IMG/VR virus record: IMGVR_UViG_3300010430_000018
Span: 18,421 to 82,420 of that record
Length of the DNA: 64,000 nt
Origin: a virus
Reading direction: 5' to 3' (one strand)
A program made the position numbers and the translations under genes. The notes under the pieces were generated by a model that saw only the letters and a program-made list of their open reading frames with translations, ran no database searches and was not told the origin of the DNA. Below are positions 1-64,000 of the stretch, in pieces. Each line of letters opens with the position of its first letter. Positions within the stretch are counted from its first letter, which is position 1.

Positions 1-3000
1 TTAGAACTGAGTTTGCTAGAATAAACAGAGAAGCAAATAATGCAACAAAAACTCAAGAAGATATATTAGGATATACTGACGGAAGAGCACTTACATTTTT
101 TAACACTAAGACATTAATGTCTGAAGAACAACAGACTTTTCTTATTAACGCAGCAATTCAAGCAGGTAATGCAGGTAATGTTATCACACTAGATGATGCT
201 TTAGCAGGAACAGTGACAGTTGCACAACAAACTGGTGAGGTTACCAATGAGGTATCTGGAATGACAGCATTAAGAGAAGGTGTAGTTGATAGCTTAGAAA
301 GCCGTTTTCAAGTATTTGAACAGTTAATAGATGAATTAAAAATAGAAGACCAAATATCTAATCAAGTAAAATCAGGTCCTATTATAGCAGCTGGTGTAAG
401 TAGAACTGCTCTTGTACAATCTGCTTCATTATTAAATCTTAATGATAACTACAGACATAATCTTAAACAGATATTTTTTAATGATGCTATAAATTCATAC
501 TCTATAAATGAGATTCTTTTAGGTGATCAAGCTGTTTCTTTAAAAGATTCAGTAGATCAGATTAAAAGAGCTAAAATGCAAAACGGTGCATACTATAGTG
601 CATACTCAGCTATAACGGCTCCATCTCATGGTGTTATCCATCCTGTAGATGATATAAGTTTAGTTACATTAGAAGAACCGGAAGACAGTGGAATTGATAT
701 TGCCGATGCTCAAATGTATATTACAACAAAAGCATTTAGATATATGTGGTTTGGTTTTGGTAAATTAACAGCAGCTCAAGCTGAATTGATTAATAGAATT
801 GAGACAGGTCAAACAATAACTTCTGATTCAGTATTTGGAAATGAAGCTACACCTGAAGGTTATGCTAAGATGCAAGCATTATTAAATTCCAAAAAGTTTG
901 TTTATGGTGATGGAAGTACATTTCTTAAAATGTCTGCTTTTACTTTAACACCAGAATATACATCTATATGGGATGGAGATATAAAGATGTGGTTGCCAAA
1001 ACCGGGACTGGAATCACTTCATAATCTAAGGGTAAAGTTAGAAGCTATTGAAAAAGAAAAAGAAACAATTGCAATTGCTGCTCCATTAAGTGCAGTTAAA
1101 ATGAAAAAACAACGTGTTAATTCACTTGAAGAACTAGCCGATGGTAATCCATTTACCAAGGGTTATACTACATTAGATGCTAGATTTATGGGTCTACAAC
1201 AATTAAATCCATCTAATAAATTAGAGCAAGTTGATCCTACACAAATAAAACAGATATTAACATCTGAACAAAATGATAATCAATTTGTTCCAGCATTAAA
1301 TATGACTGTTGGTGAAATTAGAACAGAATATAATAAAGCTGTATCAGAAAGAGTTACTTTAAGATTTAAAGATAAAAGAAATTTAATATTTAGTTTTGAT
1401 GGTGCAATGGATGAATTAAGCATATCTCAAGCTTCTGGTAAAGTTACACCTAAGCTTGCTGCATTTTTAGAGTTTGCATTAAGCGGTCTTAAAGCCTCAC
1501 AATCTAGTAGCCAGATACTTGAATTCTTTTCTATGACTGGTGGAGTACCAAATTATAACTTAAATAATCAAATCACAGTAAGAAAGTTTGAGCAATTATT
1601 TTTAAGCTACTTTAGTAAAGGGGTATTTTCAGAAAGAACACCTGGCTTAGGTCTTACATTAGTATCAGACTTTGGAAATAAAGTTTATAGGAGAGTATTT
1701 GAAATTAAAGATGGAATACCAATTAGATCTGAAATTATAAGAAGAGCTGCTTGGCAAGGAAATGAAAATGATTTACTTAATATTGATTCTTTAACACAAG
1801 AGAATATAGGTCCAGAAGGCGTTGTTGTATTAGATAGATTAAGACATGGTGTAATGGAATATGATGCTAATGGTGAACCTACAGGTCAAAGATATACTGA
1901 GATGATGATGCCATCACATCATAAATCTGTAATGGATTTAATTGAAAATACACCTTCAGCAACTATGCCTGAAGTAATATCAAAAATGTTTGGTGTAAGA
2001 ATACCATCTCAAGATAATCACTCAGCAATGAATATTAAATGGGTTGATTTTATGCCTGTGTATTTTGGTTCATCAGCAATGTTTGCTAGAGAATTAATTG
2101 AGGTATCTGGTGCAGATTTTGATATTGATAAAGTCTTTGCACAGTTTAAAGACTTCTATGTAAAAGATGGAGAATTTTTTGAGTATGGTAATAAAAATAC
2201 AGTTGAAGAAAATTATTCAGATTATATTAGATATGTAAATACTAATGTAAGTAAGTCTGGAACAATATACTCTGAAGCTTATTTAACTTATGATGAAAAT
2301 TTAGATGCAGCTAAAATTGAAAATAGCCTTTCAGAATCTGAAGAAAAAGCATACTATCAATTTCTAACAAAACAAAATATTGTTACAGATGCAGGATTAA
2401 AAGAAGCAGGTGTAAAGGCATTACAAATGCTTGGTTTACCTATTACCAAAGCACAATACGGTGAGTATGTTGCTAAATTTGGTGAACCATATGCTGCTCC
2501 ATTAAATAACAAAATTTTAGATTATAAATATGCATTACTTGGAAATGATAGTGTAGCATCTGGAGAAAATCCTATTTCTTATTCACCTGCTACATTAGAT
2601 ATACTTGAAACTACATTATCATTATTAGCTGAAGAATCAAAATTATTTGAGAATAGAATGTTAGAGGAAAATAATGATGTAGATGATTTGGTTGGTAAGA
2701 TACTTGCTTTCAAAGCAAATAAAGGAGCTTCAATTGGAGCTGCTGTATTACCTAATTTATATCTGAGTTTGTTAACTGAATATGATATTGATTTAAAAAG
2801 CCCAATTAGCATAGATGGTGTTACTTACGACTCATTTAAATATACTATAGAAAAAAAGAATGAGGGTAATCAAAGAAAACAAGATACAATATCCTCTCTT
2901 ATTACTATGGCTACAGATAATGCTAAAGAGCGTTTGTTTTCTAAGCTGGGTTTAAATAGACATGCATTAGGTTTGGTATCAATGATGACTTCATTAAGTG

Positions 3001-4946
3001 TACCTATTAGAACATCTATATTATTAATAAACAATCCCGTTATACAAGATTTGTATTCTCAAGCATTAAACAAAAAAGATAAGTTTGATCCGGGCATTGA
3101 AAAATTAGTAGAAAACAAAATAAAGGAATTAGTTGAAGATGGATCTAAATCAACATTAAAAGTTAACGATGAATTATTACTAAATGCCATTAATGAACCA
3201 GAGGGGGTAAGTGATCAAGATACTGTAAGTATACTGTCAAAGTTTAAAGAGTTTATGGATCTTGAAACTTTTACAAATAAAATGAGTGCACCCACAAGTC
3301 TTACTAAAGGTCTAGGTAAAGATATTGCAACTGTATTAGATAAGAAAAAAGATATACAAACTTTGCTTGATCCCAAAGCTCCACTAGATTTAACTAAAAT
3401 TTATAGCAGTAATACATGGAATAGTACATATTTAAAGTTGTTTAAACAGCTTACTGATGAATTATTACCGGTAACATTTTTAAGTAGTTCACCTGTTTTT
3501 CAAGATATATTAGATAATGTAGTTGACAATATAGATACAAGGCCTACAACATTAAAAACAGAAGACGTGCAAAATATTGCATTGGATCTTTTATCTTATC
3601 TTAATATAAAAGGTTATCAGTATAATCTTTTACAAAACGGGACGCTTAATGAAAAAGTATTAAGTAATGATTTAATATATCCTAATTCAGATAGATCTAT
3701 TGTTGATGTTATAAATGAAATAAAAGAAGTATTAGAATCAAAAAATGAATCAAATTTCTTTATTGATAATTTTGTTATACCAGAATCTGCATCCGATGTA
3801 GGTAATAATTCAGGTCTTAATATAGCAATGGCTAATACATTTAGAAACTTATCTGCTCCACAAAAGGTGGATTTACAAAATAGCTTTGCACAACTATATG
3901 GCTCTCTTGATACTAAAAATCAAGCTCAGACAATAATTAACTATATCATGGTTAAAGATGGGTTACAATTAAGATATGGTAGTTTATTAGAAGCAATTGC
4001 CCCATTTACAATAAATAAATTTTTATCCCATATTAATACTGTTGAACAAGCGGTTAGAGGAGATGTTTCTTTTGAATCTGTATTTGGGATATCTCAACAA
4101 GAGTTAACAAAAGAATTTACAGAAGGTTTTCTTGAGTCTAACATTAATGGATCAAAGCTTTGGACTTTTAAAAGGTCTACAGTAACGGGAAGTTTAAAAA
4201 AGGGAGTTCAAGTAAAAGACAATGAAGTAACAGTAAACTGGATGGCAGTTGGTTTAAGTAGAGATGTTATACCAAACTATGTTAGAATTGTTGATGTACA
4301 AGGTGTAATCAAAACATATAAGTTAGATTCAGAATCTAAAACATATAAGGAAATAGATCCGTTTGGTTCTAATCAACAAACACATATTGGTTTTATGTTT
4401 GGACCTAGACCTACGTATAAAGAAGTAAGAGCTTTTGTAGATTCTAAAAATGGAACAACACAAAAAGATCCATCAGATTTTACAGTAGCAATAGATGATG
4501 CCGTAGCAATACAAGAGGAAATATTAAAAGCTGATAATGTAAATATTGAGGCAAATGAAAATAGTATTGAAGTACAACTTGATCCTGAAGCAACTATGAC
4601 TAATGTTGCTGACACAGCATTACTGTTAGAGCAACTTGGGTTAAATCAAGATGCACAAGATCAAAGTGAATTAGAAGCAAATGTTATTGATAATGTTGAT
4701 ACATCATTACCTGAAATAGATGAGGTGGAAAGCCTGATGACTTTAGATTTTGAAATGGAACTAGAAGAACAATTTCCAACACTTACTAATTTTTGGGATG
4801 CTAACATACAAGGAAATAAAGAAGCAATGGCATCTTTGAGAGAAAATAATATCCTATCTTTGGAAGACTTCATTGATGAATATAATAACGGAATCTATGA
4901 AAATGAAGAAAGTTTCATAGATCAAATTAAAAAATGTAATTTATAA
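1..4946 (+). CDS. crAss-like virion RNA polymerase, C-terminal part (5'-truncated by window)
   Basis: The reading frame is open from base 3 through the first ATG at 117, so this is the tail of a longer protein whose start lies outside the window. From the ATG, 1609 residues are visible. The decisive motif is G-A-D-F-D-I-D-K at residues 665-672 counted from that ATG (Asp667, Asp669, Asp671). It is preceded by R-I-P-S-Q about 40 residues upstream. This matches the metal-binding DxDxD of the double-psi beta-barrel RNA polymerase of crAss-like phages (known from phi14:2 gp66), which is packaged in the virion and injected to transcribe early genes. The last ~150 residues are acidic. The next giant gene starts 3 bases downstream. 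Family assignment is by motif and size; the first barrel would lie upstream. Confidence 0.85.
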   Translation, partial: RTEFARINREANNATKTQEDILGYTDGRALTFFNTKTLMSEEQQTFLINAAIQAGNAGNVITLDDALAGTVTVAQQTGEVTNEVSGMTALREGVVDSLESRFQVFEQLIDELKIEDQISNQVKSGPIIAAGVSRTALVQSASLLNLNDNYRHNLKQIFFNDAINSYSINEILLGDQAVSLKDSVDQIKRAKMQNGAYYSAYSAITAPSHGVIHPVDDISLVTLEEPEDSGIDIADAQMYITTKAFRYMWFGFGKLTAAQAELINRIETGQTITSDSVFGNEATPEGYAKMQALLNSKKFVYGDGSTFLKMSAFTLTPEYTSIWDGDIKMWLPKPGLESLHNLRVKLEAIEKEKETIAIAAPLSAVKMKKQRVNSLEELADGNPFTKGYTTLDARFMGLQQLNPSNKLEQVDPTQIKQILTSEQNDNQFVPALNMTVGEIRTEYNKAVSERVTLRFKDKRNLIFSFDGAMDELSISQASGKVTPKLAAFLEFALSGLKASQSSSQILEFFSMTGGVPNYNLNNQITVRKFEQLFLSYFSKGVFSERTPGLGLTLVSDFGNKVYRRVFEIKDGIPIRSEIIRRAAWQGNENDLLNIDSLTQENIGPEGVVVLDRLRHGVMEYDANGEPTGQRYTEMMMPSHHKSVMDLIENTPSATMPEVISKMFGVRIPSQDNHSAMNIKWVDFMPVYFGSSAMFARELIEVSGADFDIDKVFAQFKDFYVKDGEFFEYGNKNTVEENYSDYIRYVNTNVSKSGTIYSEAYLTYDENLDAAKIENSLSESEEKAYYQFLTKQNIVTDAGLKEAGVKALQMLGLPITKAQYGEYVAKFGEPYAAPLNNKILDYKYALLGNDSVASGENPISYSPATLDILETTLSLLAEESKLFENRMLEENNDVDDLVGKILAFKANKGASIGAAVLPNLYLSLLTEYDIDLKSPISIDGVTYDSFKYTIEKKNEGNQRKQDTISSLITMATDNAKERLFSKLGLNRHALGLVSMMTSLSVPIRTSILLINNPVIQDLYSQALNKKDKFDPGIEKLVENKIKELVEDGSKSTLKVNDELLLNAINEPEGVSDQDTVSILSKFKEFMDLETFTNKMSAPTSLTKGLGKDIATVLDKKKDIQTLLDPKAPLDLTKIYSSNTWNSTYLKLFKQLTDELLPVTFLSSSPVFQDILDNVVDNIDTRPTTLKTEDVQNIALDLLSYLNIKGYQYNLLQNGTLNEKVLSNDLIYPNSDRSIVDVINEIKEVLESKNESNFFIDNFVIPESASDVGNNSGLNIAMANTFRNLSAPQKVDLQNSFAQLYGSLDTKNQAQTIINYIMVKDGLQLRYGSLLEAIAPFTINKFLSHINTVEQAVRGDVSFESVFGISQQELTKEFTEGFLESNINGSKLWTFKRSTVTGSLKKGVQVKDNEVTVNWMAVGLSRDVIPNYVRIVDVQGVIKTYKLDSESKTYKEIDPFGSNQQTHIGFMFGPRPTYKEVRAFVDSKNGTTQKDPSDFTVAIDDAVAIQEEILKADNVNIEANENSIEVQLDPEATMTNVADTALLLEQLGLNQDAQDQSELEANVIDNVDTSLPEIDEVESLMTLDFEMELEEQFPTLTNFWDANIQGNKEAMASLRENNILSLEDFIDEYNNGIYENEESFIDQIKKCNL

Positions 4947-4949
4947 GTC

Positions 4950-7900
4950 ATGGCTAGATGTCCTAACAAAAATACTGCAGAATATAAAGTATTACAGAAT
5001 GTATACAAAACAGAGATTGCTACAAACAATGTTATAAATCAGTGGCAAGATCTTAATAATGTAGACATTTTTCCTACCGTGCTTGAAGCTGCTGATTTTG
5101 TAAGTAATCAAAAATTATTATTTGCTTTAAAACAAAGAAATTTTTCTGAAAGCCTATTAAATAATTTAAGAAGAGAAAGAATAGGTCATAGCTTTCAAAA
5201 TCAATTTTATATAAATAATTCAAATCCTAATACACAAGAGTATGATGAGTTTTATTTAAATAGTAATTTAAAAAGACTTAAAAGATATCTTTCTATAAAT
5301 AATATTCCAGAAAATAGAGTAACTATTGAAAGAACACCACAATCATATAGAGTTATTGTAAATGAAGATATGTTTACAACTAAAGATATGATTGAATCAT
5401 CAAGGGCTTGGGATACCCCTAGAGCCAGAGCAGTTGTAATGCATCTTAAAAGAATGTTTCCTCAAGTCAATGTTCAAATGTTATCTGTATCTGATGCTGA
5501 GGCTATGTATAACGAAATGCCATCATGGAAAAAAAGCAATGTTCCTTTTGATAAGGTGAGATCTTTTTATGTAGACGGAACAGCATATTTAATAAAAGGA
5601 AGAGTAACAAATGAAGTAGCAATAGAAGAAATGCTACATCCATTTATAGATGCAATTAAAGTAGATAATCAAACATTATTTGATAATTTATTAGCTGAAG
5701 CAAGAATTAATTTTCCAGAGATGGTACAAGAAATTACTGATTCATATAATAAAGAAAGACGCTTTAGTGAAACAGACAGAAATCTAGAGATAGTTACACA
5801 AGCATTAGCTAGACATTTTAGAGAAGAATATGAAACTACACCAACAAGTAGATTTTCAAATTTAATACAAGATGTGTTAGAGTGGTTTATGAATGTTATA
5901 AACAACTTAAATGAATATCTTACAGGGAGATCAGCACCGGTATCTGCAATAAATTCAGACACCAACTTTACTGATCTTGCTAAACTCTTAAATACCGAAG
6001 GCATTCAATTCAAACTTGAGAAAAGAGTAAATGGTAAAATTAGATATAACCTTTCTCCACAAAAGAAAAAGGCTTTAGACATACAAAGGAATTCAGCAAA
6101 TGGTGTACAAAAAATTATACTAGATAAAATGTTTCATGTTGCACAGACAACAGAAACAGATATTGATTTTTTATCAGCAAATCTAAAAGATACCTCTGAT
6201 GGGTCAATTGTTATTCTTAATGAAAAAGATCATACATATTATAATATAAATACCGGTGAACAATATACTTCTGTCACTACGGCTATAAAAGGTAAACTAA
6301 AAAATCAAGAAGATGTACAATTAAATCTTGACTTAGGTAATGATGTAGATGCTTTATTAGATGCTATTATTGCTGGTGAAGCTTTAGATAGTGTAAGTTT
6401 AAGTTTGCTTACACCTGAAATTGCTAATCAAGTATACAATCAATTAGAATCAAGTTTAAAATTTTTGATGCCTGAAGATTCAATAGCACTATCTCAAGTA
6501 GTTCTTTTTGATGATGCCACTAAAACAGCAGGTACAGTTGATTTAATGATTATTGACAAAAACGGTAAAATTAGAATATTAGATTTAAAGACAAGTAAGA
6601 ATTCAATTCAATCTAAATACTTTAGACCAACAAAAGGTGGATCATTAACACTTAAAAAATATGATAAATCTTGGGATTTGAGTTCTGAAAGCTTACTATA
6701 TCAGAAAGGAGTTCAATCATTATCTACTAGAGAGCAACATAATTTACAGGTTAACATCTACAGAAGGATGGCTGAAAATATGGGGTATCAAGTATATGAA
6801 GGTGATTATGCAGCTGCAACTATACACTTTGTAGCAGATATAACTGGCAAAGGTAAAGATCAAAAGTTTGGTGGTAAGATTCAAGCAGATGGTGTTGTGG
6901 ATCACCCGCCTAGCCAGAACTTAGATATGGTAAATATGATTGTCCCTGAATCATTAGATTCTGCAAACAAAACAAAAAAGCTTGAAGAGGCTATTGCAGA
7001 TCAATATAATGCACCATTTGTTCCAGAAGATCAATTTAAAAAAGATGAAGAAATAGCAGATAATATAGATATAAATGATTATCCTGAATATAATACTATT
7101 TTAGGTGCATTAGAAACTTATAGAATTGGTTTGATCAAAAAGAGAGATGCTATTGATTCTGTAAGAAGTAGTGTCTTTATGGATAGAAGTCAAAAGGATA
7201 TGAAAGAAGATATTGCAAGTCATCTTGCATATATTGGGATTGCTATTGCAGAAGGTCCTGTATCTCAATCTCAGGCATATTCAGCATTGTTAAGAGATGC
7301 TCTTAAACAAATTAAAGCATTTACAGAATATGTTGAAAATCCTGAAAATTTTGCTAAACCGGAGTTTATTACTTATGTAAATAATTTTGACAGATTTATC
7401 AAAACATTTGAAGGTTTATATTCTATTGAAGAGTCTGGTGAATTAAATGCAACTCAAAGATCTTTACTATTATCACTACAACTTTCTTTAAATAAACTAG
7501 CCGGTAGCCAAACTGATGGGGCAGGTATTATTAATGAAGCAGTATCTAACTTTGTTACTGAACAAGTAAGGCTTAATTCTAACAATGATTTTGGTGGTGT
7601 GGGTAGTGCATTTACTGAGCAAGATCTTATAGATCTAATAGAAGGCAATGGTGTTAAAGATATTGATACAGTTGCGTTACAAACTAGAGACATGGCAACA
7701 TCTCCAAAAGTTTTACTTGCTGTAATGGATAGATTATTCAAAGCTAAAAAACAAAGGTTGTTAGATAATATAGGATCTAGAAATGAGATATTAGCAAAAA
7801 CATCAAATAAACTTCTTAAACTTTCACCTACTGATGATAGACAAAAGATTTATGATTTTATGCATGAATCTGATGGTAGATACGTTAAACCCATTGGTCA

Positions 7901-10622
7901 ACAGTATTATGATCTACAAGATGAATTACGTAGTGTACTTTACGACAATGAAGGTCATCCTTATGTTTATAATGATATTACTGATTTAGATTCAGCATCA
8001 CAAGAAGATATTAATTATAACATCAAGTTAGCAAATGATAAAAGAGCATTTAGTCAGTTTTTTGCTGCTGAGGCAAAAGATGAAGATGGTAATTTAGTTG
8101 ACGGAATGTACCATAGATACACATCAGAATTTAAAGAAGAAAGAAAAAAATATGAATATTGGACACCAGGTACAGAAAATAATCCATATGGAACTTGGAG
8201 AAGAAAGAACTCAAGAACTATTTCAGATAAAGAGTATTCAATATATGAAGCAAAATATTATGATATAATTGACTACACCAAAGCACAACGTAATTCATTA
8301 GGTGAAGCAACTGGTATAGTAGTGCGTGGTCAAACATTTAGAGCTGTAAAAGAACAGTATAGAGATGTACGTTTAGAAACCGCTGATGGTAGAGATATGG
8401 CTAGTGCTAAATACAGATCTATAATGAATCCTACAGATGCATTAGGACAAGCACAAAAAGAATTCTATGATATGTATATAGATATATATGAAAATGATTT
8501 ATTAAAGAAGCTTCCCGTAGGCATTATGACACAAATGATGGGTAGAACTCCTTTGGTAAAGAATAATTTTATAGAGGATCTTAAAAAGCGCCCAAGCTTT
8601 TTTACAAGGGCATATGCAAAAACGATTGGTAATGAGGCCTGGAAAATATTCCAATCAACTTCACAACAACGAGGTATAGTAACTGATGAAAATGGAAACT
8701 TAATAAGTTCATTACCTATTTATTATGTTGGCAGACCAAGGCTTGAAGGTGAGTTAGAAGATATACAAAAACAAATAGTTACTTTACAAGATAAGAAAAA
8801 GAAAGGTTTAATTGGACCATCTGCTTATTCTAAAGAACTTGCTGAACTAAAAGGTAAAGAGTCAAAACTACTTGCTCAACCAGCAACAAATGAAATTAGC
8901 AGAGATCTTGGTGAATCATTAATGAAGTTTAGTGCTATGGCAGAAAACTATGAGGTGATGGGTACTATTGAAGATACTCTTCTTGCTTTTGTAAATGTAA
9001 TTGAAAAAAGAGAATATCAACCCGCTGATCCTGCTATAACAACAGGGACAAGAATAGATGGTGCTTTTCAAGAAAGAGGTATAATAAAAGGTGCAGACTC
9101 AAATATATTAAGGAAAGCAAAGAAGTGGATGTCTATGACCTATTATCAAGAAGATAGTATGAGTAAAGGGGCAGTAGATAAAATATCAGACGGATTAATT
9201 CAACTATCTTCATTATCTTATGTAGCATTTAACCCTTTTGGTAACTTTAATAACTACGTTATTGGTAGAATTAACAATAATATAGAAATGCTTGGTTCAA
9301 GATTTTTTAGCAAAAAATCATATAGAAGAGCAACTTGGGAGTTTAACAAAAGAGCAGTTCCAGATTTAGTCCAAAGATCTTCTTATGTTGTTGGTGATTT
9401 AGGAGATGTACTAACTTTTGGGTTAGTTCCGGGATTACAAAATTCAACATATGATGCTAAGAAACCTAATAGTAAATATGAAGCATTTGTTGATATGTTT
9501 AGAATGATGGATAAAATGTCAGATCTACGTGAACAAACAACAGATACAAGCACTGGCAGGAGTTGGTTTTCTAAAGCAAGTGAATGGGGATATATACTTC
9601 AAGATGCTGCAGAATATAATGTTCAAACTAAAGTTGGTATGGCAATATTAATGGATACTCAACTTAAAAATAGTGAAACGGGTGAATCAATGTCTTTATA
9701 TGATGCTTTTATATATGACTCTAAAACGCACAAAAATAAAATAAAAGATGGTTTTGATACTGTAATAAAAAGAAATGGACAAGAGGTACCATATACTGAT
9801 GAATTCAGATATGAAATAAGAAATGAAATAAGAGAGGTGAATAAACAAATTCATGGTAACTATGCAAAAGAAGATAGAGTTGTTATGCAAAGTACTACCA
9901 TAGGTAAATTAGCTTTTCAATTTCATAAATGGGTTGCTCCAGCTATTAGAGCAAGATATCAAAGAGAATATTTTGATCAGAACTTAGGTTGGATGGAAGG
10001 AAGATATATATCTGCATTTAAGTTTTTAAATTATGTTAAGGGTGAGTTAGTAAAAGGTAATAAAGAATTTTCTAAATATGATGAAGGTTTCTTAGAAGCC
10101 TATGGTTATACAGGTGAAGGTGGTAATTTAGACCAAAGAGCTAAAAATAAACTATATGGGTTTTATAGAAGTATGGGTGAGATAGGTATTATGTTATCTA
10201 CTTTTGTTTTATCTCAAGTATTATCAAGTTTACTAGCCGGTGAAGATGATGATAGTGATACAACTAAAAGGTTAAAGAATATAATAAGATACCAGGCAGA
10301 TAGAACTTATAAGGAACTTGTAATGTTTACACCATTACCTGATGGTTTAGAGCAGCAATATCAAATGTTTAAATCACCAATAGCAGCAACAAGAACTATG
10401 GGTGAATTAGGTGAAGCAATATCATTAAGTATAACAACACCAATGGCGTATTTGTATTATAGTGATGAGGAGTTTAGAACTAACTCTAATTATGTATATC
10501 AACAAAAACCTAGAAAAGGACAACTTAAAGTTTATAAAAACTGGAAAGATGTAATTCCTATTCTATATTCTATACAAAAGTATGATGCTTACTTAAGAAT
10601 GAACAACTACTTCATTAAATAA
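4950..10622 (+). CDS. Giant virion-associated protein with PD-(D/E)XK nuclease motif
   Basis: An 1890-residue protein three bases after the RNA polymerase gene, in the position where crAss-like phages carry further giant proteins thought to be injected with the DNA. A Cas4/RecB-like PD-(D/E)XK core is visible: Asp531 in G-T-V-D-L-M, then Asp545-Leu-Lys547 in I-L-D-L-K-T-S, followed by Gln and Tyr in H-N-L-Q-V-N-I-Y. Near residue 230 an E-E-M-L-H-P-F motif recalls degenerate zincin-like domains of large phage proteins, but no HExxH is present. A hydrophobic stretch (about residues 1745-1770) and a run of small and hydrophobic residues near 1425-1450 may insert into membranes. The enzymatic role is inferred from the motif; virion location is inferred from position. 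Confidence 0.7.
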   Translation: MARCPNKNTAEYKVLQNVYKTEIATNNVINQWQDLNNVDIFPTVLEAADFVSNQKLLFALKQRNFSESLLNNLRRERIGHSFQNQFYINNSNPNTQEYDEFYLNSNLKRLKRYLSINNIPENRVTIERTPQSYRVIVNEDMFTTKDMIESSRAWDTPRARAVVMHLKRMFPQVNVQMLSVSDAEAMYNEMPSWKKSNVPFDKVRSFYVDGTAYLIKGRVTNEVAIEEMLHPFIDAIKVDNQTLFDNLLAEARINFPEMVQEITDSYNKERRFSETDRNLEIVTQALARHFREEYETTPTSRFSNLIQDVLEWFMNVINNLNEYLTGRSAPVSAINSDTNFTDLAKLLNTEGIQFKLEKRVNGKIRYNLSPQKKKALDIQRNSANGVQKIILDKMFHVAQTTETDIDFLSANLKDTSDGSIVILNEKDHTYYNINTGEQYTSVTTAIKGKLKNQEDVQLNLDLGNDVDALLDAIIAGEALDSVSLSLLTPEIANQVYNQLESSLKFLMPEDSIALSQVVLFDDATKTAGTVDLMIIDKNGKIRILDLKTSKNSIQSKYFRPTKGGSLTLKKYDKSWDLSSESLLYQKGVQSLSTREQHNLQVNIYRRMAENMGYQVYEGDYAAATIHFVADITGKGKDQKFGGKIQADGVVDHPPSQNLDMVNMIVPESLDSANKTKKLEEAIADQYNAPFVPEDQFKKDEEIADNIDINDYPEYNTILGALETYRIGLIKKRDAIDSVRSSVFMDRSQKDMKEDIASHLAYIGIAIAEGPVSQSQAYSALLRDALKQIKAFTEYVENPENFAKPEFITYVNNFDRFIKTFEGLYSIEESGELNATQRSLLLSLQLSLNKLAGSQTDGAGIINEAVSNFVTEQVRLNSNNDFGGVGSAFTEQDLIDLIEGNGVKDIDTVALQTRDMATSPKVLLAVMDRLFKAKKQRLLDNIGSRNEILAKTSNKLLKLSPTDDRQKIYDFMHESDGRYVKPIGQQYYDLQDELRSVLYDNEGHPYVYNDITDLDSASQEDINYNIKLANDKRAFSQFFAAEAKDEDGNLVDGMYHRYTSEFKEERKKYEYWTPGTENNPYGTWRRKNSRTISDKEYSIYEAKYYDIIDYTKAQRNSLGEATGIVVRGQTFRAVKEQYRDVRLETADGRDMASAKYRSIMNPTDALGQAQKEFYDMYIDIYENDLLKKLPVGIMTQMMGRTPLVKNNFIEDLKKRPSFFTRAYAKTIGNEAWKIFQSTSQQRGIVTDENGNLISSLPIYYVGRPRLEGELEDIQKQIVTLQDKKKKGLIGPSAYSKELAELKGKESKLLAQPATNEISRDLGESLMKFSAMAENYEVMGTIEDTLLAFVNVIEKREYQPADPAITTGTRIDGAFQERGIIKGADSNILRKAKKWMSMTYYQEDSMSKGAVDKISDGLIQLSSLSYVAFNPFGNFNNYVIGRINNNIEMLGSRFFSKKSYRRATWEFNKRAVPDLVQRSSYVVGDLGDVLTFGLVPGLQNSTYDAKKPNSKYEAFVDMFRMMDKMSDLREQTTDTSTGRSWFSKASEWGYILQDAAEYNVQTKVGMAILMDTQLKNSETGESMSLYDAFIYDSKTHKNKIKDGFDTVIKRNGQEVPYTDEFRYEIRNEIREVNKQIHGNYAKEDRVVMQSTTIGKLAFQFHKWVAPAIRARYQREYFDQNLGWMEGRYISAFKFLNYVKGELVKGNKEFSKYDEGFLEAYGYTGEGGNLDQRAKNKLYGFYRSMGEIGIMLSTFVLSQVLSSLLAGEDDDSDTTKRLKNIIRYQADRTYKELVMFTPLPDGLEQQYQMFKSPIAATRTMGELGEAISLSITTPMAYLYYSDEEFRTNSNYVYQQKPRKGQLKVYKNWKDVIPILYSIQKYDAYLRMNNYFIK

Positions 10623-10717
10623 GACAAATTTACAGTTAAAATGTTTTAATAACTGAGAGATATTCTCTATATTATAGTATAAACCAACTGAATTTAAAAT
10701 AATATTAATATTTAAAT

Positions 10718-11989
10718 ATGAAAAAATATTTAAGTCTGTTGGTTTTTATTGTGGTTCTTTGTTTACCTAATACTTCTCACTCACAAGAAGTAAAACAAAA
10801 AGGTAAATTCTTTAAAGCATTGTACGAAGACTTTTTACAGTATGGAACTATATATGCAGCAGGAGATGCACGCAATTCTTACCAGACAAGCAGACAAGAC
10901 TTTTTTGTAGAACGACCAGCGGATGGTGATCTTTATGCTATTCCTCGTGTAATAGATGTAACAGAATACTTTGAATTTGATTATAGAATAGGATTTGGAA
11001 TAAGGAAACTAGCTAGATTTAACTATGAAAGAAAGCCAAGAAATTGGTATGACGGAACTGAACAACAATTAGCATTCACAGCCCCGTCTTCAGCTCTAAC
11101 AGGATTAGAATATCAGTTGCATTTTGAAAAAGAAAGATTACGTGGTGAAGAATTTAATAACCATAGAATATTTATTAAACATACTGGAAAATATCATATA
11201 ATTAAAGCTGAATCAAGAGAAGTAGGAAGCATTAACTTAAACTATAGGTCAGCAGAAGCCAGGTTACGTTTACCTATTGGTAAAAAGTTTAGCATATCAG
11301 CTGGAGCAATCTACCGTACACATGAGCGTGCTTATGGGTACAATCCAATTGAGATATGGCTTAATGAAACCGAACTGTTCTTTGACCCAGATGGTAATCC
11401 TTTTTTAGATGAGAATGGTAATCCTATTGAGTTTCCAGCTAACCCATGGTATTCTTTAGGTTATGAATATGGATACACAGATGTTTATTTTACTGAAACT
11501 AGTATTGATCCTAATACAGGGGAAGAAATAGAAAGATCTGATTGGTATTGGGTAGATTCTGATGGAAATAGAGTTGCTGATTCAGATTTAGAATTTAGAA
11601 ATACTGTTTTTAGAGATTTAATAAATACATATAATAATGAACAATGGGATCTTTTAAGTGGATTTGGTGAGATAGCACCTGTAGTAGGATTTGATTTCTA
11701 TCATTATAAAAGTAAGTTTTGGTTGCATGCTTATGCAAACTATATATTACCACATCATAAATACATCTCTGGAGATGAGGACTTTAGTTATCTAAATAGA
11801 AACAATTGGGGTAAAGGTGGACTAAGAATAGATTCTGAACATGAGCAATGGGATGACTACAATGTAGGAGTTAACTTAGGATGGAAATTGAGTAGACATT
11901 TTGGTGTCTTTGTAGAAGGAGAGTATGGCAAATTTTGGGATAGTGAATTATACCAAACTAGCATTGGATTAAATTTTTCATTTAAATAA
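10718..11989 (+). CDS. Exported outer-membrane beta-barrel-like protein
   Basis: A 423-residue protein with a clear N-terminal signal peptide (M-K-K, hydrophobic core, cleavage near S-H-S-Q at about residue 22). The mature part is rich in alternating aromatic/polar strands (many Tyr, Trp, Phe) and ends in a strand N-F-S-F-K, as in Bacteroidota outer-membrane barrels. A repeated D-P-D-G-N-P / D-E-N-G-N-P turn lies near residue 220-235. It sits between the giant virion genes and small envelope-related genes. A phage-made barrel could mask or replace receptors, or belong to the adsorption apparatus. The leader from 10623 to 10717 is AT-rich and carries a short dyad (AGAG-ATATT-CTCT). Function is not known; the barrel call rests on sequence pattern only. 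Confidence 0.65.
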   Translation: MKKYLSLLVFIVVLCLPNTSHSQEVKQKGKFFKALYEDFLQYGTIYAAGDARNSYQTSRQDFFVERPADGDLYAIPRVIDVTEYFEFDYRIGFGIRKLARFNYERKPRNWYDGTEQQLAFTAPSSALTGLEYQLHFEKERLRGEEFNNHRIFIKHTGKYHIIKAESREVGSINLNYRSAEARLRLPIGKKFSISAGAIYRTHERAYGYNPIEIWLNETELFFDPDGNPFLDENGNPIEFPANPWYSLGYEYGYTDVYFTETSIDPNTGEEIERSDWYWVDSDGNRVADSDLEFRNTVFRDLINTYNNEQWDLLSGFGEIAPVVGFDFYHYKSKFWLHAYANYILPHHKYISGDEDFSYLNRNNWGKGGLRIDSEHEQWDDYNVGVNLGWKLSRHFGVFVEGEYGKFWDSELYQTSIGLNFSFK

Positions 11990-11995
11990 TAAATA

Positions 11996-12286
11996 ATGGC
12001 ACAACAAGCACCTCAGATAGGGGAACAAACTAAAGTAACTTTAGATTTAAAAACAATTGGCATGATAGTAGGGTTTGTAGTTTCTCTGTCAACCATGTGG
12101 TTTACACTTAAGGCTGATATAGCTCTAGCTATGGAAAGACCCGAACCTCCAATTGAAAGAGTAGAATATGATCTTAAAGATGAACTTGTTAGAGAAACTA
12201 TAATGACTACCCAAGAAGACGTTGAGGAAATTAAACAAACCTTAGCTAAAATGGAAGAACGCTTATATGAACTAAGTCAGAGATAG
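11996..12286 (+). CDS. Small membrane protein, one TM helix plus coiled coil (holin/spanin-like)
   Basis: A 96-residue protein starting 6 bases after the barrel gene. Residues about 19-38 form one hydrophobic helix (I-G-M-I-V-G-F-V-V-S-L). The remainder is charged and predicted to be helical, with heptad-like E/I/L spacing up to the C-terminus. This topology (short cytoplasmic end, one helix, long periplasmic coiled coil) fits an inner-membrane spanin subunit or a holin-like accessory, but no family signature proves either. The stop is TAG and the next gene begins two bases later, so it belongs to the same late operon. Confidence 0.6.
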   Translation: MAQQAPQIGEQTKVTLDLKTIGMIVGFVVSLSTMWFTLKADIALAMERPEPPIERVEYDLKDELVRETIMTTQEDVEEIKQTLAKMEERLYELSQR

Positions 12287-12288
12287 AC

Positions 12289-12678
12289 ATGAAAAAGTTA
12301 ATGTTAATTTTATTACTCGTTGTTTGCAATACTATGCACGCACAGGAGTGGATAACAGATGATGACTTTGATGTTAAAATTAGTGGTAAAAATGCTTATG
12401 GTGAGTCATATGCAGTTGTAGTTGTAGAATTTTATGCAAGCTTTAATAAAGATAATGAGTTTAAGGATTGGGATTTACTTGAAGGAGTTAAATATTATAA
12501 GTGTGATATCAAAAAAGCCCCACAAGCAAAAAAAAATTACAAAGTTAGAATGGCACCTACCATAATAATATACTTAGAAGGTATACTACATGAAGATTAT
12601 AGAGCAGGTCTTGATTTAGTATGTCCTGTAAATCTTGTTGAGCTACAAGAAGAAATAGACAAAATTAATAAGTATTAA
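12289..12678 (+). CDS. Exported thioredoxin-fold protein lacking the CxxC site
   Basis: A 129-residue protein with a signal peptide (M-K-K-L-M-L-I-L-L-L-V-V-C, cleavage near M-H-A-Q at about residue 19). The mature part has the thioredoxin-fold order: a strand V-V-V-V-E-F-Y-A-S-F, the place where CxxC normally sits (here F-N-K-D-N-E, no cysteine), a helix, and the cis-proline strand R-M-A-P-T-I-I-I-Y. Without the redox cysteine pair it is unlikely to be an oxidoreductase; a binding or chaperone role in the periplasm is more likely. It follows two envelope-related genes. Confidence 0.6.
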   Translation: MKKLMLILLLVVCNTMHAQEWITDDDFDVKISGKNAYGESYAVVVVEFYASFNKDNEFKDWDLLEGVKYYKCDIKKAPQAKKNYKVRMAPTIIIYLEGILHEDYRAGLDLVCPVNLVELQEEIDKINKY

Positions 12679-12790
12679 CGTAGCTCCAACATGTAGCTGT
12701 GGTAAAGTTATGACTTTTTATGAAGGTACAATAATAGATGGTCCTTTTTGGTTTTGCAGCAATTGTGATTATATTGAATTTATAAAATGA
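12668..12790 (+). other. Start-less zinc-ribbon reading frame at the 3' end of the thioredoxin-like gene
   Basis: In the frame one base behind the preceding gene, an open stretch encodes C-S-C-G, 17 residues, then C-S-N-C, and ends at TGA 12788-12790. That is a complete-looking treble-clef or zinc-ribbon knuckle. The frame is open only from 12659 and has no ATG, GTG or TTG before the first cysteine pair; the only ATG (12710) falls between the two pairs. It could be a decayed gene, a product using ATA or ATT as start, or a frameshifted extension of the upstream gene. It overlaps the 3' end of the opposing gene by 22 bases. Confidence 0.35.
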
Positions 12791-13110
12791 ATTGTCCAAG
12801 CAACTAAACCATTAAGTTGTAAAACTACTAGATTCCATTGTCTTCTTGATATTACCTGTAAAAGAACACAACAAAAACCAAGTATAAAAAGTATAGGTTC
12901 AACAGTCCACTGACCAGCAATAAGAAAACCCACACCCATATAACCAGCTCTTGTAGCTAGCCTTTCTATAGGTGTTAGTCTTCTATCACGCACCATCATT
13001 CTAAGAATGTCACGCCACCAGTTGTATTCACACTTACGACATGTTTTCTTTTTCTCTGTTTTAAAAAGCCAATCAGGCCTTTTGTTTTTACAAACGTTGC
13101 ATGTTTTCAT
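12769..13110 (-). CDS. Membrane protein with N-terminal four-cysteine zinc ribbon
   Basis: A 113-residue protein. The N-terminus has C-N-V-C (residues 4-7) and C-R-K-C (24-27), a zinc-ribbon pair. A basic region follows, and then two hydrophobic helices (about 57-90). A cytoplasmic zinc knuckle attached to a membrane anchor suggests a regulator or an anchor for a nucleic acid or protein partner. It is the last gene of the minus-strand operon headed by the reductase subunits; 17 bases separate it from the large-subunit gene. The family is not recognised. Confidence 0.6.
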   Translation of the reverse strand: MKTCNVCKNKRPDWLFKTEKKKTCRKCEYNWWRDILRMMVRDRRLTPIERLATRAGYMGVGFLIAGQWTVEPILFILGFCCVLLQVISRRQWNLVVLQLNGLVAWTIHFINSI

Positions 13111-13127
13111 CTGATAAAAATAAAAAT

Positions 13128-14753
13128 TTAGCCTTCACAACTTGAACATTCTAATATATTTCTAGCAAAGTCTTGAGCGCTACTCTTACTAAATTGATAG
13201 TATAAAGTTTTTACACCTTCTTCCCAAGCATACAAATACAATTGATTAATTTGTTTAGCAGATACTGATGGGTCAATCATTAAGTTTAGTGACTGAGACT
13301 GATCAATATACTTTTGTCTTTGTGCTGCCTGTAAAACAAGTTCTTTAGGTGATATTTCAACAAAAGACTTAAACACTTCTTTAGTTGGAAAATCAAGATG
13401 TTGTACACTTCCGTCTTTACTAAGTATAGACTTCCAAGTTTTATCTGTATTTAAGCCATACTTTTCTAATTCACATTCTAAGAATGGGTTTTTATAAACC
13501 GTTTTAGACTTAGCAAGATCTTTAATAAAGTAATTAGATTTGATAGGTTCTATACCCATAGACACAGCACCATGAATAAAACTGCTGGACTTAGTAGGAG
13601 CAATAGCCATTAGTGTAGTATTGGCATAACCTTCTCTAATAGATGTATAGCCATATTCTGAATGTAACTTTCTAGATGCTATTTCACTTCTATCTTTAAT
13701 TGTTCTAAATATTTCAGAGTTTAAACCTTTAGCCTTTAAAGAATCAAAGTTTATTAATTTTGATTGAAATAAAGAATGATAACCTAATACACCTAAACCA
13801 ATTGCTCTATGCTTTTTAGCAAAGTTATGAGCTCTTTTCATACCGGGCATAGTTTCTGACTTAATTATAAACTCATCCATTACGGCATTTAAAAAGTATA
13901 CATATGTTTGTACTGCATCTGTTTCTTTTATTTCTTCCCAGTGTAATAAATTAATAGATCCAAGACAACATACAAAAGAGTTGTAGCTATCTGTAGGCAA
14001 TTGAATTTCAGAACATAAATTTGAAGCTGTAATTTCCAAACCTAACTCTTTATATGGTGAATTATTATTTGAGTTATCTTTAAACATAATATAAGGAAAA
14101 CCAAATTCAGATCTACGTTGTATGATCTTAGCCCATATCTTACGTTTCTTTCTGTCTCCGGCTTTCATTTCTTCCATCCAGGTATCACTAACTGTGATGC
14201 CATACTGTAAGTTTTGTATTGGGTTTCCCTCAGTACCAATATCTAAGAACTCTTCAATATCTTTATGTTCTACAGGTAGATATACTGCGCATGCTCCACG
14301 TCTTGCTTCAGATTGTTTACACACATCCACAACAGTGTCATATATTCTAGCATAGTGTATGGGCCCATCTGCAAAGCCACCTGTAGATATAACACTACCT
14401 CTTGGTCTTATATTACCTAAGTAAGCACTAGTACCCCCTCCATATTTAGACATCATTCCTATCTCTCGTCCTGCATTAAGTATGCTATCTAGATTATCAT
14501 CAATGTTAGATCCATAACAACTAATTGGTAAGCCTTTTTGTTTTCCAAAGTTAATCCATACAGGAGTTGACAAAGAGTAATAACCTTTTGCCATATAATC
14601 CTCAAATTTTTCTGCAAAACCTTTTATATTCAAATACTTTTCTGCCTTGATAGCAATGTCTTTGATTCTTTGTTCAGGGCTTTCTGATATATATCCTCTT
14701 GATAAAAATGTGCGGCTGTCTTCATTTAGCCAGTAATATTTATTATATTCCAT
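13128..14753 (-). CDS. nrdA: Ribonucleoside-diphosphate reductase, large (alpha) subunit, class I
   Basis: A 541-residue alpha subunit that reduces ribonucleotides to deoxyribonucleotides for phage DNA synthesis. Visible catalytic features are Cys79 (I-S-C-Y-G-S), the active-site trio Asn245-Cys247-Glu249 in N-L-C-S-E-I, and Cys262 as redox partner in F-V-C-C-L-G. The relay tyrosines lie in T-L-Y-Y-Q-F, and a C-terminal C-S-S-C pair is recharged by thioredoxin or glutaredoxin. It is shorter than bacterial NrdA (about 750 residues) and has no N-terminal ATP-cone, so allosteric activity control by dATP is probably lost, as in many phage enzymes. The small subunit lies just upstream in the same operon (14-base gap). 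Confidence 0.95.
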   Translation of the reverse strand: MEYNKYYWLNEDSRTFLSRGYISESPEQRIKDIAIKAEKYLNIKGFAEKFEDYMAKGYYSLSTPVWINFGKQKGLPISCYGSNIDDNLDSILNAGREIGMMSKYGGGTSAYLGNIRPRGSVISTGGFADGPIHYARIYDTVVDVCKQSEARRGACAVYLPVEHKDIEEFLDIGTEGNPIQNLQYGITVSDTWMEEMKAGDRKKRKIWAKIIQRRSEFGFPYIMFKDNSNNNSPYKELGLEITASNLCSEIQLPTDSYNSFVCCLGSINLLHWEEIKETDAVQTYVYFLNAVMDEFIIKSETMPGMKRAHNFAKKHRAIGLGVLGYHSLFQSKLINFDSLKAKGLNSEIFRTIKDRSEIASRKLHSEYGYTSIREGYANTTLMAIAPTKSSSFIHGAVSMGIEPIKSNYFIKDLAKSKTVYKNPFLECELEKYGLNTDKTWKSILSKDGSVQHLDFPTKEVFKSFVEISPKELVLQAAQRQKYIDQSQSLNLMIDPSVSAKQINQLYLYAWEEGVKTLYYQFSKSSAQDFARNILECSSCEG

Positions 14754-14767
14754 AATTGTTGGTTTAA

Positions 14768-15748
14768 TTAGAATAAGTCATCAACCGTGATGCTTTTACT
14801 TTTTTTATTGTAATCAACACTTTTTTTGTAGAAAAAATCTCCTTCTTTTGTTCCAGTAATCTCTATATCAAACCATTCTACTGATTTTAATATATCATAA
14901 TTAACTTCAAAGATTGGTTTCATACCTATCTTTTCTAAAGAATTATTAAATCTATTTTTTATAAAGTGTTCTATAGTAGTTTGTGGTAAAAAATTGAGCT
15001 CACCTTTTTCAAAGATCCAATCTAGTATGCCACATTCTGCTCTATATGCTTTTCTACATGCAGAATAAATAAGCTCTTGAAATTCTACATCAAACCACTC
15101 AGGGTTTTCTTTTTTGATGATATTAATAATCTCAGCACCAAAGTTACCATGTATCTCTTCTTCTTTACTGGTAGCCTCAACAACATTAGATATACCCTTA
15201 AGCACATTCTTTTCTTTATTAAAACTCATCATGATTAAGAACTGACTAAATAAACTTACGTGCTCTATAAATAAAGAAAACAAAAGTACAGATTTAGTGT
15301 ACATTTTATCATCTCTAGAACGTGTTCCATCAAGATACTTTTTTAAATACTTAAGTCTTCCTTTAATAGCAGGTACTTCAACTACTGATTGAAATTCTTT
15401 TTCTAAACCTAATATTCTAAGTAGTCTAGCATATGCATCTTTATGACGTACCTCTGACTCAGCAAAAGTAAAACCAACGTCACCTACTTCTGTAATAGGC
15501 ATGCGTTTATATAGGTCACCCCAAAAAGTCTTTACATTAACTTCTATTTGTGCAATAGCTAACATAGTTTTTTTTATAACATCTTTTTCATTATTTGAAA
15601 TTGTTATTTTAAAATCTTGTATATCTTCTGTAAAATTAAATTCTGTGTCTATCCAGTAGGAATGTCTTATTGCATCTTTGTATGCTAGTAGTTGTGGGTA
15701 TTCATAAGGTAATATGTTTGTTCTGCTTTTAAAAATGTTTTTATTCAT
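14768..15748 (-). CDS. nrdB: Ribonucleoside-diphosphate reductase, small (beta) subunit, class I
   Basis: A 326-residue beta subunit providing the radical for the alpha subunit. Metal ligands can be placed: Glu69, Glu99-x-x-His102, Glu162 and Glu197-x-x-His200. Tyr106 stands four residues after His102, the position of the stable tyrosyl radical (E. coli Tyr122), so this looks like a class Ia/Ib di-metal enzyme and not a radical-lacking class Ic. The C-terminus ends acidic-hydrophobic (V-D-D-L-F), the type of tail that docks on the alpha subunit. It is first in the nrdB-nrdA-membrane protein operon. Confidence 0.95.
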   Translation of the reverse strand: MNKNIFKSRTNILPYEYPQLLAYKDAIRHSYWIDTEFNFTEDIQDFKITISNNEKDVIKKTMLAIAQIEVNVKTFWGDLYKRMPITEVGDVGFTFAESEVRHKDAYARLLRILGLEKEFQSVVEVPAIKGRLKYLKKYLDGTRSRDDKMYTKSVLLFSLFIEHVSLFSQFLIMMSFNKEKNVLKGISNVVEATSKEEEIHGNFGAEIINIIKKENPEWFDVEFQELIYSACRKAYRAECGILDWIFEKGELNFLPQTTIEHFIKNRFNNSLEKIGMKPIFEVNYDILKSVEWFDIEITGTKEGDFFYKKSVDYNKKSKSITVDDLF

Positions 15749-15796
15749 ATTGGGTTTATTTATGTAATTAATATATATTCCTTATAGGATATAAAA

Positions 15797-15821
15797 GCCG
15801 CACCTTAGAAAAAAGTGCAGC
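15797..15821 (-). terminator. Hairpin terminator after the 62-residue gene
   Basis: On the minus strand GCTGCAC, an 11-base loop, then GTGCGGC followed by TTTTATAT. The stem has one mismatch, and the T-rich tail is on the minus side. It lies between the 15867-16055 gene and the reductase operon. Confidence 0.5.
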
Positions 15822-15866
15822 AGTTAAGTAATTATAAAGTATGAAATATTTATGAGACTTAAAAGA

Positions 15867-16055
15867 CTAATCACTGATATTTACATAACTTAATGTCAAA
15901 AAAATTAAACCTACTTCTATACCTGTTACGGGACGGTATTTTTCATCTGTACATAGGACTTCACAGTTGACTGCTTTAATTCCTAAAAGAGTTTCCGTAG
16001 GGAAAAACTCTATACTAAATTTATTTTTAAATTGTATTGGATCTATTTTATTCAT
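15867..16055 (-). CDS. Small protein of unknown function
   Basis: A 62-residue protein starting M-N-K-I-D-P, with an alternating hydrophobic C-terminal half (G-I-E-V-G-L-I-F-L-T-L-S-Y). The ATG is preceded by an A/T-rich leader, as usual here. It is the first minus-strand gene at the divergent junction with the 16199 operon and is separated from the reductase genes by a hairpin. No family is recognised. Confidence 0.5.
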   Translation of the reverse strand: MNKIDPIQFKNKFSIEFFPTETLLGIKAVNCEVLCTDEKYRPVTGIEVGLIFLTLSYVNISD

Positions 16056-16112
16056 AAATTAAAATTTATTGGATTACTAAAATGATTATAATTTGAGCAT
16101 CCATTGGCTAAC

Positions 16113-16129
16113 AAAGATAATATATCTTT
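16113..16129. promoter_or_regulatory. 17-bp palindrome in divergent intergenic region
   Basis: AAAGATA, three bases, TATCTTT: perfect 7-bp arms. It lies between the minus-strand gene starting at 16055 and the plus-strand gene starting at 16199, where divergent promoters are expected. This is the form of a dimeric repressor operator; no binding protein is known. Confidence 0.4.
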
Positions 16130-16198
16130 ATGTGTTTCAGTTGTTATATTGATACAAAATTTGTATATTATTTATATAGTACCCTAAAATACTCAGTG

Positions 16199-16456
16199 AT
16201 GATAAAAAAATTTTTAAAAAAACTAATACATATTATTTGGACATTTAGTTTACAAGATTATTGGAAAGCTATTTGGTCAAAGACGTCTGTTGATGAAAAA
16301 GCAATAGCTACTGTTAAAGAGGTTAAAAAAAGATTTAAGTTAACAGCTGATGAGCTAGCTGATGTTGGTAGAGCAATAAAGGAAGTTGGTAATCAACTTG
16401 GAGATATTGATGATGCTGTTAAAGGCAAAGCAAGAAAGGGCAGAAAGAAAAAATAA
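16199..16456 (+). CDS. Small basic helical protein, virion operon
   Basis: 85 residues from the ATG at 16199; an upstream in-frame ATG at 16130 would add a residue stretch unlike the rest and is not preferred. It has an amphipathic, hydrophobic N-terminus, a helical middle (D-E-L-A-D-V-G-R-A-I-K-E-V-G-N-Q) and a Lys/Arg/Gly tail. Its stop overlaps the next start (TAATG), so translation is coupled. Similar small proteins occur beside tail genes in marine phages, from memory; function is unknown. Confidence 0.65.
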   Translation: MIKKFLKKLIHIIWTFSLQDYWKAIWSKTSVDEKAIATVKEVKKRFKLTADELADVGRAIKEVGNQLGDIDDAVKGKARKGRKKK

Positions 16457-16581
16457 TGGCTAGAATTATAACAGGTGTATATAAAAAAGTGTCTGGTAAA
16501 AAAAGACCAGGTATACATAGTAAAAATGCATCTAAAGGTCAAAATGGTTATAAACAAAAATACAGAGGTCAAGGAAGATGA
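16456..16581 (+). CDS. 41-residue very basic protein
   Basis: Starts on the TAATG overlap with the previous gene and ends in TGA overlapping the next ATG. The sequence is Lys/Arg/Gly/Asn-rich with K-K-R-P-G-I-H-S-K-N and Y-R-G-Q-G-R. It resembles tiny basic proteins recurring in marine phage virion operons (recollection, not a search). Overlaps at both ends and a sensible composition support it being real. Function unknown; nucleic acid binding is plausible from charge. Confidence 0.6.
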   Translation: MARIITGVYKKVSGKKRPGIHSKNASKGQNGYKQKYRGQGR

Positions 16582-16679
16582 GACAAGTATGTTTATTTAT
16601 ACAATGGATTACGAGAGGTAAAATTTGTTTAGGGCATTGCCGTCAAGGTTTATGTCATAAGACAAAAAGCTCAGTGTAA
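16578..16679 (+). CDS. 33-residue cysteine-containing peptide
   Basis: The ATG overlaps the upstream TGA (ATGA), and the stop overlaps the next ATG (TAATG). Four cysteines (positions 5, 17, 21, 26) with two histidines between and after them could bind a metal. No family is recognised. Confidence 0.5.
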   Translation: MRQVCLFIQWITRGKICLGHCRQGLCHKTKSSV

Positions 16680-16822
16680 TGAATTGGGAATTAGAAATTG
16701 CATTTCATTGGCCACATGATAGATTGGCTCTTGGATGGGATATAATTAGACCTGATAAAGAGTTTAATTATAACACAATAAAATTATATATGTTTTTTGT
16801 TACATTAACATTAGACTTTTAA
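16679..16822 (+). CDS. 47-residue hydrophobic/aromatic peptide
   Basis: Starts on TAATG overlap with the previous gene. The sequence has H-W-P-H-D-R-L-A-L-G-W in the first half and a hydrophobic end (L-Y-M-F-F-V-T-L-T-L). It may associate with membranes. It is the third in a chain of translationally coupled tiny genes. Function unknown. Confidence 0.55.
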   Translation: MNWELEIAFHWPHDRLALGWDIIRPDKEFNYNTIKLYMFFVTLTLDF

Positions 16823-16833
16823 ATAATAATAAT

Positions 16834-17046
16834 ATGAAAAAAAATAGACCTTGTTTACCTATGCAAAAAGAACCAAAGAGTGCTGGAAAATTATTATCCA
16901 GTAATGGTGGTGAGTTAAATGAAATGATGATGGGTTCAGTAATTGCTAAAATGCGAGAAGGTGGAAACGCAAAAAGAGTTGCTAGTAAAGCAGACGGCAC
17001 AGAACAATTACAATCATATAAAATAGGTGGTTGGACACATTCATAA
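16834..17046 (+). CDS. 70-residue Gly/Lys/Met-rich protein
   Basis: Begins M-K-K-N-R-P-C-L-P and contains S-N-G-G-E-L-N-E-M-M-M and K-M-R-E-G-G. Low-complexity Gly/Met/Lys proteins of this kind are common between tail genes of marine phages (recollection). A-rich leader before the ATG, no Shine-Dalgarno. Function unknown. Confidence 0.55.
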   Translation: MKKNRPCLPMQKEPKSAGKLLSSNGGELNEMMMGSVIAKMREGGNAKRVASKADGTEQLQSYKIGGWTHS

Positions 17047-17058
17047 ATAAAACAAAAG

Positions 17059-17922
17059 ATGAATATCTTAACTGATGTATTAAGTTTAATTAAAAGATCT
17101 GTTTTTGCAAAGAAAGCAAGTTTAGATGATGTTCTTATCTTAGGAGTTAATGAACAACCTGAAATGACAGGGGTTGCATCACCAATACCCTATAAAAGCA
17201 TAAAGGTTATAAAAGTGAGAGATTTAAAGGTTGCTGCTGAACATTGTGGGCAGGCTAATTCTCCAGCTACTCCAGCTGCTGGCACAGGACAAGTATATCA
17301 GAAGACAGTATCTGATGAAGTTGAAGAGACTTGTACTGTATATTTCAGATCTCTGAAGTCTCTGAGTAGCAACCTAACTCTTGCTAATTCATCAGATGAT
17401 GATTATGTAGAGATAACAACAAGTGGTGAGCCAAATACAGCTGCAAGCGTAGGTACTGGATTTGCTATTTGGAAAGACAAAGTTGGTGAAACATTAAACT
17501 TTAGATCTTTAGTAGGAGGTACAAATGTAACATTGGCACAAACTGCAAATGAAATAACAATAAATGCCACAGATAGTAAGCCATATACAAGCTATGTAGC
17601 ATTAATAGCACAAGCGGGTACAGCGGCTCCGGTGGCTACAGTATTAGAAAATACAACAGGTAAAACATTTACTTTTGTCCGTACAAGTGTAGGAAATTAT
17701 GATGTAACATATGATTCAGCTGTTGCTGACGCAGACAAAGTAGTTATAGATTTAAGTATGACATTTAGAGGGGCAGGGACAGCCTATGCAAATGCAAATG
17801 TTCATAGTACAAATACTAATGGATTTAAAATTGTTGCAGTAACCCAAGACTCTTCTGGATTAGAGATAGCAAGTGATGATGTATTTCTTAGAACACCACT
17901 AACAATAAAAATATATTCGTAA
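17059..17922 (+). CDS. Fibre or appendage virion protein
   Basis: 287 residues. The N-terminal ~90 residues may anchor to the virion. From about residue 110 the pattern is short beta strands with Gly/Asn/Thr turns (V-G-T-G-F-A-I-W-K-D-K-V-G-E, then L-N-F-R-S-L-V-G-G-T-N-V-T-L). This is typical of fibre heads and of the repeat G-x-x-I-x-K-x-K-x-G-x-x-L-x-F-x-x-L seen in phage fibres. The C-terminal domain is Ala/Asp-rich beta. The stop overlaps the start of the holin-like gene (TAATG). Confidence 0.65.
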   Translation: MNILTDVLSLIKRSVFAKKASLDDVLILGVNEQPEMTGVASPIPYKSIKVIKVRDLKVAAEHCGQANSPATPAAGTGQVYQKTVSDEVEETCTVYFRSLKSLSSNLTLANSSDDDYVEITTSGEPNTAASVGTGFAIWKDKVGETLNFRSLVGGTNVTLAQTANEITINATDSKPYTSYVALIAQAGTAAPVATVLENTTGKTFTFVRTSVGNYDVTYDSAVADADKVVIDLSMTFRGAGTAYANANVHSTNTNGFKIVAVTQDSSGLEIASDDVFLRTPLTIKIYS

Positions 17923-18395
17923 TGAGCACAAAACCTAAAAAGAAATTTAGTGAAACTAAAGTAGGAAAATTCTTAACAGATAAAGTACCTTCTATAGTGG
18001 GTTTAGTTGGTAATGCACTACCAGATGCTGGTGTATTAGGTTTGGTTAAAGGTTTAATACAAAAAGAACCAGACATTGTATTACCTCCAGAGGATAAAGA
18101 AAAAGCATTAAAACTATTAGAACAAGACATGGTTGAAATGCAAGAGGTAAGTAAGAGATGGCAAGCAGACATGAAGTCAGATTCATATTTATCAAAAAAT
18201 ACAAGACCATTAACTCTGATATTTTTGACTGTTTCATTAGTTATCTTTATCTTGTTAGATGGTTTTGACATAGACTTTAGTATTGATGGAGGCTGGGTAG
18301 ATTTACTTAAGTCACTTTTAATAACTGTCTATGTAGCTTATTTTGGTTCTAGAGGAGCTGAAAAATTTAAAACAATTAGTAATAACAACAAATAA
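17922..18395 (+). CDS. Holin-like protein of the 3TM type
   Basis: 157 residues. A charged N-terminal half includes the helix K-A-L-K-L-L-E-Q-D-M. It is followed by R-P-L-T-L-I-F-L-T-V-S-L (helix 1, about 105-124) and L-L-K-S-L-L-I-T-V-Y-V-A-Y-F-G-S-R-G-A-E-K (helix 2, about 132-150). R-P-L-T in front of the first helix and Y-F-G-S-R-x-x-E-K at the end are hallmarks of the 3TM holin family linked to phage and gene-transfer-agent release. It would permeabilise the inner membrane so that the amidase (52997) or other lysins reach peptidoglycan. It is also found as a virion-associated gene, so the lysis role is inference. Confidence 0.7.
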   Translation: MSTKPKKKFSETKVGKFLTDKVPSIVGLVGNALPDAGVLGLVKGLIQKEPDIVLPPEDKEKALKLLEQDMVEMQEVSKRWQADMKSDSYLSKNTRPLTLIFLTVSLVIFILLDGFDIDFSIDGGWVDLLKSLLITVYVAYFGSRGAEKFKTISNNNK

Positions 18396-18407
18396 AAATT
18401 AGAAAAC

Positions 18408-18683
18408 ATGGGAACAAAAAAAGGAATGAAACGCAAAACAGCTAGGAGAGCTTATATGCCAAAAGCTGAGATGGGTGGCGGTGGATTCACTTATGGTGCA
18501 GGAGACGGTGATATATCTCCAAGAGAAGCAAACATGAACCAGATGGCTGCAGGTGGTGGTCTTAAAGGCTTTAAAAGCGGTGGTAGTGTTATGGATGGAA
18601 TGGAAAAACCTAGTTATAAAAAAGGTGGCACTAAGAAAGGTATGAAAAGAAAAACTGCACGTAGAGCTTACATGAAAAAATAA
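18408..18683 (+). CDS. Gly/Lys-rich basic protein with duplicated 16-residue ends
   Basis: 91 residues. G-T-K-K-G-M-K-R-K-T-A-R-R-A-Y-M occurs at residues 2-17 and again at 74-89, identical in protein. The middle is Gly/Met/Ser-rich (G-G-G-G-F-T-Y-G-A-G-D-G-D). The basic ends could bind nucleic acid and the linker is probably disordered. Position within the small-gene cluster of the tail operon suggests a virion or DNA-packing role; function unknown. Confidence 0.6.
   Translation: MGTKKGMKRKTARRAYMPKAEMGGGGFTYGAGDGDISPREANMNQMAAGGGLKGFKSGGSVMDGMEKPSYKKGGTKKGMKRKTARRAYMKK
18411..18674 (+). repeat. Intragenic duplication of a 48-base basic-peptide segment
   Basis: Copies at 18411-18458 and 18627-18674 encode the same 16 residues, but nine of sixteen codons differ synonymously and none differ in amino acid. 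The divergence is all silent, which points to an old duplication kept by selection on the peptide. Confidence 0.8.
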
Positions 18684-18688
18684 AAGTT

Positions 18689-18964
18689 ATGCCAGCAAAA
18701 AAAATTAAACCTGCTAAAAAAATAGGAACTATGCCTAAAAGTGTAGTATCTTATAAAAAAGGAGGGTCTAAAAAATCTGGTAAAAACTGGATCAAAGGTG
18801 CAATTAAAAAGCCGGGTGCTTTAAAAGCTACTGCAAAAAGAGCAGGTGCTATGAAAGCTGATGGAACTATTAAAAAATCTTGGCTCAGAGAAAAAGCAAA
18901 AGGTAGTGGTAAGACTGCACAGCGTGCTAGACTTGCTTTAACATTAGGTAAAATGAAAAAATAA
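18689..18964 (+). CDS. Small basic phage protein (K-x-W-I-K-x-A-I-K-K-P-G-A-L type)
   Basis: 91 residues, strongly basic. The segment K-N-W-I-K-G-A-I-K-K-P-G-A-L (about 31-44) and the end A-Q-R-A-R-L-A-L-T-L-G-K-M-K-K match a short basic protein family seen in many marine phages (recognised from memory; no named function). The stop overlaps the start of the CDGSH peptide (TAATG). Confidence 0.65.
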   Translation: MPAKKIKPAKKIGTMPKSVVSYKKGGSKKSGKNWIKGAIKKPGALKATAKRAGAMKADGTIKKSWLREKAKGSGKTAQRARLALTLGKMKK

Positions 18965-19050
18965 TGAATAATAAAGGAGTACAATGTATATGTGGATGCA
19001 CACAAAATCCTGATGGGTTATGTGATGGTTCACATTTATTAAATAAATAA
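18964..19050 (+). CDS. 28-residue mini CDGSH iron-sulfur-type peptide
   Basis: The peptide contains C-I-C-G-C-T-Q-N-P-D-G-L-C-D-G-S-H at residues 8-24. The CDGSH consensus is C-x-C-x2-(S/T)-x3-P-x-C-D-G-(S/T)-H, the three-Cys one-His ligand set of 2Fe-2S mitoNEET-like proteins. Here the spacing to the third cysteine is one residue longer, proline is one earlier, and there is an extra Cys12. The start overlaps the previous stop (TAATG) and five bases separate it from the next ATG, so it fits a gene slot exactly. The whole protein is little more than the cluster-binding loop. A metal- or cluster-binding role is inferred from the motif. Confidence 0.7.
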   Translation: MNNKGVQCICGCTQNPDGLCDGSHLLNK

Positions 19051-19054
19051 AACT

Positions 19055-19300
19055 ATGGGAGCATCAAAGAAAAAAATATCTTTTCCTATGAAGGATCAAA
19101 GATATGTTAGAGAAACAACTAATAGTTATTATAATCCAACTTCTGTAACTCAAGCTATTCAACAAAAAAAGAATAGAAAGGCAGTAGAAGCAAAGATTAA
19201 AATGGCTAAAAAAACAAATTTAAATCCACCACAAAAGTCTACTAGAGCTAAAGAACCTGTTCAGTCAGCTGCTTTTAAGAATGGATATAGAAATAGTTAA
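19055..19300 (+). CDS. Small basic protein of unknown function
   Basis: 81 residues, Lys/Gln/Asn-rich, starting M-G-A-S-K-K-K-I-S-F-P-M-K-D-Q-R-Y. The middle is probably helical (A-I-Q-Q-K-K-N-R-K-A-V-E-A-K-I-K-M). It is four bases downstream of the CDGSH peptide in the same tail operon. No family is recognised. Confidence 0.55.
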   Translation: MGASKKKISFPMKDQRYVRETTNSYYNPTSVTQAIQQKKNRKAVEAKIKMAKKTNLNPPQKSTRAKEPVQSAAFKNGYRNS

Positions 19301-19305
19301 AAATT

Positions 19306-19650
19306 ATGGCACAATTAACAGCCCAACAGATATCACAATCTGGTTTAGAACCAACGTATGTCACACCCGCAGTGGGTGGTGATCAATTGGCTAATACAGG
19401 AAAAGAATTTTTTCATGTACAAAATAATGGTGCAGTTGCAATGACTGCAACTTTAGTACCTTATGTTACTACCTATGAAGATCCTTCATTAGGTAAATTA
19501 GTTAAAGAAAATGCGGTTTTAAATTTAGCAGCAGGTGAAGAAGGTTTTTTGGGGCCGTTTGAAATTGCTGCCTTCAGTAGTACTGACGGTAATATAACAA
19601 TAACATGCTCAGCTCAAACAAGTATATTGGTTGCAGCTTTGTATTTATAA
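19306..19650 (+). CDS. Small beta-rich virion protein (decoration/head-tail accessory type)
   Basis: 114 residues, nearly all predicted beta. Its order is: G-G-D-Q-L-A-N-T-G-K-E-F-F-H-V-Q-N-N-G, then strands M-T-A-T-L-V-P-Y, an A-A-G-E-E-G-F-L-G-P-F turn, and S-T-D-G-N-I-T-I-T-C-S. Proteins with this N-x-G-x-E-F-x-H-V-x-N ... A-G-x-x-x-x-x-G-P pattern occur as small structural proteins in many phages (recollection). A likely virion surface or fibre-associated protein directly upstream of the large fibre gene. Confidence 0.6.
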   Translation: MAQLTAQQISQSGLEPTYVTPAVGGDQLANTGKEFFHVQNNGAVAMTATLVPYVTTYEDPSLGKLVKENAVLNLAAGEEGFLGPFEIAAFSSTDGNITITCSAQTSILVAALYL

Positions 19651-19661
19651 ATAATTGAATC

Positions 19662-22600
19662 ATGAGTGTATATACACAAGAAGTCTTAGGGCTATTAAAA
19701 AGAAATAAAAAGAAGACCACACTTGATAAAATCAAGGATCATTTTGAGTTTGGTAAGCTATACCGAAATAGCTCCTTAAATACAGGGGCCGTTTATAATC
19801 CAACTATGGAACCATTTGTTATTAAATGGGGAGACTTCAAATGTGCTACAGAAGAAGGTATGGTAAGACAAGATCCTACCGGCACTGAAGAACGTTACAT
19901 TACTATGTGGACAGACCCTGTCTTTCAAGGTGAATGTAGCACTGCAACTATTACTAAAACAATTATATCACAAAATGCAGCAGCAAATGAAATTAATATT
20001 GCTGGTGATTTAGATGTAGATAATAACCTAAATGTTGATGGTAATGCAGTAGTTGATCTACAGTTAACAGCTGGTTCAGCAAATATATTAGACCTTACAG
20101 ATAACCGTATAGTTATAGTAGGGCCCAATGGTGAACTTGAAGATGATGCAAATTTTACTTTTGATGGTACAGAATTTAATATTGGTCAAGGCAACTTTAC
20201 TGTTCAGGTAGGTACAGGTAATACTCAAATTATTGGTACTTTAGATGTTGATAGTCAAGCAACACTTGCTAGCGCTAACGTTGAAGATCTTACTGATAAT
20301 AGAATTGTAATAGTAGGTGTTAATGGTGAGTTAGAAGATGATGCTAACTTTACAATGGATGGTACAACTTTTACAGCAAATGTAGATGTAGTACATGGTA
20401 CTGATGTAGCAGGAGTTCCAGCTACGACAACAGCTATAAACTCTAATCTTAAGTTAGAAGGTCCAGTATATGATTCACAAGGAAACATTGCACAATTATC
20501 TCAGGTATTAGTAGGGCTTGCTGATGGTAGAGTAATATGGTCAAATGATGATGTTGTTGAAGCATTGACATATGGATCATTATGGCAAGGTAATTCAAAT
20601 AATTTAAAACAAGAATTAGCAATTGGTACAGTTAATCAGATTCTTATATCTGACGGAACTACATTTTCATGGCAAGATGACCCATATGTAGATGGTAGTG
20701 GTACACTATATAGATTACCTTTATGGACTCCTGACGGAGATTCATTAGGAGACTCTCTTTTAATACAAGATGGAGATGTAAGTACTCCAGCTACCCAAGT
20801 GCAAAATGATGGTATACTAAAGAATGTTGGTATAGTTAAATTAGACAGTGTTGCACAAGATGATACACTTACTCAAGTACTTGTTAGAGATCCAGGCAGT
20901 GCAAATGAAGTAAAATTTAGAGACGCAGCATCAATCAAACCACAAGTTGGCTTTGATACATTAGACATGTTACCTGATGGGTGGGCATCTACTGATGGTA
21001 ACTATAATGCATATGTAAAGCTTGATGACACAACAACTGCAGTCAAAAATATTAAAGATATGGATTGGCTTGTTGATGGAGATAGAGTTGTAGTAATTGC
21101 AGAGAATACTAAAACCGGTACATTATTAGCTGATAACGTTATTCAGTTCCCATCATGGCAGTATCCAGGTCCAGGTAGAGCAGTCTCTAATTTTAGTTCA
21201 TGGAATCAAGCAAGTATAGGTGTTGGGTGGACGGGTGCTGTTAATAATGGATATCAGACCTCATCTATTTTATTTGGTGAAAAAATTAAATTTAAAGCAG
21301 AGATGTATGCTGTACCAGGTTCTCTAAATAATCAACTAAACTGGGATGCATGTTGCAAGATATATTCTAATAATACATGTCCTACAGGTTCAAATGGTTC
21401 AACCACTATTAATGAAGATACATCATTTAGCGGATCATTTAATGGTATTGATGATGGTTATGGTGGATATGGATTAACATATTCAATTGTAGCCGCTCCT
21501 TCAAATGGTACGGCAACCCTTACTGACCCTAGCACAGGAGCTTTTACATATACACCCAATGCTAATTACTTTGGTACAGATGTTATTAAATGGGAAGTTA
21601 CAGATGGGTATTGTACTAGTAATCAATATACTTTTACAATTACAATTAATGCTGTAGACGATGCTCCAGTATGGACATCTACTGATCCTGTAACTGCAAA
21701 TACATATCCAACCCTAACAGGTGGTGATACATGGACTTATAATTGGACAGTAGCTGATGCAGACACTCCATGTGCAAGTTTAACTTTCCCATCTCAAACT
21801 ATACCAAGCTGGTTAACGTTTACTAATAATGGAGACTGTACCGGAACACTCTCTGGAACTTTTCCTAATACTGGTGGTACATTTTCAGTTCAACTAAATG
21901 TTAGTGATGGAACAAGTACTGCTTCACAGTCTTTTGAAATTGGAGGGTTAGCAGTAGATAATGATACATACTTTGTGAATTGGTTTGATGGTTCTGGATC
22001 AATGGATGATACAGGTAGAATTCTTTCACAACTTTCTAGTACAGCTACTGTGATAGCTAAATCTAATGGAAGTGGTACTGGAACACCTAACTTAACACTT
22101 GAAGCTGGTGTTGCAAATGATGTAGGCATGTATGTAGATGATCCATCAGGAGATGCATTTAATGGTTATGAACTTCTTGTAGTTGGTATGACTGTTTCTG
22201 GTACTGGTATACCTGCAGGAACAACAATAACAAACGTATCAGCAGGTTCACCTTCGGTAACCTTAAGTAATAATCATACAACTGGTGCTAATGCTGTAAT
22301 TACTTTTGCTAGAACAGCCGCACAAAAAACTACTGACTATAATGATGTAAGTACATTTAGAAACTTACTTCAAGATTTTTATGCTACAGGAGGAACTGAA
22401 AGCAGTGGCAATACAGATTCAGCTACAAATGGTGCTGACAGATATGATACTCACGTAAAATTTGGATGGGATCAATATCCTACTGAAGGTAATGGAGAAA
22501 GACAAATACAATATCTGGCCAACTTAGGTAACCCAATTAACACAGCTGCAGGACAGCTTTTTGAAAGTGCTTCTACAGTTGTAATAATGGCATGGGGTGA

Positions 22601-23036
22601 TGAATCAGATAACTGGTATTACTCAAATACTGGAACTGGAACTTTATTTACTGATCCTACTTCAAGTTTTGGTTTAAGAGTTGCTAATGATGTAGCAGAA
22701 GTACAACAATTTATAACAACGTCAGAAACTAATGCTGGTAGTAATCAAATTTATAGAGGTATTTGGTTTAGTGTTGCTAATAATACCCCTTATAGACAGA
22801 TTGGTGAAGGATTACAAAATGGTATAAGTCCTAACTCACAATTTACAGGCACTTGGACTGATGCTGATTTATTAACAGCTCAATCATCCGGTTCTCCTAC
22901 AAGAATACAATATGCAGGACAGACAGGAGACACAAACTATCCAACCGGTATTACTGCAAATAATACTACAGCAGGGTATTATAGAGGCGTAGTACTTGCC
23001 AAATTACAAGATAGTGGATTTACAACTTTAACCTAA
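19662..23036 (+). CDS. Large tail fibre/adhesin with Ig-like domains and vWA-like MIDAS head
   Basis: 1124 residues. The N-terminal ~120 residues probably attach to the virion. Residues about 120-240 hold fibre repeats. Residues about 590-665 form a cadherin/VCBS-like domain (tandem Y-T-P-N-A-N-Y-F-G-T-D), followed by a second Ig-like domain to about 765. At 776-780 the MIDAS motif D-G-S-G-S begins a vWA-like domain (strand F-V-N-W-F before it), with a second acidic loop G-D-E-S-D-N at 979-984. A G-T-G-I-P-A-G-T-T-I-T fibre module is inserted between them. This architecture suggests a metal-dependent adhesin for host surface binding. It is the last gene of the operon and a hairpin follows. 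Confidence 0.8.
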   Translation: MSVYTQEVLGLLKRNKKKTTLDKIKDHFEFGKLYRNSSLNTGAVYNPTMEPFVIKWGDFKCATEEGMVRQDPTGTEERYITMWTDPVFQGECSTATITKTIISQNAAANEINIAGDLDVDNNLNVDGNAVVDLQLTAGSANILDLTDNRIVIVGPNGELEDDANFTFDGTEFNIGQGNFTVQVGTGNTQIIGTLDVDSQATLASANVEDLTDNRIVIVGVNGELEDDANFTMDGTTFTANVDVVHGTDVAGVPATTTAINSNLKLEGPVYDSQGNIAQLSQVLVGLADGRVIWSNDDVVEALTYGSLWQGNSNNLKQELAIGTVNQILISDGTTFSWQDDPYVDGSGTLYRLPLWTPDGDSLGDSLLIQDGDVSTPATQVQNDGILKNVGIVKLDSVAQDDTLTQVLVRDPGSANEVKFRDAASIKPQVGFDTLDMLPDGWASTDGNYNAYVKLDDTTTAVKNIKDMDWLVDGDRVVVIAENTKTGTLLADNVIQFPSWQYPGPGRAVSNFSSWNQASIGVGWTGAVNNGYQTSSILFGEKIKFKAEMYAVPGSLNNQLNWDACCKIYSNNTCPTGSNGSTTINEDTSFSGSFNGIDDGYGGYGLTYSIVAAPSNGTATLTDPSTGAFTYTPNANYFGTDVIKWEVTDGYCTSNQYTFTITINAVDDAPVWTSTDPVTANTYPTLTGGDTWTYNWTVADADTPCASLTFPSQTIPSWLTFTNNGDCTGTLSGTFPNTGGTFSVQLNVSDGTSTASQSFEIGGLAVDNDTYFVNWFDGSGSMDDTGRILSQLSSTATVIAKSNGSGTGTPNLTLEAGVANDVGMYVDDPSGDAFNGYELLVVGMTVSGTGIPAGTTITNVSAGSPSVTLSNNHTTGANAVITFARTAAQKTTDYNDVSTFRNLLQDFYATGGTESSGNTDSATNGADRYDTHVKFGWDQYPTEGNGERQIQYLANLGNPINTAAGQLFESASTVVIMAWGDESDNWYYSNTGTGTLFTDPTSSFGLRVANDVAEVQQFITTSETNAGSNQIYRGIWFSVANNTPYRQIGEGLQNGISPNSQFTGTWTDADLLTAQSSGSPTRIQYAGQTGDTNYPTGITANNTTAGYYRGVVLAKLQDSGFTTLT
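20076..20372 (+). repeat. Two 34-residue repeats inside the fibre gene
   Basis: Copies at 20076-20177 and 20271-20372 encode near-identical segments around the core L-T-D-N-R-I-V-I-V-G and N-G-E-L-E-D-D-A-N-F-T. They are spaced 195 bases start to start, so the shaft grows in units of 65 residues. Confidence 0.8.
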
Positions 23037-23042
23037 AAATAA

Positions 23043-23063
23043 AGGGCACTGTAATGGTGCCCT
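23043..23063. terminator. Hairpin between convergent fibre operon and minus-strand operon
   Basis: AGGGCAC, seven-base loop, GTGCCCT: a perfect 7-bp stem 6 bases after the fibre stop. On the minus strand it is followed by a T-rich run, so it may act bidirectionally between the convergent operons. Confidence 0.6.
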
Positions 23064-23202
23064 ATAACTTAGCAAATAAAGAAATAAATTCATAGACTTG
23101 ATAGCTCATTAAACGTTCATTTGTTTTATCATCATACCAAGTATTATTTTTTTTTGTAACGGAATTACCTGTTACGTGACTTCTATATATTTTATTTCTC
23201 AT
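23062..23202 (-). CDS. 46-residue small protein
   Basis: The ATG overlaps the end of the upstream MazG/DUF5664-like gene by 11 bases and the stop lies in the convergent hairpin. The sequence M-R-N-K-I-Y-R-S-H-V-T-G-N-S-V is followed by a more hydrophobic end (Y-E-F-I-S-L-F-A-K-L). No family is recognised. Coupling to the upstream gene supports expression. Confidence 0.4.
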   Translation of the reverse strand: MRNKIYRSHVTGNSVTKKNNTWYDDKTNERLMSYQVYEFISLFAKL

Positions 23203-23476
23203 TTTCTAGTTCTTTTTCTAAGCATGCGAGTGCACGCCATGCTACTTTAGCCGTATGACGAATTCCGTCATCATCTATAGTGCCAGCATCAATTAAATGT
23301 CTAGCGAGTGCATCATAATCATCTTTTGATTTATTACGATCCCAATGTAATGGTTTATCAGGATGATGCTGTTTGTTTCCTTGTAAAGAAACTCTTGCTA
23401 TTTCCATAATTGCTTTAGGAAAATACTTTATAACACCAGTAAAGACCGGTCTTTCTTTTCTATCTTTTGCGTTCAT
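23192..23476 (-). CDS. MazG/DUF5664-like nucleotide pyrophosphohydrolase domain protein
   Basis: 94 residues from the ATG at 23476, which has an A-rich leader; an earlier in-frame Met would add 18 unrelated residues. The pattern matches the short DUF5664 type (dATP/dGTP diphosphohydrolase N-terminal family, MazG-like): P-V-F-T-G-V-I-K-Y-F-P-K-A-I, then W-D-R, D-Y-D-A-L-A-R-H-L-I-D-A-G, D-D-D-G-I-R-H-T-A-K-V-A-W-R-A-L-A-C-L-E. The R-H and D-x-x-x-I-R-H pairs are the conserved core. It would trim nucleotide pools; phage relatives with modified-base roles exist, but no PurZ-like partner is in the window. Confidence 0.6.
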   Translation of the reverse strand: MNAKDRKERPVFTGVIKYFPKAIMEIARVSLQGNKQHHPDKPLHWDRNKSKDDYDALARHLIDAGTIDDDGIRHTAKVAWRALACLEKELENEK

Positions 23477-23564
23477 TATTAATTCTTTTTTAAAGGGAGA
23501 AATTAAAGGAGAAGGGGAATAAGAATGCAAAAACTTATCCCCCTGTTGGTTTACATCTCCCGGA

Positions 23565-23642
23565 CTAAAACTTGTCCATGTTGTTATTATGAGTTATGTA
23601 AAAACAAAATATAATTCCAAAAATGATAAGGAACCAAATCAT
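23565..23642 (-). CDS. 25-residue single-helix membrane peptide
   Basis: Begins two bases after the stop of the upstream gene. M-I-W-F-L-I-I-F-G-I-I-F-C-F-Y-I-T-H forms one hydrophobic helix. Small size makes it tentative; position and composition favour a real membrane peptide. Bases 23477-23564 downstream contain no other convincing gene. Confidence 0.35.
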   Translation of the reverse strand: MIWFLIIFGIIFCFYITHNNNMDKF

Positions 23643-23644
23643 AG

Positions 23645-24544
23645 TTACCTTCCCATAAATATATCTTGAACTAGTCTTTTTTCTGTTACATCCTCATCTA
23701 TTTCTATAGCCCAGTCTGTATCAGTATTATCAATATCTAATTCACTATTATCATTATTTAGTTCATATGCTTTTAAATTATTAGGATTCAATACCCTATT
23801 ATTTAAACATTCAGCTGTCATAAAATCATGAAAGTTCTGTTGGTCATTTAACCAATCCCGTGGGTGAGCTTTCTTTAATGAGTGTGTAACATGATTATAA
23901 AAGGCCCAAGCGCTTGCATTAATTTCTGTTTCACCATAATCAAATGATGGTTTATCCATCTCTTTTTTAAGACATGTCATTTGCTGTGTATCAAGCATAT
24001 CCTCCTCAATAAAAAGTCTTCCTGCAAGTTCTGACTGTTGCTGACAATTTAATTTTATTGACTTAAACATATCTTTGTCTGTTATTAACCTCTTGTAATA
24101 CTTCTCACCATTTTTAATTTGGCTAGCAATTTGGTTTCTAACGTCCATATCTGCTGATCCAGTATGTTTTCTTTTAAAATTATACATATCTCCAGCTACC
24201 ATCCCATTAGAACAAACTTTTACATAAGCTCCAATAGAACATTGAAATCTTGTACTTTTATCATATGAATTAGTCCAAGTAAACATCATACCTAATTCTG
24301 ATTCACTATTTACAGCGTCATCAGTTGAGTTAGGTATTATATAATATATGCCACGGGCAACGTTAGCATTCATATTACATGTATATAATTGTTCTGTAAC
24401 AGTAAATCCACTATTCTCAAGTAGATTTAAAGTGTTGTCTATCACTGTTTTATGTGATATTACTGTATAGCTCTTACCATGATTAGGTAAGGGCGCATTT
24501 TCTAGATAAGATCTAGTTGTATCAATTGGTTTTTTATATCCCAT
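23645..24544 (-). CDS. DUF932-like phage/plasmid protein
   Basis: 299 residues. The middle has the DUF932 signature: a beta region with F-Q-C-S-I-G-A-Y-V-K-V-C-S-N-G-M-V-A-G. The C-S-N-G element is typical of this family of phage and plasmid proteins, usually near recombination or replication genes. The C-terminal ~40 residues are acidic (N-N-D-N-S-E-L-D-I-D-N-T-D). The molecular role of the family is not established. Confidence 0.65.
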   Translation of the reverse strand: MGYKKPIDTTRSYLENAPLPNHGKSYTVISHKTVIDNTLNLLENSGFTVTEQLYTCNMNANVARGIYYIIPNSTDDAVNSESELGMMFTWTNSYDKSTRFQCSIGAYVKVCSNGMVAGDMYNFKRKHTGSADMDVRNQIASQIKNGEKYYKRLITDKDMFKSIKLNCQQQSELAGRLFIEEDMLDTQQMTCLKKEMDKPSFDYGETEINASAWAFYNHVTHSLKKAHPRDWLNDQQNFHDFMTAECLNNRVLNPNNLKAYELNNDNSELDIDNTDTDWAIEIDEDVTEKRLVQDIFMGR

Positions 24545-24595
24545 AGTTTTAAACTTTTAAAGTGTAAATATAGTTAATTAATCTGACTCAACAAA

Positions 24596-24931
24596 TTAAT
24601 ATCCTTTTTCTTTTAGAAATTTTTTGACACAGTCTGGACAAGGTTTGACATTTTTCTTTACCCATATTAGATAGTTCAAGGGTATATTCTTAGGTTTTTT
24701 ACCCTTGTACTTGCCAAAACTTAATGTAGGCCTTCTATCAGGCTTTATCATTCTTGTATTTCCATCTTGATTCCAAGACATTCTAAATGTAAATTGTTTA
24801 TTATTGTGTGTGACTGTAGTTTTATCTTTTATAGATTTATTAACTTTAGTAATTGGTATTTTAAAGTATTCTGAGGCCAGTTTTTTAGATTCAAACTGTT
24901 GTCTACTCTTCCATTCTATTATAGATATCAT
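24596..24931 (-). CDS. DUF3820-like small protein with HTH-like N-terminus
   Basis: About 111 residues from the ATG at 24931; an ATG at 24958 is possible. The N-terminal half (K-K-L-A-S-E-Y-F-K-I-P-I-T-K-V-N-K-S-I-K) resembles a small helix-turn-helix. The C-terminal half has L-S-F-G-K-Y-K-G-K-K-P-K-N-I-P-L-N-Y-L-I-W, the pattern of DUF3820, and ends with a C-P-D-C pair. Any start overlaps the preceding SET gene by at least 28 bases, so the two are translationally linked. Function unknown. Confidence 0.55.
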   Translation of the reverse strand: MISIIEWKSRQQFESKKLASEYFKIPITKVNKSIKDKTTVTHNNKQFTFRMSWNQDGNTRMIKPDRRPTLSFGKYKGKKPKNIPLNYLIWVKKNVKPCPDCVKKFLKEKGY

Positions 24932-25211
24932 ATAATTGGTATTTAGTAAAGAGTTCATCTCCTTTTTCAATAAATTTTAATGTAGTAAGACGTATAACAT
25001 TTCCTACAACTATTAACTGTACATTAGGTTTATTATTATGATTTATAAATCCACCTAATGGAGTTCTAATATAATTATTCTCAAAATTTTCATCATAGAC
25101 ATGTGTTATCCCAAGCTCAATACCTTTAACAATATCTTGTTTAGCAAACAACCCCAAGCCATGAATAGGAGAGTCTTTTATAGTTAGACTCTCCGGTAAT
25201 GGTTTATACAT
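24903..25211 (-). CDS. Small SET-domain protein (putative lysine methyltransferase)
   Basis: 102 residues that are almost entirely a SET domain. I-H-G-L-G-L-F-A at 16-23 is the SAM-binding GxG start, with I-V-K-G-I-E-L-G after it. G-F-I-N-H-N-N-K-P-N at 54-63 is the NHxxxPN pseudoknot motif, then I-E-K-G-D-E-L-F-T-K-Y at 81-91 with the catalytic Tyr91. SET enzymes methylate protein lysines using S-adenosylmethionine. The size is close to the stand-alone viral SET enzyme of chloroviruses. It lies 1 base from the DNA polymerase gene. The substrate (polymerase, ssDNA-binding protein or host HU-like proteins) is unknown. Confidence 0.75.
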   Translation of the reverse strand: MYKPLPESLTIKDSPIHGLGLFAKQDIVKGIELGITHVYDENFENNYIRTPLGGFINHNNKPNVQLIVVGNVIRLTTLKFIEKGDELFTKYQLYDIYNRMEE

Positions 25212-25212
25212 A

Positions 25213-27204
25213 TTAAAATAATTTTAACTGATTATTGTTGACGGTGATAATACTATTTATCTCAGACTCTATAGCTTGCATATAATAAGACTTATTAATT
25301 TTATAGTTTTCCCATTTAGGTTCTACCTCCATCTTATTAAATATAGTTTGTAACCACTGGCCTGATTCTAATTGTATTTCTCTACCATCATTTTTATTTA
25401 CTTTAATTACTTTTTTACCTGCAGTAGATATAAAATATCTATTTATCTTTTGTAATTCATCTTCTACAAAAGAACCATCTTTTAAATATCTTGCTACTTG
25501 TTTCCAATCTCCTTTTGATTTTCCACCAATACAGTAATCTAAGATGTTTTTATTTTTATCTAAATAATCTTCTGGTAATACATCATGTACAAAGTAATAG
25601 TAAATTGCTTTAGGTATAACTAACTTTGATTTATTCTTGTGTAATTGTAAATTATAAAAATCAAAACGTCCCTTTAGCTTTACAGGAGCAAAACTAAATT
25701 TGTCTTTGTCTACCTTATATAAATAATGTGGTTGACTTTGTTTTAGCTCTCTCCATTTAGTAATATCTACCTCTACAAAATTGTTTACACCAATGTAATT
25801 ATTTACATCAGCAAGTACAAGTTTTTGATATTCATCATGTTCAAGATTGAGATTCGTCTTATCCTCCCATTCTTTACATATTTCCATATATAAATCAATG
25901 TGCTCTCTAGGTATTATTGTTTCAACACCATCTGTATTTTGTAATAAAGCAACAGCACCTGGAATTCTTTCCATTATCTGTTCATATAACATCATAAGAG
26001 TCAACTGACCATTAATAGTTATACGTAAACAAAGCTCAGGATCATAGAAAAAGCTATTAATATCATTGCTAAGACCAAAAGTAGAGTTAAGTATAATCTT
26101 ATATACATAATTCATTGGATTGCTCTTAGGGATCTTCTTACGCTCTTCAAAGAACCATTCATACTGATTACAAAATTCTTCTTTGGGAAAGTGGCCAGGT
26201 GACCATTTATTTTTAATAGCTAGATTAGGATAAAAACTAGTAACATCAGATGATAGTATCACAAGATCTTCAGAGCTTTCATATATACCTTTCTTTGCTG
26301 CACCGTGTGCACCACCTAAACCAAAATGTGTTTTAACACCTTTATAATCTATTTTATATTTAAAACTACCTTTAAGATTGCTAGCATTAACTTCTAATGC
26401 ATTAAATCTAGCATGTAGAGACTTAAATTCATCTGACGTAAACGATACACAAGGTAAAATTATATCTGATACTTTTATTGTATCTCTATGTGTTCTCATT
26501 TTCCTTAAATCTCTTTTAGGAATATTAAGATTTTGAGATAGATAGTAACCAAATATTTCTTTACTAATTCTTGGCTCAGAGGCACTAAACATATTTATAT
26601 TATATGTCATTGTAAGCTCTTTTCTAAGCCCTATTTGTGATTTAGATCTATTATATATCTCTTTAGTTGATCTAACATCATTGATACAGTACTCAAGAAT
26701 AGTATTAATCTGTTCTTGTGTAGTTATCTCTGTCTCATGATGAATAGGCATATCAAGAATGTTTTCCCAATCCATACTATACTGTATCCATTTAAGACTA
26801 GAGCGTTTAGCCGGGTTGTCCCAATGATGCAATTTAAAAACATCTATTTGACCAATCTTCATTTTCCATTGTGGATAATCACTAAATTCTTTTTTATTAG
26901 ATTTTTGAATACAAAGTTGAGCATATCTATAAATAACATTAGCAACCTCACAACCACTGAGATCTGACCAATCTTGATGATTATCTATTATATAGTGAGT
27001 GACTTGACCATCAAAGGCCAATCCGTTATAGGATATATGCCACTCTTTGTTATTAATATTATCTTCTAAAAAAGATATGAAATCATTTATATCATTACGC
27101 AGGTCATGTATAACAAAGACTTTAGTTTCCGTAGTCTTATAATGTTCAAATACCCCTGTAAAACAATTCTTTAATGTTTCATAATCCATTACCCAATGTC
27201 TCAT
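25213..27204 (-). CDS. Family B DNA polymerase with 3'-5' exonuclease domain
   Basis: 663 residues. Exonuclease motifs: Asp7-Tyr-Glu9 (Exo I), Asn60-x4-Asp65 (Exo II), Tyr172-x3-Asp176 (Exo III). Polymerase motifs: D-V-T-S-F-Y-P at 320-326 (motif A), K-I-I-L-N-S-T-F-G at 369-377 (motif B), and Q-N-T-D-G at 422-426 (motif C). Motif C normally reads D-T-D-S; here the first Asp is Asn423, while the metal-binding Asp425 is kept. This is a compact replicative polymerase placed in the leftward operon with helicase, primase and nucleases. Confidence 0.92.
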   Translation of the reverse strand: MRHWVMDYETLKNCFTGVFEHYKTTETKVFVIHDLRNDINDFISFLEDNINNKEWHISYNGLAFDGQVTHYIIDNHQDWSDLSGCEVANVIYRYAQLCIQKSNKKEFSDYPQWKMKIGQIDVFKLHHWDNPAKRSSLKWIQYSMDWENILDMPIHHETEITTQEQINTILEYCINDVRSTKEIYNRSKSQIGLRKELTMTYNINMFSASEPRISKEIFGYYLSQNLNIPKRDLRKMRTHRDTIKVSDIILPCVSFTSDEFKSLHARFNALEVNASNLKGSFKYKIDYKGVKTHFGLGGAHGAAKKGIYESSEDLVILSSDVTSFYPNLAIKNKWSPGHFPKEEFCNQYEWFFEERKKIPKSNPMNYVYKIILNSTFGLSNDINSFFYDPELCLRITINGQLTLMMLYEQIMERIPGAVALLQNTDGVETIIPREHIDLYMEICKEWEDKTNLNLEHDEYQKLVLADVNNYIGVNNFVEVDITKWRELKQSQPHYLYKVDKDKFSFAPVKLKGRFDFYNLQLHKNKSKLVIPKAIYYYFVHDVLPEDYLDKNKNILDYCIGGKSKGDWKQVARYLKDGSFVEDELQKINRYFISTAGKKVIKVNKNDGREIQLESGQWLQTIFNKMEVEPKWENYKINKSYYMQAIESEINSIITVNNNQLKLF

Positions 27205-27219
27205 ACTTTCATAACTTAT

Positions 27220-27417
27220 TTATTTAATAATTTCTACTTCAGCCCATGCTACTAAATGTACTACTTCATTATCACTATTAGTACAATAACTATACATTCC
27301 ATCTACATGGCTAAAATTTAACACTTCTTGCTCTTCAATATTTTGAGCAGCGGGAGGTGTTTTAATATCTCCTAATACTCTGATTTTACTATTTCTAGGT
27401 ACATCGTATAATTTCAT
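27220..27417 (-). CDS. 65-residue conserved-looking small protein
   Basis: The start at 27417 (one base after the previous stop) is preferred over the Met 12 bases upstream. It begins M-K-L-Y-D-V-P-R-N-S-K-I-R-V-L-G-D and has H-V-D-G-M-Y-S-Y-C and V-H-L-V-A-W-A-E-V-E. The beta-rich pattern resembles small single-domain proteins seen next to phage DNA polymerases (recollection). Function unknown. Confidence 0.6.
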   Translation of the reverse strand: MKLYDVPRNSKIRVLGDIKTPPAAQNIEEQEVLNFSHVDGMYSYCTNSDNEVVHLVAWAEVEIIK

Positions 27418-27418
27418 A

Positions 27419-27715
27419 TTACTTATCATTCAAAAGATTTTCATTATTATAATTCTCAATTGCTGTAACTTTTGCATCACTTAAAAGATCCATGATACAA
27501 TCATAAATACTTTCTACAGCCTTTAATTGATCAGGATCTAAAGATTTATTAATCTCTTTATCATATCTTTCAACAGCATTAATTACTTGTTTAACTCTGT
27601 ATTTAGCTTTATGTTTATGAAGAAATTGCAAACCATGTGCAGTTTCTGACATGCATTTATTTAATGCAAATAATATATTTACTTCTAATGATTCCTCAGC
27701 AGTTAATTCAGTCAT
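27419..27715 (-). CDS. 98-residue helical protein of unknown function
   Basis: The ATG at 27715 is chosen over a TTG 21 bases upstream. The protein is acidic and helical (E-E-S-L-E-V-N-I-L-F-A-L-N-K-C-M). It is the first gene after a strong hairpin terminator, so it may have its own promoter within 27716-27735. No family is recognised. Confidence 0.55.
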   Translation of the reverse strand: MTELTAEESLEVNILFALNKCMSETAHGLQFLHKHKAKYRVKQVINAVERYDKEINKSLDPDQLKAVESIYDCIMDLLSDAKVTAIENYNNENLLNDK

Positions 27716-27738
27716 ATTATTGTTTATTAGTGCCAAAA

Positions 27739-27760
27739 AAAGCCCAAATCAATGGGCTTT
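27739..27760 (-). terminator. Rho-independent terminator in the replication operon
   Basis: AAAGCCCA, six-base loop, TGGGCTTT: a perfect 8-bp stem. On the minus strand it continues into a run of seven T; on the plus strand CTTTTTT follows, so it could work both ways. It separates the 27792 gene from the polymerase-proximal genes. Confidence 0.8.
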
Positions 27761-27791
27761 CTTTTTTAAGTCAATAGAGTCAACCAATGAA

Positions 27792-28211
27792 CTATTGACC
27801 AGGTAGTATAATATTAGATTTTTTAGTTTCTTTTAAATCAACATTTAAGAATGAACTATAATCAAATTGTTCTGCATTTACTGCAAACATATTAATAAAT
27901 AATTCAATATCATTTTTATCTTGTAAATAAAATTCTGAAAAAGTATCAACAAGTCTTCTTTCTTCTTTATGGGTTTTACCGGTTTGTTGATTTGGAGCTT
28001 TTAATCTTACAGGTTGACCTGTATCATCTAGTTTTGGTACCATGTGGTATGATTGTTTCATAACCTTACTGATAACTGCTAATACGCCTGATGATGGGTC
28101 AAACATAGCTTCTACATATGGTGAGTCAATACTCACTGGAATAAGTGTAAATGATTTTGCATTTCTGAATGCTGAATTTACCAGCATCATATTTTGTCCT
28201 ATTTGTGTCAT
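27792..28211 (-). CDS. 139-residue protein of unknown function
   Basis: Begins M-T-Q-I-G-Q-N-M-M-L-V-N-S-A-F-R-N; Met8 or Met9 could be the true start. A beta-rich first half (F-T-L-I-P-V-S-I-D-S-P-Y-V-E-A-M-F-D-P) is followed by a basic central segment and an acidic-helical C-terminus. It is the last gene before a strong terminator in the recombination part of the operon. No family is recognised. Confidence 0.55.
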   Translation of the reverse strand: MTQIGQNMMLVNSAFRNAKSFTLIPVSIDSPYVEAMFDPSSGVLAVISKVMKQSYHMVPKLDDTGQPVRLKAPNQQTGKTHKEERRLVDTFSEFYLQDKNDIELFINMFAVNAEQFDYSSFLNVDLKETKKSNIILPGQ

Positions 28212-28222
28212 TGGTTTAATTT

Positions 28223-28798
28223 TTATTTAGCCAAAGATATGGAACTTTTTTTTAATAATTGAAAGATTATTTGACTATTATCTATTAAAGTTTCTTTTTC
28301 TAAGTCTGGTGGATCACATACTTCGTATGTGTTTTCTATTAATTCCACATCTACCCCTAACTCATCAGCATATTCTTCATGTGCTGTGTCTGGAGATAAA
28401 AATCCTTTTACGTATGATGAAATCTTTTCTTGTGATCCAAAGAAATCAACTATATTAATTTTACTATTTAATGATAGTTTAGAATATGAACCTTTAATAA
28501 AATGCTCAAAGTCATATCTCAATGATTTATAATCAAATATAAATAAATGTCTATTATCATTTAACTCAATATAATCTTCAAACATTGTGTGATTTTGAAG
28601 ATAATTAAAAGAAAACTTTCTAAATTCAGGGGTCATTTTTGTTTTATATTCACACATGAATTTATTATCATCAAGAGCAAAAACATTATCCCATGCAATA
28701 TAAGTTTGCACGGGAACATGTGTTACGCCTTTCCTAATCTTTAATAAAGGATATAAAAAGACTTTGCTCTTTTGAAAATAATCTGTATAGACCCCCAT
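28223..28798 (-). CDS. 191-residue protein of unknown function
   Basis: Starts M-G-V-Y-T-D-Y-F-Q-K-S-K-V-F-L-Y-P-L-L-K with an A-rich leader, one base after the PD-(D/E)XK gene. It has aromatic-rich, mixed alpha/beta composition and an acidic stretch near the C-terminus. Its constant position beside a RecB-like nuclease hints at a recombination or nuclease partner, but no motif supports this. Confidence 0.55.
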   Translation of the reverse strand: MGVYTDYFQKSKVFLYPLLKIRKGVTHVPVQTYIAWDNVFALDDNKFMCEYKTKMTPEFRKFSFNYLQNHTMFEDYIELNDNRHLFIFDYKSLRYDFEHFIKGSYSKLSLNSKINIVDFFGSQEKISSYVKGFLSPDTAHEEYADELGVDVELIENTYEVCDPPDLEKETLIDNSQIIFQLLKKSSISLAK

Positions 28799-28799
28799 A

Positions 28800-29786
28800 C
28801 TATAATTTAATCTTATTTACTAAGAAATCATAGGGTAAAGAAAAGTTTCTTTCTTTATAATGATAGTCAGCAGTTTTTAACGTACCACTTAAACCACTGG
28901 CCCACTGAGCCATAGTTTCCTGTGAAACACCAAATACATAGACTTGATTGTACTTATCAATTACTATAAAATTAAATATAAATGTATATTCATCTGCATC
29001 ATCTCCAAGAGAATCATAGACTAATTTACTGTAAATAGCGGCCTGCAACCAATAGTTATAAAAGTCAACACTATCTCTAAAATCTACAATTGTTTTACCA
29101 GATGTTTTTAAATCACATATTGTTACTGTTTTTGATTCACTATCAACAGTATAATAATCTATATAACCATGTATTCCAAAAGGGTAACCTTCTAATTCAG
29201 AAGATAAATACTTTTCTGCATGTGTAGTTATTGGATCTAAATCAAAATCAGTTTGTTCATTTTTAAATAAACTCATTACTTCATCATTAGATTTTATAAC
29301 TTCCGCTTTAGCTGTACAATCCTCTAAAGTATCTTGATTCACAACATCAACATTACTATTAGATAAAAACTTCCAATATGGTTCATTATCTTCTGTTCTT
29401 ATCTTAGCTATTCTTGACTCATCTGCTTTAAGAGATTGATATAAGTTTAAACTTTTTAATGAATCTAATATAATAAAGTCATCACATTCTTGTAGCGTTG
29501 GTGCATCTGTTACTAGTGACATATCTTTTAATACCTTTCTAACACTATCTGATGGTGCTTTACCGGGTACTACGTTAAACTTTTTATTTAAGTTCTCAGG
29601 TTCAAACACTAAACAATGTACAAGCTTACCTTCTACTAAATGTTTATCAGTTCTGACCTCACGATCTTTTAATATATAGTCCTTATAAAATAAGGATGGT
29701 GAAAATAATAATCTATTAAGAGAAGAGTAGCTAAACCTAAATGGTTTAGCATAAAACTCCTCTTCTTTTTGCAAGTCTTTATTCAT
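28800..29786 (-). CDS. PD-(D/E)XK exonuclease (RecB/Cas4-like)
   Basis: 328 residues. Conserved His57 lies in E-G-K-L-V-H-C-L-V-F. The catalytic core is Asp210 (H-G-Y-I-D-Y-Y) and Asp225-Leu-Lys227 (I-C-D-L-K-T-S-G), followed by W-L-Q-A-A-I-Y, the Gln/Tyr motif of the RecB family. This is the layout of phage exonucleases that resect DNA ends for recombination. Its start overlaps the preceding gene by 8 bases. A recombination role beside the RecA-fold ATPase and RusA-like resolvase is likely. Confidence 0.8.
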   Translation of the reverse strand: MNKDLQKEEEFYAKPFRFSYSSLNRLLFSPSLFYKDYILKDREVRTDKHLVEGKLVHCLVFEPENLNKKFNVVPGKAPSDSVRKVLKDMSLVTDAPTLQECDDFIILDSLKSLNLYQSLKADESRIAKIRTEDNEPYWKFLSNSNVDVVNQDTLEDCTAKAEVIKSNDEVMSLFKNEQTDFDLDPITTHAEKYLSSELEGYPFGIHGYIDYYTVDSESKTVTICDLKTSGKTIVDFRDSVDFYNYWLQAAIYSKLVYDSLGDDADEYTFIFNFIVIDKYNQVYVFGVSQETMAQWASGLSGTLKTADYHYKERNFSLPYDFLVNKIKL

Positions 29787-30891
29787 CTATATGTTTTTGC
29801 ATTTCTTCTTTTATATTTAAACAATCAATTGGCATTTTAAATACTGCAGCAGTATCTCCAATTATAGAACCTAATATATTTTTGTATAAACGTTCTCTTG
29901 TTTTATTTAAAACAAAGGTAGTTAATTTTTCATCTTCTATCAATAATTGTATATACTGATTATATGAATGTATTCCTTCACTTATACCGCCTTCATATTT
30001 TTTCATCCTTTTTCTGAATGATTTAACATTAACTGACTGCCAGTTTGAAGAATCTTTAAACCAATCATAATGCCAATAGTATAAGTAACTTACAACATTG
30101 AATGACTTATTTATATTACAATTTGCAAGCATTTCTACTGCAAGTGATCTACTATCTCTATCTCCTGATGTAATCATTTGTTTAATAGTTTCAAACTCAT
30201 CATCACTTATTTCAGCAAGCCCTTCATCAATTATATCAGAAACTTCAGTATCAAATATAATTTTTTCCGGGTTTGTATTCATAATATCATCTAAAACTGG
30301 AATCATATCTTTTTTAATATATACAATTCTGTTGCTACGATGATCTGGAAATTCAAATTTAGAAACTGTAAGTTTAGTAGATGAATTATAACTCCATGGT
30401 CTTTCTATAATTAACATACAGTCTTTAGGTAAACCTTCTACTATTTGCTTTACTTTAGTATAACCACTCTCTGATAAAAGTTTTTCTTCTACAAGATGTT
30501 TAAAGAATTTAAAACCTATTGTAAATGGATAACTTTTATCCCAACTGGTTTCTAATAAACTTTCAAAATACTTTGTTGATACAATTCTATAATCAGCAGT
30601 ATCAACTTTTCTTGTAACTTTTAGATTATATTTATCCTTTAGTAAGTCAACTTTTTGTGTTGGTAAAGTTAATTTGGGATATCTATATATATTTTTATCT
30701 TGAAGATTTATTACATTATTATTTTCTGGTAATAAATGTTCTCTAATAAAAGATCTAGTTATATGCCACCCTGCATTATCCGCTACATAGTTTCCTAATT
30801 CTTTTACAGTAAAGGCTGAACTATTAAATTTTTTATCTGGAGTGATACATTCATCATTTGAACTTAATTTTATTTTATATAATTTTTGCAT
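29779..30891 (-). CDS. 370-residue protein of unknown function (MoxR-operon partner 2)
   Basis: No recognised domain. The sequence is mixed alpha/beta with an acidic stretch near 205-235 (I-I-D-E-G-L-A-E-I-S-D-D-E-F-E). It overlaps the nuclease gene by 8 bases and follows another unknown gene, the MoxR-type ATPase and the zincin/vWA gene with gaps of 1-6 bases. The tight grouping suggests that it works with the ATPase pair or links that pair to the nuclease. Confidence 0.6.
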   Translation of the reverse strand: MQKLYKIKLSSNDECITPDKKFNSSAFTVKELGNYVADNAGWHITRSFIREHLLPENNNVINLQDKNIYRYPKLTLPTQKVDLLKDKYNLKVTRKVDTADYRIVSTKYFESLLETSWDKSYPFTIGFKFFKHLVEEKLLSESGYTKVKQIVEGLPKDCMLIIERPWSYNSSTKLTVSKFEFPDHRSNRIVYIKKDMIPVLDDIMNTNPEKIIFDTEVSDIIDEGLAEISDDEFETIKQMITSGDRDSRSLAVEMLANCNINKSFNVVSYLYYWHYDWFKDSSNWQSVNVKSFRKRMKKYEGGISEGIHSYNQYIQLLIEDEKLTTFVLNKTRERLYKNILGSIIGDTAAVFKMPIDCLNIKEEMQKHIDE

Positions 30892-30897
30892 TTTTTT

Positions 30898-31932
30898 TTA
30901 TTTTAAATATTTCTGATATTCTTTTTTTACAGCTACCTTGAATGTATAAAGATCTCTATTCTGAATGCTTATTTCTCTTCTGACTATTGGTTCTAAATAT
31001 CTGAAAGTTGTTTTGCATAATTTATCATTTTCCTCTAACCATAGTATCATGTCTTGTGCACATTTACGACTTAAGGAATTAAATTCAGATGCTTCTATCC
31101 AATATTGTAAATCTTTATCTCTATTGTCTGCATATGTTATAAAACTACAGTCTTGTGCAAACTGCCATAACAAATGATAGTTATTCTTATAGTCAATAGT
31201 TGGTATAATTTTAAGAGCTAAAGCTTTATCATCACCATGCGAATTTAACTGAGCCTTAAGATCACTAAATAGTTGTTCGTCAAGAGTCATTTTAGTTGCA
31301 GAAGCATGAAGTACTGTTTCAGGATCAATAACACTTACATCTGTGGTGTCAATAATATGAGCTATACTTAATGCCATACCTGTAATCATCCAAACATCAT
31401 ATAAACTATCATTAATGTCTAAATCATAATATCTTACTTTATCAGTTAACTTATTAGTTATTATACATTCTTCTCCTGAATTATAAATTTGTAATTCTAA
31501 AGATTGAGTTGCTGATGCTCTTCCATTAGTAGTTTCATAATTCCATAACTTATTCATCATTAAAGTAGAAGGAATATTCTCTCCATTTTCTAATCTATAA
31601 CTTGCTATGTCGTCATGACCTATAATTAAATCTGCTAATTCATAATCATTTGTTACAGATATACCTTGCTCTTTGAGAGCAGCTTTTAATCTATCTTGAG
31701 ATACACTACACTTAGGTAATATAAAAGCTTTCTTTTTTGTTCTAAAAGTTTGTTCATCTTCTGTGGGAACAGTTAATATTCTATATATTTTATCATATGT
31801 TTTTTCATCTTGAGTACATAATACTTTACTTACCCCTGAAGTAGAAAGGACACCATAAATAGTGTCCTGTTCTAAATCAAAGTAAGATAAAGCAGTAAGA
31901 TCAAGATTTTGATATACTGATTTATTTGCCAT
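30898..31932 (-). CDS. 344-residue protein of unknown function (MoxR-operon partner 1)
   Basis: Starts M-A-N-K-S-V-Y-Q-N-L-D-L-T-A-L one base after the AAA ATPase gene. A beta-rich N-terminal region (T-I-Y-G-V-L-S-T-S-G-V-S-K-V-L) is followed by a helical C-terminal half ending in basic helices. No motif I can name. Gene order, not sequence, ties it to the ATPase and the vWA protein. Confidence 0.6.
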   Translation of the reverse strand: MANKSVYQNLDLTALSYFDLEQDTIYGVLSTSGVSKVLCTQDEKTYDKIYRILTVPTEDEQTFRTKKKAFILPKCSVSQDRLKAALKEQGISVTNDYELADLIIGHDDIASYRLENGENIPSTLMMNKLWNYETTNGRASATQSLELQIYNSGEECIITNKLTDKVRYYDLDINDSLYDVWMITGMALSIAHIIDTTDVSVIDPETVLHASATKMTLDEQLFSDLKAQLNSHGDDKALALKIIPTIDYKNNYHLLWQFAQDCSFITYADNRDKDLQYWIEASEFNSLSRKCAQDMILWLEENDKLCKTTFRYLEPIVRREISIQNRDLYTFKVAVKKEYQKYLK

Positions 31933-31933
31933 T

Positions 31934-33205
31934 TTATTTCATTGTCATTTTGATAATCTCTGGAATCATCATTAGTTTATTAAACTTTTTCTTATTACCA
32001 TTAAATATGGTGCGTACAACTAAATACTTAAGATCATTAGTAAAGTAATCTAAAGTACATAGAGACTTAAGTCTATCAGTAATTTTTTGTGTTATAGTAT
32101 TATCTTTAGAATATACTACAGCATAATTACCAAGTCTTGTTGCCAATGTAGCAGCAATATCTGCACGGTAAGTATCATCTTTACCAATACAACCTCTAAG
32201 TTCACCAAGTATATAAGATTCATTTTCATGTGATAACAAATCTTTAGGTGTAACTAACTTATCTAACTTATTATTAATAAAGGTTGTAAACATAGAAGCA
32301 AAAGAATCACCAACACTACCTTCTCCAATCATTTGGATCAGAGATAAATTATCTTCAAAGTTGTCAAAACTAGATATAGCATTAAAGAACGTTGTAATGG
32401 ATCTTGCATTTGTTTCTTGTGTTACTAACTCTGGATGGAGCAACAGGAAGTTAATACATCTTGTATCAATTCCTGCACCCTCAGCCCATTGTGCCCATAC
32501 ATTAACATCAAACTTTAAGTTAGCGGTTACATATCTAGTCTTCTGTGCACTATCTACACTGTTAACCATATAGTCTCCATTATCCGGGTTTGCTGTCAAA
32601 ATTATGTGCCAGTCTTTTGGTAATGTCCATGAAATATAAGATTGTCTATCAATTAATTCCATAACTGCTTGAATAAATCTTGTATCAGCACGGTTCCAGT
32701 CATCTAGTAATAAGATACCACCGGCCTTTGCATCAGCAATCCATTCAGGAGCACAATAAGACATTCTATTTTTACCTGTCATTTTATATCCATTTTTAAG
32801 ATACTCTTGTACGGCAAGTTCATCTACCCACATCCCTACTTTTTTAGTAGTAGTAGTAGACATATTTGCTAGACTTGTACCAGCCGCTCTCTGTGCTGCA
32901 GTTACCATAGATAAATCATCTATTTTCTTTGCAGGTACAGTTTTTTCTTTATACATCTGAAATTGACGTACAGGAAAACCAACAAGATCACCTAACTCTT
33001 CTATCTGAGCTAAGTTTAATTTTACAAACTTTAGATTATTTTCTTGAGCTAACTCAACAATTGTAGAAGTTTTACCAATACCTGATTCACCTACAACTTC
33101 TACTGATACAGAGTTTTTATTCTCATCTTGCAAAAATCTATTGTTTTTTATTATGTGATTTATAAATCCTTTTAATTCTGTTACGTTTAAATTTACTTGT
33201 GCCAT
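31934..33205 (-). CDS. MoxR-type AAA+ ATPase
   Basis: 423 residues. Walker A G-E-S-G-I-G-K-T at 39-46, Walker B I-L-L-L-D-D at 164-169, followed by W-N-R-A-D and the sensor-1-like strand I-I-L-T-A-N-P-D. The order matches the AAA_5/MoxR group, ATPases that remodel partner proteins carrying vWA domains. The zincin/vWA gene lies immediately upstream (6-base gap), the standard MoxR arrangement. Likely role: ATP-driven assembly or activation of a protein complex, possibly host- or replisome-directed; the target is unknown. Confidence 0.85.
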   Translation of the reverse strand: MAQVNLNVTELKGFINHIIKNNRFLQDENKNSVSVEVVGESGIGKTSTIVELAQENNLKFVKLNLAQIEELGDLVGFPVRQFQMYKEKTVPAKKIDDLSMVTAAQRAAGTSLANMSTTTTKKVGMWVDELAVQEYLKNGYKMTGKNRMSYCAPEWIADAKAGGILLLDDWNRADTRFIQAVMELIDRQSYISWTLPKDWHIILTANPDNGDYMVNSVDSAQKTRYVTANLKFDVNVWAQWAEGAGIDTRCINFLLLHPELVTQETNARSITTFFNAISSFDNFEDNLSLIQMIGEGSVGDSFASMFTTFINNKLDKLVTPKDLLSHENESYILGELRGCIGKDDTYRADIAATLATRLGNYAVVYSKDNTITQKITDRLKSLCTLDYFTNDLKYLVVRTIFNGNKKKFNKLMMIPEIIKMTMK

Positions 33206-33211
33206 TTTCTA

Positions 33212-34375
33212 TTAATTTAATTTAATTTTTAATCCTGGTAATTCTTCATTTATTTCAGATACACTACTATGAACCCATAAAGTGTTCTTAGGACAGTCAT
33301 CTGGAGAATATGCTTCACCATCTGTTAAATATATAAGAGCTGTATATTGCCCTTTTTTTTCATTATAGTGATCAATAACTGGTTGGAAGCTTGTTCCACC
33401 ACGACCATGTATTTCCCAATCTTTTTTTGGATTGAATTCTTTCACGCTTTTCAAGCGAGTATCACACTGTGCAACAGTAATCTTATGACCCGTCTTATGC
33501 ATATGCGTAAGTTCACTAAAGAATTCTTTTAGCTCATCATTATTTACAGATCCACTTGTGTCAACTCCAACAAGTATATGATTTTTAAACTTGATTTTAA
33601 GACCAGGATTAGCTGAGTAACGTTTGTTATACTTACGTCTCAGCTTTTTAGTATATACTATACTTGAATTCCCAACAAATCTTCTTAAATAACCTCTCCA
33701 ATCAAATTTAGGTGGCTCAACATGTAAAAGCCTATGTATGATATCAGCAAGTTCACCGGGTATATTACCACATTTTTTTTCTGTTTGCTCTGCTGTATCT
33801 TTTAACTGATGCTCAATTTGTTTTTGCATAAGTTTCTTATCTGCTTCAGGTAGCTCATCAAATTCCTCCCATGTACTATGACAATAAGGTGATTCACCAT
33901 TCATTTGGTTCATCAAATTATCAAGAGATGGACATGTACCATCTTCTTTAGCTTGTAAAAGTAAATTATAATATACTTTTGTACCTGCTTTAGTAGGAAG
34001 TTTTAATTCAGGAAAACTACTCAACAATAAACCTCCCTTAGGAAGTTTACTTTCCAGTATGTACTGGTTAATCTCTAGATCTGCAGCTATATTAAATAAT
34101 TTATGATCAGAGTATAAGTCTCTCATTATTAAATGACCAAATGCAATATGCAATAGCTCATGTTTAATTAATCCAAATCTGTGATCCTCACTTAAATTAA
34201 TATAGAACTCTGGATTTATAGTCAATTGTATACCAATACCATGTTTACTTACACCTGCTGTAGGTATACGTTCACTATATTGTTTGTTTATACCAATTAA
34301 AAAGAGCCCGTAAAAGGGCTCAGTAAATATTAAAGTTTTAGTTGTTTTAGCAACTTGATCTTGTATATTAATCAT
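33212..34375 (-). CDS. Zincin-like plus vWA protein (DUF2201 type), MoxR partner
   Basis: 387 residues in two parts. The N-terminal part has His72-Glu-Leu-Leu-His76 and a further His81 (H-I-A-F-G-H), then N-I-A-A-D-L-E-I-N, the pattern of a gluzincin-like metallopeptidase. The C-terminal part starts H-I-L-V-G-V-D-T-S-G-S at 266-276, a MIDAS motif (Asp272, Ser274, Ser276), with G-R-G-G-T and L-T-D-G-E later. This is the DUF2201 combination found with MoxR ATPases. The protein probably binds metal at both sites; whether the zincin part cleaves protein is unproven. Confidence 0.85.
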   Translation of the reverse strand: MINIQDQVAKTTKTLIFTEPFYGLFLIGINKQYSERIPTAGVSKHGIGIQLTINPEFYINLSEDHRFGLIKHELLHIAFGHLIMRDLYSDHKLFNIAADLEINQYILESKLPKGGLLLSSFPELKLPTKAGTKVYYNLLLQAKEDGTCPSLDNLMNQMNGESPYCHSTWEEFDELPEADKKLMQKQIEHQLKDTAEQTEKKCGNIPGELADIIHRLLHVEPPKFDWRGYLRRFVGNSSIVYTKKLRRKYNKRYSANPGLKIKFKNHILVGVDTSGSVNNDELKEFFSELTHMHKTGHKITVAQCDTRLKSVKEFNPKKDWEIHGRGGTSFQPVIDHYNEKKGQYTALIYLTDGEAYSPDDCPKNTLWVHSSVSEINEELPGLKIKLN

Positions 34376-34376
34376 C

Positions 34377-34682
34377 TCATTTATTTTTAGTTATTTGTTT
34401 AAGTATTTTATGATATATATCATTTGCTTTATCAAAAGCCATATAAGCAACTATATTATTACTATATAAAGTTTCTATATGAATGTCCATTTTAACAGCA
34501 TCTATAAAATACTTTCTATTATCAAATACTAATGCTTTACACATAAGTAAATCAAGTAGTTCTTTTTCTTTATAGTTACTATTATTATATATTTGACAAG
34601 CCATAGCTTGATCATCAGGTAAACCGTTAAACATTTCAACTAACTTAAAAAACTCTTTCTCTGTTATAATGTTTTTTGCCAT
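34377..34682 (-). CDS. 101-residue helical protein of unknown function
   Basis: Begins M-A-K-N-I-I-T-E-K-E-F-F-K-L-V-E-M-F and is helical throughout. It lies one base before the zincin/vWA gene and two bases after the RusA-like gene. No family is recognised; position suggests operon membership only. Confidence 0.6.
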   Translation of the reverse strand: MAKNIITEKEFFKLVEMFNGLPDDQAMACQIYNNSNYKEKELLDLLMCKALVFDNRKYFIDAVKMDIHIETLYSNNIVAYMAFDKANDIYHKILKQITKNK

Positions 34683-34684
34683 AC

Positions 34685-35077
34685 TTAATTAAAATCAACT
34701 ATTTCTATCCAAACTCCTGGATTTTGTTTATCATATGTATATTTCTCAAATGCTGGTATAATAAATTCTGCATTATCATCTTCTATCCATCCATACTTAA
34801 CCATATCATCTTGCACTGTTTGTGCAGGATTTATATAATCAAACTTATGACGGCTACCTCTAATAAATTCAAAAGATATTTTTATTGGTAACTCACGTGT
34901 TTTTAATGCTTCTTTAAATTCATCAGTATAGCTTAAATAAATAGCCTTAGTGGCCTTTCTATAATTCATTACAGCTTTACTAGCAATAAAGTATTTACCT
35001 GTCCAGCGTCTTCCGTTCTTACTTGAAGGAACATTACCTGGTATCCACCAACGCATTACTTTTTTTATTTCTCCCAT
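34685..35077 (-). CDS. RusA-like Holliday junction resolvase
   Basis: 130 residues. W-I-P-G-N-V-P-S-S-K-N near the N-terminus is followed by F-D-Y-I-N-P-A-Q-T-V-Q-D-D-M at 79-92 and G-W-I-E-D-D-N at 96-102. In RusA the metal-binding aspartates sit in D-x-D/N-N and the D-D of the G-x-I-x-D-D turn; here Asp80, Asp90/91 and Asp100/101 fit. RusA resolves branched DNA during recombination and before packaging. It is placed directly after the primase. Confidence 0.75.
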   Translation of the reverse strand: MGEIKKVMRWWIPGNVPSSKNGRRWTGKYFIASKAVMNYRKATKAIYLSYTDEFKEALKTRELPIKISFEFIRGSRHKFDYINPAQTVQDDMVKYGWIEDDNAEFIIPAFEKYTYDKQNPGVWIEIVDFN

Positions 35078-35078
35078 G

Positions 35079-36056
35079 TTATTTATTTAATGCTTCTTTT
35101 AATAGCGGTTTTAACATTGCATGAACTTTTTGGAAACCGTGTTCCCTCATTGCATCTGCAATATCTTTACTTAAAGTAGGATGAGTGCCATATACTTCAT
35201 ATGTCTTAGCATATCTTTCAATAGCTTCTATACCTGCTTTATCATTATCAAATAAAGTGATTACTTTTTTATACTTTTTTTTCAGATATTGTATTATGTG
35301 AGGTTTAATCATAGTATTCTCTGAGTCTGGTGCTATAACCTCTAAGTTATATCCCATACCTTTAAGACACATAGCATCTTTTAATGAAGAACATATTACT
35401 AAATAAGGTTGATTATATTTTAATTGATCTAACCCTTGTAAATAGTTTTTTACTTTAAAGAACTTATGTGTTTTACTTTTTGGTTGATAAAATTTAAATG
35501 GTTGCCCATCTTTATCAAAATATCCAAAACACATACTATTACCAATGCGTAAACTTTTAAATTCTGATCCTTTAGTTTTAATTAAATTAAAATAATCAAC
35601 AGGCTTAACATTATATTCTTCTAGTATTGTTTTTCCTATTCTATAACTTAACCAATACTTTTGATCAATTATACTCCAACCTTTAGTTTTAACAAAATCC
35701 AGTTTCCACTTAGGTTCTGGTACAATATCTTGAGTTTTATATTCGGGTGACTTTACATATTTATTATAGTCTGCAACTATTCTTTGCATAGCTTCTGCAT
35801 ACTCTATTTCAAATAGTGACTTTACTAAATCTATTTTATTACCACTTTTACCAGTTGAAAAATCTTTAAACTTATATTGCATTATTGTTTTATCAACATA
35901 TATGCAAAAGCTTGGTGTTCTTTCAGATGGATTAAAGATTGATTTAATCTTTACATCTTGTCCCGTAAGGGGTTCTGATAAATTTAAATAATATTGAAAT
36001 ATCCATGTGCTTGGTGCATCCGATCCTTCTAATACAAAATTTTTAGTACTAAACAT
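35079..36056 (-). CDS. DNA primase-like protein with variant TOPRIM domain
   Basis: 325 residues. The N-terminal half has the P-S-F-C-I-Y-V and F-K-D-F-S-T-G-K-S-G-N pattern of CHC2-type primase cores, but no cysteine-rich zinc finger. The TOPRIM domain begins Y-L-V-I-C-S-S-L-K-D at 218-227, where the catalytic Glu is replaced by Ser223/224. It contains L-F-D-N-D-K-A-G at 268-275 with both aspartates (270, 272). It would make RNA primers with the DnaB-type helicase, or load DNA in a modified way given the missing Glu. Its start lies within a palindromic 18-mer shared with the upstream gene. Confidence 0.8.
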   Translation of the reverse strand: MFSTKNFVLEGSDAPSTWIFQYYLNLSEPLTGQDVKIKSIFNPSERTPSFCIYVDKTIMQYKFKDFSTGKSGNKIDLVKSLFEIEYAEAMQRIVADYNKYVKSPEYKTQDIVPEPKWKLDFVKTKGWSIIDQKYWLSYRIGKTILEEYNVKPVDYFNLIKTKGSEFKSLRIGNSMCFGYFDKDGQPFKFYQPKSKTHKFFKVKNYLQGLDQLKYNQPYLVICSSLKDAMCLKGMGYNLEVIAPDSENTMIKPHIIQYLKKKYKKVITLFDNDKAGIEAIERYAKTYEVYGTHPTLSKDIADAMREHGFQKVHAMLKPLLKEALNK

Positions 36057-36059
36057 AAT
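36042..36059 (-). repeat. Palindromic 18-mer over the primase start codon (copy 1)
   Basis: ATTATGTTTAGTACTAAA on the minus strand spans the start codon and contains the perfect palindrome TTTAGTACTAAA. An identical 18-mer covers the start of the next upstream gene (36780-36797). Confidence 0.75.
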
Positions 36060-36077
36060 CCAAATGTATTAAAAAGA

Positions 36078-36106
36078 AATGGGCTCAGCATTACACTAAG
36101 CCCATT
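36078..36106 (-). terminator. Hairpin terminator between ssDNA-binding-like gene and primase
   Basis: AATGGGCT, 13-base loop, AGCCCATT: a perfect 8-bp stem. On the minus strand it is followed by TCTTTTT. It would reduce read-through from the highly expressed type of gene upstream into primase. Confidence 0.7.
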
Positions 36107-36119
36107 CTTTTAATTAATA

Positions 36120-36794
36120 TTATAGGTCAAAATCATCACCTACTACTTTAGCTGGTTCAAAGCTATTTGTTTTAGGTTCATCATTTTTTACTAATTTTCT
36201 TAAATGATTAGTATTATTACTATCAAATTGTAAGAGTCTGCTGTTCTCAGCATTTAAAGCTTCAATTGGTACACCGTCTTTACTTCTCTTAGGTAAAAAT
36301 AGATCATTATTAATATAACCATCTCTGTTTTCCCATTCACGTGCACCTAAACAAACATTAATGTATTCACTATTAGAGAATAATTTATTACACTCTACCA
36401 TAAATGTTTCAATTGTATTGGCTTCAATTTTATCTAGCTCAGCTCTTTTACCAAGTGCTTCTGATAAAAACACCATAGATTTTAATACTTCTGTATCTCT
36501 AGATATTTCTGTTCCACTTTGTAAAGTTGTATCTTTATATGGATACGGGCTAAATCTTACTCTACCAACTTGTCCTTCATATTTTGGTCCATTTGGGTTG
36601 TCCATATCTTTTAAGAAACCATTAAACTCTCCTGTTACAGGCTCTGATTCAACATGCAGTACAATATTGTATGCTTCTGTATCATAAGGTGTTTGATCAA
36701 ATGATATTGAGTTAATTTTAACTACTTGATTACCTGGTTCAATTACAGGTTTTGTTCCGCCTGTGTTTACAGACATGTCTTTAGTACTAAACAT
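36120..36794 (-). CDS. ssDNA-binding-like protein with acidic tail
   Basis: 224 residues. The body is beta-rich (V-V-K-I-N-S-I-S-F-D, Y-N-I-V-L-H-V-E-S-E, V-G-R-V-R-F-S-P-Y). The C-terminus ends V-V-G-D-D-F-D-L, an acidic-hydrophobic tip like those that ssDNA-binding proteins use to recruit partners. It stands between a RecA-fold ATPase and primase and has its own terminator, as expected for an abundant protein. The assignment rests on tail, fold pattern and context, not on a family match. Confidence 0.55.
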   Translation of the reverse strand: MFSTKDMSVNTGGTKPVIEPGNQVVKINSISFDQTPYDTEAYNIVLHVESEPVTGEFNGFLKDMDNPNGPKYEGQVGRVRFSPYPYKDTTLQSGTEISRDTEVLKSMVFLSEALGKRAELDKIEANTIETFMVECNKLFSNSEYINVCLGAREWENRDGYINNDLFLPKRSKDGVPIEALNAENSRLLQFDSNNTNHLRKLVKNDEPKTNSFEPAKVVGDDFDL

Positions 36795-36797
36795 AAT
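36780..36797 (-). repeat. Palindromic 18-mer over a start codon (copy 2)
   Basis: Identical to the 18-mer at 36042-36059, again placed with ATG inside and encoding the same N-terminus M-F-S-T-K. The core TTTAGTACTAAA is a perfect 12-bp palindrome, able to act as an operator or as an RNA hairpin over the start. Confidence 0.75.
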
Positions 36798-36826
36798 TTA
36801 CTTTTTTTATTTATTTATTAATTAAT

Positions 36827-37510
36827 TTACTCTTCATATTTTTCAATGCAATCTTTTACATACTGTAGGTCATTAGGAATGAAGAAATCCTCAAACATAC
36901 CCATAGGTGATTTACATGTGTTCTCTCCTGAGTTTTGAGTTTCAAAACCATATTCAAGCACACCATCATCATTTTTATTTACTCTTCCAAATAATACTAT
37001 AGAAAAGAGACCTTCCAAAGTTAAAGCATTATCAATCATTTTACCAATTGTTTTTGCTTTGATCTTTCTATTTCCGTTTATATCAGTAGAATCTTCTGAG
37101 TGTGTCAAAAAGATTACAGTTAAGTCTTCTCTTAAATCTTTAGGTAACTTAGCAACCATGGCTAAATTAGATGCAATCTGAGTAAACTTATCATATCCTT
37201 TTTCATTAGCTCTATCAAAATATTCAAAAGAACTCATATACTGCCAGTCATCAACAACTATTGTTTTTATATCTGGCATTTTATCATTAACATGCTTCAT
37301 TGCCTTTATAATACCAGGAGCACTTGCTGCTGATGTTAAATTACCTTTGGGGTTATCTTTAGTTATTTGAGTATACTTACTCTTATAACCTTTGAAAGGT
37401 AAAGGCTTATTTGCAATGTTTATAATGAAAGTCTCTTTAGGGTTTAATGTTCTGATTGAGGTAGACTTTCCTGTACCTGAATCTGCAATTACTAATACGC
37501 TTTGTGCCAT
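36827..37510 (-). CDS. RecA-fold ATPase (AAA_24/Sak4-like)
   Basis: 227 residues. Walker A A-D-S-G-T-G-K-S-T at 9-17 directly at the N-terminus, Walker B I-V-V-D-D-W-Q, and the strand V-I-F-L-T-H-S-E. This is the compact RecA-like core of phage AAA_24 proteins such as Sak4 recombinases, which promote strand annealing together with the phage ssDNA-binding protein. The downstream gene is the ssDNA-binding-like protein. It could instead be a helicase-loader-like ATPase. Confidence 0.75.
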   Translation of the reverse strand: MAQSVLVIADSGTGKSTSIRTLNPKETFIINIANKPLPFKGYKSKYTQITKDNPKGNLTSAASAPGIIKAMKHVNDKMPDIKTIVVDDWQYMSSFEYFDRANEKGYDKFTQIASNLAMVAKLPKDLREDLTVIFLTHSEDSTDINGNRKIKAKTIGKMIDNALTLEGLFSIVLFGRVNKNDDGVLEYGFETQNSGENTCKSPMGMFEDFFIPNDLQYVKDCIEKYEE

Positions 37511-37511
37511 T

Positions 37512-38066
37512 TTATTTAATTAATTTATTGATTACTTTTGTTAAGGTTATTATTGACTGATTGATATCTTCTAATTTATTTACCAATGCGTCTTCTTTAT
37601 TAACTGGATCTGGTCCGGTTAAATCTTCAAAGGGTATAGGTTTACTTATATTAGTAATACTACCCTTTCTATTTGTTACATCATTAATAACTTTTAACTC
37701 TGTAACAGGAATAAGATGTCTTTGAAAACCTGTACTGGAAGTAATTAATTCATATTCAGTTTTCCAATGAGGATTATACTTATGTAAGTACAATGTTCTT
37801 TTTGGATCTTCTGAATCATAATCTATACTAACAAATTCAGTATATACATTTTCTTCTTTTTCAAGTTCACTTGGAAAAAAGCTAACATGTAATTCATCTT
37901 TGCCTTTAGGTCTATAAGCCATCTTAGGAATATATAAAGCATTTATAATACCTTCTTTTTGAAAGTAATCTTCATGCTCTTCTCTTAATGTTGCAACTTT
38001 TTTTTTACGTTGCTCTGGTGTTAATCCCATTTTCTGTGTTTTATTTATGTTTTTAGTATTTATCAT
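37512..38066 (-). CDS. 184-residue protein of unknown function in the replisome operon
   Basis: The ATG overlaps the helicase stop (ATGA), so it is translated with it. A basic helical N-terminus (P-E-Q-R-K-K-K-V-A-T-L-R-E-E-H), a beta-rich middle and a C-terminal coiled-coil-like helix (L-V-N-K-L-E-D-I-N-Q-S-I-I-T-L) are visible. No family is recognised; a helicase accessory is a reasonable guess from coupling. Confidence 0.55.
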   Translation of the reverse strand: MINTKNINKTQKMGLTPEQRKKKVATLREEHEDYFQKEGIINALYIPKMAYRPKGKDELHVSFFPSELEKEENVYTEFVSIDYDSEDPKRTLYLHKYNPHWKTEYELITSSTGFQRHLIPVTELKVINDVTNRKGSITNISKPIPFEDLTGPDPVNKEDALVNKLEDINQSIITLTKVINKLIK

Positions 38067-39019
38067 CTTCTTTCTTGTTGGCCCGGAGTAGGCATTTCTT
38101 CTATTTGCATTTGTTCAAACTTTGCTTTAAAGAAACTCATTCTTGCATCTCCATTTCTGGCTTTTAAGAAGTGTAAAACTAAAGTTCTATCATTTTCTAT
38201 TATATATCTATCAGGTCCATAGAATCTAATTTTTTGTTTAGCAGGTCTGTTAATACCTATTAAAGTATCTGCATGCTGTAACATTGCATCTGATCCAAAT
38301 ATATCTGACTCAAGTATATAATTTCCATATTTACCATCTATTGCTCTGTCAGGATTATCTATATTCCTATTAAGTTGTGACAAAGCAATAAATAAACAAG
38401 GATAATCTCTTTTACATTGCGTAAAGAATTCACCTAACTCAAATAACATATCTAATGTGCTATTTTGGTATGGTGCTCTCTTAACTAACATAGTATGATC
38501 AAGAGTTATCATTGTATTTTTACCTTTATGTGCAGTCATATATTTATCAATTTGCTCACGCATTTGATTAACTGTCATAGGTGTAGATATAATATCAACA
38601 GGATACTTTACTCTTTCTTTAGCATACTGGTGACATTTATTTAAAGTGTCTGTAGTTAATACACTACCAGCACTACATAGTTCTTTATAAGTTTTACCCG
38701 TTATAGAACTAAACTCTCTTATAGCTGAGGTTCTTCCTACCATTTCAAATTGAAATTCTAAAACTCTGAATTCATCATTTGGATTTAGCATGAATGACTC
38801 TCTAATTATTTGATCTTTAATTAACGTTTTACCTGAGCCAGGTCTTCCACCAATTACAGTTAGAGTATTCCATTCTAAACCATCAGTGGTTGCGTCATTA
38901 AATTTAGGCCATGGAGTATAGATTGATTTCTCTTCTCCTGTTGACCTTCTAAACATATATTTAAGCGCTTCATTAAAGGCAGTATACTGCCCCACCCATG
39001 ATTCTTTGGTTTTACTCAT
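38063..39019 (-). CDS. DnaB-type replicative helicase (C-terminal RecA domain)
   Basis: 318 residues. Walker A G-G-R-P-G-S-G-K-T at 57-65, Walker B M-I-T-L-D-H-T, and S-Q-L-N-R, the motif H3 of DnaB helicases. G-S-D-A-M-L-Q-H-A-D-T precedes the C-terminal arginine region (F-L-K-A-R-N-G). The N-terminal primase-binding domain of cellular DnaB is absent or much reduced. It overlaps the next upstream and downstream genes by 4 bases each, consistent with coupled expression of the replisome. Confidence 0.85.
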   Translation of the reverse strand: MSKTKESWVGQYTAFNEALKYMFRRSTGEEKSIYTPWPKFNDATTDGLEWNTLTVIGGRPGSGKTLIKDQIIRESFMLNPNDEFRVLEFQFEMVGRTSAIREFSSITGKTYKELCSAGSVLTTDTLNKCHQYAKERVKYPVDIISTPMTVNQMREQIDKYMTAHKGKNTMITLDHTMLVKRAPYQNSTLDMLFELGEFFTQCKRDYPCLFIALSQLNRNIDNPDRAIDGKYGNYILESDIFGSDAMLQHADTLIGINRPAKQKIRFYGPDRYIIENDRTLVLHFLKARNGDARMSFFKAKFEQMQIEEMPTPGQQERR

Positions 39020-39570
39020 ACTACATTTTCTTTAAAGTGTTCATCTTCTGTAGATATACCTTCAATAGTCATATCACAGTAGTCTGCTAACGTAGAGTGC
39101 TTTACTCTATGCTTATCTTGCTTACATATAAAGTATTGACTTGTTTGCATATACATATACTCTTTGTCTCTATACTCATTAACATACATGCTTGTTGCTT
39201 TCATCACATCATCCCATGTATGATCATATGTCTCAAAGAACCATCTAAATGCATCACTAAGTGCTTTAACATTATTTCTTGCTGGCTTACCACTTGGTAA
39301 TTTTTTAGCAGGAAATATTTCTCTATAAGTATTTATATTATCTATAGAGTTTTTACCCATTAATGCTATATCTGTTTTCTTTTTTGCTTTTATAAAGTAA
39401 TTGTCCATTCTAACTATAAATAGTTTAGCTTTAGGTGTTAGAACAAACTTACTGTCTTTTTTTTTTAAGTACTTTTCATCAATTAAATCAAGTACATCTT
39501 GTTTAGTTATGTATGGCAAGGAGACGCCTTGCTTGATCCCAAATAGTATCTGTAACTGGTTTGGGGTCAT
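39016..39570 (-). CDS. 184-residue protein of unknown function between DnaA-domain and helicase genes
   Basis: The start at 39570 (M-T-P-N-Q-L-Q-I-L-F) is preferred; an upstream Met at 39606 is possible. The first half looks like a winged helix (I-T-K-Q-D-V-L-D-L-I-D-E-K-Y-L-K-K-K-D), the second half is helical and aromatic. It overlaps the DnaA-domain gene by 68 bases and the helicase gene by 4. It could be a helicase loader or initiator partner by position; no motif proves it. Confidence 0.5.
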   Translation of the reverse strand: MTPNQLQILFGIKQGVSLPYITKQDVLDLIDEKYLKKKDSKFVLTPKAKLFIVRMDNYFIKAKKKTDIALMGKNSIDNINTYREIFPAKKLPSGKPARNNVKALSDAFRWFFETYDHTWDDVMKATSMYVNEYRDKEYMYMQTSQYFICKQDKHRVKHSTLADYCDMTIEGISTEDEHFKENVV

Positions 39571-40021
39571 CTTTGCTTTTAAGATTTTCTGGAATAGTTC
39601 CCACATAATTTTTTAGTTCATTAATTATATTATTATATACATCTATTGTAAACTTATCATTGATATCCATACCATTACTAACTCTTTTACATGAATTTAT
39701 AACTGTAGCATGAGTTCTTTCTAAGTATATTCCTATTTTATTTTTAGTGTATCCTAAACTATATGCTATATAACAAAAATTATGTAGGTATATCATATAC
39801 TCCTTAACTCTTGTTCTATTTAATAGGGAAGTTATGTGTGTAAATTTTGGAATATCACGGTAAAGTGTTGCTAAAGTAACTATTTCTAAAGTTGTTAGTG
39901 TAATTTTATTATCTTCTTTAGGTGGTACAAATACATGTAGGTTCACACCATAATCAGCATAAAATTTACTCTTGAAGTCACGTATTACTTCTTTTTGTTC
40001 AACTAATTGGCTTTCAGGCAT
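39503..40021 (-). CDS. DnaA domain IV-like DNA-binding protein
   Basis: 172 residues. Residues 91-113 (Y-T-K-N-K-I-G-I-Y-L-E-R-T-H-A-T-V-I-N) match the DnaA C-terminal signature, in which R-x-H-x-T-V contacts the DnaA box. There is no Walker A, so the ATPase domain of DnaA is missing. It is a candidate origin-recognition protein that would bring the downstream helicase to the phage origin. The ATG follows an A-rich leader. It is the first replication gene after uracil-DNA glycosylase. Confidence 0.7.
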   Translation of the reverse strand: MPESQLVEQKEVIRDFKSKFYADYGVNLHVFVPPKEDNKITLTTLEIVTLATLYRDIPKFTHITSLLNRTRVKEYMIYLHNFCYIAYSLGYTKNKIGIYLERTHATVINSCKRVSNGMDINDKFTIDVYNNIINELKNYVGTIPENLKSKDDPKPVTDTIWDQARRLLAIHN

Positions 40022-40057
40022 TTATATTGGTTTTTGGTTATACAAATGTAATGATTA

Positions 40058-40768
40058 TTACCATTGTATACAAGCTTTATCTTGTTTAATTAGTTCATCA
40101 TTAACTTTATTAAATACGTCTTTACAATCCCATTCTCCACCCCTATAAGCGGCAGATGCAGGATGTGCTACTTTAAATATTTTCATATTAGATAATAAGG
40201 GTGCCCACTCTTCAGCTTTTCTACCCATTAAAATAAATATCAAATCTTTATTATGTCTATTTAGTGTATCAAATAGATATTCTGTAAATGATTTCCAAAT
40301 TCCATAGTGTGAACCAATTTTATTTACTTCTACAGTTAATGCTGTATTAATTAATAATACGCCTTGATTAGACCAACGCTTTAGATCACATTCTTCTGGT
40401 GTATATATAACTCTACCTGTGTCAGTAAAATCACCTATAGTTTGTTTAAGTATATACTGCAGGGATTTTTCAGCTTTTCCTTTATTGCTACAGCTAAATG
40501 CTATACCATCAGCTACACCTAATTGTGGATATGGGTCCTGACCAACTATAACTACTTTTGTTTCTTTATAAGGACACTCTACAAAAGCATTAAATGTATC
40601 CTTAAATTTAGGTGTAAATCTTCTACCATTATTTACACTATTAACTAATGTATTCATAATATGGTCAAAGCTTAATCCATTTATATATGGTGATAGTACA
40701 CGTTCCCATCCGCTATCATTTAATTTTTTAATTAGATTATCTCTTAAATTATTTATATTGATTTCCAT
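40058..40768 (-). CDS. ung: Uracil-DNA glycosylase, family 1
   Basis: 236 residues from the ATG at 40768; a Met 30 bases upstream is less likely. Motif A G-Q-D-P-Y-P at 76-81 carries the catalytic Asp78. The conserved segment G-V-L-L-I-N-T-A-L-T-V is present. Motif B is H-P-A-S-A-A-Y, with His202, in place of the usual H-P-S-P-L-S, a tolerated variation. The enzyme removes uracil from DNA. In phages with ribonucleotide reductase but no visible dUTPase, it can limit uracil misincorporation; crAss-like phages often carry it. First gene of the leftward replication operon. Confidence 0.93.
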   Translation of the reverse strand: MEININNLRDNLIKKLNDSGWERVLSPYINGLSFDHIMNTLVNSVNNGRRFTPKFKDTFNAFVECPYKETKVVIVGQDPYPQLGVADGIAFSCSNKGKAEKSLQYILKQTIGDFTDTGRVIYTPEECDLKRWSNQGVLLINTALTVEVNKIGSHYGIWKSFTEYLFDTLNRHNKDLIFILMGRKAEEWAPLLSNMKIFKVAHPASAAYRGGEWDCKDVFNKVNDELIKQDKACIQW

Positions 40769-40811
40769 TTTTATTATATTATTACTATATTTACACATTA
40801 AAATTATTACT

Positions 40812-41246
40812 ATGGCAGAAGATAAAGAAAGATTACAAACCTATGTTACTTATGATTTAGCATCTATAATTAAAGATATTGAAGTATCTGCTTCTTACAT
40901 TCCTGCATTACAATCTATGATTACTAGAAAGATTATGACAAGTGATAAAGTTGATGAAATTGGTACCATCTTTACTAAGTTTGAAAAAATGGTTAAAAAC
41001 TCACAAGATAAAGTACCTGAAGATGAGGCTAATTTATCTTTTGATCAATGGGAAGCTGATTTATACATTTTATTTTCTTTAGTTCAAATGTTTAAGTATA
41101 AAGCTAAAGAACAGAATCTTGAAATTAAACAAGAGACTACTACTACTAAAGCTGAGTTTGAACAATTAGCAAGAGATGCATTTAACGGTGAAGATATTAC
41201 ACAAAAATTAAAGGACTTAGACTCTACACTAAAAATAGTTAAGTAA
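40812..41246 (+). CDS. Lone plus-strand gene, 144-residue helical protein
   Basis: The start at 40812 is chosen because an in-frame extension to 40758 would overlap the glycosylase start and reads as low-complexity hydrophobic. The protein is helical, charged, with F-E-Q-L-A-R-D-A-F-N-G-E-D near the end. It is the only rightward gene between 23 kb and 50 kb, divergent from glycosylase with 43 AT-rich bases between them. Its stop abuts the stop of the opposing gene with no gap. Function unknown. Confidence 0.6.
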   Translation: MAEDKERLQTYVTYDLASIIKDIEVSASYIPALQSMITRKIMTSDKVDEIGTIFTKFEKMVKNSQDKVPEDEANLSFDQWEADLYILFSLVQMFKYKAKEQNLEIKQETTTTKAEFEQLARDAFNGEDITQKLKDLDSTLKIVK

Positions 41247-41630
41247 CTATCTTAATTGCATACCACTAAAATCTCCTATCTCAAGACATGCTTGTATAGC
41301 TAGATTTAGTTCTTCTTTATCACATTTACCAAAAGACTTACAAAACTCTACTCCATTTTTATTAAAACATAGGCCAGCTTTACGCTTGACTTGTAGTTTT
41401 ACTTCTTCAAAAGTATGACCTATTTCATTTGCTATTTCTCTTATCATAGCATGTACTCTGGCTAATTGTGGATTACTACCTTTACCATCTTGTACACCTA
41501 TAAATAATTCTATACGTGCACCTTCAGGCATTTCTTTTAAAAAATTATTATATTTACTTTCATAAGCTTTTATAGGAAAGTGTAATTTACCATCTTTTAT
41601 TGTTGCTTGAACAAATAGTTGATTTCTCAT
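41247..41630 (-). CDS. 127-residue protein, possibly NinB-like
   Basis: The start at 41630 gives an exact ATGA overlap with the upstream stop; Met at 41636 is possible. N-P-Q-L-A-R-V-H-A-M-I-R-E-I-A-N-E-I-G-H-T-F-E-E resembles the Q-L/H-x-x-I-R-x-I-A helix of NinB/Orf-type recombination mediators. It is followed by V-K-L-Q-V-K-R-K-A-G-L and a C-terminal helix. The match is weak and by eye. It ends the chain of small minus-strand genes. Confidence 0.4.
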   Translation of the reverse strand: MRNQLFVQATIKDGKLHFPIKAYESKYNNFLKEMPEGARIELFIGVQDGKGSNPQLARVHAMIREIANEIGHTFEEVKLQVKRKAGLCFNKNGVEFCKSFGKCDKEELNLAIQACLEIGDFSGMQLR

Positions 41631-41764
41631 AAACATTTATTTATTATAGATAAGACAATCAGTAAGCCCAAACATGCTAATATAGTTATACCAGCAACTT
41701 TTTCTGTTTGTTCTACTTGATACTTACTTCTTCCCTGTCTGTATTTTTTGTCTTCTTCTGTCAT
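41627..41764 (-). CDS. 45-residue single-helix membrane protein
   Basis: Starts on ATGA overlap with the previous gene and ends on ATGA overlap with the next. A charged N-terminus (M-T-E-E-D-K-K-Y-R-Q-G-R) precedes one transmembrane helix (V-A-G-I-T-I-L-A-C-L-G-L-L-I-V-L-S-I-I). Function unknown. Confidence 0.55.
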   Translation of the reverse strand: MTEEDKKYRQGRSKYQVEQTEKVAGITILACLGLLIVLSIINKCL

Positions 41765-41919
41765 AACATTTCTTTTATTTCTATTAGTAAAGAATATGCA
41801 ACGTCTAGATTTCTTTGATTCATACCTGGCATTACTTCCACGTCTTCCAAATAATCTATGACATCATTTAATTTATCCTTTATTTCATTTATATTATCAT
41901 CTATTCTATTTATCATCAT
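41761..41919 (-). CDS. 52-residue helical/coiled-coil peptide
   Basis: Coupled by ATGA overlaps on both sides. The sequence is an acidic helix with I/L heptads (I-D-D-N-I-N-E-I-K-D-K-L-N-D-V-I-D-Y-L). It probably dimerises. Function unknown. Confidence 0.5.
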   Translation of the reverse strand: MMINRIDDNINEIKDKLNDVIDYLEDVEVMPGMNQRNLDVAYSLLIEIKEML

Positions 41920-42065
41920 CTTTTATTTTCTAGATCCCATAACCAACCATAATCTGGATCATGTGGATCTACTTCATCCTGCGTATGAACTCTTACACGA
42001 ACCCATACATCATTGACTAATTTATATGTTTTACCGTTTTTATGTTTTACTATTTCTTCACTCAT
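41916..42065 (-). CDS. 49-residue small beta-rich protein
   Basis: Overlaps both neighbours by a few bases. M-S-E-E-I-V-K-H-K-N-G-K-T-Y-K-L-V-N-D-V-W-V-R-V looks like a short beta hairpin domain, followed by D-P-H-D-P-D-Y-G-W-L-W. Function unknown. Confidence 0.5.
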   Translation of the reverse strand: MSEEIVKHKNGKTYKLVNDVWVRVRVHTQDEVDPHDPDYGWLWDLENKR

Positions 42066-42321
42066 GATATTTTTCAATTATTTCATCTGATAAAAATTCT
42101 GGATCTATTAATCCTAATACATCTACTATACTGGAACTACCTTCATCATTTTCTAATTCACACCATATACGAATCATTTCTGCTGATGGAGCTGTTCCTG
42201 GTGTTCCTGGATCTCCATTTGAATCATACATTTGATCAGGTTCTCCAGGATAATAATAATATTCTACTTCTACTTCATTACCAAATAAAGTCATTGGTAC
42301 TACGTTTACTGATGCTCCCAT
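42058..42321 (-). CDS. 87-residue acidic protein of unknown function
   Basis: Begins M-G-A-S-V-N-V-V-P-M-T-L-F-G-N-E-V-E-V-E-Y-Y-Y-Y-P in a beta pattern, with a Gly/Pro/Ser-rich linker (D-P-G-T-P-G-T-A-P-S) and an acidic helical end. Overlaps the next gene by 8 bases. Similar short proteins exist in marine phages (recollection). The plus-strand reading frame opposite it is a shadow. Confidence 0.55.
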   Translation of the reverse strand: MGASVNVVPMTLFGNEVEVEYYYYPGEPDQMYDSNGDPGTPGTAPSAEMIRIWCELENDEGSSSIVDVLGLIDPEFLSDEIIEKYHE

Positions 42322-42563
42322 TATTTATATCTTAATACGTTATTATCTATAAATATGAACTCTTGTCCACATTTTTTACATACACCTTCTTCTTCATGAG
42401 TTCTTAAAACATAACTCCTTGTACAATTTGGACATGGTGTTTCTTCTGAAGGTATAAACTCTTCAACTGAAGGGCGTGCAAGACCATGTATCATAGCATC
42501 ATGTGCACCACGATACTCAGAGTTATGTCTTTCTTCCATAAATAATTCTTTCATTTTTCCCAT
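42321..42563 (-). CDS. 80-residue zinc-ribbon protein
   Basis: C-P-N-C and C-K-K-C-G in the C-terminal half form a zinc ribbon of the transcription-factor kind. The N-terminal half is helical (M-G-K-M-K-E-L-F-M-E-E). Met4 at 42554 would give an exact ATGA overlap with the upstream stop; Met1 is given. It may bind nucleic acid or host transcription machinery. Function unknown. Confidence 0.6.
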   Translation of the reverse strand: MGKMKELFMEERHNSEYRGAHDAMIHGLARPSVEEFIPSEETPCPNCTRSYVLRTHEEEGVCKKCGQEFIFIDNNVLRYK

Positions 42564-42703
42564 TGTGTTGTTTTTTTAATGTATTCTTGTTTATTTTCTG
42601 CTTCATACCACTCATCTAAATGTTTATCAAAATGCCATCTATAATCTAAACCTGAACAAAAGGTTTCAGAACATCTACTACATTTAATGATTGGTTTACA
42701 CAT
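42551..42703 (-). CDS. 50-residue zinc-finger peptide
   Basis: M-C-K-P-I-I-K-C-S-R-C-S-E-T-F-C with His24 and His29 downstream: cysteines at 2, 8, 11 and 16 and a spaced His pair give the look of a C2H2 or CxxC-type finger. The start follows the helicase stop directly (one base shared) and the stop overlaps the next gene. Function unknown; nucleic acid or protein binding is plausible. Confidence 0.55.
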   Translation of the reverse strand: MCKPIIKCSRCSETFCSGLDYRWHFDKHLDEWYEAENKQEYIKKTTQWEK

Positions 42704-43821
42704 TACTTTTTTAATGGATTATAATATAAAACTTTAGATTGATCAAAATCTTGAATTGCATTATTTACCCATGTTTCATCTTGTGTATTCTTGTAACACA
42801 GTATATGACATGTTGCTGTCTCAGTTGGATTAAGTCTTAATAATCTACCAATTCTTTGTGCAGTCTTACGTTCATTACCATATGCATGCATAATAATACC
42901 TGCTTTAAGCTTAGGAATTGTAACACCTTCTGATAATTGTAACACGCATGATAGTTTATCAATCCTGCCATCAGAGAACAACTCAAGGTTTTCCTCTGAT
43001 TTTGGATTTTTAGAATGATAACTATGTTTACATATTCTGTCTGCTTGTTTTTGAGTATTAGCAAATATAATACACTTTGTATTTATATTTTTTATTATAC
43101 TCTTAACATAGCTCTCTTTACTTGTATAATCCATTATAGCACGCATTCTCATAATTCTACCAAATTGAATTTGCTTAGATGTTTCTGCGTCTTGTAATCT
43201 GGATGTTGCATAGTTATAATCCTTTCTTTCAGATGTATACCAAAAACCACCTTTTTTATTTTTTTTCTTTAATGTAGGTAATTTTGATAGTTCTAACTCA
43301 TGAATGATTATTTTGTAATCATTTAATATGTTTGAGTCAGTTGCATCATCTACTTCAAATGTATATTTGATTGGACAATACTTCTGAACAAGTTTTCCTT
43401 TTTCAGATTCTTTATCTCTAGGTGGTGTACCAGTTAATCCTAATATTTTACCTTTGAATTGAGATAAAAAAGCTTCATGTGATTCTTTTAAACTATGCCA
43501 CTCATCTAAATAAACTATATCATAATCATTTGGATTTTGTTTATTAAGTGATAAGTAAGTTGTAAAAGTAATATGATCTTCAAGAATATTATTATTCATT
43601 TTATCTAATTCATCATACCAAGACTTCATTACAGACTTTTTTGGTACGGCTACTAATACTTTTATAAATGGATTAAAGTTTGCTAATAAGTGTTGTATAG
43701 CAATTCTTGTTTTGCCTACACCCATAGATATACCTAAGCCACATCTTCTATGTTGTGATGCTATTGTCAATGCATCCGCTTGTACTATGTCCCTATGACT
43801 AATTTCCATACTTGATGCCAT
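42703..43821 (-). CDS. Superfamily 2 DNA helicase
   Basis: 372 residues from the ATG at 43821, preferred over an upstream Met with a different leader. Motif I G-I-S-M-G-V-G-K-T-R (Lys37), motif II L-D-E-W-H, motif III G-L-T-G-T-P-P, and motif VI Q-R-I-G-R-L-L-R. Both RecA folds are present, but the protein is compact and lacks extra domains. This is the SF2 type that remodels forks and recombination intermediates (UvsW-like role inferred). It follows a membrane peptide and an HNH gene. Confidence 0.85.
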   Translation of the reverse strand: MASSMEISHRDIVQADALTIASQHRRCGLGISMGVGKTRIAIQHLLANFNPFIKVLVAVPKKSVMKSWYDELDKMNNNILEDHITFTTYLSLNKQNPNDYDIVYLDEWHSLKESHEAFLSQFKGKILGLTGTPPRDKESEKGKLVQKYCPIKYTFEVDDATDSNILNDYKIIIHELELSKLPTLKKKNKKGGFWYTSERKDYNYATSRLQDAETSKQIQFGRIMRMRAIMDYTSKESYVKSIIKNINTKCIIFANTQKQADRICKHSYHSKNPKSEENLELFSDGRIDKLSCVLQLSEGVTIPKLKAGIIMHAYGNERKTAQRIGRLLRLNPTETATCHILCYKNTQDETWVNNAIQDFDQSKVLYYNPLKK

Positions 43822-43895
43822 AATAATATTGTTATTGATGCTATAACGCACCACGTTATCATTTTAATTAATCTATTTTTTTCCCATTCATCCAT
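43785..43895 (-). CDS. 36-residue membrane peptide overlapping the helicase start
   Basis: Starts two bases after the upstream stop and runs 37 bases into the helicase gene in another frame. M-D-E-W-E-K-N-R-L-I-K-M is followed by I-T-W-C-V-I-A-S-I-T-I-L-L-W, one membrane helix. Size and overlap make it tentative. Confidence 0.4.
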   Translation of the reverse strand: MDEWEKNRLIKMITWCVIASITILLWHQVWKLVIGT

Positions 43896-43897
43896 AA

Positions 43898-44086
43898 CTA
43901 AAAATTTAATAAAAATAATCTACGTTGATATTTTCTTATTAGTAATGTATTATTTTTGATGCTTCTATTATGACCTTTATCTTTAAAGTCTTCCATTGAT
44001 GCTTCAAATGTTTTATTTAATGTATCATATTTTAAATTATATAGATACTTTCTTACGTATTGAATATGTTTTTTCTTTCTTCTCAT
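43898..44086 (-). CDS. 62-residue basic protein
   Basis: M-R-R-K-K-K-H-I-Q-Y-V-R-K-Y-L-Y-N-L and a basic C-terminus (R-K-Y-Q-R-R-L-F). It lies between the HNH gene and the membrane peptide with gaps of 2-4 bases. High positive charge suggests nucleic acid contact. No family is recognised. Confidence 0.5.
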   Translation of the reverse strand: MRRKKKHIQYVRKYLYNLKYDTLNKTFEASMEDFKDKGHNRSIKNNTLLIRKYQRRLFLLNF

Positions 44087-44090
44087 AATT

Positions 44091-44333
44091 TTAGTGTCTT
44101 GATTGTGAAAATCCTAACTCATAAGCTTCTTGTGGGTGTGTTTCTATCCATGTGTGACAGTTTCTACAAACTGGTAACCATGTAGATTCATCAAGATGAT
44201 ATTCTCCACGTCCTTTCTTATGATGAACTTCTGTAGCATGCAAAGAACACTTATGGATCTTTGCATGACAGATGTTGTGGTCAGATAAATACTTTCTACG
44301 CTGTTTAGAATAGGCAGTATTTATTTTAGCCAT
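44091..44333 (-). CDS. HNH endonuclease
   Basis: 80 residues from the ATG at 44333, one base after the upstream stop. Cys22 and Cys29 with Cys56 and Cys59 form the structural zinc pair. E-V-H-H-K-K-G-R at 35-42 and L-P-V-C-R-N-C-H at 53-60 supply the H-N-H catalytic residues (His37/38, Asn58, His60). It is a free-standing HNH of the size used by phages for nicking or packaging. It is far from TerL, so a recombination, host-DNA or homing role is possible. Confidence 0.8.
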   Translation of the reverse strand: MAKINTAYSKQRRKYLSDHNICHAKIHKCSLHATEVHHKKGRGEYHLDESTWLPVCRNCHTWIETHPQEAYELGFSQSRH

Positions 44334-44334
44334 T

Positions 44335-44877
44335 TTACTTGATACTTTTTTGATGCTCATTTGGACTTAATGTAAAATAATTTTTAGGTAATAAACCTAT
44401 AGATAAAAATTTAAGAACTACATCTTCATAGGTTATACCTAAATCTTTAAATGTAAATGTATTTTTAAAGTCATCTAATATTTCATCAGCAGGTATACTT
44501 ACTATATACTGTGCTGTAGGAGAACTTTTAAAAGTTTTACTAAGATAAGCATTTACTTTTTTATTACAAAGAGTTTGTTTCCAAGCATTTATCTCTCTTT
44601 GTCCTCTTCTCCATACTTTACTTATACGTCTTTTTTTATCCCAATGAAGCTTTTTAACTTCTTCAGGTTTATAAACTTTTAAACCGTGGAGTACACGTTT
44701 AAACAAAAAATGTTGATAAGGATTAAGTTTATTGTATTGAAATGAGTTTATTATTGATGGAGGATGCAATTGATACTCCGTTAATAAGCCTAAATATTGA
44801 TACCTTTCTATGCGTTTGCTTAGTTTTATCTGATCTTTATTAAGTTTTAGTTTTGATATTTGTTCTTGAGATAGCAT
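44335..44877 (-). CDS. 180-residue basic protein of unknown function
   Basis: A Lys/Leu-rich N-terminus (S-K-L-K-L-N-K-D-Q-I-K-L-S-K-R-I-E-R) is followed by a basic middle (K-K-L-H-W-D-K-K-R-R-I-S-K-V-W-R-R-G-Q) and an acidic segment near 130-150. It probably contacts nucleic acid. It is one base from the HNH gene. No family is recognised. Confidence 0.55.
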   Translation of the reverse strand: MLSQEQISKLKLNKDQIKLSKRIERYQYLGLLTEYQLHPPSIINSFQYNKLNPYQHFLFKRVLHGLKVYKPEEVKKLHWDKKRRISKVWRRGQREINAWKQTLCNKKVNAYLSKTFKSSPTAQYIVSIPADEILDDFKNTFTFKDLGITYEDVVLKFLSIGLLPKNYFTLSPNEHQKSIK

Positions 44878-44926
44878 ACATGTTTATTTAATGATTAAGT
44901 AATTAAGTGATATATATAAATGTCCA

Positions 44927-44962
44927 GGAGTAGCTTGTGGCAACGATTCCACTTACTACTCC
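44927..44962. other. Imperfect hairpin downstream of the 191-residue gene
   Basis: GGAGTAG and GTGG on one side pair with CCAC and CTACTCC on the other, with a 3/3 internal loop and an 8-base apical loop. It lies between two minus-strand genes with no T-run, so it may be a processing or stability element and not a terminator. Confidence 0.5.
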
Positions 44963-44987
44963 CTTTCATTTCTTAGAAAACTAACGT

Positions 44988-45563
44988 TTATAGTTCAAAT
45001 GTTTCTTCTTCAAGAACATCTTCTGTTTCTTCTACTTCACTTACTACTTCTTCATCTACTACTTCTTGATCATTTGCATCATCATCTCCTTCTAAACCAA
45101 ATGCTTCAGCGGGAGTTACTGTAGTTTTAACTGCATTAGTATTCATACCATTGGCTTCACGGATTGCATCTCCATTAGTATGAGCAATTAATACATCCTC
45201 AGCTGTAGCATCAGCTACAAAGAATGTTTTCCTATAAATAGGTTCACCTTCTACTGCACAGATAATTCCTGTTTCTCCAGCCATTTTTAGATCTCTATCT
45301 GGATCATTGTTACTAAATGGTGTAAGAGATTCTTTTACAATTATCTTACCAGTAAGCGGTGTGTTAACGTTTAGTTGTAAATTCTGTAAATCATCCATTT
45401 TACCATGTAATAATGTTGATCTATTTGAACTTTTAACCCATCCGGTATTTCCAAAAACTACTCTTTGTTGTTCTAATCTAATGTGACCGAATTCTGCGTT
45501 TTTACTTGATTGACGGATGATATTACCCATATCATCAGCCACAATGTTGACTTTGTTTTGCAT
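44988..45563 (-). CDS. 191-residue protein with long acidic tail
   Basis: M-Q-N-K-V-N-I-V-A-D-D-M-G-N-I-I-R-Q-S-S. The body is beta-rich, and the C-terminal ~45 residues are almost all Glu/Asp/Val (E-E-V-V-S-E-V-E-E-T-E-D). Acidic tails of this kind occur in ssDNA-binding proteins and DNA mimics. It is flanked by AT-rich leader and a hairpin, suggesting it is well expressed. No family is recognised. Confidence 0.5.
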   Translation of the reverse strand: MQNKVNIVADDMGNIIRQSSKNAEFGHIRLEQQRVVFGNTGWVKSSNRSTLLHGKMDDLQNLQLNVNTPLTGKIIVKESLTPFSNNDPDRDLKMAGETGIICAVEGEPIYRKTFFVADATAEDVLIAHTNGDAIREANGMNTNAVKTTVTPAEAFGLEGDDDANDQEVVDEEVVSEVEETEDVLEEETFEL

Positions 45564-45605
45564 TTTTAATAAAATTTAGTGAATTAATAAATAATTGAGT
45601 GATGA

Positions 45606-45869
45606 TTAACTATCATCAGAGTGAAAATACGGGTCATCTAGTTTTTCATAAGCATCAATTTCATCTAATCTTGGTTCATTCTCTTGAATAAACTCTTCCT
45701 GTATCTCAGGAGGTAATGATTTTGAAAAGCTATTGTAAAACGGGTTACCCACTTCCTTTGTATATGCTGAGCTAAGGCCATTAAGATCTTTATACTCATC
45801 ATCTGTTAATGATAAGTATTGTTCTAATGAGCACTCTATTATGCGTCCATTTGGAAGTTGTATAATCAT
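45606..45869 (-). CDS. 87-residue acidic small protein
   Basis: M-I-I-Q-L-P-N-G-R-I-I-E-C-S-L-E-Q-Y-L-S-L-T-D-D opens with a beta hairpin and helix. The C-terminus is acidic (D-E-I-D-A-Y-E-K-L-D-D). It has an AT-rich gap on either side (45564-45605 and 45870-45979, no gene seen). No family is recognised. Confidence 0.55.
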   Translation of the reverse strand: MIIQLPNGRIIECSLEQYLSLTDDEYKDLNGLSSAYTKEVGNPFYNSFSKSLPPEIQEEFIQENEPRLDEIDAYEKLDDPYFHSDDS

Positions 45870-45979
45870 CTTTTTATTAATATTTTATAAAGATAACTAT
45901 TTACTTCTATTGACTCACATAATATAATATATATTAAACTCAGATTATAAAATAAAAAGCATTAATATAGCTAACGGTG

Positions 45980-46231
45980 TTATTTAATTATTAGCTTTCT
46001 ACCAATTCTTTTTACGTATTTATATGTTTTAAGCTCTTTTATCCATCTGTCTATGCTTGATTGACTTGAGCCAGTGTCATCAGCTAATGTACTTATTGAT
46101 GGAAAACATGTTCTGTTTTTATTTGCATAGCAACATAACACGCTATATAATGTTTTAGCACCAATTGATAAATTAGGATCTGTTATTACCTCACGGTTTA
46201 CTATACCAAATCTATTTTTCTTTGTATACAT
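45980..46231 (-). CDS. Winged-helix/HTH_36-type DNA-binding protein
   Basis: 83 residues. L-S-I-G-A-K-T-L-Y-S-V-L-C-C-Y-A-N-K-N-R-T-C is followed by F-P-S-I-S-T-L-A-D-D-T-G-S-S-Q-S-S-I-D-R-W-I. This is the HTH_36 pattern of replication initiators and phage regulators (C-x-P-S-x-x-x-L-A, then recognition helix). It likely binds DNA as a regulator of neighbouring early genes; target unknown. Confidence 0.7.
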   Translation of the reverse strand: MYTKKNRFGIVNREVITDPNLSIGAKTLYSVLCCYANKNRTCFPSISTLADDTGSSQSSIDRWIKELKTYKYVKRIGRKLIIK

Positions 46232-46403
46232 GATCTTTTAATAATCTTAAAAGAGCCATATTATCATCTTTTTCTTTTGCTAACTCAATATCATTAAGTT
46301 TATACATTTCATTCATTGTATAACCAAATGTAGAATTAATTGACTCTTTCTTTTTCCATTGGTTATAGTGTGATCTGATCAGTTCCATTGATAATTTTGG
46401 CAT
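46212..46403 (-). CDS. 63-residue helical protein
   Basis: M-P-K-L-S-M-E-L-I-R-S-H-Y-N-Q-W-K-K-K-E. It overlaps the preceding gene by 41 bases and the HTH gene by 20; Met6 at 46388 would shorten the first overlap. Mostly helical and charged. No family is recognised. Confidence 0.45.
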   Translation of the reverse strand: MPKLSMELIRSHYNQWKKKESINSTFGYTMNEMYKLNDIELAKEKDDNMALLRLLKDHVYKEK

Positions 46404-46914
46404 CTTTTTTATTTTTTAATTGGTTTTCCATTGATTTAACTAATTTATTTAGCTCTCTTGTTTTTAATTTTTTTAATTCAAAAGGACTAGTAGTATCTTC
46501 AATGAATGCAAGGTTACGGTTTTCATCATGATATAGATATTCTATCTTTAACTGACTATATAAAGGATTATACTTATTGTTTGTTGACCAGCTATTATCT
46601 GATATTACTTTTGCATAAACCATATTATCTTCAGGTAGTAAATCCATATCTTTCAGTATATCTTTTTCATATTTACTGCCTTCATGATAACTTGGTGGCC
46701 TTACTTTTACTAAATCATTAGGATATACTAATTCATAATGTTCTTTAGTTAACATAAGTTCTACTACATTTTCTAAAGTACTATCAGACATATTATTAAG
46801 TATAATATTTTTGATATGATCAAAGTTTAAAGGTTCTTGTACACCTTTATTTGATAATATAGTTGATACAATGTTCATTAAGCTTTCTTTTCTAATGCTT
46901 AGTGTATTTGACAT
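46363..46914 (-). CDS. 183-residue protein of unknown function
   Basis: M-S-N-T-L-S-I-R-K-E-S-L-M-N-I-V-S-T-I-L, helical N-terminal half, beta-rich middle with an acidic Asp/Glu loop, basic helical end (L-K-K-L-K-T-R-E-L-N-K-L-V-K). It is the first gene of a small operon that includes the HTH protein and stands downstream of a hairpin-rich intergenic segment. No family is recognised. Confidence 0.5.
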   Translation of the reverse strand: MSNTLSIRKESLMNIVSTILSNKGVQEPLNFDHIKNIILNNMSDSTLENVVELMLTKEHYELVYPNDLVKVRPPSYHEGSKYEKDILKDMDLLPEDNMVYAKVISDNSWSTNNKYNPLYSQLKIEYLYHDENRNLAFIEDTTSPFELKKLKTRELNKLVKSMENQLKNKKDAKIINGTDQITL

Positions 46915-46939
46915 ATTTTTTAATTTTTTAGTTATAAAT

Positions 46940-47095
46940 AATTAGACAGTCCCTTCCTAACAAGTATGAGAAAAGAAAGGGTGTCTGTCTAATTGATGGT
47001 CCACTTAACCATTAATCAATCTTTTTGGACCTATTGTAGTACTTTTATTATATGATATATAATTACTGGTACTGTTAGTACGTTACACGTAACGT
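46940..47095. other. Hairpin-rich intergenic segment
   Basis: Four dyads lie in 156 bases. AATTAGACAG (46940-46949) pairs perfectly with CTGTCTAATT (46985-46994), with an inner CCCTT/AAGGG. GGTCCA (46998-47003) pairs with TGGACC (47026-47031). GTACT/AGTAC (47069-47081) and ACGTTAC/GTAACGT (47080-47095) overlap each other. It separates the exported DUF4846 gene from the 183-residue gene on the minus strand. It could be a terminator array, an attenuator or a small RNA. Confidence 0.55.
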
Positions 47096-47096
47096 T

Positions 47097-47945
47097 TTAT
47101 AATATAAATCTACGTAAATCTGATGGTTCAAATGTATATTCTGGTGTATTGATATAATTCATATCATCCATAGAATACCAAACATCTAAAGTCAGTGGAT
47201 TTAATAATATGTGTTGTTCTTGTGCTGGCATATAACTTTGAGCTAACATATATATTTTATGTCCTGCTTTATTTACTGCCATATCTACTACGGTAATAGC
47301 ATGTCCTGGAAATCCTCCAGTTACAAACACATCACCCGGTTGCATATCCCAATAACTTACTGATTCAGTATCATACTGTTCTATTGAATATGTTCCGGCA
47401 TAACTCCATACAAGATCCAACCATTTTCTAAATGTTTTACAATTATCTTTACGGCTTTTACCTTGTTTAGTTACTATATCACGACCAGCATTAATTGGTG
47501 TTGGATTAGCTCCCTTAAGATAATCTATATAAGAAGTTCTATAACCATTTGTAAATGTAAATTGTAATCTATCTAAGAAACCGCTTGAATAGTTATACGA
47601 TGCTCTAAGATATATAGCTGCATCAGCACAGTGATGTAAATCTCTTGTGCCTATTTCATAATCAAATACTGCTGCATAAATAAAATTATTATGCTTAATG
47701 TTTCCATTATAATATTCAACTTCTGATTTCTCTTTTAATGGGTGAGCTATCAACCATTCAGAGTATGCATCCATATTGTTTCTTTCATAGCCACCTGGTA
47801 CTGTAAATACAGATGAGATTGACTCATGATTCATTTTTTTTCCTTTGTATGTGCTTTGTGCACTTACTCCAAGTACAAATAATAACATTGCTAATACTAT
47901 CAATTGTAATTTTAATACGTTTTTACTATACTTTATATCTTTCAT
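47097..47945 (-). CDS. Exported DUF4846-type protein
   Basis: 282 residues with a signal sequence (hydrophobic 13-28, cleavage near V-S-A-Q at 27-30). The mature protein carries the DUF4846 pattern of Bacteroidota: H-H-C-A-D-A at 104-109, F-T-N-G-Y at 131-135, S-Y-A-G-T-Y-S at 181-187, P-G-D-V-F-V-T-G-G-F-P-G-H-A at 203-216, and L-A-Q-S-Y-M-P-A-Q at 234-242. Cys106 and His215 are positioned like a papain/NlpC-type pair, so it may hydrolyse envelope peptides or amides. The activity is inferred; the family has no established function that I know of. A phage copy of a host-type envelope protein is unusual. Confidence 0.75.
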   Translation of the reverse strand: MKDIKYSKNVLKLQLIVLAMLLFVLGVSAQSTYKGKKMNHESISSVFTVPGGYERNNMDAYSEWLIAHPLKEKSEVEYYNGNIKHNNFIYAAVFDYEIGTRDLHHCADAAIYLRASYNYSSGFLDRLQFTFTNGYRTSYIDYLKGANPTPINAGRDIVTKQGKSRKDNCKTFRKWLDLVWSYAGTYSIEQYDTESVSYWDMQPGDVFVTGGFPGHAITVVDMAVNKAGHKIYMLAQSYMPAQEQHILLNPLTLDVWYSMDDMNYINTPEYTFEPSDLRRFIL

Positions 47946-47961
47946 AATTAAGTGGTGTTAT

Positions 47962-47994
47962 ATAGGAACCTCACTTTTTATGTAAGGTTCCTAT
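47962..47994 (-). promoter_or_regulatory. 10-bp-stem hairpin in the leader of the DUF4846 gene
   Basis: ATAGGAACCT and AGGTTCCTAT form a perfect 10-bp stem around a 13-base loop, ending 16 bases before the start codon. There is no T-run on the minus strand. It may shield the start region or stabilise the transcript. Confidence 0.55.
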
Positions 47995-48003
47995 TATTAA
48001 TAT

Positions 48004-48318
48004 TTATTTTTTCCATTTTACTTCTATTGTAGTAAATGGTAATACTATCATCAAAGAAGTTTTTTGCCAAGCTACTCCTAATCCAATTATTGATTCAAAT
48101 CTTGCATCTATTTTAGGTAATAATATCACCTTATCCATAAATACAGTAAAAAATACTGCATTTAAAATACAAAATATTGACATTGATACTATAATAATGG
48201 TTACAGGCATATATCCTGATCCATATTCATTAAAATATAATGCTGAACTAACTATACCAAGTATTGGTACAATTACTACGTACAATAGTTTAATGAATTT
48301 TTTGACTAAGTGTTTCAT
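48004..48318 (-). CDS. Two-helix membrane protein
   Basis: 104 residues. Hydrophobic helices at about 9-27 (L-L-Y-V-V-I-V-P-I-L-G-I-V) and 36-62 (V-T-I-I-I-V-S-M-S-I-F-C-I-L). A basic N-terminus and a W-K-K end place both ends inside. It is grouped with two lipoproteins and the DUF4846 gene; together they look like an envelope-directed cassette (superinfection exclusion or lysis timing). No family is recognised. Confidence 0.6.
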   Translation of the reverse strand: MKHLVKKFIKLLYVVIVPILGIVSSALYFNEYGSGYMPVTIIIVSMSIFCILNAVFFTVFMDKVILLPKIDARFESIIGLGVAWQKTSLMIVLPFTTIEVKWKK

Positions 48319-48331
48319 CTTGTTTAAAATT

Positions 48332-48802
48332 TTAGTTAATAATATTTACTTCATCTCCTGCATCTATGAACATATTTATGTCATATGGTATTAAGAACTT
48401 ATTCCAAGTATTATCTACTTGATATGTTGTTCTTTGTTGATTAGTAGCATATTGTAATGTTGATATAACAAACGCATCAGCAAAGCTGTTGAGTGTATTA
48501 GCGTCACCATCATAATATGTACTTGCATAATTCATAAATTCTTCTCCTGTAACCGGCATATTAAACGATGTAGCATATACTACAAAATTTGACCAAGCTA
48601 CTATAAGTTTATCTTCTGCAGATACACCATTATCTTCTGACTTATACAACATATATAAATATCTTGTAGTGTCTGTTGTTGGTGCATATACTTGAGAGAA
48701 TAACTTATATTCATCTGGATTACTTTGTACCTCCATTAGAGGCTCCTGTTCACAACTCATAAATGATATTGCAAACAGGAATATTACTAATGATCTTAAC
48801 AT
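48332..48802 (-). CDS. Lipoprotein, 156 residues
   Basis: The start at 48802 is fixed by the overlap with the upstream small lipoprotein stop and gives a classic lipoprotein signal: M-L-R-S-L-V-I-F-L-F-A-I-S-F-M-S-C with the lipobox F-M-S-C at 14-17. After Cys17 come E-Q-E-P (acidic, as in Bacteroidota surface lipoproteins), then Tyr/Asn-rich helical sequence. Likely outer membrane. Function unknown. Confidence 0.65.
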   Translation of the reverse strand: MLRSLVIFLFAISFMSCEQEPLMEVQSNPDEYKLFSQVYAPTTDTTRYLYMLYKSEDNGVSAEDKLIVAWSNFVVYATSFNMPVTGEEFMNYASTYYDGDANTLNSFADAFVISTLQYATNQQRTTYQVDNTWNKFLIPYDINMFIDAGDEVNIIN

Positions 48803-48957
48803 CTTGTATATTTTTGTTTCTTTGCGTTCCAACATTTCTTTTGGTACATAGATTTTTTATACTTTGACGATTTACAGCTTCTGGTTGAACCACAAGACTG
48901 TAATAGTGGTGCTCCTATAAACATAAAGAGCATTAAATAAATGATTTTCTTTTTCAT
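48796..48957 (-). CDS. Small lipoprotein, 53 residues
   Basis: M-K-K-K-I-I-Y-L-M-L-F-M-F-I-G-A-P-L-L-Q-S-C-G is a lipoprotein signal with lipobox L-Q-S-C (Cys22). The mature part is short, basic and contains three more cysteines. Its stop overlaps the start of the next lipoprotein by 7 bases, so the two are translated together, like spanin or immunity pairs. Function unknown. Confidence 0.6.
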   Translation of the reverse strand: MKKKIIYLMLFMFIGAPLLQSCGSTRSCKSSKYKKSMYQKKCWNAKKQKYTRC

Positions 48958-48969
48958 AATTAAGTGGAT

Positions 48970-49254
48970 TTAGTTGTAACTGTTTGCATACGCAAGAAAG
49001 TCCATTGTATGTTGTTCAGTCACTGTTATTAATTGATTTTGTTTTGCTACGAACCTAAGCTCCGGGTTATTCTCTAATTCTATTAAGAGATCTACTAACG
49101 ATGGAGAACCTAACTGTTCACGTTTTACACGACTATGATCCATATCTCCTGTAAAGAAGTTAACGAATAAGTCTTGTTCTCTGCTATATAAGACAATGCC
49201 TATAGCATTACCCCATGTAACGAATTGTTCTGGATTATTTACTTTGATTTTCAT
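48970..49254 (-). CDS. 94-residue protein of unknown function
   Basis: M-K-I-K-V-N-N-P-E-Q-F-V-T-W-G-N-A-I-G-I-V, alternating beta and helix; no signal peptide. First gene of the minus-strand operon downstream of the large intergenic region, so probably an early gene expressed from a promoter in 49255-49330. No family is recognised. Confidence 0.5.
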   Translation of the reverse strand: MKIKVNNPEQFVTWGNAIGIVLYSREQDLFVNFFTGDMDHSRVKREQLGSPSLVDLLIELENNPELRFVAKQNQLITVTEQHTMDFLAYANSYN

Positions 49255-49326
49255 ACTTGTTTTATTAAATGATTATTTGCAATATTGCGGGTACTATGCC
49301 TATTATCCTATAGAGGAAGAGACAAA

Positions 49327-49391
49327 CTAACACTAATAACTAGAGTGCTTATCCTATTTTCAAAGCCTTTCTCTAGTTATACTTGTGTTAG
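49327..49391. other. Long two-segment inverted repeat
   Basis: CTAACAC and ATAACTAGAG on the left pair with CTCTAGTTAT and GTGTTAG on the right: 17 paired bases with a 2/4 internal loop and a 25-base apical loop. It stands upstream of the 94-residue minus-strand gene. It can fold on either strand. Confidence 0.65.
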
Positions 49392-49573
49392 CTATATATA
49401 TAATTATACGTACCTTTAGTTTTTTAGTGGTGGTAATAAGTGGGTTTTTGTGGGTTATAAGACCTCACCTTTAGTGTGACACACACATATTTTATTATTT
49501 TACCACAATAATTGGTAACAATAGTACAATATATGGCTGGGGAGCAGAAGAAATAAAGAATAAGAGCAGATAG

Positions 49574-49606
49574 TAGTTAGTAACTGTATATATTAGTTAG
49601 TAACTG
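49574..49606. repeat. Two 13-bp palindrome-containing direct repeats, 20-base period
   Basis: TAGTTAGTAACTG occurs at 49574-49586 and again at 49594-49606. Each copy contains the dyad AGTTA-G-TAACT. A period of 20 bases is close to two helical turns, so protein dimers would bind on one face, as at iterons or operators. Confidence 0.65.
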
Positions 49607-49767
49607 CAATGTATTGTTAGTATAAAAAGAATAGTAGTCAATCCCCGCTCTTCATTTGACTTTAATACTAATTTTACGGACATTATAATGCTGTCCTAAA
49701 AGTATCAGGCATAGAGTGCACTTCTATGTTTATACTATTCTTGTTATGCTCTGTTCTTAGATAAAAA

Positions 49768-49847
49768 AATTGACACTCGTTGGTTATCCTTAGCCTGATG
49801 TCCATTGAGTATGTAGGCATTATCCCACAAGGCAAACTGTGTCAATT
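49768..49847. other. 80-base inverted-repeat element (possible structured RNA)
   Basis: AATTGACAC (49768-49776) pairs perfectly with GTGTCAATT (49839-49847). Inside, GCCT/AGGC and ATCC/GGAT segments offer further pairing, and GCCTGAT also pairs with ATCAGGC at 49704. It lies just downstream of the 109-residue gene on the minus strand, after its terminator-like hairpin. Confidence 0.45.
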
Positions 49848-49852
49848 AATTA

Positions 49853-49876
49853 AAGGAGTGCTGTTACACACTCCTT
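49853..49876 (-). terminator. Hairpin after the 109-residue gene
   Basis: AAGGAGTG, 8-base loop, CACTCCTT: a perfect 8-bp stem 10 bases after the stop codon. On the minus strand it is followed by TTAATTAATT. The T-run is short, so termination may be partial. Confidence 0.6.
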
Positions 49877-49885
49877 GTTCTTAGA

Positions 49886-50215
49886 TTAGGCTTGTTCAAC
49901 CCAACGCAAGTTTGTTTCTTCCCCTGTGTTTAAATCAATCACAGGATTGTCACTTAGCTGAAAGCCTTTCATTTCATCTCCTGCATTAAGCTTACTTTGT
50001 AGAGCTTTAATTGTTGGATGTTTAGCGTTCATTACTTTATTAGTTTCAGGGTCTATAAGAGATAGAACGCCAAAGGTTATGTTACCTTGAGTTCTTGTTC
50101 CTACTTTCATTCCTGCTAATTCTCCAACCTTGCTTGAGATAGGTTGGTCTGTTACGATGATAGTAGCTGTTCCTGTACTATCATTTACTCTTAATTTTCT
50201 AAAAAATACTGACAT
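49886..50215 (-). CDS. Isolated 109-residue beta-rich protein
   Basis: The ATG at 50215 is chosen: it has an AT-rich leader, and the residues upstream in frame come from the GC-rich intergenic element and do not look coding. M-S-V-F-F-R-K-L-R-V-N-D-S-T-G-T-A-T-I-I-V-T is followed by alternating strands and an acidic C-terminus. It stands alone with its own hairpin terminator, between two structured intergenic regions, so it is likely an early, strongly expressed gene. No family is recognised. Confidence 0.6.
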   Translation of the reverse strand: MSVFFRKLRVNDSTGTATIIVTDQPISSKVGELAGMKVGTRTQGNITFGVLSLIDPETNKVMNAKHPTIKALQSKLNAGDEMKGFQLSDNPVIDLNTGEETNLRWVEQA

Positions 50216-50449
50216 AATTATTATATTTAAATTAATACTTGTTAAAGCAACGGGGGGTATCCCCGTGCCAATTTTTAGCTGGGGATCAGATTGGTAGAAC
50301 CTCTTAAGCACGCCAAACACATAACTTTTAGGGGGGCGTGAGCAAATTTTACATGAGGCGGGGCATATGTTCTGACTCAAAAATTTTTATAGAAATTTTA
50401 AATTTAGTATATTGTTCTTATAGAAGAGTTACTAACTTAAATAAATGTT
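50216..50449. promoter_or_regulatory. Divergent control region with GC-rich dyads
   Basis: This is the turning point between the leftward and rightward halves. Bases 50250-50266 form ACGGGG-5-CCCCGT. CACGCC (50309-50314) pairs with GGCGTG (50335-50340). Four G-runs occur on the plus strand. The motif GCTGGGGATCAGA (50278-50290) recurs with one change at 49536-49548. The flanks (50216-50245 and 50380-50449) are very AT-rich, as expected for promoters. No gene is seen. Confidence 0.6.
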
Positions 50450-50758
50450 ATGGCAGAATCTAATGAGTCAGATGATATAATGGGTAAAATACAACAGCAG
50501 CAGTTGGATGATATATTACTAGACCAAGCGTATAATAATTCGTGGCTTATACTTTCGGGGCAAATCACTTTTGATGAATTGATACAACATGAGTTTAATA
50601 GTGGTAAAGAATTTATAATGTCTTATGATCCGGACAACGGACCCAAAGAGGAAGAATTAGAAAATATGATAGCGTACTATATAGATACTGAGGACTATGA
50701 GAAATGTGCAAAGCTTCAAAGTATATTAGATAATGCTTATCCAAAAACAACAGCATAA
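50450..50758 (+). CDS. 102-residue acidic protein with UVR-like motif
   Basis: First gene of the rightward late block. Acidic N-terminus (M-A-E-S-N-E-S-D-D). Near the C-terminus E-E-L-E-N-M-I-A-Y-Y-I-D-T-E-D-Y-E-K-C-A-K-L resembles the UVR helix hairpin (L-x-x-x-M-x-x-A-x-x-x-x-x-F-E-x-A-A-x-x-R-D). The stop overlaps the next ATG (TAATG). Function unknown; protein interaction through the hairpin is likely. Confidence 0.6.
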   Translation: MAESNESDDIMGKIQQQQLDDILLDQAYNNSWLILSGQITFDELIQHEFNSGKEFIMSYDPDNGPKEEELENMIAYYIDTEDYEKCAKLQSILDNAYPKTTA

Positions 50759-50961
50759 TGGCACTAAAGAAATCAAGTAAAAAGAAAAGTACAGTTAATA
50801 GTAGTGGCAATTACACTAAACCTACAATGCGTAAAAGATTGTTTAATTCAATTAAAGCAGGAAGTAAGGGTGGACGTGCTGGTCAATGGTCTGCTCGTAA
50901 AGCTCAAATGCTCGCAAAACGTTATAAAGCAAACGGAGGAGGATATAAAACAAAGAAATAA
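50758..50961 (+). CDS. 67-residue basic protein (G-Q-W-S-A-R-K-A-Q type)
   Basis: Contains K-A-G-S-K-G-G-R-A-G-Q-W-S-A-R-K-A-Q-M and ends R-Y-K-A-N-G-G-G-Y-K-T-K-K. This pattern recurs in short basic proteins of many phages (recollection, no named function). TAATG overlaps on both sides. Basic and Gly-rich; nucleic acid binding plausible. Confidence 0.65.
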   Translation: MALKKSSKKKSTVNSSGNYTKPTMRKRLFNSIKAGSKGGRAGQWSARKAQMLAKRYKANGGGYKTKK

Positions 50962-51080
50962 TGGATGCAAAAAAATTAAAAGAAATATCAAGCCAATTAA
51001 AAAAGGCATCTGCTATGCATAAAGGGCAAGCAGCTAAAATTGACAGATTAATTAAGTCAATGTCAAAAAAGAAAAAATGA
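50961..51080 (+). CDS. 39-residue basic helix
   Basis: M-D-A-K-K-L-K-E-I-S-S-Q-L-K-K-A-S-A-M-H. The start overlaps the previous stop, and the stop overlaps the next ATG (ATGA). One Lys-rich amphipathic helix. Function unknown. Confidence 0.55.
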   Translation: MDAKKLKEISSQLKKASAMHKGQAAKIDRLIKSMSKKKK

Positions 51081-51196
51081 TTAAGTTTATAAAAGATAAA
51101 ATTAAACGTTTTAGATTTACATACAATACTCTTATGAGAATTAATCTTGGTCAACTAAGAATAACTAAGAAAGGAAAAGTAAAAAAAAATGAATAA
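51077..51196 (+). CDS. 39-residue basic peptide
   Basis: M-I-K-F-I-K-D-K-I-K-R-F-R-F-T-Y-N-T-L-M. The start overlaps the upstream TGA. The end overlaps the lipoprotein start by 8 bases. Amphipathic and strongly basic. Function unknown. Confidence 0.5.
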   Translation: MIKFIKDKIKRFRFTYNTLMRINLGQLRITKKGKVKKNE

Positions 51197-51374
51197 AAAA
51201 ATTATTTCAATAATGTTATGTTGTATGTTATTATTTACTTGTGGTTCATCCAAACCTTCACTAGAAAAAGATGAACAAAAAAAAGAAGTGGTATATGATA
51301 ATGATGATCCATTAATGAATTTACTTTTATCAGCTTTAGTTATTTATTCAATAAAAATATTATTTGCAAGATAA
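51189..51374 (+). CDS. Small lipoprotein with C-terminal membrane helix
   Basis: 61 residues. M-N-K-K-I-I-S-I-M-L-C-C-M-L-L-F-T-C-G-S-S is a lipoprotein signal with lipobox L-F-T-C (Cys18). A charged middle (E-K-D-E-Q-K-K-E-V-V-Y-D-N-D-D) is followed by a second hydrophobic segment (L-L-L-S-A-L-V-I-Y-S-I-K-I-L-F). A lipid anchor at one end and a helix at the other is the shape of a unimolecular spanin bridging inner and outer membranes. A spanin role in the late block with the amidase is plausible but unproven. Confidence 0.6.
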   Translation: MNKKIISIMLCCMLLFTCGSSKPSLEKDEQKKEVVYDNDDPLMNLLLSALVIYSIKILFAR

Positions 51375-51616
51375 TGGCAAAAACTAAACAACAAAAAAGT
51401 CTTACTAGATGGACTAAGCAGAAGTGGAGAACACCAAGTGGAAAGAAAAGTTCTGTAACTGGTGAAGTGTATGCACCATCTAAAACTATTTCAAAGTTAA
51501 AGAGTACAAAAAAAGGAAAAGCTAAATTAGCTGCAGCAAATAAAAAGAAACGTGCTGCCACTAAAAAAGGCAAACAACATGCTAAACACGGATTGCATAA
51601 AGGTAAAAAAAGATAG
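51374..51616 (+). CDS. 80-residue basic protein (W-T-K-Q-K-W-R-T-P-S-G-K type)
   Basis: S-L-T-R-W-T-K-Q-K-W-R-T-P-S-G-K-K-S-S, then G-E-V-Y-A-P-S-K-T-I-S-K-L-K-S-T, and a Lys/Ala end (A-T-K-K-G-K-Q-H-A-K-H-G-L-H-K-G). I recall this pattern in small basic proteins of phages and other marine genomes, with no assigned function. The ATG overlaps the lipoprotein stop (TAATG). Probably binds nucleic acid. Confidence 0.65.
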   Translation: MAKTKQQKSLTRWTKQKWRTPSGKKSSVTGEVYAPSKTISKLKSTKKGKAKLAAANKKKRAATKKGKQHAKHGLHKGKKR

Positions 51617-51625
51617 ATTAATAAT

Positions 51626-51952
51626 ATGGCTAGAATACCAATATATCAAAAACAATTTGTAACATTAACACAGGCAACATTACAACCTGCTGCAGGAATA
51701 GCTGGTCAGGTACAAACAGATATATATGGGGTGCCCATTGCTCCAAAAATAACAACACAACCATTATATATAGATGCCACACAAATTATAGGTGTTACAG
51801 AATATTATGACATACCTACAACTACATATTTAGATTTAAGATATATATATACTGGTGTTGGTTTATTACCAATTATTGTTACGCAAACATATGCAGAAAT
51901 AAAAACAATATTAGATGGTATAGATTGTGATGATCTATGTACTGACTCATAA
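51626..51952 (+). CDS. 108-residue beta-rich protein of unknown function
   Basis: M-A-R-I-P-I-Y-Q-K-Q-F-V-T-L-T-Q-A-T-L-Q, Thr/Ile/Tyr-rich beta pattern throughout, ending D-C-D-D-L-C-T-D-S. A small virion component would fit the composition and location. No family is recognised. Confidence 0.5.
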   Translation: MARIPIYQKQFVTLTQATLQPAAGIAGQVQTDIYGVPIAPKITTQPLYIDATQIIGVTEYYDIPTTTYLDLRYIYTGVGLLPIIVTQTYAEIKTILDGIDCDDLCTDS

Positions 51953-51962
51953 AATAAAAAAC

Positions 51963-52253
51963 ATGGCAAAGAAAAAAGATAGTAGATTAACAAGAGCAGG
52001 TGTGTCAGGTTATAATAAACCTAAACGCACACCATCACATCCAAAAAAGTCACATGTAGTTGTGGCTAAAGTAGGAGATAAAGTTAAAACAATACGTTTT
52101 GGAGAGCAAGGTGCTAGTACAGCAGGCAAACCTAAAGCAGGTGAATCAGCTAGAATGAAAGCAAAACGTAAATCTTTTAAAGCAAGACATGGTAAAAATA
52201 TTAAAAAAGGTAAAATGTCTGCTGCATATTGGGCTGATAAAGTAAAATGGTAG
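51963..52253 (+). CDS. 96-residue basic protein (K-T-I-R-F-G-E-Q-G-A type)
   Basis: The start at 51963 is used; 36 upstream in-frame bases are part of the previous gene's end. R-A-G-V-S-G-Y-N-K-P-K-R-T-P-S-H-P-K-K-S-H, V-G-D-K-V-K-T-I-R-F-G-E-Q-G-A, F-K-A-R-H-G-K-N-I-K-K-G-K-M-S-A-A-Y-W-A-D-K-V-K-W. The pattern is familiar from small phage proteins of unknown function. Its end overlaps the next start by 7 bases. Confidence 0.7.
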   Translation: MAKKKDSRLTRAGVSGYNKPKRTPSHPKKSHVVVAKVGDKVKTIRFGEQGASTAGKPKAGESARMKAKRKSFKARHGKNIKKGKMSAAYWADKVKW

Positions 52254-52393
52254 ATCAATTAATAAAAAGTGCGTCAGAACACGGTCAAGAAAGTAAATTG
52301 ATTGAAGAAGTAAATAGATTAAAAGCAAATAATCCAGATAAGTCAGATAATACTTTATATAATTTAGCTTATCAAATAGTTATGAAGACATGA
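52247..52393 (+). CDS. 48-residue helical peptide
   Basis: M-V-D-Q-L-I-K-S-A-S-E-H-G-Q-E-S-K-L-I-E, helical and charged. It starts inside the previous gene's last codons and ends on ATGA overlap with the next gene. Function unknown. Confidence 0.5.
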   Translation: MVDQLIKSASEHGQESKLIEEVNRLKANNPDKSDNTLYNLAYQIVMKT

Positions 52394-52632
52394 CAGAGTC
52401 AAGTATTAAAAAATTAGGATTTAAAAAGGTACATGTAAGTGCTGATGAAAGTGGGGATACACCATTTTATTTTTATACTTATAGAGTGGGCGGTATTGAA
52501 TTAATATCTAATAGTCATGATAATCTTCAAGATGAATCATGGATAGTTGAAATATTGGAAGGAAATATACAATTTAACAATATATCTGATGTCAAAGAGT
52601 TGTTAATTATTCTTGAAAGAAATAAATTATAA
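52390..52632 (+). CDS. 80-residue protein of unknown function
   Basis: M-T-E-S-S-I-K-K-L-G-F-K-K-V-H-V-S-A-D-E with alternating beta strands (F-Y-F-Y-T-Y-R-V-G-G-I-E-L-I) and a C-terminal helix (V-K-E-L-L-I-I-L-E). Small alpha/beta fold. Last gene before a gap with a promoter-like site. Confidence 0.5.
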   Translation: MTESSIKKLGFKKVHVSADESGDTPFYFYTYRVGGIELISNSHDNLQDESWIVEILEGNIQFNNISDVKELLIILERNKL

Positions 52633-52662
52633 TAAACTTTTTTAATTTAAACATTTTTTATA

Positions 52663-52670
52663 TATATTTG
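52663..52670 (+). promoter_or_regulatory. Bacteroidota-type -7 element
   Basis: TATATTTG fits the Bacteroidota -7 consensus TAnnTTTG and lies 26 bases before the ATG at 52696 in a 63-base gap. No clear -33 TTTG is visible. This would suit transcription by host RNA polymerase of late genes. Confidence 0.35.
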
Positions 52671-52695
52671 TTATTATTAACATAAATTTATAAAA

Positions 52696-52995
52696 ATGGA
52701 AAATACAAAAACCAATCCTGAGTTATCTGAAAAAAATCCACAGCTAACTAAAGAACAACTTGCAGAACGTAGAGAAGAAATAACTGCATTCTACAAAGAC
52801 AACATTCCACATTTAGAAGTACAAGCTGATTATGAAATGCTTTTATCTGCAATTGAAAAAGCTAGAGCAGAACGTATGCAAGCTCAAATGTACATGGCAC
52901 AACAATATGCTGCACAAAAAGAAGGAGGTCAACCATCAACTCCTGAAGCAGATGAATTTAAAGCTGCTATGGATAATGCAATGAATCCTTCATAG
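52696..52995 (+). CDS. 99-residue helical/coiled-coil protein
   Basis: M-E-N-T-K-T-N-P-E-L-S-E-K-N-P-Q-L-T-K-E, then a long helix (L-L-S-A-I-E-K-A-R-A-E-R-M-Q-A-Q-M-Y-M-A-Q-Q) and an Ala/Met/Glu tail. Likely oligomeric; head or assembly accessory by position upstream of the lysin and packaging genes. No family is recognised. Confidence 0.55.
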   Translation: MENTKTNPELSEKNPQLTKEQLAERREEITAFYKDNIPHLEVQADYEMLLSAIEKARAERMQAQMYMAQQYAAQKEGGQPSTPEADEFKAAMDNAMNPS

Positions 52996-52996
52996 T

Positions 52997-53917
52997 ATGA
53001 AGATGTTAAAAGTAGGATCATCTGGTCCTAACGTAGTTGTACTTCAAAACAAATTAGGGATAAAAGCTGATGGTATCTTTGGCCCTAATACTGAAAAACA
53101 TGTAGATAGATTTCAACTTACACATAATTTACCTGTTACAGGTATAGTAGATAATGATATGTGGTCATTGTTAATGAATTTACAATTGACTAGACCGGAA
53201 GAAATTGATGAAGATACTGACTTACAAGGTCAGTATTATAAAACAAATTTTGATCAAACAATACATAAACATTATTTACCTAAAGGAGAATATATTAATG
53301 GACCTATAGTCAATGAATATATTTTTTTACACCATACTGCTGGTCATGCCAATCCTCATGCATGTATAGATATGTGGGGTAGAGATTCACGTGGGCGTAT
53401 AGCAACTGAATTTGTATTAGGTGGTATTGATCATAGAAATGGAAATAATGAACATGATGGTACTTTAGTTCAAGCTTTTCCTACAGGTGCACAAGGTTGG
53501 CATTTAGGTAAAACAGGATCAGGTTGGATGAACCGTCATTCAGTTGGTATAGAGATTTGTTCTATGGGGTATTTAACTCATGATAATAGAACATATGTAA
53601 ATTCACTATGTCAAGAAAATCAAGTTACTTTATTAAACGAACCATTTAATGGACATAATAAGTTTCATAGTTACTCAGAAGCTCAAATAAAAGCAACAGA
53701 GAAATGGATAAGGTATATAGGTGAAAGAGATCAAATTGACATTAGATTAGGATTAAAACAATTTATACAAAAGCATGGACCTACTAAAGGATTTGGATTT
53801 CAAAAAGATGCATATTTAGGTAATGTAAAAGGATTATTAACACATACAAATGTTAGGAAAGATAAAACTGATTGTTATCCTCATCCTGATTTAGTTGATA
53901 TGATATTAAGTTTATGA
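52997..53917 (+). CDS. N-acetylmuramoyl-L-alanine amidase endolysin
   Basis: 306 residues. Residues 1-60 are a peptidoglycan-binding_1 domain (V-G-S-S-G-P-N-V-V-V-L-Q, G-I-F-G-P-N-T). The amidase_2 fold has H-H-T-A-G at 112-116 (zinc His112), G-W-H-L-G, V-G-I-E-I-C-S-M-G, and H-T-N-V-R-K-D-K-T-D-C at 283-293 supplying His283 and Cys293. The enzyme cuts the bond between muramic acid and the peptide at lysis. Export would need the holin-like protein, since no signal peptide is present. It could also be tail-borne. Confidence 0.88.
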   Translation: MKMLKVGSSGPNVVVLQNKLGIKADGIFGPNTEKHVDRFQLTHNLPVTGIVDNDMWSLLMNLQLTRPEEIDEDTDLQGQYYKTNFDQTIHKHYLPKGEYINGPIVNEYIFLHHTAGHANPHACIDMWGRDSRGRIATEFVLGGIDHRNGNNEHDGTLVQAFPTGAQGWHLGKTGSGWMNRHSVGIEICSMGYLTHDNRTYVNSLCQENQVTLLNEPFNGHNKFHSYSEAQIKATEKWIRYIGERDQIDIRLGLKQFIQKHGPTKGFGFQKDAYLGNVKGLLTHTNVRKDKTDCYPHPDLVDMILSL

Positions 53918-53918
53918 T

Positions 53919-54290
53919 ATGGCATTAGTTAATAAAGTTGATTTAAAAATGAAAGTTGATATGGATATAAGTATTCAATATCAAATTATGACATATTGTT
54001 TTTTTAATAATATACTTATTAGTAATTCAGATCTAAAATTTTTAGCAGAACTATCAAAAAATAAAGATATAGAGTTAACTAAATTTTGTTTGAAACTTGT
54101 ACAAGATGGTGTTTTTAAAAGTCCTCAATCTGCTAGAAATGCAATTACAAAAGCTGAAAGAAAAAGTTTATTAATTAAAAAAGGTAATAATAAAAAAACA
54201 ATAGCTCTTCAAAAGAATATTAGTGTTCAAACAGAAGGGTTGGTTTTGCTTGATTATAAAATATTAGGTAGTGAATCCAAAGAGCCATAA
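53919..54290 (+). CDS. HTH-like regulatory or DNA-binding protein
   Basis: 123 residues. The middle reads L-K-F-L-A-E-L-S-K-N-K-D-I-E-L-T-K-F-C, then S-P-Q-S-A-R-N-A-I-T-K-A-E-R-K-S-L-L-I-K-K-G. The second segment has the spacing of a winged-helix recognition helix and wing. It overlaps the IHF-like gene by 20 bases, an arrangement seen in Bacteroidota phages (recollection). Probably a late-gene or packaging DNA-binding protein. Confidence 0.5.
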   Translation: MALVNKVDLKMKVDMDISIQYQIMTYCFFNNILISNSDLKFLAELSKNKDIELTKFCLKLVQDGVFKSPQSARNAITKAERKSLLIKKGNNKKTIALQKNISVQTEGLVLLDYKILGSESKEP

Positions 54291-54627
54291 AGATATTAAA
54301 AAAGGTATTGCAGATGAAGTTGGTGTACATAATACAGTTGTAGATGAATTTATAACTTTTTATTATGCTAAGCTTAGAAAGAAATTATCTAATTTAAATT
54401 ACCCAAGAATACAAGTAGATGGTTTAGGAACTTTTTATTTAAGAAAAAACAAACTTGAAAAAGCAATTAAAAAGAATAAAAGTATTTTAGGTAATTTAGC
54501 TAAAAGAACTTATGTAGGATTTGCAAAAAGTGAAGAAATTAATAAAAATGTTGAACAAATGGAATCAGCACTACAACAAATGGAAAAAGATATATTAAAT
54601 AAAAAGAAATTTAAGAATGAAAAGTAA
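54271..54627 (+). CDS. IHF/HU-like DNA-bending protein
   Basis: 118 residues. V-D-E-F-I-T-F-Y-Y-A-K-L-R-K-K-L is followed by I-Q-V-D-G-L-G-T-F-Y-L-R, the HU/IHF core (helix then G-x-G-x-F strand). The DNA-binding beta arm is shortened, and a long basic coiled tail is added at the C-terminus. crAss-like phages carry an IHF subunit near the packaging genes, which fits here. It likely bends DNA at the packaging or recombination site. Confidence 0.75.
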   Translation: MNPKSHKDIKKGIADEVGVHNTVVDEFITFYYAKLRKKLSNLNYPRIQVDGLGTFYLRKNKLEKAIKKNKSILGNLAKRTYVGFAKSEEINKNVEQMESALQQMEKDILNKKKFKNEK

Positions 54628-54949
54628 GTGGAAAAAATATTTAGATATATTTAAAAATGCTGATAAAATTGCTGATGGCATTGCTAACTCACTTTTTAAA
54701 AAAGAACATGTTGAAGCTATAGCTACAGCTAGATATCAAATATGTATAAAATGTTCACTCTTTGATGCACAAGGTAATGATTGTGTTGCTCCAGGAACAC
54801 AACCATGTTGTTCAGATTGCGGTTGTAGTTTAGGATTTAAAGTGAGATCATTAGCATCTGAATGCCCTAAAGGTTTTTGGGATGCAGTGACATCAGAAGA
54901 ACAAGAAGAATTAATTAATAATCAAATAGAAAACAATGGTACAGATTAA
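54617..54949 (+). CDS. Cysteine-rich zinc-binding protein
   Basis: 110 residues. An amphipathic N-terminal helix is followed by I-C-I-K-C, then C-V-A-P-G-T-Q-P-C-C-S-D-C-G-C-S-L and a late E-C-P. This gives a two-knuckle zinc ribbon with C-x2-C, C-C-x2-C-x-C. Similar proteins occur beside the packaging genes of crAss-like and related phages (recollection). It overlaps the IHF-like gene by 11 bases. Function unknown. Confidence 0.6.
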   Translation: MKSKWKKYLDIFKNADKIADGIANSLFKKEHVEAIATARYQICIKCSLFDAQGNDCVAPGTQPCCSDCGCSLGFKVRSLASECPKGFWDAVTSEEQEELINNQIENNGTD

Positions 54950-55025
54950 TTATTACATAAACAATGAAGTAACAACAGTATACACCAATCAAGAGAATCA
55001 ATTGTGGTATACTACAATAGTATAA
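54936..55025 (+). CDS. 29-residue peptide
   Basis: M-V-Q-I-N-Y-Y-I-N-N-E-V-T-T-V-Y-T-N-Q-E-N-Q-L-W is a short beta hairpin-like sequence. It starts inside the end of the zinc-binding gene and stops 5 bases before the next ATG, filling the gap exactly. Tentative because of its size. Confidence 0.35.
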   Translation: MVQINYYINNEVTTVYTNQENQLWYTTIV

Positions 55026-55029
55026 TATT

Positions 55030-55845
55030 ATGGCAATAAAATTTCAAGAAGAAGGTCATGTATATGAAAGTATAGATGGTGACAATATTCAATGGACTGG
55101 AGTAACAACTTTTATAGGTAAATTTAAACCAAAATTTGATAGAGATGGTCAAGCTAAGAAATCATCAAAGAATAGAAGGTCTAAGTGGTATGGTATGACA
55201 CCTAAAGAAATTATTGCAGCATGGGATGGTGAAACTGAAAGAGCTATTACATTAGGTAATTTTTATCATAATCAAAGAGAAGCAGATATGCTTGACTTCA
55301 AGACTATTGAACGCAATGGTATAGAAATACCTATTATTAAACCAATAATAGATGATAATGGTATTAAAGTTTCTCCAAATCAAAAACTAGAAAATGGATT
55401 ATACCCTGAACATTTGGTTTATTTAAAGTCTGTTGGTTTATGTGGTCAAGCAGATGTTGTAGAAGTAGTAGATGGAGTGATAAATATAAATGATTATAAA
55501 ACAAATAAAGAAATAAAAGAAAAAGGTTTTACAAATTGGGAAGGTATAACAAACAAAATGTATAATCCAATAAGTCATTTAGATGATTGTAATCTTAATC
55601 ATTATAATTTACAATTAAGTATATATATGTATATTATTAAAAAGCATAACCCTAAACTCAAAATTGGTAAAATGACAATTCAACATGTTAAGTTTAAACA
55701 AGTTGGAGAAGATAAATTTGGTTATCCAATTAATGAACATGTCAATGGTGAACCTGTATTAGATACAATTAAAATTTATGAACTACCATATTTAAAAGAT
55801 GAAGTAATGTCTTTGATGATGTGGATAAAAGATAACAAATCATGA
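55030..55845 (+). CDS. PD-(D/E)XK nuclease-like protein of the packaging block
   Basis: 271 residues. Candidate catalytic residues are His80, Glu127 (L-Y-P-E-H), Asp142 (C-G-Q-A-D) and Asp155-Tyr-Lys157 (I-N-D-Y-K-T), followed by H-Y-N-L-Q-L-S-I-Y, the Gln/Tyr motif. This is the Cas4/RecB-like layout also seen in the 29.8 kb nuclease and in the giant virion protein. Position before TerL suggests a role in DNA processing for packaging. It ends in a 4-base overlap with the next gene. Confidence 0.75.
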   Translation: MAIKFQEEGHVYESIDGDNIQWTGVTTFIGKFKPKFDRDGQAKKSSKNRRSKWYGMTPKEIIAAWDGETERAITLGNFYHNQREADMLDFKTIERNGIEIPIIKPIIDDNGIKVSPNQKLENGLYPEHLVYLKSVGLCGQADVVEVVDGVININDYKTNKEIKEKGFTNWEGITNKMYNPISHLDDCNLNHYNLQLSIYMYIIKKHNPKLKIGKMTIQHVKFKQVGEDKFGYPINEHVNGEPVLDTIKIYELPYLKDEVMSLMMWIKDNKS

Positions 55846-56360
55846 TAGTAAGATTATTTGATATAGAAAATAGTAATTTAGTAATAACAGAACATTGTCA
55901 TGCATTACCTTTTCTTAAAAAAATTATGGAAGAATATCCAGACACTTATATGTCCATCTATAAATATTTATTTTACATGACATGTCCTAATCCAGATTTA
56001 AATCCTTTTTTTAATTTACCTGAACATGAAAAGGAAGATATTATTATTGAAGAGATTGAGCTTGAAGAATCAACTGAAGATCCTCCAATTAGATATGCTA
56101 AGGCAATGTGTGAAAAATTATATCAAACACCAACTTATAGGGCATATGTGGGTATTAAATCTATGTTAGATAGATTAGCAAAATATATGGAAGTAACAGC
56201 TATTGAACATGGTAGAGATGGAAATATAAATTCAATGGTAAATGCTGCTGCAAAATTTGAATCAATTAGACAATCATATAAAGGAGCATTTACAGATATG
56301 AGACAAGAACAAGACAGCTCTGTGCGTGGTGGTGCAGGTTTAGCTTATGACCAATTATAA
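55842..56360 (+). CDS. 172-residue packaging-block protein of unknown function
   Basis: M-I-V-R-L-F-D-I-E-N-S-N-L-V-I-T-E-H-C-H, an acidic middle (I-I-I-E-E-I-E-L-E-E-S-T-E-D), then a helical C-terminal half (M-L-D-R-L-A-K-Y-M-E-V-T-A-I-E-H-G-R-D-G-N) ending in a Gly-rich tail. It sits between the nuclease and GroES/TerL. It could be the small terminase partner by position and size, but no HTH is visible. Confidence 0.5.
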   Translation: MIVRLFDIENSNLVITEHCHALPFLKKIMEEYPDTYMSIYKYLFYMTCPNPDLNPFFNLPEHEKEDIIIEEIELEESTEDPPIRYAKAMCEKLYQTPTYRAYVGIKSMLDRLAKYMEVTAIEHGRDGNINSMVNAAAKFESIRQSYKGAFTDMRQEQDSSVRGGAGLAYDQL

Positions 56361-56371
56361 AATCAACAATT

Positions 56372-56647
56372 ATGGCAGAAAAAATTATTCCAGTAGGACA
56401 AAAATTATTAATCAAAGAAATAAAGGCAGAAACTAAAACTGCATCAGGACTTATTATTCCAGAAATAGCACAAAAAATAACTTATAGAGGTAGAGTTGTT
56501 GGAATAGGTGATTCTGTAAAAGAAATAAAAATTGGAGATGTGGTGCAATATGCTGAACATGCTATGCCAACTCCAATGAAACATGATGGGCAAGAACACC
56601 TATTATTGCAAGTAGGGGACGTATATGCCATCATAAGAGATGAGTAG
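56372..56647 (+). CDS. groES: GroES-like co-chaperonin
   Basis: 91 residues, a full-length chaperonin-10 fold: V-G-Q-K-L-L-I-K-E-I near the N-terminus, the mobile-loop region with S-G-L-I-I-P (residues 25-30), G-R-V-V-G-I-G-D-S-V, I-G-D-V-V-Q-Y and the C-terminal D-V-Y-A-I-I-R-D. Phages use GroES analogues to fold the capsid protein in the host GroEL chamber (T4 Gp31 does so). The stop overlaps the TerL start by 8 bases. Confidence 0.9.
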   Translation: MAEKIIPVGQKLLIKEIKAETKTASGLIIPEIAQKITYRGRVVGIGDSVKEIKIGDVVQYAEHAMPTPMKHDGQEHLLLQVGDVYAIIRDE

Positions 56648-58829
56648 GATTATACCCATATTTGAAAATCATAAATGGTCAACTAGAGAGTTTGAGTCAG
56701 ATAATCATTTCAGAGAATTTTTAGAATCTATTTTTAAAGAACCTGGTAATTATGATTTTGACAACATAGCATGGCTATTTAATGAAGAAGCAAAAAGATT
56801 TAATTCAGAAGGAAACTATTGTAATAAACCTTTTAGATCAAAAGATTTTACTGCTTATTGGGAAGATCAAAAAAACAAATGTAGAACGGGAGTTATATTT
56901 AAAAGCGGTAATAAACAATGGTATCTTACTAGAGATTATTACATGTGGCTTAATTTCTTACCAATATTTGATAAAGAAGAAAAAAAATATGGATTTGCAA
57001 AAGTAAGAGATGCACAATACCATATGGCATTATATGAGATTATTGCAGAGTTAAATAATCAACATGCTGCCATTCTTAAAAAAAGACAGATAGCATCTTC
57101 ATATTTTCATATGGGGAAAATCATTAATCAATATTGGTTTGAAGAAGGATCTATATGTAAGATTGGTGCATCACTTAAAGATTATATAAATGATAAAGGA
57201 TCTTGGAAGTTTTTAGAAGAATATAAAACATTTTTAAATGAACATACTGCATGGTATAGACCAAGCAATCCTGAGAAGGTTTTACTTTGGCAACAACAGA
57301 TTGAAGTAAAAATAAATAATAGAAAAACATCAAGAGGTCTTAAATCAAAGATACAAGGTGCTTCTTTTGAAAAGAATGCTACTACAGGTGTTGGGGGTCC
57401 TTGTACTTATTTCTTTCATGAGGAAGCCGGTATTGCTAAAAACATGATGCAGACATATGAATATTTACGTCCTGCTATGTCTTCTGGTATGATGACAACT
57501 GGTCAATTTATTGCTGCTGGTTCAGTAGGTGATTTAGAACAATGTAATCCTTTAAAGGATATGATACTAAATCCAACTGCTAATGATATATATGCAGTAG
57601 AAACTAATTTAATGGATGCTGATGGTACAATAGGCATGGCAGGGCTGTTTATACCAGAACAATGGTCTATGCCTCCTTATATAGATAAATTTGGCAACTC
57701 AGAAATAGATGAAGCAATTGTAGCTATTAAAAATGAAAGAGCAAGATGGAAAAATGAATTAAGTGGTGAACAATATCAATTAAGAATATCTCAAAAACCA
57801 CTTAATATAGCTGAAGCATTTGCGTATAGAAAAGAGTCTGTATTTCCACAAGGTATATTAAGTAAGCAATTAAAAAAGATTGAAGAAAAAGAATATCCTT
57901 ATGAACTTATTGAACTTGATAGAGATCAAACAGGCATTACTGCTAAACGTACAAATAAATTACCAATAAGTGAATTTCCAGTAAATAAAAAACAACAAGA
58001 TAAAACTGGAAGTATTGTAGTTTGGGAAAGACCAATTGAAAATCCTGGTTTTGGAGCATACTATGGTTCTATTGACCCTGTGTCAGAAGGTAAAACAACT
58101 ACATCAGATTCATTGTGTAGTATATATATTTATAAAAATGCTACAGAAGTAACTAGAGATATAGGTGCTGGGGATGTTGAACAATTTATTGAGAGAGATA
58201 AGATAGTAGCAGCATGGTGTGGTAGATTTGATGATATTAACAAAACACATGAAAGATTAGAACTTATAATAGAATGGTATAATGCATGGACAATTGTTGA
58301 GAATAATATTTCTTTATTTATTCAACATATGATAGCTAGGAAAAAACAAAGATATTTAGTTCCTAAACAACAAATACTATTTTTAAAAGACTTAGGATCT
58401 AATAGAACAGTATATCAAGAATATGGATGGAAAAATACAGGAACATTATTTAAAAGCCATTTAATATCTTATGCAATTGAGTTTTTAAGAGAAAGCATTC
58501 ATGAAGAAACAGATGATCATGGATCAGTTATGTCACAGACATTAGGAGTAGAAAGAATACCAGACCCAATGCTTATAAAAGAAATGCTAGCTTATTATCC
58601 TGGATTAAACGTAGATAGATTAGTTACCTTTGGTGCATTAATTGCTTTTGCTAAAATACAACAATCTAATAGGGGATATTCTAAAAGGCGTGAATCAGAC
58701 GATAATTCCTTGGTAAATCCAGAAAAAATAAGTAAATTAAAGTATAGTAGTCCGTTTAAAAATATTGGGCGTAAAAGAGGTTTGGGTGGTTCTAAAATAA
58801 AAAGATCCGGATTTAAAAACATTAAATAG
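56640..58829 (+). CDS. terL: Large terminase (TerL)
   Basis: 729 residues. The N-terminal ATPase region has K-K-R-Q-I-A-S-S-Y-F as a divergent Walker-like segment and F-F-H-E-E-A-G as motif II. The C-terminal RNase H-like nuclease has Y-G-S-I-D-P-V-S-E with the first metal Asp, D-D-I-N-K-T-H-E-R-L-E and E-N-N, and G-S-N-R-T-V-Y-Q-E-Y-G. It pumps DNA into the prohead through the portal. TerL followed by portal is the expected order; the S-G-V-G-K-S-type Walker A is not canonical, common in this group. Confidence 0.85.
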   Translation: MSRIIPIFENHKWSTREFESDNHFREFLESIFKEPGNYDFDNIAWLFNEEAKRFNSEGNYCNKPFRSKDFTAYWEDQKNKCRTGVIFKSGNKQWYLTRDYYMWLNFLPIFDKEEKKYGFAKVRDAQYHMALYEIIAELNNQHAAILKKRQIASSYFHMGKIINQYWFEEGSICKIGASLKDYINDKGSWKFLEEYKTFLNEHTAWYRPSNPEKVLLWQQQIEVKINNRKTSRGLKSKIQGASFEKNATTGVGGPCTYFFHEEAGIAKNMMQTYEYLRPAMSSGMMTTGQFIAAGSVGDLEQCNPLKDMILNPTANDIYAVETNLMDADGTIGMAGLFIPEQWSMPPYIDKFGNSEIDEAIVAIKNERARWKNELSGEQYQLRISQKPLNIAEAFAYRKESVFPQGILSKQLKKIEEKEYPYELIELDRDQTGITAKRTNKLPISEFPVNKKQQDKTGSIVVWERPIENPGFGAYYGSIDPVSEGKTTTSDSLCSIYIYKNATEVTRDIGAGDVEQFIERDKIVAAWCGRFDDINKTHERLELIIEWYNAWTIVENNISLFIQHMIARKKQRYLVPKQQILFLKDLGSNRTVYQEYGWKNTGTLFKSHLISYAIEFLRESIHEETDDHGSVMSQTLGVERIPDPMLIKEMLAYYPGLNVDRLVTFGALIAFAKIQQSNRGYSKRRESDDNSLVNPEKISKLKYSSPFKNIGRKRGLGGSKIKRSGFKNIK

Positions 58830-58840
58830 AGTAAATCAAT

Positions 58841-61588
58841 ATGAGAGTATTAAACGCCATGCAAATGAAAAACGGTGCCACTGCAGAAAGTGGACCTACG
58901 TTTTCTAGTCTAACTCAACCAGTACAATTTTTACCATATTCTAAAAAGACAGATGATTGGGCAGCTTGGAATTTAGATTGGTTAGAACTTCAAGGTATTG
59001 AGTTTTTAAGACTAAATTCTAGAAGACTTCTTAAAAATTATAAACTTGCAAAAGGTATAATTGATAAAACAGATTATATTGTTGAGCCCGATAATGAGTA
59101 TAAAGATTTAATGGATACTTTAACAGCTGAGAATGACTCAGCGTTAGAATTAAAATTTTATCCTATTGTTCCTAATGTTATAAATGTATTAACAGGTGAA
59201 TTTGCTAAAAGATATACTAAAGTACAGTTTAGAGCAGTAGATGACGCATCTTATAATGAGATGCTAGAACAAAAAAGAATACAAGTAGAAGAAGCATTAT
59301 TAGCAGATGCAGAAGCTAATTTAGTGCGTAAGATGATTGAGATGGGTATGGATCCTTCATCAGAAGAAGCACAACAACAACTATCTCCAGAAGGATTAAA
59401 ATCATTACCTGAGATAGAAGACTTTTTTAGCAAGTCTTATAGAAGTATGGTTGAAGAGTGGGCATCACATCAACTTGCAGTGGATGAAGAAAGATTCAAA
59501 ATGCAAGAACTTGAGGAAAGAGGATTTAGAGATATGCTTATTTCAGATAGAGAATTTTGGCATTTTAGAATGTTAGAAGATGACTATGATATTGAGCTTT
59601 GGAATCCGGTACTAACTTTCTATCAAAAATCACCAGATCAAAGATATATAGCAGATTCAAATTATTGTGGTAAAGTAGATTTAATGACTGTATCTGATGT
59701 TGTTGATAGATATGGATATTTAATGGATGAAAAACAATTGAAATCTCTTCAAAAAATATATCCAGCTAGATCTGCACAATATCAAGTTAACGGATACCAA
59801 AATGATGGGGCATATTATGATGCAACTAGATCTCATGAATGGAATACACAAATGCCAGGTTTAGCATATAGACAATTTACATCTAATTATTGGGATGATC
59901 CTGCAAGAGGTGGTGATATACTTAGTGAAATACTAGATGAGAATGAAGATGTATCTATGTGGGGTGAAGGCAACTTAATGCGTGTTTCAACTATATATTG
60001 GAAGACACAACGTAGAATAGGTCATTTAACTAAAATTGAAACAGATGGTGAAGTAACCCAAGAAATAGTAGATGAAACATTTAAGATTACTAAAAAGGGT
60101 GTTTATGATAGTTCTATATTTAAACAAAAGAGTAAAGAAAATTTATTAGAAGGTGAGCATATTGAATGGATATGGATAAATGAAGTTTGGGGTGGTGTAA
60201 AAATTGGTCCAAATTTACCGGCTATGTGGAGATCTACTATGGGTGACAACATTAATCCTATTTATATAGGTATTAATAGAACTAAACCTGGTAGATTACC
60301 ATTTCAATTTAAAGGTAATAATACACTTTATGGTTGCAAACTACCTGTAGAAGGTAGAGTATTTTCTGATAGAAATACTAGATCTACATCATTAGTTGAT
60401 CTAATGAAAGCTTATCAAGTTGGGTACAATATGGTTAACAACCAAATTGCTGACATTCTAATAGATGAATTAGGAACAGTAATAATGTTTGATCAAAATG
60501 CTTTACCACGTCACTCAATGGGAGAAGACTGGGGCAAGAATAATTATGCAAAAGCATACGTAGCAATGAAAGATTTCCAAATGCTACCTCTTGATACATC
60601 AATTACAAATACTGAGAATGCAACTAACTTCAATCATTATCAAACTCTAAACATGGAGCAGACTAATAGATTGATGTCTAGGATTCAACTTGCAAATTAT
60701 TTTAAACAACAATGTTTTGATGCTATTGGTATTAATCCTCAACGTCTAGGCGGTGCTGTATCAGCACAAACAGCTACAGGGGTTGTACAAGCTATGCAAC
60801 AATCATATGCTCAAACAGAAATGTATTTTGTACAGCATTCAGATCACTTAATGCCAAGAGTACATCAAATGAGAACTGATTTAGCACAATATTACTATAG
60901 TACTAACCCAAGCGTTAGATTGTCTTATATATCTACAGAAGCAGAGAAGGTTAATTTTTCTATTAATGGTACCGAACTATTACTTAGAGATTTTAATGTA
61001 TTTGCAACTACTAAAACTAATCACAGAGCTATATTAGAAAACCTTAAACAAATGGCTCTTACAAATAATACTACAGGAGCAAGTATATATGAACTTGGAA
61101 ATATTGTCAAAGCTGATTCAATTGCTGAAGTAACAGATATTCTAAAAGATTCTGAAACTAGACAACAAACAATGCGTCAACAAGAAATGCAACAGCAACG
61201 TCAAATGCAAGAGCAACAACTACAAGCTAAAGCACAAGAAGAACAACAAAAGCTTCAGGTTGAAATTGATGAAAATGCTAAGGATAGACAAAATGATGTT
61301 ACTATTGCTGAGATAAGATCTGCAGGATTTGGTTCAATGGCTGACATAAATCAGAATCAACAGTCTGATTTTCAAGATGCTATGAAAGATATTAGAGAAA
61401 CTACTCAATACCGTGAACAAATGAATTTAAAACGTGAAGAGAATAGTTCAAAGTCTATGATGGAAAATAGCAGACTTGAAGTAGAAAGAGAGAAAATTAA
61501 TGCTTCAAAAGAAATAGCTAATACCAAACTTCAAATAGCTAAAGAAAACAAAAATAAGTATGATTCAAAAGAATCAGATAAAAAATAA
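58841..61588 (+). CDS. Portal protein
   Basis: 915 residues. L-N-S-R-R-L-L-K-N-Y-K-L-A-K-G-I-I-D-K-T near the start, then a long mixed alpha/beta body with the wing/crown region, and W-W-type aromatic elements around 380-420. A C-terminal ~150 residues form a Gln/Glu/Lys-rich coiled coil (Q-Q-E-M-Q-Q-Q-R-Q-M-Q-E-Q-Q). The size and place (11 bases after TerL, before the scaffold-like and capsid genes) match crAss-like portals. It forms the ring through which DNA enters the head. Confidence 0.85.
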   Translation: MRVLNAMQMKNGATAESGPTFSSLTQPVQFLPYSKKTDDWAAWNLDWLELQGIEFLRLNSRRLLKNYKLAKGIIDKTDYIVEPDNEYKDLMDTLTAENDSALELKFYPIVPNVINVLTGEFAKRYTKVQFRAVDDASYNEMLEQKRIQVEEALLADAEANLVRKMIEMGMDPSSEEAQQQLSPEGLKSLPEIEDFFSKSYRSMVEEWASHQLAVDEERFKMQELEERGFRDMLISDREFWHFRMLEDDYDIELWNPVLTFYQKSPDQRYIADSNYCGKVDLMTVSDVVDRYGYLMDEKQLKSLQKIYPARSAQYQVNGYQNDGAYYDATRSHEWNTQMPGLAYRQFTSNYWDDPARGGDILSEILDENEDVSMWGEGNLMRVSTIYWKTQRRIGHLTKIETDGEVTQEIVDETFKITKKGVYDSSIFKQKSKENLLEGEHIEWIWINEVWGGVKIGPNLPAMWRSTMGDNINPIYIGINRTKPGRLPFQFKGNNTLYGCKLPVEGRVFSDRNTRSTSLVDLMKAYQVGYNMVNNQIADILIDELGTVIMFDQNALPRHSMGEDWGKNNYAKAYVAMKDFQMLPLDTSITNTENATNFNHYQTLNMEQTNRLMSRIQLANYFKQQCFDAIGINPQRLGGAVSAQTATGVVQAMQQSYAQTEMYFVQHSDHLMPRVHQMRTDLAQYYYSTNPSVRLSYISTEAEKVNFSINGTELLLRDFNVFATTKTNHRAILENLKQMALTNNTTGASIYELGNIVKADSIAEVTDILKDSETRQQTMRQQEMQQQRQMQEQQLQAKAQEEQQKLQVEIDENAKDRQNDVTIAEIRSAGFGSMADINQNQQSDFQDAMKDIRETTQYREQMNLKREENSSKSMMENSRLEVEREKINASKEIANTKLQIAKENKNKYDSKESDKK

Positions 61589-61641
61589 TTGGCGTTAGCT
61601 ATATACTGCTGATTATTTTTATTTTTATACAAATATTATAA

Positions 61642-61656
61642 GTTTATAATATAAAC
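61642..61656. promoter_or_regulatory. 15-bp perfect palindrome before the scaffold-like gene
   Basis: GTTTATA-A-TATAAAC in the 120-base AT-rich gap between portal and the scaffold-like gene. Possible operator or part of a late promoter. The rest of the gap (61589-61708) shows no gene. Confidence 0.4.
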
Positions 61657-61708
61657 TTTACGTATATTATATATGTAATGAATATTAATTATTAAAACCA
61701 ACATAATT

Positions 61709-63016
61709 ATGAGCACAACTCAAACAGAACCAGTGAAAAGTAACGTAGAACAAGTTGACGTTAATTTAGATGAAATATTCAATGCTGCACCTAGTGGAGA
61801 TGATATTATTTCACAAGACTCAAATAAACCAAAAAGTATATTTAGTGGTTTAACTGAGAAAGCAGATATGTCATTTGCAGATCCAGATAAGGATGATAAA
61901 GATGATTTAAATGCTAAAGTAGATGATAAAGAAAATTCTGAAGAACCTAAAGCTGAAGATGACAAACAAGTCTCTGAAGAAAAAAAGGTTGAGGAAAATG
62001 TAGATAATATATTAGATACATTAGATAGTGCAACAGAAGAAGAATCAAATGATGAAGAAACAAAAACAAAAAAAGGTAGAAAACCTATTGAAGGTATATC
62101 TGATGTTTTTTCAAAATTAATAAAGGATGATAAAATTGTACCATTTGATGATGATAAAGATTTATCTGAATATACTGCAAAAGATTGGGAGGAGCTTATT
62201 CAAGCTAATTTAGAAGAAAAAGCAAATCAAGTAAGACGTGAAACGCCTAAACAATTTTTTCAGTCTTTACCAGAAGAATTACAAATAGCAGCAAAATATG
62301 TTGCAGATGGAGGTAAAGATCTTAAAGCATTATTTTCTACATTATCACAAGTAGAAGAAAGTAAAAGTCTTGATGTTAAAAAAAGTAATGATCAGGAACA
62401 AATTATTACACAATATTTGAGTGCAACAGGATATGGTACTCAAGAAGAGATTCAAGAAGAAATTGAAATATGGAAAGATTTAGGTAAGCTTGAACAACAA
62501 GCAAATAAGTTCAAACCTAAATTAGATAAGATGCAAGAAAAAGTTGTTGCACAAAAACTTGAAGAACAAGAGTTAAAAAAGAAACAACAAGAACAAGCAT
62601 CAAAAGCATATATGAAAAATGTATATGATACATTAAAAGATGGTAAGTTAGGTGAAATTAAAGTTGATAGAAAAACACAAGCCATGTTATATAATGGTTT
62701 AGTTCAACCTAATTATCCTTCAGTAAGTGGACGTAATACAAATCTATTAGGTCACTTATTAGAAAAGTATCAATTTGTTGAACCTAATTATGCTCTTATA
62801 TCTGAAGCTTTATGGTTATTGCAAGACCCGGTAAGTTATAAGGCAAAAATTATGGATAAAGGTGCACAAAAAAGTGTTGAAAAAACTGTAAGGAAGCTTA
62901 AAACTGAACAATCAAATGCAGGAGGAGCATCATTAGGTGTAAATAGTGCAGAAGCAGAAAAGAAAAGTTCTAAAAGAAAATTAACAAGACCAACAAACAT
63001 TTTTAAAAGAATGTAA
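61709..63016 (+). CDS. Scaffold-like capsid assembly protein
   Basis: 435 residues. The first ~130 residues are extremely acidic and disordered-looking (D-K-D-D-K-D-D-L, K-K-G-R-K-P after it). The middle and C-terminal half are helical with strong coiled-coil character (L-E-E-Q-E-L-K-K-K-Q-Q-E-Q). The end is basic (K-K-S-S-K-R-K-L-T-R-P-T). Acidic/coiled proteins between portal and capsid genes are typically scaffolding proteins. Assignment rests on context and composition. Confidence 0.65.
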   Translation: MSTTQTEPVKSNVEQVDVNLDEIFNAAPSGDDIISQDSNKPKSIFSGLTEKADMSFADPDKDDKDDLNAKVDDKENSEEPKAEDDKQVSEEKKVEENVDNILDTLDSATEEESNDEETKTKKGRKPIEGISDVFSKLIKDDKIVPFDDDKDLSEYTAKDWEELIQANLEEKANQVRRETPKQFFQSLPEELQIAAKYVADGGKDLKALFSTLSQVEESKSLDVKKSNDQEQIITQYLSATGYGTQEEIQEEIEIWKDLGKLEQQANKFKPKLDKMQEKVVAQKLEEQELKKKQQEQASKAYMKNVYDTLKDGKLGEIKVDRKTQAMLYNGLVQPNYPSVSGRNTNLLGHLLEKYQFVEPNYALISEALWLLQDPVSYKAKIMDKGAQKSVEKTVRKLKTEQSNAGGASLGVNSAEAEKKSSKRKLTRPTNIFKRM

Positions 63017-63094
63017 AAATATTTAAAGAAATTTAATTAAGTAAATTAAATATAAACAGAGTAAAACAATTATTAACTAAAACAATCAAAAATT

Positions 63095-64000
63095 ATGGCA
63101 ACTCCAGTTTTAAATAATGGGATTTTCCTACGTGATACAAGCTACAAAGCTAGTTCACATGTTGATTCTTATCACCTTACCCAAATGCTTGGTAACCCTG
63201 AGCCTATGGATATGGGACCAATTGATTTATGGGCAATGACCCAGAAGGTAGAAATGCCTTTATATCAAATGGCTTCTTTTGGTGGAAAGAATACTATCAT
63301 GGTGGATAATGCTAGAGGTGAGTACAAGTGGCAAACTCCTATTGCACAAGATCTTCCTTATATAGTGGCAGACATTGAACCAGCTAATGCTAGCAAAGGT
63401 GTAGATGGTACTCTATTTAAGATTAAGGTCAACAAAAGAACATTTGGTCATGGTGATATTATCACATATGACAAATATAATGGTCTTGAATTATACATTA
63501 CAGCAGATGATATTATTCCTGCAGGTGATGGTTATGTCTATACAGTACAGTTGGTTAACAACAACAATGCTGCATCTTTAGACAACAAGTATCTTGCTAA
63601 AGGAACTAAGTTCTTTAGAAAAGGTTCTGCAAGAGGTGAATACGGTGAAAGATTTTCTGATATTGAAACAGGATCTGGGTTCCGTGAATTCTACAACTTT
63701 GTAGGAGGAGCAGAAGCACACGTACATTATTCTATTTCTAGCCGTGCTGATCTTATGATCAAAGGTGGTTTAAATGCTGATGGTACTGTACCAGTAACTG
63801 AAATTTGGAGAAACTTTGACACTGATCCTAATAATCCATCTGTACCAAGTATAGAAGGCTTAGTAGCAAATATGGGTAAAGCAGGAGCAAGAGAAGCATT
63901 TGAAAATGGAACTCTTACAAGAACTTTCATTACAAATATGGAAGCAGCTCACTTATCTAAAATTGCAACGGATATTGAAACTTACCTAATGTGGGGTAAA
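63095..64000 (+). CDS. Major capsid protein, N-terminal 302 residues (3'-truncated by window)
   Basis: The reading frame starts at 63095 with an A-rich leader and is still open at base 64000. M-A-T-P-V-L-N-N-G-I-F-L-R-D-T-S-Y-K-A-S, then P-M-D-M-G-P-I-D-L-W-A-M-T-Q-K-V, followed by long beta/loop segments with K-F-F-R-K-G-S-A-R-G-E-Y-G-E-R. The position after portal and scaffold-like genes and the Asp/Asn/Gly-rich beta pattern fit the HK97-type crAss-like major capsid protein. The remainder lies outside the window. Confidence 0.85.
   Translation, partial: MATPVLNNGIFLRDTSYKASSHVDSYHLTQMLGNPEPMDMGPIDLWAMTQKVEMPLYQMASFGGKNTIMVDNARGEYKWQTPIAQDLPYIVADIEPANASKGVDGTLFKIKVNKRTFGHGDIITYDKYNGLELYITADDIIPAGDGYVYTVQLVNNNNAASLDNKYLAKGTKFFRKGSARGEYGERFSDIETGSGFREFYNFVGGAEAHVHYSISSRADLMIKGGLNADGTVPVTEIWRNFDTDPNNPSVPSIEGLVANMGKAGAREAFENGTLTRTFITNMEAAHLSKIATDIETYLMWGK

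Follow-up and report, generated by a model that had tools for sequence, protein, structure and literature searches.

Four envelope genes in a crAss-like phage

What do four consecutive envelope-directed genes contribute to a marine crAss-like phage when they lie within its replication operon, on the strand opposite its endolysin? The window analysed here is a stretch of 64 kb out of an 82,420-bp virus record (IMGVR_UViG_3300010430_000018), with the terminase and portal matching PHROG families that also hold crAss-like phages (E = 2.3e-60 and 3.2e-94 respectively), and the best matches of the terminase being crAss-like phages. The minus strand encodes a DNA polymerase, a DnaB-like helicase, a primase-like Toprim protein, and a uracil DNA glycosylase, and the plus strand the terminase, the portal, a GroES-like protein, and an endolysin with PG_binding_1 and Amidase_2 domains (52997..53917).

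The four genes stand near the start of the leftward genes, adjoining a divergent region at ~49.3-50.4 kb, and all lie on the minus strand. They encode LPsmall, a 53-aa basic lipoprotein (48796..48957), LPbig, a lipoprotein of 167 aa as called (48332..48835), TM104, a 104-aa protein with two predicted transmembrane or hydrophobic segments (48004..48318), and a 282-aa DUF4846 (PF16138) protein, a predicted papain/NlpC-like cysteine hydrolase (47097..47945). The syntenic genes on either side show no envelope signal; upstream of the lipoproteins is a 94-aa protein that belongs to no family (48970..49254, minus strand), and downstream of DUF4846 are a 183-aa protein (46363..46914, minus strand) and a further gene (46212-46403). 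A first-pass annotation had described the four reading frames, two of them overlapping lipoproteins, as a phage envelope cassette of host origin that could block superinfection or aid lysis in Bacteroidota. The frames are present with the coordinates and order it gave and, because the close relatives L001-L011 keep the same order over whatever part of it their contigs cover, the arrangement is not due to chance. Promoter and terminator scans gave no excess over shuffled sequence. A second copy, 37% identical, of the window protein encoded at 49886-50380 (minus strand) is found at L018:5762-6097, and represents a duplication.

Family, export and predicted active site of the DUF4846 protein

To our knowledge, no activity has been measured for any member of the DUF4846 family, and the function of the family is not known. 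The window protein is a full-length member, with its match to PF16138 (E = 5.2e-70, 236 bits against a gathering cut-off of 37) spanning residues 44-279 and profile positions 2-239 of 239, and its N-terminus carries a Sec signal peptide of about residues 1-30, ending ...VSAQ; both the identity and the export proposed in the annotation are thereby borne out. It shares the invariant Cys, GD, GH, and Q of the family, however the residue before the Cys is His, in place of the usual Gln, in the window protein and its closest relatives.

The Cys106/His215 pair, which had been likened to that of a papain-type hydrolase, also stands, since the Cys, His, and Gln described below are invariant in all 71 relatives. 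In an AlphaFold model of the protein (pLDDT 89.9), from the secondary structure of which the layout of the active site was judged, the predicted nucleophile Cys106 (codon 47628..47630, minus strand) opens helix 106-120, the “GD” motif Gly204-Asp205 (codons 47331..47336, minus strand) stands just before strand 206-209, the predicted catalytic His215 (codon 47301..47303, minus strand) opens strand 215-225, and Gln236 (codon 47238..47240, minus strand), a candidate third polar active-site residue, ends strand 230-236. Gly204 and Asp221 are likewise invariant in the 71-sequence alignment, with Asp205 kept in 70 of 71 sequences (one D205N). This order of elements, a Cys-bearing helix, a GD strand, a His strand, and a polar residue on the following strand, is that of the papain/NlpC core, and a published survey has classed DUF4846 as papain-like, and NlpC/P60-like by its GD motif (PMC10318531).

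Foldseek comparison of the model with the PDB and BFVD gave nothing at E<=0.001, with the papain-like protease staphopain among the weak matches (E about 0.7), and sequence searches of the PDB with the single protein and with a profile returned noise only. Alignment by hhalign to Flavobacteriaceae NlpC/P60 proteins places GD on GD and His on His with P = 0.0026 and a probability of only 12%, and P-values of single pairs are easily small; a pairing of LPbig with NlpC also scored, and was discarded as its score came only from the shared lipoprotein signal. Given these weak Foldseek and hhalign results, a papain-like layout is held to be likely on the basis of the model, and membership in NlpC/P60 proper is not established. 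The DUF4846 protein shares with the NlpC/P60 papain-like peptidoglycan hydrolases (Pfam clan Peptidase_CA) the order of core elements and a signal peptide, but differs from them by extra N-terminal and middle segments and by the lack of a significant fold or profile match.

Distribution of DUF4846 in bacteria and phages

The DUF4846 protein has no PHROG match, and none among 50,697 INPHARED phage records, a set from which the nearest kin of the window are possibly excluded. A single-protein query of genome contigs gave nothing and an alignment query was required, with the best 80 of 416 confirmed genome loci lying mostly in Bacteroidota and Bacillota. The gene is present in about a fifth of the Flavobacteriaceae genomes sampled (29/150), and the family is widespread in Bacteroidota, in keeping with the link to that phylum drawn in the annotation. 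As the bacterial neighbourhoods are conserved only within Flavobacterium, with none pointing to peptidoglycan, they allow no guilt by association. NZ_CP084075.1, a 2.1-Mb Fusobacterium vincentii “plasmid” of PLSDB, is by its size suggestive of a mislabelled chromosome.

In viral contigs, a profile-guided scan detected 71 DUF4846 loci, which gene context splits into at least four crAss-like lineages, in agreement with terminase and portal family wherever tested; contigs L160, L162, L165, L166, and L178, some of which may be host DNA, were left out of these classes. Lineage A is the window type. In lineage B, DUF4846 is followed by one to three genes, with LPsmall close by, and then by the DNA polymerase. 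In lineage C, DUF4846 shares a strand with a holin gene (PHROG holin, E = 3e-27; the GTA_holin_3TM match, at E = 4e-4, falls short of the Pfam cut-off), both preceding terminase and portal, and in most records DUF4846 ends on the first base of the holin gene, a one-base overlap; the exceptions are L135-L137 and L143-L144, where another gene stands between the two. In lineage D, DUF4846 lies upstream of GroES, terminase, and portal, preceded by an Amidase_2 endolysin in L176 and L177 and an M15 endolysin in L167 and L168, with no endolysin adjoining it in L169, L174, and L175. At their N-terminus, the lineage D proteins carry no more than a short hydrophobic stretch.

Two further features of these contigs were observed. 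The gene just before DUF4846 in lineage C (L138:1768-2673, L142:5108-5989, L149:5093-5983) has no Pfam match and shows a Cys...His pattern (GAGCSTYACGIMREAG...SHSTIQ), and may encode another cysteine hydrolase. The GroES-like co-chaperonin gene of the window (56372-56647, plus strand) lies just before the terminase; lineage D contigs have related genes close to theirs, and L149 has a GroEL-like reading frame (398-1954).

In the DUF4846 tree, lineages A, B, and C group together in a single phage clade (SH-aLRT 99), set apart within PF16138 and away from the sampled bacterial genes, with lineage D apart from it. The phylogeny proposed as a check on the annotation thus gives no support to a cassette of host origin as stated there. 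At least four changes between virus and bacterium are counted on this quick tree, the deep support of which is weak. Together with the separate position of lineage D and the differing gene contexts, these changes make it probable that phages acquired DUF4846 on more than one occasion and that it shifted position within them. As lineage C is a single clade, its neighbourhood counts as one event; the placements beside lysis genes, each representing one or two evolutionary events, carry some weight.

A core trio and an accessory gene

LPsmall, LPbig, and TM104 occur together in close relatives wherever the contig covers them, and some more distant lineage A phages have no recognisable LPbig. In L199, L200, L203-L205, L210, L211, L216, and L228, the three genes are followed by a gene of 170-183 aa with no DUF4846 between, the counterpart of the 183-aa protein coming directly after TM104, and no DUF4846 was found elsewhere in the parent records of these sister phages (the longest being 102 and 110 kb, and the records possibly incomplete). 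On a tree of core genes (five or six flanking genes) the presence of DUF4846 is patchy; L229 and L232, for example, lack it and their sister L220 has it. From these trio-only sister phages and the patchy presence it follows that DUF4846 is an accessory module and the trio the more constant core block, the proposed cassette thus consisting of two separate units. Pairwise distances of lineage A DUF4846 correlate with those of core genes (r = 0.59-0.91), so vertical descent with losses fits better than repeated fresh gain.

DUF4846 is under purifying selection, with dN/dS values (Nei-Gojobori; some dS near saturation) of 0.16-0.25 against 0.14-0.19 for the helicase; by the same method, and with the same saturation of some dS, values are 0.4-0.6 for the 183-aa protein and go up to 0.3-0.8 for the fast-evolving TM104.

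LPsmall and LPbig each possess a lipoprotein signal and lipobox, and neither has a Pfam, NCBIfam, or PHROG match above cut-off. The true start of LPbig is probably at 48802 rather than at the ATG at 48835, judging from the homologues in L005, L010, and L018, the signal of which begins at the Met matching 48802; this start gives a normal lipoprotein signal, and the overlap with LPsmall noted in the annotation holds, with an extent of ~7 nt instead of 40. Behind the lipobox, LPbig shows a near-invariant C-E-[Q/K]-E-P (deviants being C-Q-E-E-P in L126 and C-E-K-E-S in L216), which is acidic and resembles, without matching exactly, the surface-lipoprotein export signal of Bacteroidota, C-X-K-(D/E)2-X (PMC5080379). 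The mature part is hypervariable, with LPbig identity at 26-58% between phages whose flanking core genes mostly keep 71-97%, making it the fastest-changing gene of the region. The structure model of LPbig is of moderate confidence (pLDDT 73), with Foldseek giving nothing significant against the PDB. An LPbig of 288 aa at L117:963-1826 apparently contains the LPbig domain twice, with the second copy diverged.

LPsmall is recognised by the motif KCWNAKKQKxTRC, which is kept even between lineages A and B and lost in L005, L010, L018, and L020. A scan of viral contigs found 49 LPsmall loci, the DUF4846-free contigs named above being among them; 150 Flavobacteriaceae genomes yielded weak fragments at noise level only (E about 0.003-0.008), lending nothing to a host origin of this gene either. 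A candidate LPsmall in Bacteroides phage DAC15 (E = 0.6) was rejected, as it is antisense to a large gene.

Proposed function of the block

The reading that we prefer, to which we give about equal weight for and against, is that of an exported DUF4846 envelope hydrolase accessory to a lipoprotein block that alters the cell surface. With regard to substrate, timing, exclusion, and what the lipoproteins and TM104 do, we infer the following course of events. The DUF4846 protein, made by the phage and exported via the Sec pathway, would use a putative active site of Cys106, His215, and Gln236 to cut an amide or peptide bond in the envelope of the host, peptidoglycan being the most likely substrate. 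Its gene would represent an accessory insertion at the edge of the more constant three-gene envelope block, with TM104 on one side and the 183-aa gene on the other. Since the window gene shares the replication strand, its early or middle expression is likely by analogy with crAss001 and phi14:2, which express their replication genes in the early or middle phase and their lysis genes late (PMC10136315). A strong cut in the wall at that stage should bring on premature death of the cell, so limited remodelling or weakening, before the separate Amidase_2 endolysin acts, is favoured; such remodelling would help later lysis or hinder the DNA entry of rivals. The lipoprotein block probably alters the surface, with LPbig as its variable, specificity-bearing part, and, if made early, may exclude rival phages. 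In favour of this reading are the family match, the predicted layout and invariance of the active site, the published classification, the purifying selection, and the lysis genes that adjoin DUF4846 in lineages C and D. Counting against it are the missing fold match, bacterial neighbourhoods that do not point to peptidoglycan, the position of the window gene opposite the late and lysis genes, the single-clade origin of the lineage C arrangement, the lineage D records with no adjoining endolysin, and the short hydrophobic N-terminus of the lineage D proteins.

The whole minus-strand block may alternatively be a superinfection-exclusion device, with the lipoproteins jamming or masking a receptor and the DUF4846 protein trimming a surface protein or the wall, which we consider doubtful. 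The rapid change of LPbig behind a near-invariant lipobox is what is expected of a protein matched to changing receptors, the replication operon in which the block lies belongs to the early or middle genes in those Crassvirales that have been studied (PMC10136315), and there is firm precedent in small lipoproteins of phages that jam TonB-dependent receptors (PMC9586334). However, DUF4846 comes and goes while the trio persists, lineages C and D have DUF4846 but no trio, the location in the replication operon, with no receptor-binding protein gene seen adjoining, does not favour exclusion, a PADLOC defence-system scan gave no match, and the LPbig model offers no fold match at its moderate confidence. 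An exclusion role would suit the variable, lipid-anchored LPbig, the better candidate, more than the DUF4846 enzyme, with T5 Llp as the analogy (PMC9586334). LPsmall and LPbig are, like the exclusion lipoproteins Llp of T5 and Cor of T1/phi80, small and phage-encoded, but bear no recognised similarity to them (Pfam, NCBIfam, PHROG), and their genes lie in the replication operon.

A second alternative, which appears quite improbable, is an unrecognised lysis cassette made up of a class II-like holin (TM104), a spanin-like lipoprotein of the outer membrane (LPsmall), and a secreted second endolysin (the DUF4846 protein). In its favour, TM104 has ~100 aa and two transmembrane segments, and DUF4846 is the direct neighbour of a true holin in lineage C and of endolysins in some lineage D records; however, the block shares the strand of the replication genes, an endolysin is already encoded on the late strand, TM104 was not found in the lineages that pair DUF4846 with lysis genes, and LPsmall has no recognised inner-membrane spanin partner. 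DUF4846 is encoded with a holin or endolysin in a late unit, as in phage endolysin/holin modules, in lineage C and in four lineage D records, whereas the window has it ~5 kb from the Amidase_2 endolysin and on the other strand. The suggestion that the locus aids lysis therefore keeps indirect backing from other lineages, and the replication-strand position of the window gene tells against it. A role for DUF4846 as sole lysin was rejected, with Amidase_2 present in most searched lineage A records and in one lineage C record; in a pooled scan of two records, one from lineage C and the other from lineage D, lysozyme, M15, or Amidase_2 domains were detected. It is also conceivable, if unlikely, that DUF4846 acts on another envelope target, for example as a protease, lipid amidase, or transacylase, and not as a wall hydrolase; the papain-like superfamily is functionally broad (PMC10318531) and no fold match fixes the substrate, but the GD motif is typical of the wall-acting cluster and the neighbours are lysis genes in two lineages.

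On present tests, the window protein is set outside any established lysis or exclusion family. A bolder reading, which we consider doubtful, is that DUF4846 provides crAss-like phages with an unrecognised mobile exported wall hydrolase, which would serve either in a lysis module or in an early envelope block closing the cell to rivals, in the latter case partnered by a hypervariable lipoprotein and a small transmembrane protein. The one paper found to name DUF4846 (PMC10318531) already makes the papain-like call and goes no further than suggesting a wall role; the gene recurs among crAss-like phages and adjoins lysis genes in two of their lineages, which provides a testable function for the family. 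A limited literature search found no superinfection-exclusion mechanism for Crassvirales, for which the hypervariable LPbig behind its fixed lipobox is a concrete candidate.

A 61-aa lipoprotein with a C-terminal hydrophobic segment is encoded near the endolysin of the window (51189-51374, plus strand) and is conserved in relatives (L018:3853-4032, 38%), and may represent a very short one-piece spanin.
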